This document shows positions 1-64,000 of a stretch of DNA of 64,000 nucleotides, piece after piece (the first letter of the stretch is position 1; every line of letters starts with the position of its first letter). A program made the translations under genes and the position numbers. The notes beneath the pieces were generated by a model. It worked only from the letters and a program-made list of their open reading frames with translations, was not told the DNA's origin and searched no databases. Source of the stretch: Rhizobiales bacterium SYSU XM002 (GTDB taxonomy: Bacteria > Pseudomonadota > Alphaproteobacteria > Rhizobiales > Beijerinckiaceae); NCBI GenBank assembly GCA_009846685.1, contig VWVY01000001.1:744001-808000 (forward strand). The letters are read 5' to 3'.

Positions 1-48
1 CATCCCGGCTTCGTCCGCCTTCACCTCGCGCGTCGTGACGCCGCTCAT
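1..48 (-). CDS. rluC: RluA-family pseudouridine synthase, N-terminus only (cut by window edge)
   Basis: The ATG at 48 reads MSGVTTREVKADEAGM and runs off the window edge after 16 codons. This resembles the N-terminus of RluC/RluA-type 23S rRNA pseudouridine synthases, which usually continue with RLDRW. GGAAAACGAA precedes the start as a weak ribosome site. The gene lies 15 bases after the crcB stop on the same strand. The order rarA - crcB - rluC is common in Hyphomicrobiales. The call rests on 16 residues plus context, so it is a family guess only. Confidence 0.55.
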   Translation of the reverse strand, partial: MSGVTTREVKADEAGM

Positions 49-63
49 TTCGTTTTCCGATCC

Positions 64-444
64 TTATCGCGTCAGCATGCCGCCGAGCCAAAGTCCGGCG
101 GCGATCCCCACCAGAGACCCGCCGACGGACAGCAGAATATATATGATCGCCGCGCCGCTTTCCTGCCGCATCCAAAGATTGGCTGCTTCCAGCGAAAACG
201 CCGAGAAGGTCGTGAATCCGCCGAGAACACCAGTCATCAGGAAGATGCGGAGATCGTGCCCACCCTCCCCGGCCTGAAACAGCACGCGTGCCAGAACCCC
301 CATCGTGAAACATCCGAGGAGGTTCACCGCCAGCGTGCCAAACGGAAAGCCAGTACCGAGCAGGCGCATTGCCGCGAGGCCAACCGCCCAACGGCCGACT
401 GCACCGATACCCCCGCCAAGAAAAACCAGCAATGCCGTGTTCAT
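64..444 (-). CDS. crcB: Fluoride channel CrcB/Fluc
   Basis: This small inner-membrane protein (126 aa from the ATG at 444) exports fluoride as a dual-topology dimer. Four hydrophobic segments are visible. Family motifs present are GGGIGAVGRW near the N-terminus, NLLGCFTMG in TM2 and GVLGGFTTFSAFS in TM3, the last containing the Thr/Phe-rich pore break. A TTG at 462 is in frame, but ATG 444 gives the usual family length. No obvious fluoride riboswitch was recognised upstream. The gene sits between rarA-side genes and rluC and was probably placed there by lineage-specific gene order. Confidence 0.93.
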   Translation of the reverse strand: MNTALLVFLGGGIGAVGRWAVGLAAMRLLGTGFPFGTLAVNLLGCFTMGVLARVLFQAGEGGHDLRIFLMTGVLGGFTTFSAFSLEAANLWMRQESGAAIIYILLSVGGSLVGIAAGLWLGGMLTR

Positions 445-635
445 GGAGGTCTTTTGACGCAAGCCCCGTGCTAGCGCAAGCTATGCGCGCCACGCGCCCT
501 TGAGGTTCGTTGCACAAATCGCTCAGCGCTTATTCATGTTGTGAGTATAAGTTGGGCGAGCCGGTCGGGAATTCGAGTTTTTGACCATCTCCGGCCGGTA
601 TTCGCCGTTCCTCCAACCAACCATGAGGAAATCCC

Positions 636-1043
636 ATGACCAAATCAACGCTCGTCTCCCGCCGCACGCTCGTGGCGGGCGCTGCCATTACCGGCGCCAC
701 CCTGATCGCCGGCGCGCCGGCATTCGCGGCTGGAACCACCCCCATCGCCAAGCTCTGGGCCGATGCGGAAACCCTTCGGGGCCAGCTCGCCGTCCATCGT
801 GACGCGATTGCCGCCGCAGCGGCAAACGGGGGCATTCCCGGCTGGATGCGCCTGGGTGGCGAGGCCAACAAGATCGCCGAAGCGCGCTACGGCAAGCTGA
901 TCGCGATCCTGAAGGCAGAACCGAAGAACGCGCAGGACCTCGCGATCATCGCCAAGGTGACGCAGGACAACGATATCGCCGAAGGCGGCCGTGCCTGGGC
1001 CAGCGCCCGTCTCGCCGAAGCCGCCGCCTCGCTCGCCGCCTGA
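636..1043 (+). CDS. Small secreted protein with Tat-like signal, function unknown
   Basis: This 135 aa protein starts at ATG 636 behind GAGGAAATCCC. The N-terminus has SRRTLVAG followed by a hydrophobic stretch and a likely cleavage site after APAFA (about residue 31), which is a twin-arginine type signal. The mature part is about 100 residues, Ala-rich and helical, with no cysteine and no recognised domain. It is the only plus-strand gene in this stretch, divergent from crcB and convergent with the Pr6Pr-type gene. Function unknown. Tat export would suggest a folded periplasmic protein. Confidence 0.7.
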   Translation: MTKSTLVSRRTLVAGAAITGATLIAGAPAFAAGTTPIAKLWADAETLRGQLAVHRDAIAAAAANGGIPGWMRLGGEANKIAEARYGKLIAILKAEPKNAQDLAIIAKVTQDNDIAEGGRAWASARLAEAAASLAA

Positions 1044-1091
1044 GGCGCTCGAGATATGCCCCGCACATGCCCGGAACCGCCGGGCATGGCA

Positions 1092-1733
1092 TCAGGCAGA
1101 GGGCCGCCCCCGCCAGCGCGCATAGCCAATAAGGATCGACGCGCCGAGGCCAACAGCGATCGCCAGCCCCACAACGTTGGCGAGAACGACCGGATATCCA
1201 AGCTTACCGACATCTAGAAACGGATAGGGATACCAGCCGTCGAGCGTGCCGCGCGCGAGCGCATAGGCGGCATAAAGACTCGGATAAAGCATCCAACGCC
1301 CAGCATCGGACCATCGCAGCCCGGACTTGGGCGAAAACATCAGCCAGTAAAGGCAGAACAGCAGCGGCACCGCCGTATGCAGGCCCTGATCTGACCACCA
1401 ATGCAGCCCGACCGGGTTCCACAGCTTCGCCAGCACGGCGTGATAGACTGCCCCTACCAAACCAATCGAGATCGCAAGCGTGCCAAGTGCATGACGCTCG
1501 TCCGGCCAGCCGCGCGGCCAGCGACCGGTGGCGCGCGCGGTCATCGTCAGCGCGATCAGGAGATTGGTCAGGATCGTAAAGAAGCCGAGAAGGCGCCAGA
1601 TCGCCATTCCGTGCGTGCCGCCGAGCAGATCGAGATTGTCGAACGCGACCATCACCTGCGTCGCCAGCGATACCCAGGCGACGAGCGCGATCAGACCGGC
1701 GGCGGCCCGGGCTTGCCAAGCTTCATTCGGCAT
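1092..1733 (-). CDS. Pr6Pr-family integral membrane protein
   Basis: This 213 aa protein starts at ATG 1733. About six hydrophobic segments are visible, with FFTILTNLL near residues 50-60, HAVLAKLWNP after TM3, LHWWSDQGLH in the middle and PYPFLDV before the last helix. These features are typical of the Pr6Pr (FAR-17a/AIG1-like) family, whose function in bacteria is not established. The start lies inside the 3' end of the upstream secreted-protein gene (11-base overlap), suggesting translational coupling. An in-frame start further upstream would only read the overlapping gene's sequence, so it was not used. Confidence 0.75.
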   Translation of the reverse strand: MPNEAWQARAAAGLIALVAWVSLATQVMVAFDNLDLLGGTHGMAIWRLLGFFTILTNLLIALTMTARATGRWPRGWPDERHALGTLAISIGLVGAVYHAVLAKLWNPVGLHWWSDQGLHTAVPLLFCLYWLMFSPKSGLRWSDAGRWMLYPSLYAAYALARGTLDGWYPYPFLDVGKLGYPVVLANVVGLAIAVGLGASILIGYARWRGRPSA

Positions 1734-2145
1734 GGGCACCGGGTTCCGGCATCGCACGGCAAGGATAGCTGTTCGCGCGGCCGGGGTTATCGCACGCGCG
1801 GCAGCGGACATGGCGAAGGAATTGTCCATCCGGGCTTTGGATCAGAAGGTCGCGCCCGGCGCGCCTCATGCGGATCACGGCATTCTCCTCGTTGCCCTCT
1901 CCGCCGCACCGCGCTTCCAGAACAAAGGTTTGGCCCTCCCGACGTTCGGACAGAAAATCGCACCAGTATTCGTAACCGGTCCAGCCCTTGCGAGTGATAT
2001 TGACCGGATAATTGCCTGTTTCCGGTGGTTTTCGGGTGCAATACGCCGCTTTGAGGCTCCAGACACCTTCATAGGGCGCACGCCCGGCGGCGCTCGCTGG
2101 CAATATCGCGGCAACCAGCCACACGATGGCGAGCCCGGCCCTCAT
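1723..2145 (-). CDS. Small secreted protein, function unknown
   Basis: This 140 aa protein begins with a signal peptide (MRAGLAIVWLVAAILPASA, cleavage near residue 20). The mature protein contains several cysteines (YCTRKP, EYWCDF, EARCGG, RCRACD), which suits disulfide bonding in the periplasm. It begins GVWSLK, as in small lipocalin-like or protease-inhibitor-like beta proteins, but no family can be named. Its ATG overlaps the rarA stop in ATGA, and its end overlaps the Pr6Pr-type gene by 11 bases, so the three genes are probably co-transcribed with degQ-rarA. Confidence 0.7.
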   Translation of the reverse strand: MRAGLAIVWLVAAILPASAAGRAPYEGVWSLKAAYCTRKPPETGNYPVNITRKGWTGYEYWCDFLSERREGQTFVLEARCGGEGNEENAVIRMRRAGRDLLIQSPDGQFLRHVRCRACDNPGRANSYPCRAMPEPGAHAE

Positions 2146-3428
2146 CGCTCGCCGCGCTCCCGCCTGAGCTTGTCCCAGAATTCGAGCCGCTTGCGGATCT
2201 CGCGCTCGAACCCGCGTTCGGGCGGATCGTAGAATTGCTGTCGGCCCAATGCTTCCGGCCAGTAGTCCTGCCCTGAGAAGGCATGCGGTGCGTCGTGATC
2301 ATAGGCATATCCCGCGCCGTAGCCCTCACCCTTCATGAACTTGGTCGGTGCGTTCAGGATCGTCTTGGGCGGCATGAGCGAGCCGGCATCTTTCGCGATG
2401 CGCATCGCCGCCTTGTAGGCAACATAGGCGGCGTTCGATTTCGGCGCGGTCGCGAGATAGATCACGGCGTTGGCGAGCGCGAGTTCCCCCTCGGGCGAGC
2501 CGAGCTGCTCGTAGGTCTCGGCAGCCGCTCGCGCGTGAACCAGCGCCTGCGGATCAGCCAGACCGATATCCTCGACCGCCATCCGAACGAGGCGACGGGC
2601 GAGAAAGCGCGGATCCTCGCCCGCGTCGCACATCCGGCAGAAATAGTAGAGCGCTGCATCGGGATCGGAACCGCGCACACATTTGTGGAGCGCGGAAATA
2701 AGGTTGTAGTGCCCATCCTCGCTCTTGTCGTAGATCGGCGCCCGACGCTGGATGACCGCCTGAAGGCCAGCCAGATCGAAAACCTCGTCAGGCTCCGCCG
2801 CACGCCAGACCTCCTCGGCCAGCGTCAGCGCCGCGCGGCCGTCGCCATCCGCCATGCCGGCCAGCGCGGTGCGCGCATCATCGTCAAGCGGCAGTGGTCT
2901 CGCCATAACCTTCTCGGCCCGGTCGAGCAATCGGAGGATCGCCGCCTCGTCGAGCGCCTTGAAAGTGAGCACCCGCGCACGGGAGAGAAGCGCCGCATTG
3001 AGCGCGAAGGACGGGTTTTCGGTCGTCGCGCCGATCAGCGTGATCGTACCGTCCTCCATCACGGGCAGGAAACTGTCCTGCTGCGCCCGATTGAAGCGGT
3101 GGATTTCATCGACGAACAGCAGCGTGCCCTGCCCCATTTTGCGGCGCAGCTTCGCGGCCTCGAACACCTTCTTGAGATCGGCGACGCCGGAGAAAATCGC
3201 CGAGACCTGCTCGAAAACAAGATCGGTGTCATGCGCAAGAAGGCGCGCGACCGTTGTCTTGCCGGTGCCCGGCGGACCCCAGAGGACGAGCGAACCGAGC
3301 GAGCCGGAAGAGACGAGCCGGCGCAGGGCGCCGCCCTCGCCGGTCAGGTGCTCCTGGCCGACAAGATCGGCCAGCACTTCCGGCCGCATCCGGTCCGCCA
3401 GCGGGCGATGCGGTTCGCCTTCGAGCAC
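2142..3428 (-). CDS. rarA: Replication-associated recombination protein A (AAA+ ATPase RarA/MgsA)
   Basis: This 428 aa AAA+ ATPase of the RuvB/clamp-loader group acts at stalled replication forks. Visible motifs are Walker A GPPGTGKT (about residues 51-58), Walker B LLFVDEIHRF (about 103-112) and sensor-1 GATTENPSF. They are followed by the C-terminal tetramerisation region with NAYVAYKAA and a final PxEALGRQQFYDPPERGFE stretch typical of RarA. The start is a GTG at 3428, with GGGGGGTGAG just before it inside the degQ 3' end. The degQ stop is one base upstream of the GTG, so translation is likely coupled. Confidence 0.96.
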   Translation of the reverse strand: MLEGEPHRPLADRMRPEVLADLVGQEHLTGEGGALRRLVSSGSLGSLVLWGPPGTGKTTVARLLAHDTDLVFEQVSAIFSGVADLKKVFEAAKLRRKMGQGTLLFVDEIHRFNRAQQDSFLPVMEDGTITLIGATTENPSFALNAALLSRARVLTFKALDEAAILRLLDRAEKVMARPLPLDDDARTALAGMADGDGRAALTLAEEVWRAAEPDEVFDLAGLQAVIQRRAPIYDKSEDGHYNLISALHKCVRGSDPDAALYYFCRMCDAGEDPRFLARRLVRMAVEDIGLADPQALVHARAAAETYEQLGSPEGELALANAVIYLATAPKSNAAYVAYKAAMRIAKDAGSLMPPKTILNAPTKFMKGEGYGAGYAYDHDAPHAFSGQDYWPEALGRQQFYDPPERGFEREIRKRLEFWDKLRRERGER

Positions 3429-3429
3429 C

Positions 3430-4890
3430 TCACCCCCCGAAAACGGAGGTGAAGGACTGCCCGCCGCGGTTGAACGTCACGCGCCAGACATAGGTGCGGC
3501 CGCGCGCGGCCTTGTCCATGGCCTCAGTGTCGCCGATCCGCTGACCGTTGACAGCGATGATGACGTCACCCTTCTGGAAGCCCACCTGATCGGCAGGCGA
3601 GTTGTTCTCGACCTCGCTGATCGCAACGCCGGAATCGACCCCATTGATCGACAGATCTTCCTTCACGGCCGGAGAAACGTTGACCAGCGTTGCGCCGGTG
3701 AACGGCGTATTTCCGCCGATCTTCACGGGTTTGCGCGGTGGCATCTCGGGCGCAACGACGAGCGGCACTTCTACCTCCTGCGCCTTACCGTTGCGCAAGT
3801 AAGCCATCTTCGCCTTGCCACCGACGATCTTGGTCGAGAAACGGAACCCGAAGGCATCAGGATCATCGATCGGGTTGCCATCGACAGTGGTGATGACGTC
3901 GAGTTTGCGCAAACCGGCCTTATCTGCCGGCCCTCCCGCTACAACCTCAGCGACCAGCGCGCCGGCCGGCCGCGCAAGTCCCAGCGTTTCGGCGAGTTCG
4001 GCCGTCACGCCTTGCAGCGACGCACCAAACCACGGTCTGCGGATCACCCCGCCGCCGGCTTTCGCATTTTCCAGCACCGCCCTGACCATATTAGCCGGAA
4101 TGGCAAAACCGATGCCGTGACTGCCGCCTGATTTCGAGAAAATCGCCGTGTTGATGCCGATGACGCGGCCCTTCATATCCACCAGCGCGCCGCCGGAATT
4201 GCCGGGATTGATGGCTGCGTCGGTCTGGATGAAGAACTGATAGTCCGTCACGCCGACATGCGTGCGTGCCAGCGCCGAGACGATACCCTGCGTCACAGTC
4301 TGGCCGACGCCGAACGGATTGCCGATTGCCAGCACGATGTCGCCCACCTCAAGCGCATCCGAGTTTCCGAGTTCCAGCGCGACAAAGGTCTCGCCGGCCT
4401 TGAGCTTGAGCACCGCGAGGTCCGATTTCGGATCGCGCAGCATCACCTCGGCCGGAAACTCCCGGCGGTCGGCAAGCGCGACCTTGATCTCGGTCATCCC
4501 CTCGATCACGTGATGATTGGTGACGACAATGCCCGCCTTATCGATGATGACGCCCGAGCCCACCGAATTGCGAGCCCGCTCCGGCTGCGACAAGCCGCCG
4601 AAGAAGCGCTCGAAGAACGGATCGCCGGCGAAGGGGTTCTTGGCCTGCTCCTGCTTCGAAGACGCGTAGACATTGACGACGGCCGGCGCGGCTGCCTTGA
4701 CGAGCGGCGCGAACGACAGCGTGACCTCGGCGCGGCTCTCCGGCGTCTTGCGCAGGAAATCGAGCCCTTGTGCAAGAGGCGCCGTCGCCAGTCCCGTCAG
4801 AACCGCCAGCGGAAGCACCAGCCGCGCGATCCGCGCCAAGCCCACCACCTCGTCAATTGCCTTCATCATCTTTTCAACCCTACCGCGCAT
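3430..4890 (-). CDS. degQ: DegQ/Do-family periplasmic serine endoprotease with two PDZ domains
   Basis: This 486 aa HtrA-type protease is anchored or exported through the hydrophobic segment LVLPLAVLTGLATAPLA near its N-terminus. The catalytic triad is visible as TNHHVIEG (His about 127), DPKSDLAV (Asp about 157) and NPGNSGGA (Ser about 232). Two PDZ domains follow (about 275-370 and 390-480). It degrades or refolds damaged periplasmic proteins. ATG 4890 was chosen because AGGATCATT precedes it. ATG 4920 in the same frame would overlap the divergent BLUF start, and ATGs at 4869/4866 are also possible. The gene heads the degQ-rarA cluster. Confidence 0.95.
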   Translation of the reverse strand: MRGRVEKMMKAIDEVVGLARIARLVLPLAVLTGLATAPLAQGLDFLRKTPESRAEVTLSFAPLVKAAAPAVVNVYASSKQEQAKNPFAGDPFFERFFGGLSQPERARNSVGSGVIIDKAGIVVTNHHVIEGMTEIKVALADRREFPAEVMLRDPKSDLAVLKLKAGETFVALELGNSDALEVGDIVLAIGNPFGVGQTVTQGIVSALARTHVGVTDYQFFIQTDAAINPGNSGGALVDMKGRVIGINTAIFSKSGGSHGIGFAIPANMVRAVLENAKAGGGVIRRPWFGASLQGVTAELAETLGLARPAGALVAEVVAGGPADKAGLRKLDVITTVDGNPIDDPDAFGFRFSTKIVGGKAKMAYLRNGKAQEVEVPLVVAPEMPPRKPVKIGGNTPFTGATLVNVSPAVKEDLSINGVDSGVAISEVENNSPADQVGFQKGDVIIAVNGQRIGDTEAMDKAARGRTYVWRVTFNRGGQSFTSVFGG

Positions 4891-4918
4891 AATGATCCTG
4901 CCGTCGGAGCTTTTGCCC

Positions 4919-5326
4919 ATGCTGACCCAGTTCGTCTATACGAGTCGCCCGTGCTTCGCCCCCTCGTCCGCAAGCGGAGGCCGGATGCTGGGCAATATTG
5001 TGGAATCGGCGCGCCAAAACAACGCCAGGTTTTCGATTTCCGGCGTTCTCATCGTCGGACGCGACTGGTTGGCTCAGGTTCTCGAAGGAGAACGCGAGAA
5101 CCTCAACGGCGTCATCGCCCGCATACTGGCAGACGAAAGGCACACCGACCTGCGCATCGCCGGCCTGCGTTTTCTCGGCAAGCGGCGTTTCCCGGCCTGG
5201 TCCCTTGGCATGACCACCAGCACGCTCGATATGCTGCCCATCGACCGGGTCGCGGAAATGAGCGGCGCCGACTTTCTGGAACTCGCCCGCATCGCACCGA
5301 CATCGACACACTATATGCCGGCCTGA
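4919..5326 (+). CDS. BLUF-domain blue-light photoreceptor, stand-alone
   Basis: This 135 aa protein is essentially one BLUF domain (residues 1-95) plus a short helical tail. Flavin-binding and switch features are visible: FVYTSR at the N-terminus (the photoactive Tyr), ARQNNARFSISG (the conserved Asn, then the SG turn) and AQVLEGE (the key Gln). Such short BLUF proteins bind FAD and signal through protein contacts rather than a fused output domain. It is divergent from degQ, with about 28 bases between the chosen starts, and convergent with the DUF962 gene, 13 bases away. GGAG precedes the ATG. The partner is unknown. Confidence 0.9.
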   Translation: MLTQFVYTSRPCFAPSSASGGRMLGNIVESARQNNARFSISGVLIVGRDWLAQVLEGERENLNGVIARILADERHTDLRIAGLRFLGKRRFPAWSLGMTTSTLDMLPIDRVAEMSGADFLELARIAPTSTHYMPA

Positions 5327-5339
5327 AAAGAAGACCTTG

Positions 5340-5642
5340 TCAGGCGCGTCCGCGCATCTTGGCGACCCACCAACGCAAACCTACAAACAGGAAACGCCAA
5401 TCCCTGAAGAATTCCGGGGGCTTGCCCTCGAAAATGTGCCCTATGAACTGCAGGGACCACCCCGCGACAAACAGCACGGCAGGAAACAGCCAAAAACCCT
5501 GGATAGAGTAGGCGACCACGAAAAGCGGTATCGAAATCGCGATCATCGGAATGCCAAAGCTATGCAGCAACCGATTGACGGGATTTTGATGGCTCGCCGC
5601 ATATTGCCGAATCCAATCGTCCCAGCTGCGCCCGCCCAGCAT
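5340..5642 (-). CDS. Mpo1-like / DUF962 small membrane protein
   Basis: This 100 aa protein starts at ATG 5642 behind a strong GGGGAGGAAACGGCG. It carries the DUF962 signature HQNPVNRLLHSFGIP, two hydrophobic segments (MIAISIPLFVVAYSI and FPAVLFVAGWSLQFIG), then GHIFEGKPPEF. The family includes yeast Mpo1, a membrane 2-hydroxy fatty acid dioxygenase whose iron ligands are the conserved histidines, and these are present here (H33, H42 and the GH pair). The bacterial role is untested. An upstream in-frame ATG at 5687 lacks a ribosome site. Confidence 0.85.
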   Translation of the reverse strand: MLGGRSWDDWIRQYAASHQNPVNRLLHSFGIPMIAISIPLFVVAYSIQGFWLFPAVLFVAGWSLQFIGHIFEGKPPEFFRDWRFLFVGLRWWVAKMRGRA

Positions 5643-5723
5643 CGCCGTTTCCTCCCCAAGCCACGGAGCACGATGACAGTAGCTCAATTTAGTTTACATG
5701 AAAACATTCTTGCCGGCGCAAAC

Positions 5724-5750
5724 AAAAAAGGCGGCCAAAGCCGCCTTTTT
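5724..5750 (-). terminator. Rho-independent terminator after rplQ
   Basis: GGCGGC (5730-5735), loop CAAA, GCCGCC (5740-5745). Six A residues on the left and five T residues on the right make it symmetric, so it can act in both directions. On the minus strand it lies directly after rplQ and ends the ribosomal superoperon. Confidence 0.85.
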
Positions 5751-5769
5751 GAATTCAGTTCCAGTCGGA

Positions 5770-6198
5770 TCAGGCCGCGTCGGCGTTCGCCGCGACGGTC
5801 TCGGCATGGCGGGCCTTGTCGGCCTTGCCCTTCGCATCGACATCGCGATCGACGAACTCGATCACCGCCATCGGGGCCGCATCGCCGTAACGGAAGCCGG
5901 CCTTCATGATGCGGAGATAACCGCCATTACGCGCCGAGTAACGCTTGGCAATGACGTCGAACAGCTTGCGAACGACCTCTTCCGAACGAATCTGCGCGAT
6001 CGCCTGACGGCGGGCATGCAGGTCACCCCGCTTGCCCAAGGTGACGAGCTTCTCGACGATCGGACGCAGGTCCTTCGCCTTCGGCAGCGTCGTCATGATC
6101 TGCTCATGGGTGATCAGCGCCTGCGCCATGTTGGCGAACATCGCCTTACGATGGGAAGCGGTGCGCGAAAAGCGGCGGCCACGGAAACCGTGATGCAT
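5770..6198 (-). CDS. rplQ: 50S ribosomal protein L17
   Basis: This 142 aa protein begins [21 protein letters not shown], the invariant L17 N-terminus. The 120-residue core matches bacterial L17, and an Ala/Lys/Asp-rich tail makes it longer than the E. coli protein, as is usual in alphaproteobacteria. L17 binds 23S rRNA near the exit-tunnel side of the large subunit. It is the last gene of the alpha sub-operon after rpoA and is followed by the terminator at 5724-5750. Confidence 0.97.
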
Positions 6199-6281
6199 GT
6201 TGGCTCTCCTTCATTCTGACATCCGCCGTGCCACGGAACGGATGACCTGTTATGGGCCGGGTCTCTCCCGTCCCGAAAGCA

Positions 6282-6299
6282 GGGGCACCGAAGTGCCCC
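6282..6299 (-). other. rpoA-rplQ intercistronic hairpin with UUCG tetraloop
   Basis: On the minus strand GGGGCAC-TTCG-GTGCCCC forms a perfect 7-bp stem capped by a stable UUCG loop. It lies in the 168-base gap between rpoA and rplQ. There is no T-run after it, so it is more likely an mRNA-stability or processing element than a terminator. Confidence 0.6.
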
Positions 6300-6366
6300 G
6301 TGCCAATCTCATTTCCCGCATTTCCTACGGCAAACCGGAAACCGCTTTGCCAGAAAACGCTATGGA

Positions 6367-7383
6367 TCAGTAATGTTCCTCGAAACGCTTGGCGAGGTCT
6401 TCGATGTTCTCCGGCGGCCAGCCCGACACTTCCATGCCGAGGTGGAGGCCCATCTGCGCCAGCACTTCCTTGATTTCGTTGAGCGACTTGCGGCCGAAGT
6501 TCGGCGTGCGCAGCATTTCGCTCTCGGTCTTCTGGATAAGATCGCCGATGTAGACGATGTTGTCGTTCTTCAGGCAGTTCGCCGAGCGGACAGACAGTTC
6601 GAGTTCGTCGACCTTCTTGAGCAGCGCAGGGTTGAAGGCGAGATCCGGGATCGCAGCCTGGGTCTCGGGCTTCTTCGGCTCCTCGAAGTTGAGGAAAATC
6701 TCGAGCTGGTCCTGGAGGATGCGAGCCGAATAGGCAAGCGCATCTTCCGGAGTCACCGAGCCATCAGTTTCGATGGTCATGGTGAGCTTGTCGTAATCGA
6801 GAATCTGGCCCGAACGGGTATTCTCGACGCGGTAGGAAACCTTGCGGACCGGCGAGAACAGACTGTCGATCGGGATGAGGCCGATGGCGGCGTCTTCCGA
6901 GCGGTTACGGTCGGCCGGGACATAGCCCTTGCCGGTCGAAACATGCAGTTCCATGCGCAGTTCGGCGCCATCGTCGAGCGTGCAGATCTCGAGTTCCGGA
7001 TTGAGAACCTCGATATCGCCCGTCACCTGAATGTCGCCAGCAGTGACGACGCCCGGACCCTGCTTGCGCAGAACCAGACGCTTCACGCCATCGCCCTGCA
7101 TCTTCAGCGCGACGTCCTTGATGTTGAGGACGATATCGGTCACGTCCTCACGGACACCGGCGATCGACGAGAACTCGTGCAGCACGCCGTCGATATGGAT
7201 CGCGGTGACGGCGGCACCCTGAAGCGACGACAGGAGGATACGGCGAAGCGAGTTGCCCAGCGTCATGCCGAAGCCGCGCTCGAGCGGCTCTGCCACGACG
7301 GTTGCGACGCGCGAGGCATCGTCACCGGGGATCACTTCGAGCTTGGACGGCTTGATCAGGTCCTGCCAATTCTTCTGGATCAC
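6367..7383 (-). CDS. rpoA: DNA-directed RNA polymerase alpha subunit
   Basis: This 338 aa protein has an N-terminal assembly domain (residues 1 to about 235; [20 protein letters not shown] is the dimerisation/beta-contact region) and a linker. A C-terminal helix-hairpin-helix domain (about 260-320; [14 protein letters not shown] and [12 protein letters not shown]) contacts UP-element DNA and activators. The start codon is GTG at 7383, fixed by the conserved MIQKNWQ start and by AAGGA nine bases upstream. It follows rpsK in the alpha sub-operon. Confidence 0.98.
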
Positions 7384-7458
7384 GATTTTTTATCCTTGAA
7401 ACGGCAATCGGGCGCCGCGCCCATCGCGGTGCCCGTCGTCAGAACGCACACGAAAAAA

Positions 7459-7848
7459 TCAGACGCGGCGGCGCTTGCGCGGGCGGCAGCCGTTGTGCGG
7501 GATCGGCGTCACGTCGCGGATCGAGGTCACAGTGAAACCGGCAGCCTGAAGCGCGCGAAGAGCCGATTCACGACCCGAACCCGGACCGGAAACCTCGACC
7601 TCAAGAGTACGCATGCCGTGCTCGGAGGCCTTGCGGGCGGCATCCTCCGCCGCGACCTGAGCCGCATACGGCGTCGACTTCTTCGAACCCTTGAACCCCA
7701 TCATGCCTGCGGACGACCATGAGATCGCATTGCCCTGGGCATCGGTGATGGTGATCATCGTGTTGTTGAACGAGGCATTCACATGCGCCACGCCCGAAAC
7801 GATGTTCTTGCGTTCACGGCGGCGAATACGTTGAGCTTCCTTGGCCAT
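7459..7848 (-). CDS. rpsK: 30S ribosomal protein S11
   Basis: This 129 aa protein has the S11 platform signature: [27 protein letters not shown] and the C-terminal [12 protein letters not shown]. It binds 16S rRNA at the platform near the mRNA exit, with S7 and S18. Length and ends match the family without extension. It lies between rpsM and rpoA, the standard alpha-operon order. Confidence 0.98.
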
Positions 7849-7916
7849 ATCGTCTTGAGCTTTCGTGTCTCGGACAGGGCGCGGCGCGCGGGCGCCACGG
7901 AATTTCTTTTACGGAA

Positions 7917-8285
7917 TTACTTCTTCTTGCCGGCGATCGGCTTCGGCTTGCCCTTACGGGTGCGCGCATTGGTGTGCGTGCGCTGGCCACGAACCGGCAG
8001 GCCGCGACGATGGCGCAGGCCACGATAGCAGCCGAGGTCCATCAGGCGCTTGATATTCATCGCCGTCTCGCGGCGAAGATCACCCTCGACCTGATAGTCG
8101 CGGTCGATCGTCTCGCGGATCTGAAGGATCTCGGCGTCCGTCAGCTCGTTGACACGGCGCGTCAGCGGAATGCCGACCTTCTCGCAAATCTCAACGGCAT
8201 TCACCGGACCGATGCCGTGAATGTAGCGCAGCGCGATGCAAACGCGCTTCGAGGTCGGAATGTTCACGCCCGCGATACGAGCCAC
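7917..8285 (-). CDS. rpsM: 30S ribosomal protein S13
   Basis: This 122 aa protein starts at GTG 8285, since ARIAGVNIP must follow the start and AAGGAGAAGTGCA is placed correctly before it. Motifs are [28 protein letters not shown] and the basic tail [16 protein letters not shown] that reaches the P-site tRNA. S13 sits in the 30S head and bridges to L5. The reading frame stays open further upstream, but only as non-conserved sequence. Confidence 0.97.
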
Positions 8286-8425
8286 TGCACTTCTCCTTGC
8301 TTGCCGGCCCCGAGGGACCGCCGCGCGACCCAAGAACCCTCGCCGGGACCCCTTAGCCGCTCAAAATTCCGTCTTCCGACCGGCTTCCCGCCAAACACTC
8401 AAAAGCGCTCGAAGGGTAAAACATA

Positions 8426-8449
8426 AAAGCGCGCGAGTTTCCCCGCGCG
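8426..8449 (-). terminator. Terminator or attenuator between adk and rpsM
   Basis: On the minus strand CGCGCG-GGGAAACT-CGCGCG is followed by CTTTTATGTTTT. It lies in the 277-base gap between adk and rpsM, the longest gap in the spc-alpha block. It may separate or attenuate transcription into rpsM-rpsK-rpoA-rplQ. Rest of the gap: the rpsM leader, nothing else recognised. Confidence 0.55.
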
Positions 8450-8562
8450 GTCTGCCTCGTCGGTAGGGGTTGCGGATAGACGAGAACAACGCCCCCCGTC
8501 AAGCCCCAAGCACGCATTTATTGAGGAATCCGTCCACCGAATTCCTCTTCCGCCGGAGTCGG

Positions 8563-9144
8563 TTACGACCCCAGCACCTTGTCGATCGCCGCAGCCACCT
8601 CGGTGATCGGCTTCATGCCATCGATCCGGGAAAGCTGACCCCGTCCCTCGTAGAACGGCGTCACCGCCGCCGTATCGCGGTTGTAGGCCGCGAGCCGCGT
8701 CTTGAAGACTTCGGGATCGTCGTCCTTGCGCACCGGCTGGCCGGCGGCCTTCGCATCTTCGGCCCGCTTGACGATACGGCCGACGAGTGCCGCCTGATCG
8801 ACTTCGAGTTCGATTACGGCGTCGAGCTTGAGATTCTGGTCGGCGAGAAGCTTTTCGAGCGCCTCAGCCTGCGCGACCGTGCGCGGGAACCCGTCGAGAA
8901 TGAACCCCTTCGCCGCATCCGCTTCGGCGATCCGGTCCTTGATGATGCCGATCACGATCTCGTCCGAGACCAGTCCGCCCGCTTCCATCACAGCCTTGGC
9001 CTGAAGACCGATCGGCGTAGCATTGGCCACGGCCGCGCGCAGCATGTCGCCGGTCGAAAGCTGGACGATGCCGTGCTTCTCGACAAGACGCGTCGCCTGA
9101 GTCCCCTTCCCCGCGCCGGGCGGTCCGAGCAGAATCAACCTCAT
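8563..9144 (-). CDS. adk: Adenylate kinase (short-LID form)
   Basis: This 193 aa enzyme catalyses ATP + AMP = 2 ADP in the cytoplasm. Visible motifs are the P-loop [10 protein letters not shown] (7-16), STGDMLR for AMP binding, [10 protein letters not shown] (about 80-89) and [18 protein letters not shown]. The last replaces the long zinc-type LID domain, so this is the short form common in alphaproteobacteria. The start overlaps the secY stop by four bases (ATGA), so it is coupled to secY. Confidence 0.97.
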
Positions 9145-10472
9145 CGTTTACTCCCCCTGAGCTTGGCCTTCTTGACGAGGCCCTCGTACTGATGCGCGAG
9201 CAAATAGCCGTGCACCTGGGCCACCGTATCCATCGTAACCGAAACCACGATCAGGATGGAGGTGCCCCCGAAGTAGAACGGAAGCGCAGCCGCCGAAATT
9301 AGAAATTCGGGTAACAGGCAGATCACGGTGAGATAGGCTGCGCCGATCACAGTGATGCGGGAGAGAACATAGTCGATGTATTGTGCGGTCTTCTCGCCGG
9401 GGCGGATGCCGGGAATGAAGCCGCCGTGCTTCTTCAGGTTGTCGGCAGTTTCAGTCGGGTTGAAGACGATCGCGGTGTAGAAGAACGCGAAGAAGATGAT
9501 CAGCGCCGCGTAGAGCAGCATGTAGAGCGGCCGGCCATGCCCGAGATAGGTGTTCATGGTCTGGAGCCACTGCGGGCCGCCCGTCTGCGCGAAGCTCGCG
9601 ATCGTCGTCGGCATCAGGAGGAGCGACGAGGCGAAGATCGGCGGAATAACGCCGGAAGTGTTGAGCTTGAGTGGCAGGAACGAGGTCTGGCCCTCGTAAA
9701 CCTTGTTGCCCATCTGCCGCTTCGGATAGTTGATGAGCAGCCGGCGCTGGGCGCGTTCCATGAAGACGATGAACGCAACGACCGCGACCGCCATGATCAT
9801 CACCGCGACGATCAGCCCGGCTGAAAGCGCACCTTGGCGGCTCAGTTCCAGCGTGCCGGCGATGGCGGACGGCAGTTCCGCAACGATACCGGCGAAGATG
9901 ATGAGCGACGTGCCGTTACCGATGCCGCGGCTCGTGATCTGTTCACCGAGCCACATCAGGAACAGCGTGCCGCCCGTCAGAGTGATGACGGTCGAGAGCA
10001 GGAAGAACGGCCCCGGATTCTGGACGATCGCGCCCGAAGTCTGAAGCCCCACGGCAATACCGTAGCTCTGGAAAAGGGCCAGCAACACCGTGAGATAGCG
10101 CGTGTATTGGTTGATCTGACGACGGCCGGCCTCGCCCTCCTTCTTGAGGGCCTCAAGCGTCGGCGACACGGTCGTCATCAGCTGAATGATGATCGAGGCC
10201 GAGATATAGGGCATGATGTTGAGCGCGAAGATCGCCAGACGCCCGACCGCACCGCCGGAGAACATGTTGAACAGCCCAAGCACCCCGGCCTGCTGCTGCT
10301 TGAACACATCCGCGAGCGCTTCCGGGTTGATGCCGGGCAGCGGAATATAGGTGCCGAGGCGATAGACCAACAGCGCGCCGAGCGTGAACCAGATACGCTT
10401 CTTCAGTTCCTCGGCTTTCGCCAGAGCGCCGAAATTCAGGTTTGCCGCAAGCTGTTCTGCTGCCGATGCCAT
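9141..10472 (-). CDS. secY: Protein translocase subunit SecY
   Basis: This 443 aa inner-membrane protein with ten predicted helices forms the Sec channel with SecE (also in this window) and SecG. Recognisable elements are the N-terminal amphipathic helix, [13 protein letters not shown] in TM1, the [28 protein letters not shown] plug/TM2 region, [15 protein letters not shown] in cytoplasmic loop C4, and GFIPGIRPG in loop C5. It follows rplO, separated by about 200 bases, and overlaps adk. Confidence 0.98.
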
Positions 10473-10668
10473 GTCAGACCCTGTCTCCGTCCCTGCCCGT
10501 GCATCCCGAGGGATTCAGCCGTGGCTTGATGGGAACGATCAGCGGGGCTCCGCCGGAGAATGCGGGCGCATGGGATGGCCTGCGCTCAGGAACCGGCGAA
10601 AGAGCTGTCGTTCTTCCGTCGAAATAAGATCGGCGCCGGAGTTTGTCACCCCGGCGCCGGAAGTTTCG

Positions 10669-11139
10669 TCAGGCAGTCGCCTCGGCGAGCAGCTTCACCG
10701 AGCCGCCGGCCTTCTCGATCGCGGCGACGGCACTCTTCGAGGCACGGAACACCTCGAATGCAAGCTTCGCCTTGAGTTCGCCAACGCCGAGAATCTTGAC
10801 GCCATCGCGCGGCTTCGAGCAGACGCCCGCCGCCACCAGCGTTTCGATCGTCACGGTCGCCTTCTTGTCGAGCTTGCCGGCATCGACGGCTTCCTGGATG
10901 CGGCCGAGGTTGACCTCGTTGAGGTCCTTCGCGCCGATATTGTTGAAGCCGCGCTTCGGCAGACGACGATGCAGCGGCATCTGACCGCCTTCGAAGCCCT
11001 TGATCGCGACGCCGGTGCGGGCCTTCTGACCCTTCACGCCGCGTCCGCCGGTCTTGCCCTTGCCGGAGCCGATACCACGGCCGACGCGCATGCGGGCCTT
11101 GGTCGCGCCTTCGTTGTCACGGAGGTCGGTAAGCTTCAT
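10669..11139 (-). CDS. rplO: 50S ribosomal protein L15
   Basis: This 156 aa protein begins [14 protein letters not shown] with the Gly/Lys-rich RNA-binding N-terminus ([22 protein letters not shown]) and a globular C-terminal half. L15 is an assembly protein contacting 23S rRNA near the peptidyl-transferase side. It follows rpmD by 10 bases. Its stop is 196 bases before secY, a gap holding only leader sequence. Confidence 0.97.
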
Positions 11140-11149
11140 GTCCCCCTCC

Positions 11150-11344
11150 TCATTCTTCGACGATGCGGACCATGTGCGCGACCTTCGCGATCATCCCCCG
11201 GGTCGAGGGATTGTCAGGAAGCGTCGAGCGACGGCCGATCTTGTTGAGTTTCAAGCCGATCAGGGTCGCGCGCTGATCCTTCGGACGACGGATCGGCGAG
11301 GCGTACTGTTCGACAGTGACGGTCTTTGCGGGAGCTTTTGCCAT
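11150..11344 (-). CDS. rpmD: 50S ribosomal protein L30
   Basis: This 64 aa protein has the L30 signature [23 protein letters not shown] and ends HMVRIVEE. It is close to the E. coli length plus a short N-terminal extension ([11 protein letters not shown]). It lies between rpsE and rplO with gaps of about 10 bases on each side, as in other spc operons. Confidence 0.96.
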
Positions 11345-11354
11345 TGGTCAGCCC

Positions 11355-11957
11355 TCACGCGTCGACGGCTTCGCCCCCGTCGACGTCGCGACGGCGGGAC
11401 TGGAGCACGGAGACCTTGAGGCCACGGCGGGCCGCAACGGTACGCGGCGAATCTTCGGCCTTGAGGGCGTCGAAGGTAGCGCGCACCATGTTGTACGGGT
11501 TCGACGAGCCGAGCGACTTCGCGACGACGTCGTGCATGCCGAGGCATTCGAACACCGCGCGCATCGGGCCGCCGGCGATGATGCCGGTACCGGCCGGCGC
11601 GGCGCGGAGGAACACCTTGCCAGCGCCGTGGCGTCCGGGCACGTCGTGGTGCAGGGTGCGGCCGTCACGCAGCGGCACACGGATCAGCGCGCGCTTGGCG
11701 CTTTCCGTGGCCTTACGGATCGCTTCCGGCACTTCGCGGGCCTTGCCGTGGCCGAAGCCGACGCGGCCCTTCTGGTCACCGACGACCACGAGCGCGGCGA
11801 ACGCCATGCGGCGGCCACCCTTCACGGTCTTGGCGACGCGATTGATATGGACGAGGCGATCGACGAATTCGCTGTCGCGCTCTTCACGCTGGTCGCGGTC
11901 GCGACGCTCGCGGCCTTCACGGCCACGGCCGGAACCGCCTTCACGTTCTGCTGCCAT
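11355..11957 (-). CDS. rpsE: 30S ribosomal protein S5 with charged N-terminal extension
   Basis: This 200 aa protein has the S5 core (residues about 30-190): [43 protein letters not shown] and [12 protein letters not shown]5 lines the mRNA entry site and affects decoding fidelity. The first 30 residues are Gly/Arg/Glu-rich and absent from the E. coli protein, a common alphaproteobacterial feature. A 103-base gap separates it from rplR upstream. Confidence 0.97.
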
Positions 11958-12060
11958 TTCTCTTTCCTTACTTGCGCGAAAGGCAATTGCCCCTCGCTCG
12001 CTTGGGTGCCGGGGGAAACGGAGTCATCCGAATCCCTTGCGCCGGCTTCTTAAAGCGGGA

Positions 12061-12420
12061 TCAGAAGTCGAGCCCGCCTTCACGCGCGCCTTCGGCCAGA
12101 GCCTTGACGCGGCCATGATAGATGTACTGCCCGCGATCGAACACGACAGACTTGATGCCTGCCTTGATCGCGCGCTCTGCGACGAGCTTGCCGATGGCCT
12201 TCGCGGCCTCGACATCGGCGCCGGTCTTGAGCTTGCCCTTGAGATCCTTCTCGACGGTCGAGGCCGCGACAACGGTCACGCCCTTCGCATCGTCGATGAT
12301 CTGGGCATAGATCTGCTTGGAGGAGCGGAAGACCGAGAGACGCGGACGGCCATTGGCCGCCGAGCGGATCTGGGCGCGGACACGCGCCTTGCGGCGCTCG
12401 TTCGTGGTAAGATGTGCCAT
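12061..12420 (-). CDS. rplR: 50S ribosomal protein L18
   Basis: This 119 aa protein has [31 protein letters not shown] and the C-terminal [19 protein letters not shown], all typical of L18. L18 delivers and anchors 5S rRNA in the central protuberance with L5 and L25. It lies between rplF and rpsE in normal spc order. Confidence 0.97.
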
Positions 12421-12432
12421 GATGGGTCCGCC

Positions 12433-12966
12433 TTACTTCTTCTTGCCTTCCTTGCGGAAGATGAACTCGCCCTCGTACTTGACGCCCTTGCCCTTGAAGG
12501 GCTCGGGGCCACGCCAGGCGCGGATCTCCGCGGCGACCTGACCGACCTGCTGCCGGTCGATGCCCGAGACGACGATTTCCGTCGGCTTCGGAGTCACGAC
12601 CGTGATCCCGGTCGGGATCGGGAACAGGACCGGATGCGAATAACCGAGCGAGAGGTTGAGGTTCTTGCCCTCGACCGCCGCGCGATAGCCGACGCCGTTG
12701 ATCTCGAGCTTCTTCTCGAAGCCTTTGGTCACACCGACGACGATGTTGTTGATGCGGGCGCGCGAGGTGCCCCAGAGCGCGCGGGCGCGCTTGGTCTGGG
12801 TACGCGGATCGACCATGATCGCGTTGTTCTCGAGCTTGACCGAGACGTCATCGGGAACGACGAAGCTCAGTTCACCCTTCGGACCCTTGACCGAGACCGT
12901 CTGGCCATCGACCTTGGGGGTAGCGCCGGCCGGGATTTCGACCGGCTTCTTGCCGACTTTCGACAT
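12433..12966 (-). CDS. rplF: 50S ribosomal protein L6
   Basis: This 177 aa protein has two tandem alpha/beta repeats of about 80 residues each, beginning [12 protein letters not shown]. The family signature [24 protein letters not shown] is at the C-terminus. L6 sits near the sarcin-ricin loop and factor-binding site. It is flanked by rpsH and rplR with short gaps. Confidence 0.97.
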
Positions 12967-12989
12967 GGAAACCTCCTCTCCCGGTTCGC

Positions 12990-13388
12990 TTAGAAGACAG
13001 TGCAGAGCAGTTCGCCGCCGACATTCTTGTCGCGGGCGTCATGATCGGCCATCACGCCCGACGGCGTGGAGACGATCGTGATGCCGAGGCCATTGGCCAC
13101 GCGCGGCAGGCTGTCGACCGGGCAGTAAACGCGGCGGCCCGGCTTCGAGACGCGCTTGATCTCGCGGATCGCCGGGGCGCCCTCGAAATACTTCAGCTCG
13201 ATATCGAATTCGGTTCGACCGTTGTCGAACTGCGTCTCGGAATAGCCGCGGATATAGCCCTCGGCCTTGAGAACATCGAGAACGCGCGCACGCAGCTTGG
13301 AGCCCGGCGTCGAGACGCGGGACTTCTTACGCATCTGCGCGTTGCGAATGCGGGTGAGCATATCGCCCAGAGGATCATTCATCGACAT
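12990..13388 (-). CDS. rpsH: 30S ribosomal protein S8
   Basis: This 132 aa protein begins [18 protein letters not shown] and ends with the S8 signature [26 protein letters not shown]8 binds helix 21 of 16S rRNA. In many bacteria it represses the spc operon by binding the rplE-rplX region of its own mRNA. No copy of that site could be confirmed here by eye. Confidence 0.97.
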
Positions 13389-13400
13389 GGATGCGCCTCC

Positions 13401-13706
13401 TTACCAGCTGGACTTAACGAGGCCCGGAACGAGCCCCTTGTTGCCGAGTTCGCGCAGCGCGATACGGCTCATCTTGAACTTGCGGTACACGGCGCGCGAA
13501 CGGCCCGAAACCTCGCAACGGAGGCGGACACGGTTCCCGGCCGAATTGCGCGGCAGTTCGGCGAGCTTCAGGGTCGCGGCAATGCGCTCCTCGAAAGCGG
13601 CTTCCTTGTTCATAATGGTCGCCTTCAGAGCAGCCCGCTTCTCGGCATATTGCTTCACGAGCTTCTGCCGGCGGTTGTTCTTTTCGACCATGCCTTTTTT
13701 GGCCAT
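13401..13706 (-). CDS. rpsN: 30S ribosomal protein S14, zinc-independent form
   Basis: This 101 aa protein is the long form (E. coli type), lacking the CxxC pairs of zinc-binding S14. Only a single Cys in [26 protein letters not shown] is visible. It ends [11 protein letters not shown], as the family requires. S14 assembles late into the 30S head. Confidence 0.97.
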
Positions 13707-13755
13707 CTATTTCACTCCTGGTTTCCGCGTCTAAGCGAAAGGGCTGACCCTGGGC

Positions 13756-14316
13756 TTACTGCCGGAACGGGAAGTTGAACAATTTGAGGAGAGCACGGGC
13801 TTCCTCATCGGTTTTCGCGGTGGTGCAGACGATCACGTCCATGCCCCAGATCTGATCAACCTTGTCGTAGTTGATCTCCGGGAACACGATGTGCTCCTTG
13901 ATGCCCATCGCGTAGTTACCGCGCCCGTCGAAGGACTTGCCGTTGAGGCCGCGGAAGTCGCGAACGCGCGGCAGCGCGATCGTGATGAGACGATCGAGAA
14001 ATTCGTACATACGCGCCTGGCGCAGCGTCACCTTGGCGCCGATCGGCATGTTCTCGCGCAGCTTGAACTGCGCGATCGCCTTGCGAGCGCGTGTGATGAC
14101 CGGCTTCTGGCCGGCGATGGCCGCGAGATCGGCCGCCGCGACGGAGGCCTTCTTGGAATCGCCCGTCGACTCACCGACGCCCATGTTCAGGACGATCTTC
14201 TCGATCTTCGGGATTTCCATGACGTTCTTGTAGCCGAACTGCTCCTGCATCTTCGGCACGACCACGTCGCGGTAGTATTTCTTGAGCCGGGGCTCGTAAT
14301 TGGTGACATCAAGCAT
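13756..14316 (-). CDS. rplE: 50S ribosomal protein L5
   Basis: This 186 aa protein has [36 protein letters not shown] and [18 protein letters not shown]5 binds 5S rRNA and contacts S13 and P-site tRNA in the central protuberance. Its ATG overlaps the end of rplX by eight bases, so the two are translationally coupled. Confidence 0.97.
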
Positions 14317-14626
14317 CGATCAGATCCCCCGAACGCTTGGCGAAACGGACCTTGCGGCCATCCTCGAGCGTCTTGAACCCGACGCGGCTCGGCTTGCCGT
14401 CCTTCGGATCGGCGATCGCGAGGTTGGAAAGATCGATCGAGCCTTCCTTCGAGATGATGCCGCCCTGCTGGCTCTGGGTCTGGCGCTGATGCTTCTTGAT
14501 CATCGCCACACCGCGCACCACGGCACGGCCCTCGGCCGGACGGACCTCAAGCACTTCGCCCGACTTGCCCTTGTCACGGCCTGAAATGACGACGACGCGA
14601 TCGCCCTTCTTGATTTTCGCAGCCAT
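14309..14626 (-). CDS. rplX: 50S ribosomal protein L24
   Basis: This 105 aa protein starts at ATG 14626. It has a KOW motif ([23 protein letters not shown]) and an SH3-like core, and it starts assembly of the large subunit near the 5' end of 23S rRNA. The start shares one base with the rplN stop (TAATG), and the end overlaps rplE by eight bases. The frame is open further upstream within rplN, but that sequence is not conserved and was excluded. Confidence 0.96.
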
Positions 14627-14994
14627 TACAGCACCTCCGGCGCGAGCGAAATGATCTTCATATGCTGGCGGGCGCGCAGTTCGCGCGGCACCGGCCCGAA
14701 GATACGGGTGCCGATCGGCTCCTTCTGATTGTTGATCAGAACGGCCGCGTTGGAATCGAAGCGGATCACCGAACCATCGGCGCGCTTGATATCCTTCGCC
14801 GTACGAACGACGACCGCCTTCATGACGTCGCCCTTCTTCACGCGGCCCTTGGGAATGGCTTCCTTGATCGACACCACGATGATGTCGCCGACGCCGGCAT
14901 ACTTCCGCTTCGAGCCGCCGAGCACCTTGATGCACATGACGCGGCGCGCGCCGGAATTATCGGCAACGTCGAGATTGGTTTGCATCTGGATCAT
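14626..14994 (-). CDS. rplN: 50S ribosomal protein L14
   Basis: This 122 aa protein begins [30 protein letters not shown], the invariant L14 N-terminus, and ends [11 protein letters not shown]14 forms intersubunit bridges with 16S rRNA and is the docking site for the silencing factor RsfS. It is unusually far (181 bases) from rpsQ upstream. Confidence 0.98.
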
Positions 14995-15058
14995 GAGATG
15001 ATCCTTCCTTTCCTTCAGATCGGTTTCCGGCGACCCAAGGCCCCGGACTACGCCTGAC

Positions 15059-15081
15059 GAGGGAGCGCAAAACGCCCCCTC
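15059..15081 (-). other. Hairpin in the rpsQ-rplN gap
   Basis: The minus strand reads GAGGGGGCGTTTTGCGCTCCCTC, a stem of GAGGG/CCCTC plus GCG/CGC around a TTTTG loop. It sits in the 181-base gap between rpsQ and rplN, which are close together in most S10/spc clusters. No T-run follows. The rest of the gap shows no gene. Confidence 0.45.
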
Positions 15082-15175
15082 CCCCTGAAACCTTGCGGCT
15101 TCATGTTTCGGTATTCACTCGCTATCGCGAAGCGCGAAGCCCTAGACGCTTCACGCCCAAAGCACAAGAGCGAAA

Positions 15176-15418
15176 TTAGGCCTTCTGCTCGCCCGCCAGG
15201 ACAACCCAGCGCTTGAGCTTCGACATCGGACGGGTTTCCTCGATGAAAACCTCGTCACCCACCTTGCAGGCATTCGCCTCGTCGTGGGCATGGTAGTTCT
15301 TGGTGCGGCGCACCGTCTTCTTCAGCAGCGGATGGGTGAAGCGGCGCTCCACCTTGACCACGACCGTTTTGTTCTGGACATCGCTGACGACGACGCCCTG
15401 GAGAACGCGCTTCGGCAT
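15176..15418 (-). CDS. rpsQ: 30S ribosomal protein S17
   Basis: This 80 aa protein starts at [13 protein letters not shown] behind GAGGAGAAAGAA. Signature features are [31 protein letters not shown] and [21 protein letters not shown]17 binds 16S rRNA early in 30S assembly. It follows rpmC by about 10 bases. The upstream extension of this frame is not conserved. Confidence 0.97.
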
Positions 15419-15428
15419 TTCTTTCTCC

Positions 15429-15644
15429 TCAGCCCTTCGCCGCGGCGGCGAGTTTGGAACGCTGGATGGTCTTGACGCGCGCGACGTCGCGGCGGACCTC
15501 GCGGACTCGCGACATGTTCTCAAGCTGGCCCGTCGCACGCTGGAAGCGCAGGTTGAACTGCTCCTTCTTCAGCTTGACGAGCTCGTCCTGAAGCTGGTCG
15601 ACCGTCATCACGCGAAGGTCGGAAAGACGCTGGCTGGCTTTCAT
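15429..15644 (-). CDS. rpmC: 50S ribosomal protein L29
   Basis: This 71 aa two-helix protein has [39 protein letters not shown] and an Ala-rich end. L29 lies next to L23 at the polypeptide exit, where trigger factor and SRP dock. It has standard length and position between rplP and rpsQ. Confidence 0.97.
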
Positions 15645-15655
15645 CTTGCCCTCCC

Positions 15656-16069
15656 TTATTCGGCGATGCGCTGGACGAAGCGCGTCTTCATCGGCAGCTT
15701 GGCCGCCGCGAGGGTCAGCGCCTCACGCGCGAGTTCCACGTCGACGCCGCCGATCTCGAACATGATCTTGCCCGGCCGGATCTTGCACATCCAGTATTCC
15801 GGCGAGCCCTTGCCCGAGCCCATGCGGACTTCGGCCGGCTTCTTCGACACCGGAACGTCCGGGAACACGCGGATCCAGACGCGGCCAGCACGCTTCATGT
15901 GGCGGGTCATCGCGCGGCGGGCCGCCTCGATCTGACGCGCCGTGATGCGCTCCGGGTCCATCGCCTTGAGGCCGAACTCGCCGAAGGCAAGCTCGAAACC
16001 GCCCTTGGCTACGCCCTTCACACGGCCTTTGAACTGCTTACGAAACTTCGTACGCTTGGGTTGCAACAT
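15656..16069 (-). CDS. rplP: 50S ribosomal protein L16
   Basis: This 137 aa protein begins [16 protein letters not shown] and has the signature [24 protein letters not shown]16 helps position the acceptor arm of A-site tRNA. The conserved loop MGSGKG, whose Arg is hydroxylated in some bacteria, is preceded by VRMGSG, so that Arg is retained. It lies between rpsC and rpmC. Confidence 0.98.
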
Positions 16070-16081
16070 GGTTCAATCTCC

Positions 16082-16789
16082 TCACGCCGCTTCCGGCGCG
16101 CGGCGGCCCTGCGAACGCTGATCCGAACCTTCGGCGCGCTTGTCCTGCGCCATCGGATCGTGTTCGAGGATCTCGCCCTTGAAAATCCAGACCTTGATGC
16201 CGCAGGTGCCATAGGCCGTGTGGGCCGTGGCGACACCATAATCGACATCGGCGCGCAGCGTGTGCAGCGGCACGCGGCCTTCGCGATACCATTCGACGCG
16301 CGCGATTTCCGCGCCGCCGAGACGGCCTGCCGCGACGATCTTGATGCCTTCGGCGCCAAGACGCATCGCCGACTGAACGGCACGCTTCATCGCACGACGG
16401 AACGCCACGCGGCGCTCAAGCTGCTGGGCGATCGAGTCGGCGACCAGCGTCGCATCGACTTCCGGCTTGCGAACCTCGACGATGTTCAGAGCGACTTCGC
16501 TCTTGGTCATCTGCGAGATCTGCTTGCGCAGCTTGTCGATGTCGGCGCCCTTCTTGCCGATCACCACGCCCGGACGGGCGGAGTGGATCGTCACGCGGCA
16601 CTTCTTGTGCGGACGCTCGACGATGATCTTCGAAACGGCCGCCTGCTTGAGGAGCTTCATCAGCTCTTCGCGGATCTTGAAGTCCTCATGCAGCATCGGG
16701 CCGTACTCGGACGAGTTCGCATACCAGCGGCTGTCCCAGGTGCGGTTGATGCCGAGGCGCAGACCGATCGGATTGACTTTCTGGCCCAT
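16082..16789 (-). CDS. rpsC: 30S ribosomal protein S3
   Basis: This 235 aa protein begins [22 protein letters not shown]. It contains a KH domain ([29 protein letters not shown], about 60-90) and a C-terminal S3 domain ([27 protein letters not shown]). A basic, disordered tail of about 20 residues follows. S3 forms part of the mRNA entry helicase site with S4 and S5. Confidence 0.98.
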
Positions 16790-16792
16790 GGC

Positions 16793-17170
16793 TTACTCCT
16801 CACCCTTCTGACGGACGACGATGGTGATGTTCGAGAACGGCTTCGTCACGCGCCCGGTACGGCCGCGGCCGTGGAACTGGATGCGCTTCATGACGATCGA
16901 CTTGCCGACGAAGGCCTGGCTCACCACCAGCTCGTCGATGTCGAGATCATGGTTGTTCTCGGCATTCGCGATCGCGCTCTCGAGGCACTTCTTCACATCC
17001 TTGGCGATGCGCTTCTGGCTGAACTCGAGATCGGCGAGCGCGGCCTGAACCTTCTTGCCGCGGATAAGCTGGGCGACGAGGTTGAGCTTCTGGGGGCTCA
17101 CGCGGAGATTCCGCGCAACCGCCTTGGCTTCGGTATCAGCCTCGCGCCGGATATTGGCAACCTGGCCCAT
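16793..17170 (-). CDS. rplV: 50S ribosomal protein L22
   Basis: This 125 aa protein starts at ATG 17170 ([16 protein letters not shown]). [20 protein letters not shown] and the C-terminal beta-hairpin around [20 protein letters not shown] reach into the exit tunnel, the hairpin altered in macrolide-resistant mutants elsewhere. Upstream in-frame codons overlap rpsS and are not conserved. Three bases separate it from rpsC. Confidence 0.97.
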
Positions 17171-17171
17171 G

Positions 17172-17450
17172 TTACTTCCTCTTCGCCTTCTTGTCGGCGG
17201 CATGGCCGTAGTAGGTACGGGTCGGCGCGAATTCGCCGAACTTCATGCCCACCATCTCTTCCGAGACGTTCACCGGAACGTGCTTGGCGCCGTTGTAGAC
17301 GCCGAACGTGAGACCGACGAACTGCGGGAGGATCGTGGAGCGGCGGCTCCAGATCTTGATGACATCGTTGCGACCAGAGGCCCGGGCGGCCTCTGCCTTC
17401 TTCAGAAGGTATCCGTCAACGAACGGACCTTTCCAAACTGAACGCGGCAT
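17172..17450 (-). CDS. rpsS: 30S ribosomal protein S19
   Basis: This 92 aa protein begins [18 protein letters not shown] and contains [24 protein letters not shown] and [20 protein letters not shown]19 sits at the top of the 30S head with S13. The initiator ATG is set by the conserved MPRSVWKGP. Its stop is one base before the rplV ATG. Confidence 0.97.
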
Positions 17451-17460
17451 GAGCCTCTCC

Positions 17461-18297
17461 TTACTTCTTACGAGCGTGGCGCGACGACACGATGAAGCGG
17501 TCGGTGCGCTTGTTCGAACGCGTCTTCTTGCCCTTGGTCGGCTTGCCCCACGGGGTGACCGGGTTGCGACCGCCCGAGGTGCGGCCTTCACCACCGCCGT
17601 GCGGATGGTCGACCGGGTTCATGGCAACGCCGCGATTGTGCGGACGGAAGCCGAGCCAGCGATTACGGCCCGCCTTGCCAAGCGAGATGTTCATGTGATC
17701 CGGGTTCGACACCGCGCCGATCGTGGCGAAGCACTGGCCGGACACGAGACGCTGCTCGCCCGAGTTGAGACGCAGAATGACGTAGCCCTGGTCACGACCG
17801 ACGATCTGGGCATAGGTGCCCGCCGAACGCGCGATCTGGCCACCCTTGCCGATCTTGATCTCCACATTGTGGACGATCGTGCCGACCGGAATGTTGGCCA
17901 CCGGCATCGCGTTGCCCGGCTTGATGTCGACGCTCTCGCCGGCAACAACGCTGTCGCCGACATTCAGGCGCTGCGGCGCCAGAATGTAGCTCTGCGTGCC
18001 ATCCGCATACTTGATGAGGGCGATGAACGAGGTGCGGTTCGGGTCATACTCGAGCCGCTCGACGACCGCCGCCATGCCCAGCTTGCCGCGACGCTTGAAA
18101 TCGACGAGGCGATAGGCCTGCTTGTGGCCGCCGCCGCGGAAGCGGACGGTGACGCGGCCGAGGTTGTTGCGGCCGCCCTTGCTGCCCTGCCCCTCGGTGA
18201 GGCCCTTGACCGGCTTGCCCTTGTAGAGGTCCGAGCGATCCACCAGCACGAGCTGGCGCATCGACGGGGTGACGGGATTGTATTGCTTCAGTGCCAT
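17461..18297 (-). CDS. rplB: 50S ribosomal protein L2
   Basis: This 278 aa protein begins [17 protein letters not shown]. It carries the SH3/OB RNA-binding core and the C-terminal signature [21 protein letters not shown], with the conserved His close to the peptidyl-transferase centre. L2 is needed for subunit joining. It is flanked by rplW and rpsS. Confidence 0.98.
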
Positions 18298-18313
18298 TTC
18301 AGTCTCTCCCGTC

Positions 18314-18610
18314 TCACAGGCCGGTCGTGACGTCGATGGTGTGGCCCTCGGCAAGGGTCACGACCGCCTTCTTGACGTCCGACTGCTGGCCCACGGTGCC
18401 GCGGAAGCGCTTCACCTTGCCCTTGCGGACGAGGGTGTTGACGCTCACGACCTTGACGTCGAACAGCTTCTCGACGGCCAGCTTGATCTGCGGCTTCGTC
18501 GCGGTCTTGGCGACCTTGAAGACAACCTTGTTGTGCTCGGAGAGCGCGGTCGCCTTCTCGGTAATCACCGGCGAAAGGATAACGTCGAACAGCTTCGGAT
18601 CGATGCTCAT
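18314..18610 (-). CDS. rplW: 50S ribosomal protein L23
   Basis: This 98 aa protein has [37 protein letters not shown] and [24 protein letters not shown]23 is the docking protein for trigger factor and SRP at the tunnel exit. The exposed Val-Glu docking patch region (AVEKLF) is present. Standard length. Confidence 0.97.
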
Positions 18611-18622
18611 GATCGTCTCTCC

Positions 18623-19246
18623 TTAGCCCGCGAGGCGCGCATTGAGCGCGTCCAGCGCGTCGGTGGTCAGCACGAGCTTCTCACGACGCAGGATGTCATA
18701 GACGTTGATGCCCTGAACCGGCAGCACGTCGATGTTCGGGATGGCGCGCGAGGCAAGGACGAAGTTGTCCTGAAGCGCCGCACCGCCGATGATCAGCGCA
18801 TTGCCGAGACCAAGCTTGCCAAAGGTGGCGAGCAGCTCCTTGGTCTTCGGGGTCGCGACCTCGGCCTTGTCGAGAACCACGATCTGGCTCTCCTTGGCCT
18901 TGGCGGACAGCGCAAGCTTGAGCGCCAGCACACGCACCTTCTTCGGCAGATCATGCGCATGGGACCGCGCGATCGGGCCGAAGGCGCGACCACCGCCGCG
19001 GAACTGCGGCGCCTTGGCCGAGCCATGACGGGCGTTGCCGGTGCCCTTCTGCTTGTAGAGCTTCTTGGTGGTACGGTTGATCGTCGAGCGTTCCTGCGCC
19101 TGATGCGTGCCCGCCTGGCGCTTGGCCAGCTGGTAACGCACCATGCGGTGAAGGATGTCCGCGCGCGGCTCAAGGCCGAACAGGGCCTCCGCCAGCTCGA
19201 CGGTGCCGGCTTCCTTGCCGGCCAAAGTGGTGATCGCGAGTTTCAT
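18623..19246 (-). CDS. rplD: 50S ribosomal protein L4
   Basis: This 207 aa protein has the tunnel loop [30 protein letters not shown] (about residues 60-95). L4 binds 23S rRNA early. In gammaproteobacteria it also represses its own S10 operon, and no comparable leader was recognised here. Five bases separate its stop side from rplC. Confidence 0.98.
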
Positions 19247-19251
19247 CGCTC

Positions 19252-19968
19252 TCAGGCCTCCGTCTGTTCTTCGGCCGAAGCGGGCGCTTCATTGCCGAGG
19301 CGGAACTTGCCGGGAACCGGCGCATCCTTGTGGGCAGGTTTCTTGATCGCGTCGCGAACCGTAATCCAACCGCCCTTGACGCCGGGAACGGCACCTTCGA
19401 CGAGGATCAGGCCACGCTCGGCATCCGTGCGAACGACCTTGAGGTTGAGCGTGGTGACGCGCTCGACACCGAGATGGCCCGGCATCTTCTTGTTCTTGAA
19501 CGTGCGGCCCGGATCCTGACGGCCACCGGTCGAACCGATCGAGCGGTGCGAGACCGAGACGCCGTGGGTGGCACGCAAACCGCCGAAGTTCCAGCGCTTC
19601 ATGCCGCCCGCGAAACCCTTACCGGTCGTGGTGCCGGTGACATCCACGTACTGGCCCGGAACGAAATGATCGGCGGTGATTTCCGCGCCGACGGGGATCA
19701 GGCCCTGATCGTCCACGCGAAACTCGACGAGCTTCATGCGCGGCTCGACCTTGGCGACCGCGAAGCGCTCGCGCTCGGCCTTCGAGACGTTCTTCGGCTT
19801 GGCCTTGCCCGCGCCGAGCTGAACGGCAACGTATCCGTCGCGTTCGGACGTGCGATGGGCGACCACCTGGCAGCCATCCAGCTTCAGAACTGTGACAGGG
19901 ACGTGCTCCCCGCCATCGTTGAAGACTCGGGTCATGCCGAGCTTCTGTGCAATTACCCCTGACCTCAT
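19252..19968 (-). CDS. rplC: 50S ribosomal protein L3, C-terminally extended
   Basis: This 238 aa protein begins [28 protein letters not shown]. The signature [25 protein letters not shown] and GQDPGRT-type loop sit at the peptidyl-transferase entry, and [20 protein letters not shown] includes the Gln that PrmB methylates in other bacteria. About 25 C-terminal residues (ending [12 protein letters not shown]) exceed the E. coli length, as in other alphaproteobacteria. Confidence 0.97.
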
Positions 19969-20023
19969 GGGCGATTTTCCTTATTCCAGAGGAGGTCCAA
20001 CAATTCCGGGCGCTTGTGGGCGC

Positions 20024-20332
20024 TCAGAGACGGATTTCGACGTCGACACCGGCGGCGAGGTCGAGCTTCATCAGCGCGTCCACGGTCTGCGGGGTCGGGT
20101 CGACGATATCGAGCACGCGCTTGTGCGTGCGGATCTCGAACTGCTCGCGGCTCTTCTTGTCGACGTGCGGCGAGCGGTTCACGGTGAACTTCTCGATCCG
20201 CGTCGGAAGCGGAATCGGGCCGCGAACCTGCGCGCCCGTGCGCTTCGCCGTCGAAACGATCTCGCGCGTCGAGGTATCGAGCACGCGGTGATCGAAGGCC
20301 TTGAGGCGGATGCGGATGGTCTGTCCGTTCAT
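20024..20332 (-). CDS. rpsJ: 30S ribosomal protein S10 (NusE)
   Basis: This 102 aa protein begins [19 protein letters not shown] and has [35 protein letters not shown]. Besides its ribosomal place in the 30S head, S10 joins NusB and NusG in antitermination complexes, and nusG is also in this window. It is the first gene of the S10 sub-operon after tuf1. Confidence 0.98.
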
Positions 20333-20382
20333 CGCATTATTCCCTGGCTCTTGCCATGCTCCCCCTGCGGGAAGCGGTGATG

Positions 20383-20398
20383 GAAGGTCGCCCTTCCG
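20383..20398 (-). other. GNRA-capped hairpin in rpsJ leader
   Basis: On the minus strand GGAAGG-GCGA-CCTTCC forms a perfect 6-bp stem with a GNRA tetraloop, 51 bases upstream of the rpsJ ATG and just after the tuf1 terminator. It may stabilise or regulate the S10 mRNA 5' end. Confidence 0.45.
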
Positions 20399-20409
20399 TT
20401 CCATTCTTC

Positions 20410-20448
20410 AAAAAGCGAAGGCGCACCGCCATAGGCCGGCGGCGCGCC
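20410..20448 (-). terminator. Terminator/attenuator between tuf1 and rpsJ
   Basis: The minus strand has an 11-bp stem GGCGCGCCGCC / GGCGGTGCGCC (one G-U pair), loop GGCCTAT, then TTCGCTTTTTG. It lies directly after tuf1 and probably ends or attenuates the str operon before the S10 operon. Confidence 0.65.
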
Positions 20449-20463
20449 GATCACGTTTCAGGC

Positions 20464-21654
<1,191 letters not shown>

Positions 21655-21723
21655 CGTGGCACTCCTGAATGTCAGCGCGTGGCGCTGGATTGCGTGGACG
21701 ATGCGGGCGGACCCGCACCGGAA

Positions 21724-23811
21724 TTAGGCGTATTTTGCGATCACCTCTTCCGCGACGTTGCGCGGAACTTCGGCGTAATGGTCGAACACCATCGAGAACG
21801 AGGCGCGGCCCTGGCTGAACGAGCGCAGCGCGTTCACGTAGCCGAACATGTTGGCGAGCGGCACCATCGCGTTCACGACGTTGGCGTTGCCGCGCATGTC
21901 CTGGCCCTGGATCTGGCCACGGCGGGAGTTGAGATCGCCGATGACCGAACCGGTGTATTCCTCGGGAGAGACAACCTCGACCTTCATGATCGGCTCGAGC
22001 AGCACCGCACCGGCCTTCTGAAGGGCCTCGCGCAGACCCTGTCGGGCAGCGATTTCGAACGCGATGGCCGAGGAGTCGACCTCGTGGTACGCACCGTCCG
22101 TGAGGACGACCTTGACGTCCACCACCGGGAAGCCCGCGAGCGGACCGGAACCAACGACGCTCTCAAGGCCCTTCTCGACGCCCGGGATGTATTCCTTGGG
22201 CACCGAACCGCCGATGACCTTCGATTCGAACACGAAGCCGGCATTCGGCTCGCTCGGCTCGACCGTGAACTTGATGCGGGCGAACTGACCCGAACCACCC
22301 GACTGCTTCTTGTGGGTGTAGTCATGCTCGACCGAGCGGGTGATCGTCTCGCGGTAGGCCACCTGCGGCGCGCCGACATTCACCTCGACCTTGTGGGTCC
22401 GCTTGAGGATGTCGACCTTGATGTCGAGATGGAGTTCGCCCATGCCCTTGATGATCGTCTGGCCGGACTCGACGTCGGTCGAGACACGGAAGGACGGATC
22501 CTCGGCGGCAAGCTTGCCCAGCGCGATCGCCATCTTTTCCTGGTCGCCCTTGGTCTTGGGCTCGATCGCCATTTCGATGACCGGCTCCGGGAATTCCATG
22601 CGCTCGAGCACGACCTGCTTGTTCGGGTCGCACAGCGTATCGCCGGTGCGGCTGTCCTTGAGGCCGATCACGGCGATGATGTCGCCGGCATAGGCTTCCT
22701 TGATCTCTTCGCGGTTGTTGGCGTGCATCAGCAGCATGCGGCCGATGCGCTCCTTCTTCTCGCGTGTCGAGTTGGCGAGTGACATGCCCGACTCGAGCTT
22801 GCCAGAGTAGATACGGCAGAAGGTCAGAACGCCATAGGGGTCGTCCATGATCTTGAACGCGAGCAGCGCGAGCGGCTCGCTGTCCGAAGACTTGCGCTCA
22901 ACTTCTTCGCCGGTGTCGGCGTCGACGCCCTTGATGGCCGGGCGGTCGAGCGGGTTCGGCAGGAAGTCGACGACCGCATCGAGCAGCGTCTGCACGCCCT
23001 TGTTCTTGAACGCCGAGCCGCAGAGCACCGGATAGAAAGCGCCCGTCAGAACGGCCTTGCGGATGCAGGTGCGCAGCGTCTCTTCCGACGGCTCGTTGCC
23101 TTCGAGATAGGCTTCCATCGCCGCGTCGTCCATCTCGACGGCGGCCTCGATCATTTCCTCGCGATACTGCTTCGCCTTGTCGACGAGGTCAGCGGGGATA
23201 TCGATGTCGCGATAGGACGCGCCGAGCGCATCGTCATCCCAGACGACGCCCTTCATGCGGATGAGGTCGACGATGCCCTTGAAATCCGATTCCGCGCCGA
23301 TCGGCAGCTGGATCGCGACGGGCTTCGCACCGAGGCGAACCTTGATGTCGTCGAGGCAGCGGTAGAAGTCCGCGCCGATCTTGTCCATCTTGTTCGCGAA
23401 AACGATCCGCGGAACCTTGTACTTGTCGCCCTGACGCCAGACCGTCTCGGTCTGCGGCTCGACGCCCTGGTTCGAATCGAGCACGCAGACGGCGCCGTCG
23501 AGCACGCGCAGCGAACGCTCGACCTCGATGGTGAAGTCAACGTGGCCGGGGGTGTCGATGATGTTCAGGCGCTTCTTCTTGCCGTCACGACCTTCCCAGA
23601 ACGCGGTCGTCGCGGCCGAGGTGATGGTGATGCCGCGCTCCTGCTCCTGCTCCATGAAGTCCATGGTCGCGGCGCCTTCGTGCACTTCACCGATCTTATG
23701 GCTCTTGCCGGTGTAGTAAAGGATGCGCTCGGTCGTCGTCGTCTTGCCGGCATCGATGTGGGCCATGATGCCGAAGTTACGGTAATCCTCGAGCGGATAT
23801 TGGCGGGCCAT
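21724..23811 (-). CDS. fusA: Elongation factor G
   Basis: This 695 aa translocation GTPase has [19 protein letters not shown] (P-loop), [18 protein letters not shown] (G3) and [12 protein letters not shown] (G4). Domain IV carries [11 protein letters not shown] and the C-terminal domain carries [10 protein letters not shown]. Standard length, with no sign of the shorter FusB or mitochondrial-type variants. It lies between rpsG and tuf1. Confidence 0.99.
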
Positions 23812-23847
23812 GATGAAGTGTCCTCGTCCTGAACGGTGCGGGGGTTG

Positions 23848-24318
23848 TTACCAGCGGTAATGCGAGAAGGCGCGGTTCGCTTCCGCCATGCGGTGCGTCT
23901 CTTCGCGCTTCTTCACGGCATTGCCGCGGTTGTTGGCGGCATCGAGCAACTCGGCGGAGAGACGCTCGACCATCGTCTTGTCGTTGCGGGCGCGGGCCGC
24001 GTTGATGATCCAGCGGATCGCGAGAGCCTGACGGCGCTCGGCGCGGACTTCAACCGGAACCTGGTAGGTCGCACCGCCGACGCGGCGGGAGCGGACCTCG
24101 ACGGCCGGCGCAACGTTGTCGAGCGCCTGCTTGAACAGCGGCAGCGGCTCGGCCTTGGCCTTGCTTTCGATGATGTCGAAGGCACCGTAGACGATCTTCT
24201 CGGCGACCGACTTCTTGCCCTCGTACATGACGGCGTTCATGAACTTCGTGAGAACGATGTCGCCGAACTTGGCGTCCGGGATGATTTCGCGCTTTTCGGC
24301 GGCGTGACGGCGAGACAT
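23848..24318 (-). CDS. rpsG: 30S ribosomal protein S7
   Basis: This 156 aa protein begins [20 protein letters not shown] and has the signature [24 protein letters not shown]. It ends in [14 protein letters not shown]7 starts assembly of the 30S head, contacts E-site tRNA, and in E. coli is the str-operon repressor. It lies between rpsL and fusA. Confidence 0.98.
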
Positions 24319-24329
24319 GATCTAACCTC

Positions 24330-24701
24330 TTACTTCGGACGCTTGGCGCCGTACTTCGAACGGCGCTGCTTGCGGTTCTTGACGCCCTGCGTATCGAGAA
24401 CGCCGCGCAGGATGTGGTAGCGAACGCCCGGAAGGTCCTTCACGCGGCCACCGCGGATCATGACGACCGAGTGCTCCTGAAGGTTATGGCCTTCGCCGGG
24501 GATGTAGCCGATGACCTCGAAGCCGTTGGTCAGGCGCACCTTGGCGACCTTACGAAGCGCCGAGTTCGGCTTCTTCGGGGTCGTGGTGTAGACGCGCGTG
24601 CAGACGCCGCGCTTCTGCGGGCAAGCTTCAAGCGCCGGGACCTTGTTCCGGTTCTTGACGGCTTCCCGGGGCTTCCGGATCAGCTGGCTAATTGTCGGCA
24701 T
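24330..24701 (-). CDS. rpsL: 30S ribosomal protein S12
   Basis: This 123 aa protein begins [15 protein letters not shown] and has [25 protein letters not shown] and [14 protein letters not shown]. The lysines that mutate in streptomycin resistance (K43 in PKKPNS, K88 in GRVKDLPG) are wild type. S12 monitors codon-anticodon geometry. It is the first gene of the str operon, and the open frame further upstream is leader sequence. Confidence 0.98.
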
Positions 24702-25154
24702 TCGATGCCCTTCTCTTCGCGTTCGCTCCCTCGGGAGCTTTTGAACCCCTTGGGATGGCCCGCCGGGTTCCTGACCGTTTGATGCTCCTTTCGGAGCTGT
24801 TCCCCGCGCCACCGGCGGAAAACCCGCCATGAAGCGCAAAAACGCGCCGTCTGGGCCATGCCAAAGCGGGGCCCAAATGGCGCCTAAACCAGAGGATCGA
24901 TGAGGGTTTCCCCTCCCGATCATGACCGGCTCGATCCGGATTCCGAACGAAATCCCTGACCGACTGAATTCCAGGTCGCTAGAAAGGCAGCGTTTGATTC
25001 GGGTCGTTTCGCGTAAGTTCCGCGAAGCATGCACAAATCACGGCCTGCCGAGTGGGGTGCTTCTGACTCGGCCTTACCCGAATGTCAACCGCAAATTCGC
25101 ACGATCCTGCCGTGCACGGGACGCAGAGCCGGTCCCGCACCGCCGGCGCCTCGC
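24702..25154 (-). promoter_or_regulatory. str operon promoter/leader region, no gene
   Basis: This 453-base stretch lies upstream of rpsL. Two perfect hairpins are visible on the minus strand: GCTCCC-GA-GGGAGC (24725-24738) and GCTCC-GAAA-GGAGC (24784-24797). A consensus -35 TTGACA lies at 25083-25088, but the hexamer 17 bases on (CAGAAG, 25060-25065) is a poor -10, so the promoter is only a candidate. A further CGGGAC/GTCCCG stem (25118-25138) follows the host-attachment gene. No convincing open reading frame. Confidence 0.4.
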
Positions 25155-25601
25155 TCAAGCCCGCTGCTGCCCGCTTTCCAGCGCTTCCGCGACGCGCCGT
25201 TCGACCAGCCCTGCATCTGCTTTGGTCAGATCGGCATTGACCTCGCCGCCTAGCTTCGCGCGAAGCACGGCTGTCAGATGTTTGCGGATCGCACCCAGCG
25301 CCTTCGGCGGCGCGACGATCACCAGTCGGTCGAAGGCCGTCTCATGCGCGTCGAGCCAAGCGACCGCCTCGGCAAGGAAGACGTCCTCAATCTCCTGCCG
25401 AGGGTCAGCATGCTCCTCGACGCCGTAGCGACGGTTCCCCACTGAGGCGTAACCCGTTGCCCGCTCTCCGGCCTCGACCGAGGCCGTGTTGACGCGCGTC
25501 GTTTCCGGTACGGGCACGAGGCGGGGCGTTCTTCCCTCCCCGGTCAGCACCTCGCTGCGTCCGCCATCGCAGACGAGCACATAAATCCGTTCCTGTCGCA
25601 T
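25155..25601 (-). CDS. Host attachment family protein (PF10116-like)
   Basis: This 148 aa protein starts at ATG 25601 behind TTGAGGAGAGCATC. It resembles the host_attach family: an N-terminal strand YVLVCDGGRSEVL, a charged middle, and RLVIVAPPKALGAIRKHLTAVL followed by EVNADLTKADAG, which resembles eukaryotic release factor 1 / Pelota-like folds. The family name comes from an Agrobacterium plant-attachment mutant and the biochemical role is not known. It is 10 bases after the phasin gene, so the two are probably co-transcribed. Confidence 0.85.
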   Translation of the reverse strand: MRQERIYVLVCDGGRSEVLTGEGRTPRLVPVPETTRVNTASVEAGERATGYASVGNRRYGVEEHADPRQEIEDVFLAEAVAWLDAHETAFDRLVIVAPPKALGAIRKHLTAVLRAKLGGEVNADLTKADAGLVERRVAEALESGQQRA

Positions 25602-25611
25602 GATGCTCTCC

Positions 25612-25977
25612 TCAAGCCGCCTTGCGATTCCGCATCGCGCCGGGCGCTGCGGAGAGAATACGGTCGCCGGCCTCGCGCGTGATTTCGCCGATCCGCGTAA
25701 CAACCTTGCGGTATTCGTCGGCGCTCTGCACGAAGAACTGCGCTTCCTTTTCGCCGACGCTCGCTGCGTCGGTGCAGCCTCGCAAGCCTTCGAGCAATCC
25801 CGCTTGCGCGTCGAGCCGCGCCGAAACGAACCGCAGCCCTTCAAGACCAAGCCCGAGCCAGACATCAAGCGCCAGTTGCTGCATCTCGCGGAAGTTGGCC
25901 AATCCGGCCTTGGCCGCATCGCCCGAAGCACCAAAAAGCGCCCGGAAATCGAAGATCGGCAGATCGTGGTTCTTCAT
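25612..25977 (-). CDS. Phasin-family protein
   Basis: This 121 aa helical protein has the pattern of short phasins: FREMQQLALDVWLGLGLEGLRFVSARLDAQAGLLEGL, then FVQSADEYRKVVTRIGEITREAGDRIL. Phasins coat polyhydroxyalkanoate granules or act as small chaperones. No pha genes are nearby. It is placed after the rpoC terminator and before the host-attachment gene, breaking the usual rpoC-rpsL adjacency. Confidence 0.8.
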   Translation of the reverse strand: MKNHDLPIFDFRALFGASGDAAKAGLANFREMQQLALDVWLGLGLEGLRFVSARLDAQAGLLEGLRGCTDAASVGEKEAQFFVQSADEYRKVVTRIGEITREAGDRILSAAPGAMRNRKAA

Positions 25978-26098
25978 GACAACCCCCTTTCAGGAATGTC
26001 TTGCGCCCCACTACAGAAGATGCCGCCCTATAAAGAAGCTCGCATGATCGCTTCCGTTTCGGCACTGACCCAGATCAATCTGGCATCAAACCGCCATG

Positions 26099-26128
26099 AA
26101 AAAAGGGCGGAGTCGAAGCCCCGCCCTT
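26099..26128 (-). terminator. Rho-independent terminator after rpoC
   Basis: The minus strand reads AAGGGCGG (stem), an inner GGCTTCGACT loop, CCGCCCTT, then TTTT. It lies 26 bases past the rpoC stop and ends the rplJL-rpoBC unit. Confidence 0.85.
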
Positions 26129-26153
26129 CATTCCGGTTGGACCTAGCGTACGT

Positions 26154-30341
<4,188 letters not shown>

Positions 30342-30437
30342 CAGTCGTCTCCTGAAGGGCGATGGGAGCAACGGCTCCTCAATCAGCCCCGAATCCTGAT
30401 CAAATCGGTCTCAATAGATAGCGCCGGGACTACCGGC

Positions 30438-30459
30438 CGGGAGGGGCTTTCCCCTCCCG
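30438..30459 (-). other. Perfect 9-bp hairpin in the rpoB-rpoC gap
   Basis: The minus strand has CGGGAGGGG-AAAG-CCCCTCCCG, a perfect 9-bp GC stem with a four-base loop. It starts 15 bases after the rpoB stop and has no T-run, so it is probably an mRNA processing, stability or weak attenuation element that tunes beta versus beta' output. Confidence 0.65.
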
Positions 30460-30474
30460 TCACTATTTGGCGTG

Positions 30475-34626
<4,152 letters not shown>

Positions 34627-34780
34627 CTTGATCCTCGTTAAAGCACTTCCAGAATTCAAAAATGGAGTGTGGATCGCAACCCAGACTCCTTCCGTCAAAA
34701 ACGGCCGACCGGAACTCTCTCAGAGACAAGAATTCGGGTCGGGCGTCCTCTGGTCCGCGAGGGCTCCGCCCCTTGAGACC

Positions 34781-34811
34781 AAAAGTCCCGCGCGGGGAAA
34801 ACCCGCGCGGG
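34781..34811 (-). terminator. rplL-rpoB intergenic terminator/attenuator
   Basis: On the minus strand CCCGCGCGGG-TTTTC-CCCGCGCGGG is followed by ACTTTTGG. The 10-bp arms are themselves palindromic. It lies 33 bases after rplL and about 155 before rpoB, where many bacteria have an attenuator that lets only part of the transcripts enter rpoBC. Confidence 0.65.
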
Positions 34812-34843
34812 TCAATCTTCGGTTCAGCCCGCGAGGGCCGAAA

Positions 34844-35227
<384 letters not shown>

Positions 35228-35318
35228 GGTATGTTCCTTCGGCTCTATATCAGGTTTCGTTTTCGGTTCTCATGAGGCTGCCCGGAAAGCCGGGATGCCT
35301 CGCATCGGGTATTTCGTC

Positions 35319-35837
35319 TCAGGCTGCTTCGTCTCGCTTGGCATAAGCCCCGAACACGCGCGCCAGCTTGGCGGCGGGCGCGGTCGAGAGCTGCGCGATC
35401 TTCGTCGCCGGGGCCTGGATGAGGCCGACGAGCTTGGCGCGCAGTTCATCGAGCGACGGCATGGTGGCGAGTGCCTTCACACCATTCGCATCAAGGGCCG
35501 TCTTGCCCATCGCACCGCCAAGGACGACGAACTTATCGTTCGCCTTGGCGAAATCGGTGGCCACCTTCGGAGCCGCGACCGGATCCGCCGAGTAGGCGAG
35601 AATGGTCGGGCCCTTCATGAGGCCGGCGATGGACGCAACGTCAGTGCCATCGAGCGCGATCTTCACGAGGCGGTTCTTCGCAACCCGCACCGTGGCGCCA
35701 GCCTGCTTCATCTCCTTGCGGAGCTGCTGCATCTGGGCGACGGTCAGGCCGGAATAATGCGCGACGACGACAACGCCGGTGTTCTTGAACACCGCGTTCA
35801 GCGTCGAGACGAGCTCTTCTTTTCCAGCTCTATCCAC
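35319..35837 (-). CDS. rplJ: 50S ribosomal protein L10
   Basis: This 172 aa protein starts at GTG 35837 ([14 protein letters not shown]), with GGAGAAGACAC before it. The N-terminal RNA-binding domain ([37 protein letters not shown]) and the helical C-terminal L7/L12-binding tail are present. L10 with L12 represses its own mRNA in bacteria, and a candidate leader lies upstream at 36201-36295. Confidence 0.97.
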
Positions 35838-36450
35838 GTGTCTTCTCCGGATCGGGAAGAAATCTTCCCTCTCTGCGCTCTGCCATCCTCCGGCGGCGCG
35901 TCATGGACGGCTTGACCAGAAGGACAACGGTTGAAAGGCAGGTTTCCCTGCCCCGAGCCCCTCCCCCTTGCGGAAGAACGGACCCACCTGTCCCCCTGGA
36001 ACGCGCGGGATACCCCGCGAATACCCAAGGCCGAGAAAACGAAACCCTCTCCCCCGGATCACCCGGCGGCGATGAATTTCCCTTCCCCATCTATGCAGGC
36101 TCCACGTTCGGGGATCGGCTATCCCCGGCGCGCCGCCCTTTCCACGGAAAGGAGCGGATGATTAAGCGATTGCGTCAAAAACCTTGCCCTGATCGCTCTC
36201 GCGAACCGGATGGACAGGATTTTCTGGCAACCTTTGCACCTGCAGTCTCGGACAGGATTGACTGTCACCGGCAACGGGAGCACCTTCCGGTTCGCCCGTC
36301 CGCGACAGCTCGTCAATCACACGATTGACGACAAAAAAGAATCGCGGGAAGCCCACGATCCTTCTCTGCAAGCTGTGCTCAATAATGCCTTGCTTCCGCG
36401 AGCGCAAGAGGGGGACTTGACAAAATCCCAATCTTTGTTCCGGCAAGGGC
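35838..36450 (-). promoter_or_regulatory. rplJL-rpoBC promoter and long leader, no gene
   Basis: This 613-base stretch between the acyltransferase gene and rplJ has no convincing frame. On the minus strand a candidate promoter reads TTGCGC (36402-36407), 17-base spacer, TATTGA (36379-36384). Downstream come an L10-site candidate (36201-36295) and three compact hairpins: CCTTTCC-GT-GGAAAGG (36137-36152), GGGGAT-AGCCG-ATCCCC (36110-36126) and CGCGGG-GTAT-CCCGCG (36004-36019). The leader would be over 500 nucleotides long. Confidence 0.45.
36201..36295 (-). promoter_or_regulatory. Candidate L10 autoregulatory leader in rplJ mRNA
   Basis: The minus-strand arms GCGAACCGG (36295-36287) and CCGGTTCGC (36209-36201) form a perfect 9-bp closing helix around 77 bases. 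The enclosed segment contains CCGAGACTGCAGGTGCAAAGG, a purine-rich stretch resembling L10-binding leaders, and two copies of AATCCTGTCC (plus-strand 36212-36221 and 36250-36259). The architecture fits a multibranch L10(L12)4 site. The call rests on pattern and position only. Confidence 0.45.
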
Positions 36451-37596
36451 CTACGCCATCGCCGGCTGCGCCGCGCCTTCGACAGCTGTCTTCTTCTGGC
36501 CCGACACCATGAACGGCTTCTCGATGAAGCGATAGGTCTTGGACGAAATCACGATCGTCAACGCGAGCAGCGCCACGATCACCGCGAGGTCGATCGCCGT
36601 GCCGCCGAAGGTGAAGATGCGTTCGTTGCCCGCGCCCGCCGCCGTCAGCGGCCACTTGGTGATCTTCTCGACGAGCACCAGCGCGAGGCGCAGCGCGTAA
36701 TAGAGCAGCGCATGGACAAGATAGATCGAATAGGACCAGCGGCCGAGCGCCTGCACCGGCGCGCTTTCGAGCGCCGCGGTCATCCAGCCCCTGCCCTGGC
36801 TGAAGACGATGATGACGACCGCGAAGACAAGCGGCGCGATCAGCGAGGTCGCGTTGACGCCCGTCGAGATCAGGTAGCTCACGAGCGCCAGCACGACTGC
36901 GATCTCGGTGCCGGTGCTGCCCTCGACCTCGAAGCGGTCGGACGTTACGAGGCGATAGGTCACCGCACCGATGAAGAAGCCATAGATGGCCCGCAGCAGG
37001 CCGAAATCATGCGTCGCGAACAGCCAGATCGGCGAGAACCACGCCACGCCCACGAGACCGAGGCCGGCGATAGCCAGCAGCGCCAGCGTATTGCGACCAC
37101 GGAACAGCAGCATCGCGGCGGCGAAGATCAGGTAGGTCCAGAACTCGACCGAGATCGACCAGGCCGGGCCGTTCCATGTCGTTGTCCCGTGAAGGTTCAG
37201 CGACTGTGTCATTGTGATGTTGGTGAGCAGCGCCGCCCATGACCGCGAATTCGTGAACGGGCCATCGTCGATGGGAAGCGAGACGAAAGCGCCCATAGCG
37301 GCCTTCAGCAGCTCGATCCCGAAGAACGCCAGCAGAATGGAAAAATGCAGCGGCCAGATGCGCCAGAAGCGCTTCGCCACGAATTCCTTCGCCGAATCCG
37401 CACTATCGAGGCGCTTGCCCCAGGCGTGCATCATCACGAAGCCGGAGAGCACGAAGAAGAAATCGACGAACAATTCCCAGTTCTTCCAGCCCGCCATGTC
37501 GCGCAGCGGATTGGCGATCGGCGCATGATAGAACGCGATCGCCAGCGCCGCGATGCCACGCCAGCCGTCCAGTGCCTCAAAACGTTTCGCGCTCAT
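36451..37596 (-). CDS. Acyltransferase-3 family membrane protein (OafA-like)
   Basis: This 381 aa integral membrane protein begins MSAKRFEALDGWRGIAALAIAFYH, the typical acyltransferase-3 start with the conserved R and H near the first helix. It continues with FFFVLSGFVMM, AKRFWRIWPLH and WSISVEFWTYL. About ten hydrophobic segments follow, ending SSKTYRFIEKPFM. These enzymes O-acetylate or O-acylate polysaccharide, lipid or peptidoglycan sugars. The acceptor is unknown. It is inserted between rplA and rplJ, which are normally adjacent, and lies just after the rplKA terminator. Confidence 0.9.
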   Translation of the reverse strand: MSAKRFEALDGWRGIAALAIAFYHAPIANPLRDMAGWKNWELFVDFFFVLSGFVMMHAWGKRLDSADSAKEFVAKRFWRIWPLHFSILLAFFGIELLKAAMGAFVSLPIDDGPFTNSRSWAALLTNITMTQSLNLHGTTTWNGPAWSISVEFWTYLIFAAAMLLFRGRNTLALLAIAGLGLVGVAWFSPIWLFATHDFGLLRAIYGFFIGAVTYRLVTSDRFEVEGSTGTEIAVVLALVSYLISTGVNATSLIAPLVFAVVIIVFSQGRGWMTAALESAPVQALGRWSYSIYLVHALLYYALRLALVLVEKITKWPLTAAGAGNERIFTFGGTAIDLAVIVALLALTIVISSKTYRFIEKPFMVSGQKKTAVEGAAQPAMA

Positions 37597-37658
37597 GTTT
37601 CACTCCGGGACAAAACTGATCCGATGGAGACATGACTGCAACCTGGAGGCCAAAAATG

Positions 37659-37685
37659 AAAAAACCCCGCGCTTGCGGCGCGGGG
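37659..37685 (-). terminator. Rho-independent terminator after rplA
   Basis: On the minus strand CCCCGCGC-CGCAA-GCGCGGGG is followed by TTTTTT. It begins 31 bases past the rplA stop and isolates rplKA from the acyltransferase gene. Confidence 0.9.
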
Positions 37686-37715
37686 CTGTTCAAAAGCCGG
37701 TGAGCACAACGTGCT

Positions 37716-38429
<714 letters not shown>

Positions 38430-38433
38430 GTTC

Positions 38434-38883
38434 TTAGCCCACCACCTCGAGGCCCATCGCACGGGCGGAACCACGGATCTGCTCGACGGCCGATTCGATC
38501 GTGTCGCAATTCATGTCGACGATCTTCTTCTCGGCGATCTCACGCAGCTGCTTCTCGGTCACCTTGCCGACGAAGGCGCCCTTGCCCGGCGTCTTGGAGC
38601 CGGAGGCCGGCTTCTTGCCGAGCTTGAGGTTCGCGGCCTTCTTGAGGAAGAAGGTCACCGGCGGCTGCTTCATCTCGAAGGTGAAGGAGCGGTCGGCGTA
38701 AGCGGTGATGATGACGGGGATCGGCATCCCCTTTTCCATCTGCTGGGTCTTCGCGTTGAAGGCCTTGCAGAATTCCATGATGTTCAGGCCGCGCTGACCC
38801 AGAGCCGGACCAACAGGCGGCGCCGGCTTGGCATCGCCCGCCGGGATCTGCAGCTTGATAAAGCCGATGATTTTCTTTGCCAT
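38434..38883 (-). CDS. rplK: 50S ribosomal protein L11
   Basis: This 149 aa protein begins [35 protein letters not shown], the thiostrepton/RelA-signalling N-terminal domain with the proline hinge. The C-terminal rRNA-binding domain ends [24 protein letters not shown]. It binds the GTPase-associated centre. GGAG lies seven bases before the ATG. It is the first gene of rplKA, separated from nusG by an inserted plus-strand gene. Confidence 0.98.
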
Positions 38884-39213
38884 TGTTCTCTCCAAAAGCC
38901 TCAAGGCCCAAAGGAAGGGAACCCCCTGCCGTCAGACCAATTTGGCTCGTTGCTGGACCGTGGTGGGGCTTACCGTTTCACCTCGCGAGCACGAGAATGA
39001 AAACCGCCTTCCACGGGTTTACCCGGGAAATTAAATCTCCCCGGAAAGCGTGCCCTTTATGCCAAAATCAGCTGTCGATCAAGGCGGAAATTCGGGTTCG
39101 AACGCTCAATCACGACGCAGGCCCCCGGTCTCTGCACCACATTGCAACGAGAGCGCGCTGCTACTAAACGATGTTGATGCGAATGTGCATGAACGCATCC
39201 GGAAGGCAAGACC
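38884..39213. promoter_or_regulatory. Divergent promoter region of rplKA and the methyltransferase gene
   Basis: This 330-base stretch has no gene. Minus strand, toward rplK: TTGATC (39077-39082), 17 bases, TAAAGG (39054-39059), giving a leader of about 165 bases with GGTG/CACC and CCCGGG pairing potential that could be an L1 site. Plus strand, toward 39214: TTGCAA (39142-39147), 17 bases, TAAACG (39165-39170). Both use the same TAA-rich -10 type seen before secE and tuf2. Confidence 0.4.
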
Positions 39214-39933
39214 ATGACCGTTCCACCGAGTCTCGGAAGCTTCAGGCTCGAGGCCCTTCCAAAGCCTCCGTTCGAAATGTCATGGTTGCCTGAAGGCTGG
39301 CTGTCCGGAATTGAGAGCTGCGTGCTCTATGCTTCCGCGAAAGCTGCCAAGGGGCCAATATTGGAAATCGGAAGCTGGGTAGGCCGCTCGACTTGCGTGC
39401 TTGCGAGCGGTGTCAGGGATAATCCTTCCCTTCCAATTCTTGATGTATTCGACCACGGAATTGCAAGCATTCGCGAGTTTCAGAAATTCTTCAAGCAAGA
39501 CCCACGATACCATTCCGCCAGCGAAAAATTCCTGAAAGTAATTTTGACACCCGGCGGTGTCGGAGCGCTGCTGAAAAAGAATCTAATCGAAAGAGATCTC
39601 GAATCGTTCGTTAATTCAATTATTTTAGCAGAATTCAAGAACGTTCCAGTTTCGAGAAAATACTCGTTTTGTTTTTGCGATGTCTCACACGACGACAAAG
39701 AAATAAAAGAAAATGTACCCGCAATTGTCGATATGCTCGACAAAGACGATTTCCTGATTGTATTCGATGACGTCGCAACGCCTGAAACGTGCCGCCGCAT
39801 TCAGGAAATGTGCAAGGCAGACAAAGCCGTTTGCCTCGGCGGAGGCTTTCCGAACGGCGAAAAAGGATACGGCTGCAAGATCTCGATCATGGCCAAGGGA
39901 GACTACTATTGCAACCTGCCCTGGCTATCCTGA
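39214..39933 (+). CDS. Class I SAM-dependent methyltransferase-like protein, inserted gene
   Basis: This 239 aa protein starts at ATG 39214 behind GGAAGGCAAGACC. The Rossmann motif I GPILEIGSWVGRST (48-61), then FCFCDVSHDDKEIKENV and DFLIVFDDVATPETCRRIQEM, match class I / class-24-type methyltransferases often linked to surface glycan or small-molecule modification. The substrate is unknown. It lies on the opposite strand between nusG and rplK. Its base composition (39.45-39.8 kb) is visibly AT-richer than its neighbours, with many AAA/AAT/ATT codons, suggesting acquisition by transfer. Confidence 0.75.
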   Translation: MTVPPSLGSFRLEALPKPPFEMSWLPEGWLSGIESCVLYASAKAAKGPILEIGSWVGRSTCVLASGVRDNPSLPILDVFDHGIASIREFQKFFKQDPRYHSASEKFLKVILTPGGVGALLKKNLIERDLESFVNSIILAEFKNVPVSRKYSFCFCDVSHDDKEIKENVPAIVDMLDKDDFLIVFDDVATPETCRRIQEMCKADKAVCLGGGFPNGEKGYGCKISIMAKGDYYCNLPWLS

Positions 39934-40022
39934 CGATGCGCCGACCCGGAAAGCCATGAAGCGCGCGCCAAACCCTGGTCAGGCTCGACACGGCTTTCAC
40001 CGGCTTGACTTCAGCCTCCGCC

Positions 40023-40601
40023 TTACTTCAGCTTCTCGACCTGGCTGAACTCCAGCTCGACCGGCGTTGCACGGCCGAAGATCGAGACCGCAGCCTTGAG
40101 GCGCTGGCGGGCCATGTCGACTTCCTCGACGATGCCGTTGAACGAGGCGAACGGGCCATCGGCCACCTTCACCTGCTCGCCCACCTCGAAGATGATCGTG
40201 GTCTTCGGCTTCTCGGAGGTCTCGACCACCTGCCCCTTGATGCGCTCGGCCTCGGAATCGGGGATCGGGATCGGCTTCTTGTCGGCGCCGAGGAAGCCCG
40301 TGACCTTGGGCGTGTTCTTGATGAGGTGATAGGCCTCGTCCGTAAGGTCGCATTTCACCAGCACATAGCCCGGGAAGAACTTGCGATCGGTCTCGATGCG
40401 GCGGCCGCGGCGGATTTCCGTCACCTTCTCGGTCGGAACGAGGATTTCCTCGAAGAGATGGTCAAGACCCTGTCGGTCAGCGCCGTTCTTGATGTCATCG
40501 GCGACCTTGCGCTCGAAATTCGAGAAGGCGTGGACGATGTACCAGCGCTTCGGACGGCCGGGACGAGCGGCGGGCGCAGCGGACTGAGCTTCGGTGTTCA
40601 T
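40023..40601 (-). CDS. nusG: Transcription termination/antitermination protein NusG
   Basis: This 192 aa protein has an N-terminal NGN domain (RWYIVHAFSNFERKVADDI to about 130; the RKFFPGYVLVKCDL signature) and a C-terminal KOW domain (VGEQVKVADGPFASFNGIVEEVD). It couples RNA polymerase to ribosomes through S10, and to Rho. A short Ala/Pro-rich leader (about 15 residues) precedes the NGN domain. It is 24 bases downstream of secE. Confidence 0.98.
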   Translation of the reverse strand: MNTEAQSAAPAARPGRPKRWYIVHAFSNFERKVADDIKNGADRQGLDHLFEEILVPTEKVTEIRRGRRIETDRKFFPGYVLVKCDLTDEAYHLIKNTPKVTGFLGADKKPIPIPDSEAERIKGQVVETSEKPKTTIIFEVGEQVKVADGPFASFNGIVEEVDMARQRLKAAVSIFGRATPVELEFSQVEKLK

Positions 40602-40625
40602 GATGGTTGTCCCCTCAATTCCGGA

Positions 40626-40823
40626 TCAGCGGCCGAGGCCGAGCACGAGGCCGACGGCCCAGCGGATGACCTGATCGGACAGCAGGAAGAAAATCGACGC
40701 CACGACCACGAGGACGAACACCATGCCGGTAGTGATCATGGTTTCCTTGCGGGACGGCCACGAGACCTTCTTGCCCTCATTCTGCACTTCCTGCAGGAAC
40801 TCAAACGGGTTCGGCTTTGCCAT
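40626..40823 (-). CDS. secE: Protein translocase subunit SecE
   Basis: This 65 aa protein starts at ATG 40823 (MAKPNPFEFLQEVQNEGKKVSWPSRKE), the short single-span SecE form. The amphipathic helix with VSWPSRKET is followed by one transmembrane segment (MVFVLVVVASIFFLLSDQVI). It clamps SecY. Longer upstream frames are not conserved. A good promoter candidate lies at 40985-41013. Confidence 0.97.
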   Translation of the reverse strand: MAKPNPFEFLQEVQNEGKKVSWPSRKETMITTGMVFVLVVVASIFFLLSDQVIRWAVGLVLGLGR

Positions 40824-40984
40824 GTCCCTATCCTTTTCGTTGTCCCCGCCCGATATCGACATCGGAGCGCGCCGCTGCAAGATCGATCAATCCGACGGCG
40901 GAAGGCATTTTCCTGTTTCCCGGCTGCGAAGCCTCGTTCCCGCTGGCGGGTTGGTCGGCTCTTCGAATGTCGTGGAATAAAAGC

Positions 40985-41013
40985 TGCTTAGTGCTTCCGT
41001 CGGCTTTCGTCAA
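40985..41013 (-). promoter_or_regulatory. Candidate secE-nusG promoter
   Basis: On the minus strand TTGACG (-35, 41008-41013), a 17-base spacer, then TAAGCA (-10, 40985-40990). Transcription would start near 40978, about 155 bases before secE. Confidence 0.5.
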
Positions 41014-41134
41014 TTTCTGTTTTCGGAAGGCATAAAAACCGGCGATTTTCGTCCCTCTTGCGCGCTGCGCCCTTGCGTGCGCGTACGCGATCCTTATCTC
41101 TTTGGGTGGTTCGGAACGGTTGGGGAGAACGACC

Positions 41135-41866
41135 TTGTTTCGCGGTTTGACCGCCCTCGCCTTTGCCGCCGCGCTGGCACCGTTCGTGTTTTTCTCCCTG
41201 CTGTTGCTCACGGCGCTGGGGATGACGACGCTCGGCTTTGCGCCGATCATCTTCGCCTTCATCGGCTGGATGACGCTGGCCCGCTGGGCGCGCAAGGAGC
41301 AGCGCGAGGAAACCATTGAGGCGCGTGTCGTGCGCGAGGAACCACCGAGCTACCCGGCTGAAGCCTATTCGCCGCCCGCGCATTTCGACCTGCTGCTGGA
41401 AGCCAAGCACGAGATCGGCCGCATCCGCGGCGCCGCCGGCTCGATCGGTGATGCGGCCATCGCCCGTCAGTTCCGTGCGCTCGCGGATGCCGCCGACCAG
41501 ATCCACGCCAAGCTGATGGCGGAACCGGTGAAGCTCGGGCTCGCGCGGCGCTTCTTCGCCAGTTATCTGCCGCGCTCCGCCGATCTCGCGGAGGGCTATC
41601 ACCGGCTTTCGCACAACGACACCACACAGTCGCCCCTGCCGGACGAACGGCGTGGCAAGCTGCTCGATGTGCTCTACCGGTTGGAAGTGGCGCTGAAGAA
41701 GCAGCAGTCGGAGCTGTCCGCGCCGGAACTCTCGCGCATGGACGCTGATATCCGCATCCTCACCGACGATCTCAGGGGCTTCAACCCGGATTTCACCAAG
41801 GCCCCGGAGCCGATCCTCAACCGGGTCGACGAGATCGTGAAATCCGCCCGCAAGAAACAGGTCTGA
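41135..41866 (+). CDS. XpaC-like (5-bromo-4-chloroindolyl phosphate hydrolysis family) membrane protein
   Basis: This 243 aa protein is read from TTG 41135, which has GGGGAG at good spacing. A TTG at 41102 is an alternative. Two adjacent transmembrane segments (FAAALAPFVFFSLLLLTALG and LGFAPIIFAFIGWMTLA) are followed by a cytoplasmic helical domain: FDLLLEAKHEIGRIRGAAGSI, ALADAADQIHAKL, LARRFFASYLPRSADLAEGYH. This resembles XpaC, which often pairs with TelA. No telA is seen here. The gene is divergent from secE. Function uncertain. Confidence 0.65.
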   Translation: MFRGLTALAFAAALAPFVFFSLLLLTALGMTTLGFAPIIFAFIGWMTLARWARKEQREETIEARVVREEPPSYPAEAYSPPAHFDLLLEAKHEIGRIRGAAGSIGDAAIARQFRALADAADQIHAKLMAEPVKLGLARRFFASYLPRSADLAEGYHRLSHNDTTQSPLPDERRGKLLDVLYRLEVALKKQQSELSAPELSRMDADIRILTDDLRGFNPDFTKAPEPILNRVDEIVKSARKKQV

Positions 41867-41877
41867 CGCAGCAGGGC

Positions 41878-42273
41878 CTATTTCTTCGGCTCCAGCGCAC
41901 CTTCCTTCACCAGCACCTCGTGGGCGGCCTTGAAAGCCTCGAGCCCGGCCGGAATGCCGCTGTAGACCGTCGCGTGCAGAAGGATTTCCTTGATCTCCTC
42001 CACCGTGACGCCATTCGTGAGCGCCCCCTTCACATGGAGCTTGATCTCGGTCGGCTTGCCGAGTGCGGTCAGCATCGCGAGGTTGAGCATCGAGCGGGTC
42101 TTGAGGTCGAGCCCGTCACGCGTCCAGGCGTAACCCCAGCACCACTCGGTGGTGATGCGCTGGAATGCCATCATGAAATCGTCGGCCCTCGCGATGGAGC
42201 CATCGACATAGTCGCTGCCCAGCACCTGCCGGCGCACCTTGAGACCTTTTTCGAACTGCTCGCTTTCGGCCAT
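41878..42273 (-). CDS. Carboxymuconolactone decarboxylase-like protein
   Basis: This 131 aa protein (MAESEQFEKGLKVRRQVLGSDYVD) fits the PcaC branch of the CMD family. It has AFQRITTEWCWGYAWTRDGLDLKTRSMLNLAMLTAL, then LHVKGALTNGVTVEEIKEILLHATVYSGIPAG. PcaC removes CO2 from 4-carboxymuconolactone in the protocatechuate branch of the beta-ketoadipate pathway. No other pca gene is adjacent, so a related lactone or peroxide-linked role is possible. It is downstream of the nitroreductase on the same strand. Confidence 0.82.
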   Translation of the reverse strand: MAESEQFEKGLKVRRQVLGSDYVDGSIARADDFMMAFQRITTEWCWGYAWTRDGLDLKTRSMLNLAMLTALGKPTEIKLHVKGALTNGVTVEEIKEILLHATVYSGIPAGLEAFKAAHEVLVKEGALEPKK

Positions 42274-42325
42274 CGGCCCGCTCCCTCTTATGGCCGGCCT
42301 AGGGTCAATCACGTCACGCCAGCGC

Positions 42326-43030
42326 TCAGGGCAATTCATCCATGAAGCGCGTGAAACCCGCAACCGGTTCGCGTTCGGTGGCGAAATTATTCTCCGGCGC
42401 CTCCGTATCGGCGTACCCGAGCGCCATCGCGCAGACGATGTGATCCTGCTCCGTGAGGCCAAGCATCTGCCGGATCGGCTTGTGATAATGCACGAAAGCG
42501 GCTTGTGCGCAGGTATCGAGCCCCCGTCCCCGCGCCGCGATCATGATGTTCTCGAGGAACATGCCGTAATCGAGCCAGCTACCGAGTTCGAGATCGGCGT
42601 CGATAGTGAAGACGAGGCCGACCGGCGCGTCGAAGAAAATGAAGTTACGGGCCGTCTGGCGCACCATCTTCTCGGTTTCACCGCGCGCGATGCCGAGGCT
42701 CGAATAAAGGTCCCAGCCCACCTTGCGGCGGCGGGAGAGATAGGGCTCGCGGAACTGGGGTGGGTAATAGCGGTATTGCGCCTCGCCCCCATCCCCCGCC
42801 AGCGCAGCGGTCTTGATCGCCGCGCCGAAATCCGCCAGCGCCTTGCCGGTCAGGACGATCGCCTTCCACGGCTGCATGTTGGTTCCGCTCGGCGCGCGCG
42901 CCGCGATCTCGAGGATCGCCTCGATTTCGGCGCGCGGTACCGGCCTCGGCAGGAAGGCCCGGATCGAGCGGCGGGAACGAATGGCTTCGTCGACGATGCC
43001 CTGCCTCTGCTTCATGTCGGCTGCGCTCAT
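42326..43030 (-). CDS. Nitroreductase-family oxidoreductase
   Basis: This 234 aa flavoprotein starts at ATG 43030. FMN-site elements are EAIRSRRSIRAFLP (about 12-25), ARAPSGTNMQPWKAIVLTG (about 42-60), AALGYADTEAPENNFATEREPV at the C-terminal end, and GRGLDTCAQAAFV. The family reduces nitro, quinone or enoate substrates with NAD(P)H. The exact substrate cannot be read from sequence. It lies between tRNA-Trp and the CMD-like gene. Confidence 0.9.
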   Translation of the reverse strand: MSAADMKQRQGIVDEAIRSRRSIRAFLPRPVPRAEIEAILEIAARAPSGTNMQPWKAIVLTGKALADFGAAIKTAALAGDGGEAQYRYYPPQFREPYLSRRRKVGWDLYSSLGIARGETEKMVRQTARNFIFFDAPVGLVFTIDADLELGSWLDYGMFLENIMIAARGRGLDTCAQAAFVHYHKPIRQMLGLTEQDHIVCAMALGYADTEAPENNFATEREPVAGFTRFMDELP

Positions 43031-43122
43031 GCTGAAGTTCCCTTTCCCGGATCTGCGACGTCGAGCCCTAGCACACACGGTTTTCCGGTGTGTCCGCTGG
43101 TCGTCAGAAATGTTGGAAAAGA

Positions 43123-43199
<77 letters not shown>

Positions 43200-43273
43200 A
43201 GCGCGGGATGGTCCCTATCACGTTCCGGGTTTGGCAAACAAGACCCGGCGGCGCGGTTTTTTGTATTGCGCCT

Positions 43274-44053
43274 TTACCGCTCGCCCAGCGCCAGCGCCTC
43301 ATTGAACGCCCGGAGGTTGGCTTCGAGATGCGCCGGATCGGTCGTCCCGCCGAGGACCACACCATCCGGATTGCCCTCAAGCACGAAGGCATAGGCTTCG
43401 CGCGTCGCCTCCGCCCGCGCTTCCGGGGATCTGTCGGCAAGCATCGCCCCGGTTGCGAGCGGCCGGTTGGTCATCAGCCGGATATCGGCGGCGCGAGCTT
43501 CCGGAAGCAGTGCCGCCAGCGCGTTGTTCTGCCGGTTGTAGGGGAACTGCAACCAGTGAAACCCCATGCCGATCGCCAGCCGCCCTGCCTCGACATCGCT
43601 GACCGACGCGCCGAATTGCGGAATATCCATCGCCTGTGCCGCTTCGAGCGCCCATTTGAGATCGCTGTTCTGCAGCGCCTCGCTGCTCGCCTTGTGCACC
43701 TGAAGCAGATCGATATCGCGCAAATGTTCGACCGAATCGTCGAGCGAACGCATCAGCGCCTCGTAGGAGTGATCGACACGCGTCGTGCCGTCACCGTTCC
43801 AGTGTTCGCCGAACTTGGTGGCGACGAACACCCCTTCCCGCTCCTCGCGCGTCAGCGTGCGCAGGAAGGCGCCGAGCAGGCGCTCGCTGGTTCCGTAGGC
43901 CGGCGCAGTGTCGAAAACCTTCACCCCGAGCGTGAAGGCGGTTTCGAGAAGGCGTCGCACCTCGTTCTCGGGCGGCGGGGCGGTATGCGCGCCCCAGGCG
44001 CGGCCAATGCCCACCAGCCCCAGCCCGAGCTGGGCATCGAAACGCGATGTCAT
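43274..44053 (-). CDS. Aldo/keto reductase
   Basis: This 259 aa TIM-barrel NADPH-dependent oxidoreductase has the catalytic tetrad visible: Asp48 and Tyr53 in FDTAPAYG, Lys80 in VATKFGEH and His120 in LLQVHKAS. It is shorter than typical 300+ aa members, lacking some C-terminal loop sequence, so substrate choice is unclear. Its ATG overlaps the YbjQ-type stop by four bases (ATGA), indicating one operon. Confidence 0.93.
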   Translation of the reverse strand: MTSRFDAQLGLGLVGIGRAWGAHTAPPPENEVRRLLETAFTLGVKVFDTAPAYGTSERLLGAFLRTLTREEREGVFVATKFGEHWNGDGTTRVDHSYEALMRSLDDSVEHLRDIDLLQVHKASSEALQNSDLKWALEAAQAMDIPQFGASVSDVEAGRLAIGMGFHWLQFPYNRQNNALAALLPEARAADIRLMTNRPLATGAMLADRSPEARAEATREAYAFVLEGNPDGVVLGGTTDPAHLEANLRAFNEALALGER

Positions 44054-44370
44054 ATCGGCTCGACCACCACCGCGGTGCCATAGGCCAGCACCTCGGTGAT
44101 GCCGGCCATGATATCGTTCGATTCGTAGCGCATCGCGATCACCGCGTTGGCGCCGCCCTGCTGTGCATGCTCGACCATGTGGTCGAAGGCTTCCTTGCGG
44201 GCATTCTCGGCGAGCGTGACATAGACCCCGATCCGCCCGCCGAAGAAGGCGGCGACCATGCCGATGAAATTCCCGACAACCGAGCGCGAGCGCACGGTAA
44301 TGCCCCTGACGATGCCGAGATGGCGGACGATGCGGTATCCCGCGAGATCATTGGCGGTGGTGACGAGCAT
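44050..44370 (-). CDS. YbjQ/UPF0145-family protein
   Basis: This 106 aa protein matches the YbjQ family: YRIVRHLGIVRGITVRSRS, AENARKEAFDHMVEHAQQGGANAVIAMRYESNDI and EVLAYGTAVVVEP. The fold forms pentameric rings, and a heavy-metal or small-ligand role has been suggested but not shown. It is translationally coupled to the aldo/keto reductase and follows tuf2. Confidence 0.92.
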   Translation of the reverse strand: MLVTTANDLAGYRIVRHLGIVRGITVRSRSVVGNFIGMVAAFFGGRIGVYVTLAENARKEAFDHMVEHAQQGGANAVIAMRYESNDIMAGITEVLAYGTAVVVEPI

Positions 44371-44388
44371 TATGCCTCCGAACAGCAG

Positions 44389-44410
44389 AAAGGGGCCTTG
44401 CGGCCCCTTT
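44389..44410 (-). terminator. Putative terminator after tuf2
   Basis: On the minus strand AAAGGGGCC-GCAA-GGCCCCTTT is a perfect 9-bp stem with a GCAA (GNRA) loop. The following TTTCTG-like tail is short, so termination may be partial and allow read-through to ybjQ. Confidence 0.6.
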
Positions 44411-44454
44411 CAAGTTAGCGAGGACAGCGGGAAATGAAAGCCCGCCTGACCCAC

Positions 44455-45645
<1,191 letters not shown>

Positions 45646-45712
45646 AACGGTTTCCCTGACTTGACTGGCAGCGTTGGACCCTCGTGCGCAGGCCGCGCAC
45701 GAACTGCCGGGC

Positions 45713-45741
45713 CGTTTAGGCGGGTTTTCCGGCAATTTCAA
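45713..45741 (-). promoter_or_regulatory. Candidate tuf2 promoter
   Basis: On the minus strand TTGAAA (45736-45741), a 17-base spacer, then TAAACG (45713-45718), about 60 bases upstream of the tuf2 ATG. Confidence 0.5.
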
Positions 45742-45857
45742 GGGGAGAGTGAAGCTTCCCCGTCATTGTCTGCCGGTTGTCGCCGATCAATGCGCCGGCT
45801 CATGAATTATGCTGGCATGAAAGTGTTGAACAGCTCCCTGAACGAGAAGGAACCGAG

Positions 45858-46928
45858 ATGACCCGTGACGACACCGCGCCCTCGACCCCTGCCGCCGAGC
45901 ACGATGCCGCCGCCCCCGCTTCCACCGAAGCAAAGTCGCCTGTCGTGAGCGACGGTGCCTCGCTGATCACCAAGGCAGCCGGTGCACTCGGCAAGGCCAG
46001 GGAGACCGAGCCCACCGAACCTGCCAAGAACGGCAAGGCCAGCCGCGGTCATCTCACGCGGGCCCTGCAGGATGAACCGGACGCCGTGCGCCGCGCGTTC
46101 GAATCCAGCATCTATCCCTATTCCGACCGGCTCTCGACCCGTGCCTACGAACAGCAGATGGCGCTGCTTCAGGTCGAACTGCTCAAGGCCCAGAACTGGA
46201 TCAAGGAGAGCGGCGAGCGTGTTCTGATGCTGTTCGAGGGCCGCGACGCCGCCGGCAAGGGCGGCACGATCAAGCGCTACATGGAGCACCTCAACCCGCG
46301 CGGCGCCCGTGTCGTGGCGCTGGAGAAGCCCTCGGAGCGCGAACGCACGCAGTGGTATTTCCAGCGCTACATCGAGCACCTGCCTGCCGCAGGCGAAATG
46401 GTGTTCTTCGACCGCTCCTGGTACAACCGCGCTGGCGTCGAGCGGGTGATGGGCTTCTGCCAGCCTGCCGAATATCTCGAATTCATGCGCCAGTGCCCCC
46501 TGCTTGAACAGATGTTCGTCCGCTCAGGCATACGCCTCTTCAAGTACTGGTTCTCGGTGACGCAGGGCGAGCAGCGCCGCCGCTTCCTCGCCCGGCAGAC
46601 CGATCCGCTCAAGCAGTGGAAGCTCTCGCCGATCGACCTCGCCTCGCTCGACAAATGGGACGACTACACCGAGGCCAAGGAGGCGATGTTCTTCTACACC
46701 GATACTGCCGATGCGCCTTGGACGATCATCAAGTCCGACGACAAGAAGCGCGCGCGCCTCAACTGCCTCCAGCACTTCCTCTCGGCGCTCGATTATCCCA
46801 ACAAGGACGAGAGCGTCGTCGTCGGCGTCGATCCGCTGATCGTCGGTTCGACCGTGCATGTAGTGAATCACGCCGAGCATATTCTCGGCAAGTCGCTGCA
46901 TCCGAAGGGCCGCCGCACCAAGACCTGA
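45858..46928 (+). CDS. ppk2: Polyphosphate kinase 2
   Basis: This 356 aa protein starts at ATG 45858 behind AAGGAACCGAG. Residues 1-80 are low-complexity and Ala/Glu/Lys-rich. The PPK2 domain follows, with Walker A FEGRDAAGKGGT (127-138), lid-type KRYMEHLNPRGARVVAL and Walker B FFDRSWYNRAGVERVMGF (183-200). PPK2 uses polyphosphate to phosphorylate nucleotides or the reverse, and the substrate class (NDP or NMP) cannot be settled here. It is divergent from tuf2. Confidence 0.94.
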   Translation: MTRDDTAPSTPAAEHDAAAPASTEAKSPVVSDGASLITKAAGALGKARETEPTEPAKNGKASRGHLTRALQDEPDAVRRAFESSIYPYSDRLSTRAYEQQMALLQVELLKAQNWIKESGERVLMLFEGRDAAGKGGTIKRYMEHLNPRGARVVALEKPSERERTQWYFQRYIEHLPAAGEMVFFDRSWYNRAGVERVMGFCQPAEYLEFMRQCPLLEQMFVRSGIRLFKYWFSVTQGEQRRRFLARQTDPLKQWKLSPIDLASLDKWDDYTEAKEAMFFYTDTADAPWTIIKSDDKKRARLNCLQHFLSALDYPNKDESVVVGVDPLIVGSTVHVVNHAEHILGKSLHPKGRRTKT

Positions 46929-46940
46929 ACGGAGGCGGCT

Positions 46941-47984
46941 CTAGCGGGGCCTCTCCTCGTAATAGCCAAGCTTTTCCTGCAGCGGCCCGTCGTGGATGCG
47001 GATCATGAACGCATCCTCGCTTTCCGCCCTGTGCTCGATGGCAGCGAAAACGGGCGCGGAGACCACATCCTTCGCCTTCCAGTCATGGCGGACGCCGTCG
47101 ATGACCGAATATCCATGCCCGGAAATGACGTGAAATACTGCGCTCGATGATTTGCGCGGCGGTCTCACGGCCTCGCCCTTCGGCAACAGCATCGCCGTGA
47201 AGCCCAGCGTCGGCAGGCAGGGCGCCCCGGTCTCCGGGTTGATGTAATCGAGTTCCGCCCCGCCGCTTCCGGCATGACGCGCGTAGTGGCGTAGCGCGTT
47301 TTCGGTGCGCTCCCACGGAAAGCGCATCATCGGATAGGGATTGGCGGGCGGGCGATCGCGCCGTCGCGGTGGCGCCAGCCCGGCCGCTCGGTATTCCACT
47401 TCTGACGGGTCCGGCCGGTTGCGCGGTGCCTGCAACGGTCCCTCCACGGCATAGGAACCTTCGAGGTAATAGAACAGCGGCAGATCGAGCGCATCGAGCC
47501 AGATCACCGGCTCCTCGCCCGAGTGGCCATGATCGTGCCAGCAGCCGCCGGGCGTGAGGATGAGATCACCGGCCTTCATCGGCAACCTGTCGCCATCGAC
47601 GACGGTGTAACCGCCCTCGCCTTCCACGACGATGCGCGCCGCGCTCGGCGTGTGGACATGCGCCGGCGCAGTCTCACCCGGCAACAGCAATTGCAGACCA
47701 ACGTAAATGGTCGAGGACACCTGCATCGCGCCCGCCCCTCGCCCCGGATCGACGAGAAAGAGCACGCGCCGCTCGGCCTTCTCGACCGGTGTCAGTTCTC
47801 CGGCTCTCAGGAGCAGCGGGCGGATCGCCGCGTAGGACCACGCGTGCGCCTTCGTTACCGGGATCGGCGTATTGTGCGGGAGGACCTTGCGCATCTGCGG
47901 CCAGAGCGGCGCGACGTCGATACCGCTCATCGCCTCACGATAATCCGGCGGCAATTCCTCCAAAGTCCCGAGCTGGGTCGCCAT
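46941..47984 (-). CDS. gtdA: Gentisate 1,2-dioxygenase
   Basis: This 347 aa bicupin iron enzyme opens the gentisate ring to maleylpyruvate. Metal ligands are visible in AHVHTPSAARIVVEG (His109, His111) and in CWHDHGHSG (His150). The second cupin around FHVISGHGYSVIDG also fits, as does the C-terminal RIHDGPLQEKLGYYEE ending. A strong GGAGG precedes the ATG. It is divergent from a MarR gene. The maleylpyruvate isomerase and fumarylpyruvate hydrolase are not in this window. Confidence 0.93.
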   Translation of the reverse strand: MATQLGTLEELPPDYREAMSGIDVAPLWPQMRKVLPHNTPIPVTKAHAWSYAAIRPLLLRAGELTPVEKAERRVLFLVDPGRGAGAMQVSSTIYVGLQLLLPGETAPAHVHTPSAARIVVEGEGGYTVVDGDRLPMKAGDLILTPGGCWHDHGHSGEEPVIWLDALDLPLFYYLEGSYAVEGPLQAPRNRPDPSEVEYRAAGLAPPRRRDRPPANPYPMMRFPWERTENALRHYARHAGSGGAELDYINPETGAPCLPTLGFTAMLLPKGEAVRPPRKSSSAVFHVISGHGYSVIDGVRHDWKAKDVVSAPVFAAIEHRAESEDAFMIRIHDGPLQEKLGYYEERPR

Positions 47985-48004
47985 CCTCGCCTCCTTTTTT
48001 TGAA

Positions 48005-48054
48005 AAGCTACCGAGGCTACGGACAGCGGTCAATCGCATGCTTATTATTCGAAT
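48005..48054. promoter_or_regulatory. gtdA promoter with candidate MarR operator
   Basis: On the minus strand TTGACC (48028-48033), a 17-base spacer, then TAGCTT (48005-48010) drive gtdA. Just upstream of the -35 is the palindrome ATTCGAAT (48047-48054) within TTATTATTCGAATGC, a plausible MarR-type operator between the divergent genes. Confidence 0.4.
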
Positions 48055-48103
48055 GCTTGCTGCCTGCGCTGGACTTGATAGGGTCTGAAGCGAGGAGAAT
48101 ACG

Positions 48104-48607
48104 ATGAACACGCCCGATACCACTCTGCGCCCCGGCGAGCGGCTTGAGATTTACGATATGCCGGGTCATCTGATCCGGCGGATGCAGCAGGCCTCCGTCG
48201 CGATTTTCGACAACGAGGTTCGCGCTGCCGGGGTCGATATCACCTCGGTCCAGTTCGCCGCGATGATGAAGATCGCATCCGAACCCGGCATCGATCAGGC
48301 AAGCGTCGCGCAGGCTATTGCCTACGACCGGGTAACGATCGGCGGGGTGGTGGATCGGCTGGAGGCCAAGGGATTCGTCCGGCGCGAGATCGACAGGCGC
48401 GACCGGCGCGCGCGGCGGCTCTATCTCGAAAAAAAGGGCGAAGCAGTGCTGGCCCATGTCCGTCCCGTCGTCCGGGAGGCGCAGGACAAGATCCTCGCCG
48501 GGCTCGACGGGGCCGAGCGAGACATGCTGACCGCGCTCCTGCGCAAGGCGCTCGACCATGTTGGCGATGTGACGCGCACACCGATGCGGCTGCCACAGGT
48601 GGGCTAG
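48104..48607 (+). CDS. MarR-family transcriptional regulator
   Basis: This 167 aa protein starts at ATG 48104 behind GAGGAGAATACG. It has a winged-helix core: QASVAQAIAYDRVTIGGVVDRLEAKGFVRREIDRRDRRARRLYL, the wing DRRDRRARR being typical. The N-terminal dimer helix contains HLIRRMQQASVAIF. MarR proteins often sense aromatic acids. Given its divergent position, regulation of gtdA by gentisate or a precursor is inferred. Confidence 0.93.
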   Translation: MNTPDTTLRPGERLEIYDMPGHLIRRMQQASVAIFDNEVRAAGVDITSVQFAAMMKIASEPGIDQASVAQAIAYDRVTIGGVVDRLEAKGFVRREIDRRDRRARRLYLEKKGEAVLAHVRPVVREAQDKILAGLDGAERDMLTALLRKALDHVGDVTRTPMRLPQVG

Positions 48608-48618
48608 TGGAGAACGAC

Positions 48619-48692
48619 TGGAGCGGGTGAAGGGAATCGAACCCTCGTATTCAGCTTGGAAGGCTGCTGCTCTACCATTGAGCTACACCCGC
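48619..48692 (-). tRNA. tRNA-Gly (anticodon UCC), 3' CCA encoded
   Basis: On the minus strand GCGGGTG pairs with CACCCGC. D-arm TAGCTCAATGGTAGAGC, anticodon loop CTTCCAA, T-arm GAGGGTTCGATTCCC and a final TCCA are all visible. It lies between the marR and purU genes. Confidence 0.95.
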
Positions 48693-48872
48693 ATGGGGCG
48701 GAGAGTTAATCGCCGCCGCGCCGCAAGGCAAGTCCGCGTGGAGATTTATTGCCGGCACCGGACACGGCCTTCCGCACCGCCGGAATCGGGACACGAAGAA
48801 GCTCAACCGGAATTTCCGCTTCCAAAACAATAGACTGGGTACGAAACACGACTCAACTTCTCACAACCTGCC

Positions 48873-49757
48873 CTATCCGCCGAAGACCACAGTGCGGTTG
48901 CCGTTGAGGAACACACGGTCCTCCAGATGCGCGAGAACCGCCTTGGCTAGCACGCGGCGCTCGATGTCCCGCCCTTTGCGGACAAGATCGTCCGGCTGGT
49001 CGGCATGGGAGATGCGCTCGACGTCCTGCTCGATGATCGGCCCCTCGTCGAGATCGGCCGTGACGTAATGCGCTGTCGCGCCGATCAGTTTCACTCCGCG
49101 CCCGTAGGCCTGATGGTAGGGCCGCGCGCCCTTGAAGCCGGGCAGGAAAGAATGGTGGATGTTGATGCAACGCCCAGCGAGCTTCGCAGAGGTCTCGTCC
49201 GAGAGGACCTGCATGTAACGCGCGAGCACGACGAGTTCGGTACGGGTCTCGTCGATCAGCGCGAGAAGGCGCGCTTCCTGCTCGGCCTTGTCGGCTTTGT
49301 TCACCGGCAGATAGTGAAAGGGCAGCTCGCCGAAATCACAGTCGGGGAAGGTCTCGCGCGGGTGGTTCGAGACAATGCCGGCGACATCCATCGGCAATTC
49401 GCCGATGCGATGGCGGTAGACGAGATCGACGAGGCAGTGATCGAACTTCGAGACGAGAATCAGCACACGCCGCCGCTCGCCGCGCGGGCGAAGCGACCAA
49501 TCCATGTCGAACCGCGCGGCAAGGGCCGAGAAGCGGGAAGCCAGCGTTTCCCGATCCAGCGCACCCTCGATCCCGCCGAACACGACGCGCATGAAGAAGC
49601 GGATCTGGTCGGTGTCGTCGAACTGCTGCGCTTCGAGGATGTTGCAGCCATTGTCGAAAAGGAAGGTGGAGACGGCCGCGACGATGCCCGGCCTGTCGGG
49701 GCAGGAGAGGCGCAGGATGAAGGCGGGAGAAGTTGTGGAAGACAAGGAAAGCCTCAC
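48873..49757 (-). CDS. purU: Formyltetrahydrofolate deformylase
   Basis: This 294 aa enzyme splits 10-formyl-THF to THF and formate. An N-terminal ACT domain ([28 protein letters not shown]) precedes the formyltransferase-fold domain with [17 protein letters not shown] and the catalytic [21 protein letters not shown] with [20 protein letters not shown] (Asn-His-Asp set). It starts with GTG at 49757, which overlaps the crotonase stop (GTGA). That coupling suggests a shared C1-release step, for example from methoxylated substrates. Confidence 0.95.
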
Positions 49758-50530
49758 GATTTCGGTTCGAGCCGCGGCGCCTTCTTGGCGAAGAAGGTTT
49801 CGAGGCTGGGCCTGAGGTCCGGGTTGGTCATGATCATCCCCGCGAGCAGCGATTCGGCGAAGAGCCCGTCCGTGGTCGACATGTCGTTGATGCGCGAGAT
49901 GCCGGTGAGGATCGCGAAATTCGTAAGGTCGTAGTGTTCGGCCGCCGCCTCGGCAATCGCCATCGCACGGGCATCGACATCCCCCTCCGCGACGATCTCG
50001 TGGACGAGGCCGGTGTCGAACCCGCGCTGCACGTCATAAGTCCGGGCCGAGATCATCAGGTCGATCATCCGCGCGGGGGTGATGATGCGGGCAACGCGCA
50101 CGGTCGCACCACCGCCGGTAAAGACACCGCGCTGGCCTTCCGGCAGGGCAAAGAAGGTCGAAGGCTCGGCGACCCGCACATGCGTCGCCGCCGCGATCTC
50201 GAGCCCGCCGCCGACGACCGCGCCCTTCATCGCCGCTATCACGGGGATCGAGCCGAACTGCATCTTGTCGAAGGCCTTGTGCCACTTCTGGCACATCCGC
50301 ATGAACTCGACCGGGCCGCGATTGAGCTCGTAGTGCTCCTGAAGATCGAGCCCGGCGCAGAAATGCGCGCCCGAGGTGCGGAGCACCGCCGCCTTCACGC
50401 CCGCCGGGGGGGCATCGAAAAACCGGTCGATCTCGCCGATCATGGCTTCGTCGAGCGCGTTGCGGCGATCCGGACGGTTCAGCGTCAGCACGGCGACCTT
50501 GCCGCGGATGTCGATGTCGATCTTCGCCAA
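49754..50530 (-). CDS. Crotonase-family enoyl-CoA hydratase
   Basis: This 258 aa protein starts at TTG 50530 ([20 protein letters not shown]), with GAGGGAGAACGCT upstream. Oxyanion-hole motifs are [14 protein letters not shown] and [43 protein letters not shown] supplies one of the two expected Glu residues, while the first is replaced in GGGLE, so hydratase chemistry is likely but another crotonase reaction is possible. It is coupled to purU and divergent from an acuI-type gene. Confidence 0.88.
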
Positions 50531-50639
50531 AAGCGTTCTCCCTCGTCTATCGTTCGGGGTGACGACCGCGAAGGATCGTCCTATCTGTTCCGGTTCAAGC
50601 CCGAATGGGCGGCATTTTTCGGGGATACGGGAGAGAACC

Positions 50640-51629
50640 ATGGCATTCAAGGCCCTCGTCGTGAACAAGGCCGCCGATGGCGCGGTGACGCAGGCAATCG
50701 AAACCCTGGACGACGCCCGACTCCCCGCCGAAGGCAATGTCACGGTCCGCGTCGAATACTCCACCCTGAACTACAAGGATGGACTCTGCCTCACCGGCGG
50801 CGGCGGGCTGGTACGTGCCTATCCGCACGTACCCGGCATCGATTTCGCGGGCACGGTCGAGGCATCGGACGATGCGCGCTACCGGCCCGGAGACAAGGTT
50901 GTGCTCACCGGCTGGCGCGTCGGCGAGGTCTGGTGGGGCGGCTATGCGGAGAAGGCACGCGTCAAGGCCGATTGGCTCGTGCCGCTCCCTGCGGGGCTGA
51001 CGACGCGGCAGGCGATGGCCGTCGGCACGGCCGGCTTCACCGCGATGCTCGCCGTGATGGCGCTTGAAGCGCACGGGCTGGAACCGGCCGATGGCGAGGT
51101 TCTGGTCACCGGCGCGGCCGGCGGCGTCGGCTCGGTCGCAACCGCGATTCTCGCACGGCGCGGCTATCAGATCGCGGCGGTGACGGGGCGCCCGGAGCAG
51201 GAAGACTTCCTCAAATCGCTCGGGGCGACGCGGATCGTGCCGCGCGCGGAACTGGCCGAAGCGCCAACCCGCCCGCTCGACAAGGAACTTTGGGCCGGCG
51301 CGATCGACAATGTCGGCGGAACGATGCTTGCCCGCGTTCTCACGCAGATGAAATACGGCGCCTCGGTCGCGGCAGTCGGACTCGCGGGCGGGAATTCCCT
51401 ACCCGCGACGGTGATCCCGTTCCTGTTGCGCGGCGTCAATCTTCTCGGCATCGACAGCGTGATGAAGCCCTACCCGGCCCGTCTGGGGGCCTGGCAGCGC
51501 ATCCTCGTCGATCTGCCGTTCGACAAGCTTGACGCGCTCACGAGCGAAGCCAGGCTCGAAGACCTCCCCGCACTCGGCAAGGCCATTCTCAAGGGCGAGG
51601 TGCGCGGTCGCGTCATCGTCCGACTGTAA
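50640..51629 (+). CDS. acuI: Acrylyl-CoA reductase-type MDR oxidoreductase (AcuI/YhdH)
   Basis: This 329 aa zinc-independent medium-chain reductase begins MAFKALVVNKAADG. NYKDGLCLTGGGGLVRAYPHVPGIDFAGTV and the NADPH site VTGAAGGVGSVATAILARRGYQI (about 153-175) match AcuI, as does the later GIDSVMKPYPARLGAWQRI. AcuI reduces acryloyl-CoA to propionyl-CoA in acrylate or 3-hydroxypropionate metabolism. The divergent crotonase could supply or use the same CoA ester. Confidence 0.9.
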   Translation: MAFKALVVNKAADGAVTQAIETLDDARLPAEGNVTVRVEYSTLNYKDGLCLTGGGGLVRAYPHVPGIDFAGTVEASDDARYRPGDKVVLTGWRVGEVWWGGYAEKARVKADWLVPLPAGLTTRQAMAVGTAGFTAMLAVMALEAHGLEPADGEVLVTGAAGGVGSVATAILARRGYQIAAVTGRPEQEDFLKSLGATRIVPRAELAEAPTRPLDKELWAGAIDNVGGTMLARVLTQMKYGASVAAVGLAGGNSLPATVIPFLLRGVNLLGIDSVMKPYPARLGAWQRILVDLPFDKLDALTSEARLEDLPALGKAILKGEVRGRVIVRL

Positions 51630-51987
51630 GCATCACCGCAAGCTCGAACCCGAGCAGAATGACGGCGATAATCGCCGAGAGATAGGCGAAGCGCAGCATC
51701 GCCTCTCGCCGCGCTTCCGCGATCATCCCATGCGCGAGCGCATCCGGCGGGCGCTCGCCGTCGTTCAGCATCACCCAGACCTCGGTGGTCTTGTAAGGAA
51801 CCTGATCGACCCGCGCAGCCTTCAAAATCAACACGAAGGCCATCAGCAGCATGCCAAGGCCGCCTGTACGAAGCGCCAGAACGAGTTCGTTGGCGAGCCC
51901 CATCATCCCCGTGACAATACCGAGCATGCCGAAGCCGCAGCCGCGCATCACCGAAGTGAAAGCCGTGCGCCGGACGATCTCTTCCAT
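51613..51987 (-). CDS. Small integral membrane protein, unknown
   Basis: This 124 aa protein has three hydrophobic segments (GMLGIVTGMMGLANELVLAL, GLGMLLMAFVLILKA and AYLSAIIAVILLGFELAVML) and a soluble stretch TTEVWVMLNDGERPPDALAHGMIAEARREAMLRF between the second and third. No family recognised. It is convergent with acuI and the two reading frames overlap by 17 bases, a tail-to-tail arrangement. Confidence 0.65.
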   Translation of the reverse strand: MEEIVRRTAFTSVMRGCGFGMLGIVTGMMGLANELVLALRTGGLGMLLMAFVLILKAARVDQVPYKTTEVWVMLNDGERPPDALAHGMIAEARREAMLRFAYLSAIIAVILLGFELAVMLTVGR

Positions 51988-52088
51988 ACATGCCTCCCGA
52001 TGAAGGAATAAGCACCATCTTCAGCAGGTTAGGGCCATCCGACAAGGTCGCGCGCGAACCTCTTCTCACAAATCTGCGTGAACATAAG

Positions 52089-53969
52089 TCACTCGGTGAG
52101 CGAAACGCCGAGATAGAGTTCCGTGCCTTCCCCCGGCGCCGAGCGAATCGTGAGCCGCGCGCCGATCATTTCGGCCTGCTCCCGGACGCCAACCAGCCCG
52201 AACCGCCCCTCGCGATCGATCGACGGATCGAACCCGACGCCGTCGTCTATCACCGCGACCTCGAGGAACGGCCGCCCCCCGACGATATTGACGCGCGAGC
52301 GGATCGAGACCTCCTGCGCCCGCGAGTGGTTCTCCACGTTGCGCAATGCCTCCTCGACGATGCGATAAACGGCTTCCGTCCGCTCGTCCGCCAGCAGCGC
52401 CGATGTTTCGTCGTATTCAACGATAACATTGGTGATCTGGCGCCTGTTGGCCTTGATCGCAAGCCGCCGCAGCGCCGAGCCGAAGCCATCCTCCCGCACT
52501 GGCGAATATCGGAGGTTCACCACCGCCTCGCGCGAGCGGGCCAGCCCATCCTGAGCCGCCTCCTCGGCGCGGGCGAGCTCCGCTGCCGCCTGCTCTGGTT
52601 CAGCGGGCGCAATCTTGCGGATGAGGCGGATCTGCGTCAGCAACGCCAGCATGGAATGAGCCAGCGTATCGTGAAGGTCACGCGAGATGCGCAGGCGTTC
52701 ACGCGTCACCGCCACCCGCCGCGCTTCATGCCCCATACGTTCGATTTCCCGCGTCCGATCGGCAACACGCGCGTCGAGTTCGGTATTGAGCGTCGCCAGA
52801 TCGCGGTTTGCGGTCTGCAGCGTCGAGACGAGCGCCCGCATCGATCCACCGATACGCCCGGCTTCATCGGCGCCCGCATCGACATCGAGTTCTTCCGTCT
52901 CGCCAAGCCGCAGCCTGTCCGCGGCGTGGGCCAGGCGTTTCAGGCGGCGAGTCATTCGCCGTGTGACAAAGGCCGCTGCGAGTGCACTCGCCAGCCCACC
53001 GGCGAAGATCAGGCCGAAAATCGACCCCGAGGCCCTGTAGGCAGGCAGGAAAGCGGTCGCAACCGGTTCGCGGACAATCACGGTCCAGCCGAGTCCCCGA
53101 AAATCGCCGAACCCCTGACTACGGGCAACGCCGATCAGGTAATCGCCATCGACGATGCTGGATTCGCGCCCGGAATAGCGCGACAGATCGAAGCGTGCTC
53201 CGGCTGGCAGGTTCTCCGAACCGAGCAGCGCCGTGCCGTCGACACCGAGCAGCAGGATCTCGACTGATGGGCGCCCCGTGAGCATGGTGGCGGCATTGCG
53301 CCGCAGGATCTCGATCCAGGACCAGCCAAGCGCAACACCGAGGATGGCCTTCAGTTCGCCCTTCGAATCGAGCACCGGCGCCGAGAGATCGACGAAGCGT
53401 CGTGGCTCGCCCTCGATAAGCCGGGGCAGTTGCCGGTCGAGCAGAACGCCGGCATGAACATCGGAGACCGTCGGCCCCGTGAAACCTTGCGTGAACCACG
53501 GGCGGGAGGCGACGTTCTGCCCTGTGAAAACGCCATCCGTCGCGACGACGATCGTTCCGTCGAGATCGGCGAGGCCAGCCCATTCGACTTCGGGCAGGGC
53601 CTGGCGGAGATTGTCGAGAACACCGGGATCAACCATCGCCACCCGTGCATCGCCGGGAATCGCGAGCATTCGTCCCGCGATCGAAATCCACTGCCGTCGC
53701 CCGGCGAGATTGGCGTCGATGGTGTCGATCAGCCGGCGGGCGTGGCCGGCGTAGAGCTGCCCGATCTCGCGCTCGATCGCGCGGCTGGCCGCCCGCACGG
53801 TGACGATGCCGGTGATCGCCGCGATAACCAGCATCAGCCCGCAAATCGTCCAGCCGATCGCCGCAGCGAGCGAGGCTCGCGGATCGAGCGCACGCCAGAA
53901 CGGCGCAGCAGCCGGTGAAGCCGCGCCGCTTGTTCGCTCACCGTGGTTGCCAAAGGCTGTCTCGGCCAT
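52089..53969 (-). CDS. Sensor histidine kinase with Cache-type periplasmic domain
   Basis: This 626 aa protein has TM1 (about 34-58), a large periplasmic sensor (60-310; the WAGLADLDGTIVVATDGVFTG, SRPWFTQGF and DVHAGVLL pattern fits Cache/PDC), TM2 (316-336), a HAMP and coiled coil (337-420), and HisKA_3 with His433 in ISRDLHDTLAHSM. HATPase has N-box EEALRNVENHS and G-box DDGVGFD, GRFGLVGVREQAEMIG. ATG 53969 has GGAG upstream. It pairs with the divergent NarL/FixJ regulator. Cache domains often bind organic or amino acids, so the quiC/ABC substrate is a candidate ligand. Confidence 0.9.
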   Translation of the reverse strand: MAETAFGNHGERTSGAASPAAAPFWRALDPRASLAAAIGWTICGLMLVIAAITGIVTVRAASRAIEREIGQLYAGHARRLIDTIDANLAGRRQWISIAGRMLAIPGDARVAMVDPGVLDNLRQALPEVEWAGLADLDGTIVVATDGVFTGQNVASRPWFTQGFTGPTVSDVHAGVLLDRQLPRLIEGEPRRFVDLSAPVLDSKGELKAILGVALGWSWIEILRRNAATMLTGRPSVEILLLGVDGTALLGSENLPAGARFDLSRYSGRESSIVDGDYLIGVARSQGFGDFRGLGWTVIVREPVATAFLPAYRASGSIFGLIFAGGLASALAAAFVTRRMTRRLKRLAHAADRLRLGETEELDVDAGADEAGRIGGSMRALVSTLQTANRDLATLNTELDARVADRTREIERMGHEARRVAVTRERLRISRDLHDTLAHSMLALLTQIRLIRKIAPAEPEQAAAELARAEEAAQDGLARSREAVVNLRYSPVREDGFGSALRRLAIKANRRQITNVIVEYDETSALLADERTEAVYRIVEEALRNVENHSRAQEVSIRSRVNIVGGRPFLEVAVIDDGVGFDPSIDREGRFGLVGVREQAEMIGARLTIRSAPGEGTELYLGVSLTE

Positions 53970-53992
53970 CAAAGTCTCCGATCAAAGCTATT

Positions 53993-54028
53993 GTTCCGGC
54001 TTCGACCGTGCCTGTCGAGGCCCGGAAC
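53993..54028. promoter_or_regulatory. Inverted repeat in the kinase/regulator divergent gap
   Basis: GTTCCGG (53993-53999) ... CCGGAAC (54022-54028), with inner TCGAC (54002-54006) / GTCGA (54014-54018). This imperfect long palindrome lies in the 92 bases between the two divergent start codons and could be a binding site for the paired regulator. Confidence 0.4.
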
Positions 54029-54061
54029 GGTCGGAACGTCCGGCGGGAGCCTCCAGAGACC

Positions 54062-54727
54062 GTGAAAGACAGCGAACCGATCCGGATTCTCATCGCGGAA
54101 GACCAGCAACTGATCCGCCGCGCCTTCGCCAAGATCCTCGAACTGGAAGCCGACATCCGCGTCGTCGGGCAAGCAGCGGACGGCGCCGAAGCAATCGAGC
54201 TTGCCCGCCGTCACCGGCCCGACATCGTGCTGATGGATCTGCAGATGCCACGGGTCAGCGGCGCTCAGGCCACGCAACGTATTGTCGCGGAATTGCCGGA
54301 TACGCAGGTCGTCGTGTTGACGACCTTTGATACCGACGAACTCGTCTTCGAAGCGATCGGCGCTGGGGCACAGGCCTATCTTCTCAAGGACGCGACCGAA
54401 ACGGAAATTCTGGAAACCATCCGCCGTGTCCATCGGGGAGAATCCCATCTCTCGCCCAATATCTCACGGAAGCTCCTTGAGGAATTCCGTCGCTCACGGC
54501 CCACGGGCCGGCATGAGGCCGGCTGGGAAGAGTCCGAGCCCTTGACCGAACGCGAAGAGGAGATTCTCGCACTCATAACGCAAGGCCGCTCCAACCGCGA
54601 TATCGCCGACAAGATCTTCCTCGCGGAAGGCACGGTGAAGAATTACGTGAGCCGCATCATGGAAAAACTAGGCGTTTCCTCGCGTACCGAACTCGCCGTG
54701 CTGGCCCTCAAGCGCAAGCGGCCGTGA
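54062..54727 (+). CDS. NarL/FixJ-type response regulator
   Basis: This 221 aa protein starts at GTG 54062 with GGGAG upstream (12 bases, slightly long). Receiver domain 1-120: the acid pair E13-D14, phosphoacceptor Asp59 in VLMDLQMP, T88 region LTTFD and Lys109. The HTH (about 160-215; LTEREEEILALITQGRSNRDIADKIFLAEGTVKNYVSRIMEKLGV) is the LuxR type. It is divergent from its likely partner kinase and upstream of quiC and the ABC genes, so control of that operon is inferred. Confidence 0.93.
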   Translation: MKDSEPIRILIAEDQQLIRRAFAKILELEADIRVVGQAADGAEAIELARRHRPDIVLMDLQMPRVSGAQATQRIVAELPDTQVVVLTTFDTDELVFEAIGAGAQAYLLKDATETEILETIRRVHRGESHLSPNISRKLLEEFRRSRPTGRHEAGWEESEPLTEREEEILALITQGRSNRDIADKIFLAEGTVKNYVSRIMEKLGVSSRTELAVLALKRKRP

Positions 54728-54751
54728 ACGATCCATGATCTCCAAACGACA

Positions 54752-54767
54752 CGTGACTTTCGTCACG
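54752..54767 (+). promoter_or_regulatory. Palindrome upstream of quiC
   Basis: CGTGAC-TTTC-GTCACG is a perfect 6+6 inverted repeat about 105 bases before the quiC ATG and 25 after the response-regulator stop. There is no T-run, so it is more likely an operator or a short stabilising hairpin than a terminator. Confidence 0.4.
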
Positions 54768-54871
54768 CCTTGCGCATGACCTTGGGGAGATGAATTGTGC
54801 ACCCGATACCGCCATGATCCATCGCGTCCGAACCTGCCGACAGAGCAGGCGGACCAAGGGAGGACAGGCGG

Positions 54872-56782
54872 ATGCGCCGCTCGATCGCCACGGTTTCGCT
54901 GAGCGGAACCTTGCCCGAGAAGCTTGAAGCCATCGCCGTGGCCAAATTCGACGGCGTCGAGATTTTCGAGAACGATCTGGTCTTCTCGTCCCTTTCGCCC
55001 GGCGAGGTCCGCGCGATCTGCGGCGATCTCGGCCTGACGATCGATCTGTTCCAGCCTTTCCGCGATCTCGAAGGCGTGGATGACGCTCAATTTCTCCGGA
55101 ACCTCGAGCGGGCAAAACGAAAATTCGACCTGATGGTCGAACTCGGCGCTCCCTTGCTGCTCGTCTGCGCCAACGCGACGCCCAGCGCCATCGACGATGC
55201 TGCGCGTTCTGCTGCGCAGATGCACCGCATGGCTGAACTTGCCCAGACGCGCGGGATCAAGATCGCCTTCGAGGCTCTCGCCTGGTCTACACATATCAAC
55301 ACATTCGAACGGGCCTTCGAAATTGTCCGCCATACGGACCATCCCCACCTCGGCCTCGCGCTCGACAGTTTCCACACCCTGGCGTTGCCGAACGATTGGT
55401 CTGGGCTCACCGGTCTCCCCGGCGAACGCATTTTCTTCATGCAGATTGCCGATGCACCGAAGCTCGACATGGCGAGCCTGATGCTCTCCCGCCATCATCG
55501 CTGTCTGCCGGGACAGGGAGAAATGGATGTCGCAGGCTTCGTCGATGCCGCATTGAGGGCTGGCTACACGGGCACGATCAGCCTCGAGATCTTCAACGAC
55601 GGGTTCCGCTCCGCCCCGCCACGCCAGACGGCGCGCGACGGCATGCGTTCGCTGCTCTATGTGGAAGAACAGGTGCGCCGGCAGCAGGAACAGGGCAGCA
55701 CGCCGCGGCCACCGCGCCGGGTGAGCCTGTTCGATCCGCCGGCGCCAACCGAGCCGGAGGGCATTGCCTTCATCGAATTCGCTGTCGACGAGGCGAGCCA
55801 CCGTACGCTCGCTCGATATCTCGAAAGCCTGGGCTTCCACCGGGTCGGCAGGCATCGTTCCAAGGATGTCGAGCTTTACGGACAGGGCGACATTCGCCTG
55901 GTCCTCAATGGCGAACGGGATTCGCTCGCGCACTCGTTTTTTCTGCTGCACGGCCCGTCGGTCTGCGCGCTCGCCTTCGAGGTTGATGACCCGGCCCGCG
56001 CGCTCGGTCGCGCGGAGGCCTACGGCTGCCAGCGGCTCGAAGGCCGTCTTGGCCACAACGAGATTCCGATCCCCGGCACCCGCGCGGTTGACGGCACCCT
56101 GATCTATTTCAACGAACGTGGTGCGGACGGTCGCCTGACCTTCGAGGCGGATTTTGAGCCGGAAAAGCCGGCGAAGAAGTCCCCTGCTCCCTTGGCCAAC
56201 CGCGTCGATCACATCGCGCAGGCCCTGCCGGAAGACAGTCTCGACGCCTCGGTCCTTTTTTATCGCGCAGTGATGAACCTCACGCCCGAGGCGACAATGG
56301 TCCTCGCCGACCCCTACGGTGTCGTGCGCAGCCGGGCAATTTCGAGCGACAACCGGAAGGTCCGTTTTCCACTCAACATCGCTCGCGGCCGCAACACCGG
56401 CACGGCGCGCTCGATCGGCAGCTATTCCGGCGCCGGCGTCCATCATATCGCGCTGGAAACGGCCGACATCTTCGCAACCGCCCGCCGGCTGAAGGCAGCC
56501 GGTGCGCCGGTTCTGACGATTCCGCAGAATTACTACGACGATCTCGGCGCACGTTATGCACTCGATCCCGTGCGGCTTGCCGAACTCGCAAGCCTCAACC
56601 TACTTTACGAACGTGCTGGTGACAGCGAATTCCTGCATCTCTACACGCTGCCATTCGAGGAGCGCTTCTTCTTCGAATTCGTGCAGCGCATCAACGGATA
56701 CGACCATTACGGTGCCACGAACGCCGGAATGCGTATGGCTGCGCTCGCCCAATCGCGACGCAGCGGCGATTACGGTCTGTAA
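54872..56782 (+). CDS. quiC: 3-Dehydroshikimate dehydratase (QuiC-type fusion with HPPD-like domain)
   Basis: This 636 aa protein starts at ATG 54872 behind GGAGGACAGGCGG. The N-terminal xylose-isomerase-like TIM barrel (1-275) has metal-type residues Glu134 (KIAFEAL), Asp165/His168 (LALDSFHTL) and Glu239 (ISLEIFND). The C-terminal VOC/hydroxyphenylpyruvate-dioxygenase-like part (290-636) keeps a His447, His525, Glu602 triad. Such fusions (QuiC1 of Pseudomonas) convert 3-dehydroshikimate to protocatechuate in quinate and shikimate use. The role of the second domain is unclear. The ABC genes follow 45 bases downstream. Confidence 0.9.
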   Translation: MRRSIATVSLSGTLPEKLEAIAVAKFDGVEIFENDLVFSSLSPGEVRAICGDLGLTIDLFQPFRDLEGVDDAQFLRNLERAKRKFDLMVELGAPLLLVCANATPSAIDDAARSAAQMHRMAELAQTRGIKIAFEALAWSTHINTFERAFEIVRHTDHPHLGLALDSFHTLALPNDWSGLTGLPGERIFFMQIADAPKLDMASLMLSRHHRCLPGQGEMDVAGFVDAALRAGYTGTISLEIFNDGFRSAPPRQTARDGMRSLLYVEEQVRRQQEQGSTPRPPRRVSLFDPPAPTEPEGIAFIEFAVDEASHRTLARYLESLGFHRVGRHRSKDVELYGQGDIRLVLNGERDSLAHSFFLLHGPSVCALAFEVDDPARALGRAEAYGCQRLEGRLGHNEIPIPGTRAVDGTLIYFNERGADGRLTFEADFEPEKPAKKSPAPLANRVDHIAQALPEDSLDASVLFYRAVMNLTPEATMVLADPYGVVRSRAISSDNRKVRFPLNIARGRNTGTARSIGSYSGAGVHHIALETADIFATARRLKAAGAPVLTIPQNYYDDLGARYALDPVRLAELASLNLLYERAGDSEFLHLYTLPFEERFFFEFVQRINGYDHYGATNAGMRMAALAQSRRSGDYGL

Positions 56783-56827
56783 ACCAGCGGACCGTTCCAA
56801 CAAGCCCGAAGGGCGATAGGAGGAAAC

Positions 56828-57976
56828 ATGACCTTGACCAAACGTTCCCTGATGCTCGCCACCGTGGCGCTGGCTGCTTCGCTCGGCGCGGCGGCTGCGC
56901 AGGATGCCGTGAAGATCGTCGGCGTCGTCGAACTCTCCGGCGCGGGCGCGACCGCCGGCACCAACTACAAGAACGGCGCGCAGCTTGCCGTCGACGAGAT
57001 CAACGCCGCCGGTGGCATTCTCGGCAAGAAAATCGAGTTCGTGGTCTATGACACCCAGACCAACCCCGGCAATACCCGCGCCGCCGTGCAGCGCGGCGTC
57101 GACGAAGGCGCTTTCGCGATCTTCGGGCCCGTGTTCTCCGGCCCCATCGGCGCCTCGATGCAGATCGCCCAGAAGGCCGGCGTGCCGCAGATCGTCGGTG
57201 GCGAAGCGGCAGGGCTCACCAAGCAGGGCGTAACGACCCTGTTCCGCACCTCGCTCAACCAAGCCGACGCGATGCCCAAACTCGCGAACTACTTCAAGGA
57301 TGCGGTCAAGGCTTCGTCCGTCGCGGTGGTCTGGGTCAACAACGACTTCGGCAAGGGTGGCCGCGACGCCATTATCCCGGAGCTCCAGAAGCGCGGCATC
57401 AAGATCGCTGCCGACATCGCCACGGAAAGCGGACAGGCCGATTTTGCAGCCGACGCCATCAAGGTGAAGAACGCCAATGCCGACGCCGTCTTCGTCTATC
57501 TCAACGAGGAAGAGAGCGCCCGCTTCCTGCGCGCGATCAAGCAGCAGGGTTACGACAAGCCGATCGTCGGCGAAACCACCCTCCTCGGCGCGAAGGTGAT
57601 CGAGCTTGCCGGCGCGGCAGCGGAAGGCGCGAAGGGCCATGTCGGCCTTTCGGTCGATGCCCCGGTTGCCGGCTTCGCGGAGTTCGGCAAGAAGTTCCAG
57701 GCGAAGTTCAACTACAAGTCGGATCACAACGGCATCAAGGGTTACTCGGGCATGTACATGCTCAAGTCCGTGGTCGAGAAGACCGGAAAGTTCGACAAGG
57801 AAGCCTTCCTGAAGGCCGCGCATGGCGCCGTCATCAAGGTCAAGGACGTTCCGGGTATCCTCATCGACTCCAAGTGGGACGATAACGGCGACGTGGATCG
57901 CGAGAGCTTCCTGGCCGAGGTCAAGGGCGGCAAGCAGGTGATCACCGGCACGTTGCCGCCGGTCAACAAGTTCTGA
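56828..57976 (+). CDS. ABC transporter substrate-binding protein, branched-chain (HAAT) type
   Basis: This 382 aa periplasmic protein has a signal peptide (MTLTKRSLMLATVALAASLGAAAAQ, cleavage about residue 24) and the type I periplasmic-binding fold. Features are VKIVGVVELSGAGATAGTNYKNGAQLAVDEINAAGGILGKKIEFVVYDTQTNPGN, VWVNNDFGKGGRDAI and GYSGMYMLKSVVEKTG. The family binds amino acids and many aromatic acids. With quiC just upstream, a hydroaromatic or aromatic ligand is inferred. AGGAGGAAAC gives a very strong ribosome site, expected for the most abundant component. Confidence 0.92.
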   Translation: MTLTKRSLMLATVALAASLGAAAAQDAVKIVGVVELSGAGATAGTNYKNGAQLAVDEINAAGGILGKKIEFVVYDTQTNPGNTRAAVQRGVDEGAFAIFGPVFSGPIGASMQIAQKAGVPQIVGGEAAGLTKQGVTTLFRTSLNQADAMPKLANYFKDAVKASSVAVVWVNNDFGKGGRDAIIPELQKRGIKIAADIATESGQADFAADAIKVKNANADAVFVYLNEEESARFLRAIKQQGYDKPIVGETTLLGAKVIELAGAAAEGAKGHVGLSVDAPVAGFAEFGKKFQAKFNYKSDHNGIKGYSGMYMLKSVVEKTGKFDKEAFLKAAHGAVIKVKDVPGILIDSKWDDNGDVDRESFLAEVKGGKQVITGTLPPVNKF

Positions 57977-57991
57977 TTGCTGAATGATTCT

Positions 57992-58015
57992 GGCCGGGCT
58001 CTCTGGAGCCTGGCC
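57992..58015 (+). other. Intercistronic hairpin between binding-protein gene and livH
   Basis: GGCCGGGCTC-TCTG-GAGCCTGGCC forms a 10-bp stem with one G-U pair, 15 bases past the binding-protein stop and about 100 before livH. Such stems protect the upstream mRNA and raise binding-protein output over the membrane genes. No T-run follows. Confidence 0.65.
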
Positions 58016-58117
58016 GGTTATCCCAACCGCATCCATCGCGATGCGGGGCGGATCGTCATATCCGCAAGCCCGGTCTATCGCCGTGGTTCGCGCGAATATC
58101 GGCTGAGGAAAAGCCCG

Positions 58118-58996
58118 ATGGACCAACTCCTGCAACTCGTGCTCGCCGGCCTGGCGACCGGTTCGATCTATGCGCTGGCGGCGATAGGCTTCACGCTCGT
58201 CTGGCAGACCTCGCAGACGATCAACTTCGCGCAAGGCGAATTCGTGATGCTGCCGGCGATTCTCGTGCTGGCGGCGGTGAAGTTCCTGCACCTGCCATTG
58301 CCGGCAGCGGTGCTGCTGGCGACGGGGGCGTTCCTTCTTCTGTTCGGATTCGGCTTCAAGAAGTTCCTTGTCGACCCGATGCTCCGCCACGGCGTGCTCC
58401 CGCTCGCGATTGCCACGATGGCGCTCTCAATCCTGATGAAGGAGGGTGCGAAGGACGGTTTCTCCGCCGAAGCCCAGCAGTTTCCCTCGCTGGTGCCGGA
58501 CGGCGCGGTGAACCTCTTCGGCGCGACGCTTTCCCTCCGCGACATCGCGATCTTCATCGTCGCCGTGGTTGCTATCGTCCTGCTGCAACTATTCGTCACC
58601 CGCACCCGCACGGGCCGGATGATGCAGGCGACGGCGCAGAACCCCGACGTCGCCAAGATCCTCGGCATCCCGACCGAGCAGATGATCCTGCTGACATTCC
58701 TCATCAACGCCGGGCTCGCGGTGCTGGCCTCATTTCTGATCTCGCCTATCTATCTCGCCAAGTTCTCGAACGGCGAGGTGATCGGCACGGCGGCCTTCAT
58801 CGCCGCCATCGTCGGTGGCTTCAATCAGGTGCGGGGCGCCCTGTTGGGCGGCTTCATCGTGGGCCTCGTCGACAACCTCGCTGCCGCCTATGTGTCGAGC
58901 GCCTATCGTGCAGCCGTGCCACTGGCGCTTCTGGTGCTCGTCATCCTGTTCAAACCCGAGGGTCTGCTCGGCCGCAAGGAGGAGCGCACGGTATGA
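58118..58996 (+). CDS. livH: Branched-chain-type ABC transporter permease (LivH)
   Basis: This 292 aa membrane protein starts at ATG 58118 behind GAGGAAAAGCCCG. About eight helices, with TGSIYALAAIGFTLVWQTSQTINFAQGEFVMLP at the start and the coupling motif GEVIGTAAFIAAIVGGFNQVRGALLGGFIVGLVDNLAA, are typical of LivH. Its stop overlaps the livM ATG (ATGA). The additional in-frame codons upstream of the ATG cover the intercistronic hairpin and were excluded. Confidence 0.95.
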   Translation: MDQLLQLVLAGLATGSIYALAAIGFTLVWQTSQTINFAQGEFVMLPAILVLAAVKFLHLPLPAAVLLATGAFLLLFGFGFKKFLVDPMLRHGVLPLAIATMALSILMKEGAKDGFSAEAQQFPSLVPDGAVNLFGATLSLRDIAIFIVAVVAIVLLQLFVTRTRTGRMMQATAQNPDVAKILGIPTEQMILLTFLINAGLAVLASFLISPIYLAKFSNGEVIGTAAFIAAIVGGFNQVRGALLGGFIVGLVDNLAAAYVSSAYRAAVPLALLVLVILFKPEGLLGRKEERTV

Positions 58997-60021
58997 CGCC
59001 CCCTTCCCCACTCTCGCGCCTTGATCTCAACCTGCTGGTGCTGCTTCTCGGTGCGGCGATCCTCTGGTTCGTGCCAGCGGGCATGAAGAGCTACGGCATC
59101 TACGTGATTTCCTTCTGGCTGGTGATGTCGATCGCGGCGATGGGCCTCAATCTCACGCTCGGCTATGCCGGCCTCAAGAGCCTCGCGCAGGCAGCCTTCC
59201 TCGGCATCGGCGCCTATACGACTGCGCTGATGACCGCGAAAGGCGGCATCGCCGGCCCGGTCTGGTCATGGCCGCTCGCGTTTCTCGCTTCCGGAGCGCT
59301 CACCTTCCTCGCCGGCATCCTGCTCGGCTTCCCAGCGCTCCGCGTGAAGTTCCACTATCTCGCCTTCGTGACGCTCGCCTTCGCGACGCTGATGTTCTTG
59401 ATCTTCCGCAACGAGCAATGGCTGACCGGCGGCGTCTATGGCTTTCCCAATATCCCGAGGCCGACGCTGTTCGGCGTCAAACTGTTGAACGATCTCGCCT
59501 TCTTCCGCTTTCTTCTGGTGGTGACTCTCGCGCTTAGCGTTGCGATGTGGTGGCTGCTGCGCTCGCCCTGGGGCCGGGCCTTCATGGCTCTGCGCGAAAA
59601 CCCGCTGCGCGCCGCGAGCCTGGGGGTGAACCTGCGCAGCTATACCCTCCTCGCCTTCGCGATCGGCGCCGGTTACGGCGGTTTCGCTGGCGCGCTTTAC
59701 GCACCGATGGTCGAGTTCATCGATCCCGCTCCTTTCGCGATTTCGGCCTCCTTCGTGCTGCTGCTGACGGTCGTGGTCGGCGGTCAGGGCTATTTCCTCG
59801 GCCCCTTCCTCGGCGCGGCGTTTTCCTACGTTCTGCCGGAGATGCTTCGGGTCACCGGTGGCTATTACCTCCTCGTCTATGCCGCTCTTGTACTGGCGCT
59901 GCTGCTCGTCTCGCCGCAGGGCCTTCTTGGTCTCGTCGAGAAGCTGCGTGAACGCCGCCGCGTGAAGGCCGCGCAGGCAATGCGGGACGCGTCGAAAGTC
60001 ATGCTGGAGGCGAGGCCATGA
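58993..60021 (+). CDS. livM: Branched-chain-type ABC transporter permease (LivM)
   Basis: This 342 aa membrane protein with about nine helices has SLAQAAFLGIGAYTTALM, ALRENPLRAASLGVNLRSYTLLAFAIGAGYGGFAGALYAPM and the coupling segment TVVVGGQGYFLGPFLGAAFSYVLPEML, matching LivM. A long charged tail (RERRRVKAAQAM) ends it. It overlaps both livH (4 bases) and livG (4 bases, ATGA). Confidence 0.95.
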   Translation: MTPPSPLSRLDLNLLVLLLGAAILWFVPAGMKSYGIYVISFWLVMSIAAMGLNLTLGYAGLKSLAQAAFLGIGAYTTALMTAKGGIAGPVWSWPLAFLASGALTFLAGILLGFPALRVKFHYLAFVTLAFATLMFLIFRNEQWLTGGVYGFPNIPRPTLFGVKLLNDLAFFRFLLVVTLALSVAMWWLLRSPWGRAFMALRENPLRAASLGVNLRSYTLLAFAIGAGYGGFAGALYAPMVEFIDPAPFAISASFVLLLTVVVGGQGYFLGPFLGAAFSYVLPEMLRVTGGYYLLVYAALVLALLLVSPQGLLGLVEKLRERRRVKAAQAMRDASKVMLEARP

Positions 60022-60788
60022 GCGCGCGTGACCATCTCGCTCGCGGTGCACCGATGCTGCGAGTGGAGAATCTCAGCAAGCATTTCGGCGGCATCCGCGC
60101 CGTCGATGACGTCACTTTCGAGGTCAACGAGGGTGAAATCCTCGGCATCATCGGCCCGAACGGCTGCGGCAAATCGACCCTGTTCAACTGCATCCTCGGA
60201 CAGTTGCAGCCGACCGACGGCCGCGTGACCCTCGGTGGCGAGGAGATCACCGGGCTCTTCCCGGCCGATCTCAACCGGCGCGGCGTCTCGCGGACATTCC
60301 AGCTCCTTCAGGTCTTTCCCAACCTGACGGTTCGCGAGAACCTGATCCTCGCCGGGCAGGAACACGTGGGCTCGATGATGAGCCGTCTTTTCGGCCCGCG
60401 CGATGCCGGGCTTGGCACCGCCGCGGAAAAGATGATCGGCTTCTTCAACCTTGGCCACCTGGCCGATTCCAAAGCCGGCGGTCTGTCCTACGGGCAGCAG
60501 AAACTGCTCGATGCCGCGATGGCCTTCATGGCCGGCCCGCGCCTCGTGCTGCTCGACGAGCCGGCGGGCGGGGTGAATCTCACGATGCTCGCCTCGCTCA
60601 AGGAGCGCCTGCGCGCGATCAACCGCGAACAGGGCGCAACCTTCGTCGTGATCGAACACAACATGGACTTCGTGATGAGCCTCTGCGACCGGGTGATCGT
60701 GATGGCGGAAGGCAAGGTGCTCGCCACGGGCACGCCGGACGAAATCCGCGCCGATCCCGCTGTTATCGAAGCCTACCTCGGACATTGA
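60018..60788 (+). CDS. livG: Branched-chain-type ABC transporter ATPase (LivG)
   Basis: This 256 aa ATPase has Walker A GPNGCGKST, ABC signature GGLSYGQQKLLD, Walker B RLVLLDEPAGGVN and H-loop FVVIEHNMDFV. In LivG-type ATPases the C-terminus is of this short kind, ending VIEAYLGH. An internal ATG (MLRVENLSKHFGG) could be the true start, since motif spacing is normal from either. It works as a heterodimer with LivF. Confidence 0.95.
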   Translation: MSARDHLARGAPMLRVENLSKHFGGIRAVDDVTFEVNEGEILGIIGPNGCGKSTLFNCILGQLQPTDGRVTLGGEEITGLFPADLNRRGVSRTFQLLQVFPNLTVRENLILAGQEHVGSMMSRLFGPRDAGLGTAAEKMIGFFNLGHLADSKAGGLSYGQQKLLDAAMAFMAGPRLVLLDEPAGGVNLTMLASLKERLRAINREQGATFVVIEHNMDFVMSLCDRVIVMAEGKVLATGTPDEIRADPAVIEAYLGH

Positions 60789-60796
60789 GGTCTGCC

Positions 60797-61546
60797 ATGC
60801 TCCCGATCGACAACCCTGTCCTTGAAGTCGCGGAACTGGTTTCCGGCTACGGCAAGATGACGATCCTCAACGGCACCACCTTTTCGGTGCCGCGCGGCTC
60901 GATCACCACCATCATCGGCCCGAACGGCGCAGGAAAATCGACCGTGTTCAAAACGATCTTCGGCGTTCTGCCGGCGCGGCAGGGCAAGGTGCGGCTGAAC
61001 GGAAAGGACGTGACCAATTTCACCCCGCGCCAGATGCTCGAAGCCGGTGCGATCTATGTGCCGCAAGGGCGCAACATCTTCCCGGAACTGACCGTGCGCC
61101 ACAACATCGAGCTGGGATCCGTGGCGGCCGGCGCGGCGATCGCGGACATGCCGGCCCGGATAGAAGCTGCACTCGACCGCTTCCCCGTCCTTCGGCGGAA
61201 GGCCGACCAACAAGCTTCCACGCTCTCCGGCGGCGAGCAGAAGCAACTTGAAATCGTCCGCGGCCTGCTTCTCGATCCGAGACTGATGCTGATCGACGAG
61301 CCGTCGATCGGCCTATCGCCGAAGATGGTCGCGGAAACCTTTGCGATCCTCACCGAACTCCGCGATAGAGGCGTCTCGATCCTGATGATCGAGCAGAACG
61401 CGCGCTCGGCACTGGCGATATCAGACTACGGGCTCGTACTCGAACTTGGCCAGACGCGGCTGTTCGATCGGGCGGAAGCGATTCTCGCCGATCCGCGCGT
61501 CGGACAGCTTTTTCTCGGTGGCGGAATGGCCGAAGCTGCCCCGTGA
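60797..61546 (+). CDS. livF: Branched-chain-type ABC transporter ATPase (LivF)
   Basis: This 249 aa ATPase starts at ATG 60797 with TTGAGG upstream. Walker A GPNGAGKST, signature LSGGEQKQLEI, Walker B LMLIDEPSIGLS and H-loop ILMIEQNARSAL are visible, and VPQGRNIFPELTVRHNIELG is the LivF Q-loop style. An in-frame TTG at 60785 is less likely. It completes the five-gene importer. No terminator is evident after it. Confidence 0.95.
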   Translation: MLPIDNPVLEVAELVSGYGKMTILNGTTFSVPRGSITTIIGPNGAGKSTVFKTIFGVLPARQGKVRLNGKDVTNFTPRQMLEAGAIYVPQGRNIFPELTVRHNIELGSVAAGAAIADMPARIEAALDRFPVLRRKADQQASTLSGGEQKQLEIVRGLLLDPRLMLIDEPSIGLSPKMVAETFAILTELRDRGVSILMIEQNARSALAISDYGLVLELGQTRLFDRAEAILADPRVGQLFLGGGMAEAAP

Positions 61547-61686
61547 TAGGCTCGAAAAAAACGCTTTTCCACACAATCGCTTCCACACGGAATTTTGTTC
61601 GCCCTCTCGACGCGCCATCGCTGGACCTTGGATGAAAGAACCGTCATCCTTTAGCGGAATGTGATGCTGGGGCACTGGGCTGGGGA

Positions 61687-63813
61687 ATGCGGGGACAGGC
61701 GCACCGGATGACGCAAGGCCGGGTGGCGATCCTTGAGATCGACAATCCCCCGGTCAATGCCATGTCACAGTCGGCCCGGCGCGCCCTTTGGGACGAGATC
61801 ACCCGCGCGGACTCAGAACCTGAAATCGGCGCCATCGTCATCACCGCGCGTGGACCCGATTTCGTCACCGGCGCCGATCTAACAGAAATTGGCCACAAGC
61901 CGCGCGAGCCGCATATGCCGGATGTCGTGGACCGGATCGAGGCCTCATCGAAACCGGTTGTCGTCGCCTGGCACGGTCGGGTGCTGGGCAGCGGCTGCGA
62001 GATCGGCCTTGCTGCCCACAAGCGTGTCATGGCGCGCGATGCGCGCGTCGGCCTGCCGGAAGTGCGGCTCGGTTTGGTGCCGGGAGCCGGGGGAACCCAG
62101 CGTCTTCCACGCCTCGTCGGCCTCCCTGCCGCGCTCGACATGATCGCCACCGGGCGGATGATCGATGCCGTCGAGGCTTTCGCCATAGGTCTATGCGATG
62201 AGGTGACCGACGGCGACGTTCGCGCTGCCGCCATCAACGTGGCGCAGGGATTGATCGGCAAGATGCAGCCGCGCCTCTCGTTGCGGGCGCCCACGCCACC
62301 CGAGCCGGGAGCGTGGGAGGCGATGGTCCGGCGCGTGAAACAGGAGGCGCGCGCCCGGCTTGCTCCGCTCCGCGTGATCGATCTCGTCGGCCAGACACTG
62401 AGCACCGGGTTTAGTCAGGGCGCATCGCAGGAACGTCACGCCTTTCTCGATCTTGCCGCCTCCGACCAATCGCGGGCGCTGCGTCATCTCTTCCTCGCCG
62501 AGCGGCGCATCCGCCATATCCACGGGTTGGAGGGGATCGAAGCGCAGCCGATTGCGAGCGTCGGCATTCTCGGTTCCGGCCAGGTCGCGACCGGCATCGC
62601 CACCCTGTGCATCGAGCAGGGCGTGCCGGTCAGTCTCGCGGCGGGCTCGGCCGCAGGCGTTCAGCAGGCGCGCGAAAAGGTCGCCACGCTTGTCGCCCGC
62701 GCCATCCGCGCCGGACGGATACCGGCGCACAAGCAGCAGGAAATCGCACGCCGCGTTGGCTTCACCAATGACTGGGCCCATCTCGCGCGCTGTGATCTCG
62801 TTATCGACGCCTCAGCCGACGAGGGGCCGGCAGTCACGCGCCTGCGCGAACTCGACGAGATGCTCCCGGCGAGGGTCCCCCTTGCCGTGTCCTATCCGGG
62901 AGCGGACTGGTCATCCCTTGCCGCGCTTGTCCGTCACCCCGAACGGTTGATCGGTCTCCATTTCTTCGCTCCGATCCCGCTGATCCGCGCGGTCGAGCTA
63001 GTCCGCTTCCCCGAGACCACCCCGTCATGCCTGGCGACCGTTCTCGGCTTGCTCCGGCGGATGGATCGGATCGCTGTGCCGTGTCGGCCCGCGTCCGAGC
63101 TTGTCGGCAACCGCATTCTCGCGCGATTCCGCCAGCAGGCCGAATTCATGCTGGAGGAAGGCGCGAAGCCCGCGGCGATCGATACCGCGCTCGAACAGTT
63201 TGGCCTCGCGCTCGGCCCCTTCGCGGCACAGGATCTCGCCGGGCTCGATATTGCCTGGGCGCGTCGTCGCAAGGAAGAGCGCCCGGAGGGTCATCGCAGC
63301 AGCGTTCTGCTTGATGCCTTGTGCCGGCTCGGCCGCTTCGGCCAGAAGACGGGTCGTGGCTGGTATCGTTACGTCGAAGGACGGCGTGAGCCCGATCCCG
63401 AGGTCGAGGCGCTTGTCGCGCGCGCCGCCGCACGATCCGGGTTGCCGCAGCAGCGTTTCTCTATCGAACTGATCCAGATGCGCCTGCTGGCGACAATGGC
63501 CAATGAAGGCGCAAGACTTCTGGCCGAGAAGGTCGTCGAGGCCCCCTTCGCGATCGATCTGGCCATGGTCCATGCTTTCGGGTTTCCGGCCTGGCAGGGC
63601 GGGCCGATGCAGGCCGCCGATGCGCGTGGCCTGCGGTCTATTCTCGCGCTCGCCGAGGAAAGCGCCAACCGCGACGGGCCGGACTACGCAGTCGCCCCGC
63701 TCCTCCGGGATCTTGTCGCGACGGGAAAGAACTTCGCTTCGCTCAACACCGATGCCGAACCTGCTGCTGTGACCCAGCAGGGAGGTGCCCGCCTCGCAGC
63801 GCAGACGGCCTAG
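61687..63813 (+). CDS. FadJ-type bifunctional enoyl-CoA hydratase / 3-hydroxyacyl-CoA dehydrogenase, unusual dehydrogenase motifs
   Basis: This 708 aa protein has an N-terminal crotonase domain (1-200) that keeps both catalytic Glu residues (Glu105 in GSGCEIGLAA, Glu125 in LPEVRLG). The NAD-dehydrogenase part (290-680) has VGILGSGQVATGI in place of the usual GxGxMGxGIA. The conserved NTSSL segment reads SYPGADWSSL. His425 and Glu437 (GLHFFAPIPLIRAVELV) and the VGNRI Asn are kept. The dehydrogenase activity is thus less certain than hydratase. The start (ATG 61687, or ATG 61708) is not fixed by a strong ribosome site. It is co-directional with the liv genes, 140 bases downstream. Confidence 0.87.
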   Translation: MRGQAHRMTQGRVAILEIDNPPVNAMSQSARRALWDEITRADSEPEIGAIVITARGPDFVTGADLTEIGHKPREPHMPDVVDRIEASSKPVVVAWHGRVLGSGCEIGLAAHKRVMARDARVGLPEVRLGLVPGAGGTQRLPRLVGLPAALDMIATGRMIDAVEAFAIGLCDEVTDGDVRAAAINVAQGLIGKMQPRLSLRAPTPPEPGAWEAMVRRVKQEARARLAPLRVIDLVGQTLSTGFSQGASQERHAFLDLAASDQSRALRHLFLAERRIRHIHGLEGIEAQPIASVGILGSGQVATGIATLCIEQGVPVSLAAGSAAGVQQAREKVATLVARAIRAGRIPAHKQQEIARRVGFTNDWAHLARCDLVIDASADEGPAVTRLRELDEMLPARVPLAVSYPGADWSSLAALVRHPERLIGLHFFAPIPLIRAVELVRFPETTPSCLATVLGLLRRMDRIAVPCRPASELVGNRILARFRQQAEFMLEEGAKPAAIDTALEQFGLALGPFAAQDLAGLDIAWARRRKEERPEGHRSSVLLDALCRLGRFGQKTGRGWYRYVEGRREPDPEVEALVARAAARSGLPQQRFSIELIQMRLLATMANEGARLLAEKVVEAPFAIDLAMVHAFGFPAWQGGPMQAADARGLRSILALAEESANRDGPDYAVAPLLRDLVATGKNFASLNTDAEPAAVTQQGGARLAAQTA

Positions 63814-63851
63814 CTGCAAAGCCTCGCGGTTCGGGAGAGCCGATCAGCGCG

Positions 63852-63870
63852 GTGCCGTGCTGTACGGCAC
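63852..63870. other. Hairpin between FadJ-type gene and next gene
   Basis: GTGCCGT-GCTGT-ACGGCAC forms a perfect 7-bp stem 39 bases after the stop. There is no T-run. It may be a weak terminator or part of the next gene's leader. Confidence 0.4.
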
Positions 63871-63924
63871 AGCCCGGTTATCGGTCCTGTGCGACGTCTG
63901 CCATACCAACCAGAGGAGCTTTTC

Positions 63925-64000
63925 GTGAAACGTTTGCTGATTCTCGGAGCGCTGCTTGCCGGCGCTCTTGCCGGAACGCCGATGCCGGCCGCCCTCGCCC
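63925..64000 (+). CDS. Secreted protein, N-terminus only (cut by window edge)
   Basis: GTG 63925 behind GAGGAGCTTTTC opens a frame that runs off the end after 25 codons (VKRLLILGALLAGALAGTPM...). It is a clean signal peptide ending in an AALA-type cleavage site. Nothing of the mature part is visible. After a liv operon a further binding protein would be common, but that is a guess. Confidence 0.55.
   Translation, partial: MKRLLILGALLAGALAGTPMPAALA

Follow-up and report, generated by a model that had tools for sequence, protein, structure and literature searches.

A kinase–regulator pair beside a QuiC-type fusion and a Liv-type ABC importer: a candidate module for shikimate-type acids

What could a sensor kinase and a NarL-type regulator have to do with the quiC-type gene and the ABC importer genes that lie beside them? 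The question is raised by a locus within a stretch of 64,000 nucleotides from Rhizobiales bacterium SYSU XM002 (the window; genome G000). On balance we favour the view that these genes constitute a two-component-controlled module for uptake and breakdown of a carboxylated hydroaromatic acid, be it shikimate, quinate or 3-dehydroshikimate.

A gene order shared by two families

The gene positions (Table 1) agree with those of a preliminary description, in which a kinase and a divergent NarL-type regulator are followed by quiC, a binding-protein gene and livHMGF. The gaps are 144 bp between regulator and quiC, 45 bp between quiC and the binding-protein gene and about 141 bp between the latter and livH, and three successive 4 bp overlaps join livH, livM, livG and livF. 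HisKA_3 and HATPase_c in the kinase, with Response_reg and GerE in the regulator, identify a two-component system of NarL type; Peripla_BP_6, two BPD_transp_2 permeases and two ABC_tran ATPases (Pfam) identify an ABC importer of Liv/HAAT type.

Table 1. Features of the locus in window coordinates.
Feature	Position	Strand	Remarks
Sensor histidine kinase gene	52089..53972	-	tandem-Cache sensor, HAMP, HisKA_3, HATPase_c
Kinase gene start codon	TTG 53972 or ATG 53969	-	
Predicted sigma-70-like promoter of kinase gene	53990..54018	-	TCGACA, 17, AACAAT
NarL-type response regulator gene	about 54062..54727	+	Response_reg, GerE
Predicted regulator site TGACTTTCGTCA	54754..54765		118 bp upstream of quiC start
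Third TGAC	54777..54780		11 bp past palindrome
QuiC-type fusion	54872..56782	+	3-dehydroshikimate dehydratase-like barrel, HPPD-like domain
Periplasmic binding protein gene	56828..57976	+	Peripla_BP_6
LivH-type permease gene	about 58118..58996	+	
LivM-type permease gene	58993..60021	+	
LivG-type ATPase gene	60018..60788	+	
LivF-type ATPase gene	60785..61546	+	

The same order occurs in two genomes of the same genus, G005 (contig attributed to Rhizobiales bacterium PAR1) and G008 (contig attributed to Beijerinckiaceae bacterium X3_MetaBAT.31), where the hexamers and spacing of the kinase promoter, read by eye, are also identical. It recurs in G637, from another family, with 53-82% protein identity, and largely in G530, of that same family, in which the kinase gene is split across two contig ends and the order can be followed until the contig ends within the binding-protein gene. 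The G681 contig opens with the kinase and lacks quiC. G666 has a related pair (kinase 37%, regulator 64%) next to other genes, with neither quiC nor the 12-mer discussed below. Genes in these genomes are gene-finder predictions; their names come from BLAST comparison with a small set of reference proteins and, for some, from Pfam or NCBIfam as well.

The five loci of G000, G005, G008, G637 and G530 form one clade in the QuiC tree, thinned to 42 rows, and in the binding-protein tree; rows excluded for their length were L155 from the former and L232 and L242 from the latter. For another tree, six duplicate loci were omitted and 97 QuiC rows thinned to 69. Occurrence in more than one genome had been made a condition beforehand for regarding the sensing, uptake and funnelling genes as one unit; the order was found in four further genomes, to the binding protein in G530, and its retention in two families marks the unit as co-inherited. 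In view of recurrence across two families and the single clade, we reject a chance neighbourhood of the kinase–regulator pair.

A likely route to protocatechuate

The QuiC-type protein joins an AP_endonuc_2 barrel to an HPPD-like domain (Pfam), and its best solved match is 5hmq (E 1.6e-209). All ten active-site residues listed for QuiC1/QsuB (PMC7442255) are kept at the same positions. Against the NCBIfam equivalog NF042435 the protein scores 791 bits, under the cut-off of 1200; we therefore call it QuiC-type, as this model does not class it as an equivalog. Conversion of 3-dehydroshikimate to protocatechuate, the chemistry previously proposed, is its likely reaction in view of these residues and of pcaH and pcaG, both present in the window genome above curated cut-offs. 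AroE-type and AroQ genes are encoded in that genome outside the unit, which itself lacks aroE and aroQ; no PQQ dehydrogenase of the membrane type (model TIGR03074) was found in G000, G005 or G008.

Our model is that the kinase would sense the hydroaromatic acid, or a compound accompanying it, outside the cytoplasmic membrane, and that the regulator would act at TGACTTTCGTCA upstream of quiC, most likely turning on quiC and the importer. The acid would enter through the binding protein and LivHMGF, the AroE-type and AroQ enzymes encoded elsewhere would convert it to 3-dehydroshikimate, and QuiC would yield protocatechuate, on which the pcaHG products could act next. The ligands of the kinase and binding protein, the direction of regulation and the flux are what we infer.

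The sensor and the predicted operator

The HAMP, HisKA_3 and HATPase_c domains of the kinase exceed their Pfam cut-offs. Its earlier designation as Cache-type stands in respect of fold, since a predicted model of the sensor domain (mean pLDDT 75.6, moderate confidence) matches solved tandem-Cache domains including PctA and Mlp24, but not by Pfam score, dCache_1 reaching 19.1 bits against a gathering score of 45. Searching viral contigs for the kinase turned up no relative. The fold matches single out no one ligand, and the ligands of the closest solved folds include amino acids, taurine and pyruvate. Relatives of the sensor domain at about 30% are numerous, spread over many genomes of the family and found in proteins that differ in length. 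Both observations would suit a module in which the kinase cue differs from the transported acid and is instead protocatechuate, some further aromatic acid or a signal of nutrients in general; against this, both families have kept the pair together with quiC and the importer, and we regard a separate cue as unlikely.

The element TGACTTTCGTCA is present in all five loci, 118-148 bp upstream of quiC, with a third TGAC 10-11 bp beyond the palindrome in each. The 12-mer was defined from three genomes and recurs exactly in two more (G637 and G530). It is absent from 96 loci without the pair (1,842,878 bases), a set in which 93 loci have quiC, L081-L083 contain no quiC match and four regions occur twice (L139/L074, L140/L076, L149/L075 and L153/L080). 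The looser motif TGAC-N4-GTCA was rejected, its 28 occurrences in the control loci equalling expectation (28.1), and the full 12-mer alone is informative. It is likely the site of the NarL-type regulator, which we infer to bind it.

G005 and G008, the two genomes whose DAHP synthase promoters were read, also have the exact 12-mer 59-69 bp upstream of class-II DAHP synthase, which catalyses the entry step of the shikimate pathway. No second 12-mer site of this kind was detected in the window genome; when one mismatch to the 14-base pattern is allowed, G000 has three further sites, all inside predicted genes. Tentatively, one membrane sensor may set both directions of hydroaromatic metabolism: on sensing an external hydroaromatic acid, its regulator would act at identical operators upstream of the import and breakdown operon and of class-II DAHP synthase, and would so adjust the use of shikimate-type acids found outside in step with entry into the endogenous shikimate pathway. 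If the DAHP synthase site is real, these bacteria would tune aromatic biosynthesis to extracellular hydroaromatics, unlike QsuR, which responds to chorismate inside the cell (PMC11258901).

The same site, seen in promoters of genomes with the pair, and the 144 bp between regulator and quiC could also mean that the pair is a mere neighbour and that the 12-mer serves a different regulator, such as a general governor of shikimate metabolism. We consider this decidedly improbable, as pair, quiC, importer and 12-mer co-occur in five loci from two families and the 12-mer is found in none of the 96 loci without the pair.

The importer family and known systems

Thirteen of 22 copies of the importer family lie near quiC (one of them counted with the G003 quiC, which matches only at residues 3-76 and 288-632) and five more lie near aroE-type (AroE-family) genes, so importer and quiC are a common combination and two-component control is the variant. 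All five importer proteins score below the cut-offs of the NCBIfam Liv (branched-chain amino acid) models, and the binding protein carries Asn226 and Thr250 at positions corresponding to Tyr202 and Glu226, which we take to be the leucine contacts of Liv binding protein; we therefore reject an ordinary branched-chain amino acid importer. That the importer carries some other aromatic or amino acid, lying beside quiC as both serve aromatic catabolism, is very improbable: the solved relatives of the binding protein include binders of leucine, of 4-hydroxybenzoate and of p-coumarate, and nine of the 22 copies are away from quiC, but 18 are near quiC or an AroE-family gene, and the Liv scores speak against it too.

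Counted against the module model were the four of 22 importer copies near neither gene, the G666 pair in its other context, the QuiC and dCache_1 scores below cut-off, the absence of aroE and aroQ from the unit and of a TIGR03074 PQQ dehydrogenase, and the many sensor relatives.

Known systems had been said to use LysR or IclR regulators and MFS importers. As to import this does not separate the locus from others, for in Chelatococcus, Sinorhizobium, Rhizobium and other Beijerinckiaceae this same ABC importer is found next to quiC where the pair is missing; within this gene set only the regulator type is unusual. Such clusters (Sinorhizobium americanum, Rhizobium sp. TCK and NXC14, Chelatococcus albus and other Beijerinckiaceae) share the orthologous binding protein, LivHMGF and the QuiC-type fusion in one gene run. 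They differ in having a LysR, TetR or no neighbouring regulator in place of the pair, often LysR with an aroE-type gene, and in carrying aroE-type or Gfo/Idh genes within the cluster, a QuiC from another branch and no 12-mer. No orthologue of the cluster-type LysR was found in G000 or G008 (E 1e-40); the one in G005 sits at the second importer locus of that genome.

The locus points to an ABC importer family as a candidate carrier of shikimate-type acids, for which no paper was found among the matches listed, and to two-component control through a predicted operator. The sensor of PcaY_PP (Pseudomonas putida) is a four-helix bundle, and PcaY_PP is a chemoreceptor, whereas the sensor here belongs to a kinase. 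NarQ/NarL and MctS/MctR belong to the superfamilies that are the top NCBIfam matches for our kinase and regulator, yet both proteins score far below those equivalog cut-offs. With QuiC1 (P. putida) and QsuB (Corynebacterium glutamicum) the QuiC-type protein has in common the two-domain dehydratase architecture and the ten listed residues (PMC7442255); it differs in its NCBIfam score and in sitting in an ABC-importer operon. The qsu system of C. glutamicum resembles the proposed module in controlling quinate and shikimate use at the branch point with the shikimate pathway, but through QsuR, a LysR-type regulator that responds to intracellular chorismate (PMC11258901), where the present locus has a kinase–regulator pair.

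Conservation and origin of the unit

Gene positions and domain-profile matches support the preliminary description: the Cache-type kinase, the divergent NarL/FixJ regulator, the quiC fusion, the binding protein and the LivHMGF importer are all present where and as claimed. Comparison with G008 makes GTG 54062 the most likely start of the regulator. The order is quiC, binding protein, livH, livM, livG, livF; the first two gaps measure 45 and about 141 bp, and three 4 bp overlaps follow. The FadJ-like gene listed in the table has relatives at the same position in G005 (60%) and G008 (58%), both of the same genus; another relative adjoins the importer of G011, beside which no quiC stands. The cupin and MarR-family genes perhaps serve another aromatic pathway; gentisate is our guess.

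Coordinates of the locus and of related features
Feature	Coordinates	Remarks
The window	G000:C1:744001-808000	genome size 3.46 Mb
FadJ-like gene	61687-63813 (window)	same strand as livF, downstream
Cupin_2 cupin-domain gene and divergent MarR-family gene	46941-48607 (window)	
Related kinase-regulator pair of G666	L254:8872-11709	
Gene set past the kinase of G637	L252:11382-18318	two FAD_binding_2 oxidoreductases, sugar-isomerase-like barrel, AroE-family gene
quiC of G003	L072:12372-13600	matches only residues 3-76 and 288-632
SMP-30/gluconolactonase-type gene, Rhizobium	L238:13489-14322, L239:13451-14320	between livF and quiC

In a sample of 61 genomes (17 of the genus, G000 counted in), the kinase has matches of 72-73% in G005 and G008, adjoining regulator, quiC and importer. 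Kinase relatives at E 1e-30 occur in 79 of 397 genomes of the family, where near-full-length alignment at 72% or above is confined to G000, G005 and G008; the next-best matches are partial and distant (35% over residues 43-426 in G088, 31% over residues 43-580 in G303). Of 397 genomes sampled from the order, five have matches at E 1e-60: G000, G637, G681, G530 and G666. The proposed search for the same gene order in further genomes found it in G005 and G008; G637, of another family, also has the complete unit in this order, with identities of 53% (kinase), 71% (regulator), 61% (QuiC), 77% (binding protein), 82% (LivH), 74% (LivM), 80% (LivG) and 75% (LivF). In G530 the kinase is split over two contig ends, with regulator, quiC and binding protein present as far as the contig end, and in G681 the kinase lies near a contig start with no other genes of the unit in view. 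G666 is a counter-example: its kinase (37%) and regulator (64%) have as neighbours a peptidase M1 gene and an extended frame that we read as NRPS-like, and 14.5 kb of sequence there contain neither quiC nor the 12-mer TGACTTTCGTCA. Gene sets similar to that past the G637 kinase also lie near importers in L229, L231, L240 and L241.

The five loci (G000, G005, G008, G637 and G530) form one clade in the QuiC tree (SH-aLRT 100) and in the binding-protein tree (100/99). Their QuiC groups with a Massilia plasmid protein; both lie in a branch whose members come from beta-, gamma- and some alphaproteobacteria (Azospirillum, Acetobacteraceae), outside the branch holding the other Hyphomicrobiales (SH-aLRT 98 and 96 in two trees). 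The nearest relatives of their binding protein are the family's importers without the pair (93/91). The unit is real and co-inherited, and it looks like a mosaic.

Importer neighbours and predicted chemistry

The 61 genomes hold 22 binding-protein copies at 42% identity or more. A quiC match lies within about 10 kb of 13 copies (G000, G005:C8, G008, G027:C40, G004, G006, G003, G010, G002, G028, one of two in G035, G018:C353 and G007), counting a G003 quiC without its middle, a G010 quiC cut by a contig end and a G007 link across two contig ends. The missing middle in G003 is either a deletion or an assembly fault. An AroE-family gene lies within 10 kb of five more (G030, G018:C260, the second G035 copy, G005:C21 and G049), three of these links resting solely on BLAST at 35-38%; the stretches read around the other four (G011, G027:C22, G026 and G017) contain neither gene. 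Ten of the quiC-linked copies lack the pair; next to five of these (G027, G004, G006, G002 and G028) stands a LysR gene, always of the same type. Plasmid records match the binding protein at E 1e-60 in 14 cases, and in three of the six examined quiC belongs to the same run of genes, behind a LysR gene. The distance from quiC to the importer is about 8.7 kb in Paracoccus sp. MA and about 7.6 kb in Massilia putida; on the Rhizobium sp. ACO-34A plasmid a shikimate dehydrogenase adjoins the importer, with no quiC in view. The SMP-30/gluconolactonase-type gene of Rhizobium suggests a lactone step.

The QuiC-type protein has PDB entry 5hmq as its best structure match (E 1.6e-209) and keeps all ten active-site residues given for QuiC1 in PMC7442255; against the NCBIfam QuiC model it reaches 791 bits, short of the cut-off of 1200. 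In G000, pcaH and pcaG exceed their curated cut-offs and a pcaB-like gene falls somewhat below its own. Two G000 genes carry a shikimate dehydrogenase N-domain. One lies among apparently housekeeping genes; the second, at C10, forms a pair with a Gfo/Idh-type gene, and relatives of these two genes border quiC in several of the importer clusters that lack the kinase pair. AroQ is found once in G000, once in G008 and three times in G005; in both G005 and G008 one AroQ directly adjoins an AroE-type gene. No TIGR03074 PQQ dehydrogenase was found in G000, G005 or G008.

Ligand recognition and the predicted regulator site

The binding-protein model (pLDDT 88.6) has a Liv-type fold, and complexes with leucine, 4-hydroxybenzoate and p-coumarate are among the solved structures nearest to it. 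Asn226 and Thr250 occupy the places of the leucine-binding Tyr202 and Glu226; Thr250 is invariant in 15 aligned proteins and Asn226 is not. Further ligands of Liv-type importers, aromatic acids included, are on record. The kinase sensor region is predicted to adopt a tandem-Cache fold (mean pLDDT 75.6, pTM 0.57); since the family has many relatives at about 30%, its sequence does not reveal the ligand.

All five loci share TGACTTTCGTCA, the predicted regulator site, between regulator and quiC, with TGAC 10-11 bp further on. It was spotted in G000, G005 and G008 (118, 123 and 122 bp from the quiC start) and recurred in the later-examined G530 and G637 (145 and 148 bp). No other word shared by the five regions is as long, and in 200 single-base shuffles, which do not keep relatedness, the longest was 6. 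The 12-mer does not occur in the 1,842,878 bases covered at 96 loci that lack the pair; 93 of these loci match quiC. With at most one mismatch, TGACTTTCGTCAYG has four sites in G000, three in G005 and five in G008, and the reversed pattern one in each. Two of these sites, in G005:C18 and G008:C28, carry the exact 12-mer outside quiC, preceding a class-II DAHP synthase start by 59 bp (G005, L205:9926) and 69 bp (G008, L218:9411), in the same orientation relative to the gene and with flanks unlike by eye. The G005 synthase scores 697.6 bits on PF01474 and the G008 protein matches it at 95%. No such second site was found in G000 at up to one mismatch, a limit that a more-mismatched site could escape. 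We consider the 12-mer before DAHP synthase in two relatives the most novel lead.

Comparison with other quiC systems

The importer-cluster LysR has an orthologue in six of 11 genomes searched (E 1e-40), in G005 only at the second importer locus, and none in G000, G008, G003, G011 or G030; its loss is therefore not limited to pair-bearing genomes. Among the matches listed from open-licence publications, no title or abstract reports a unit of this kind. In three other plasmid quiC regions the regulator genes are of TetR, IclR or LysR type and the carriers are TRAP, AEC or MFS. The quiC-importer arrangement is common in Hyphomicrobiales; what sets this unit apart as a new variant is its regulator.
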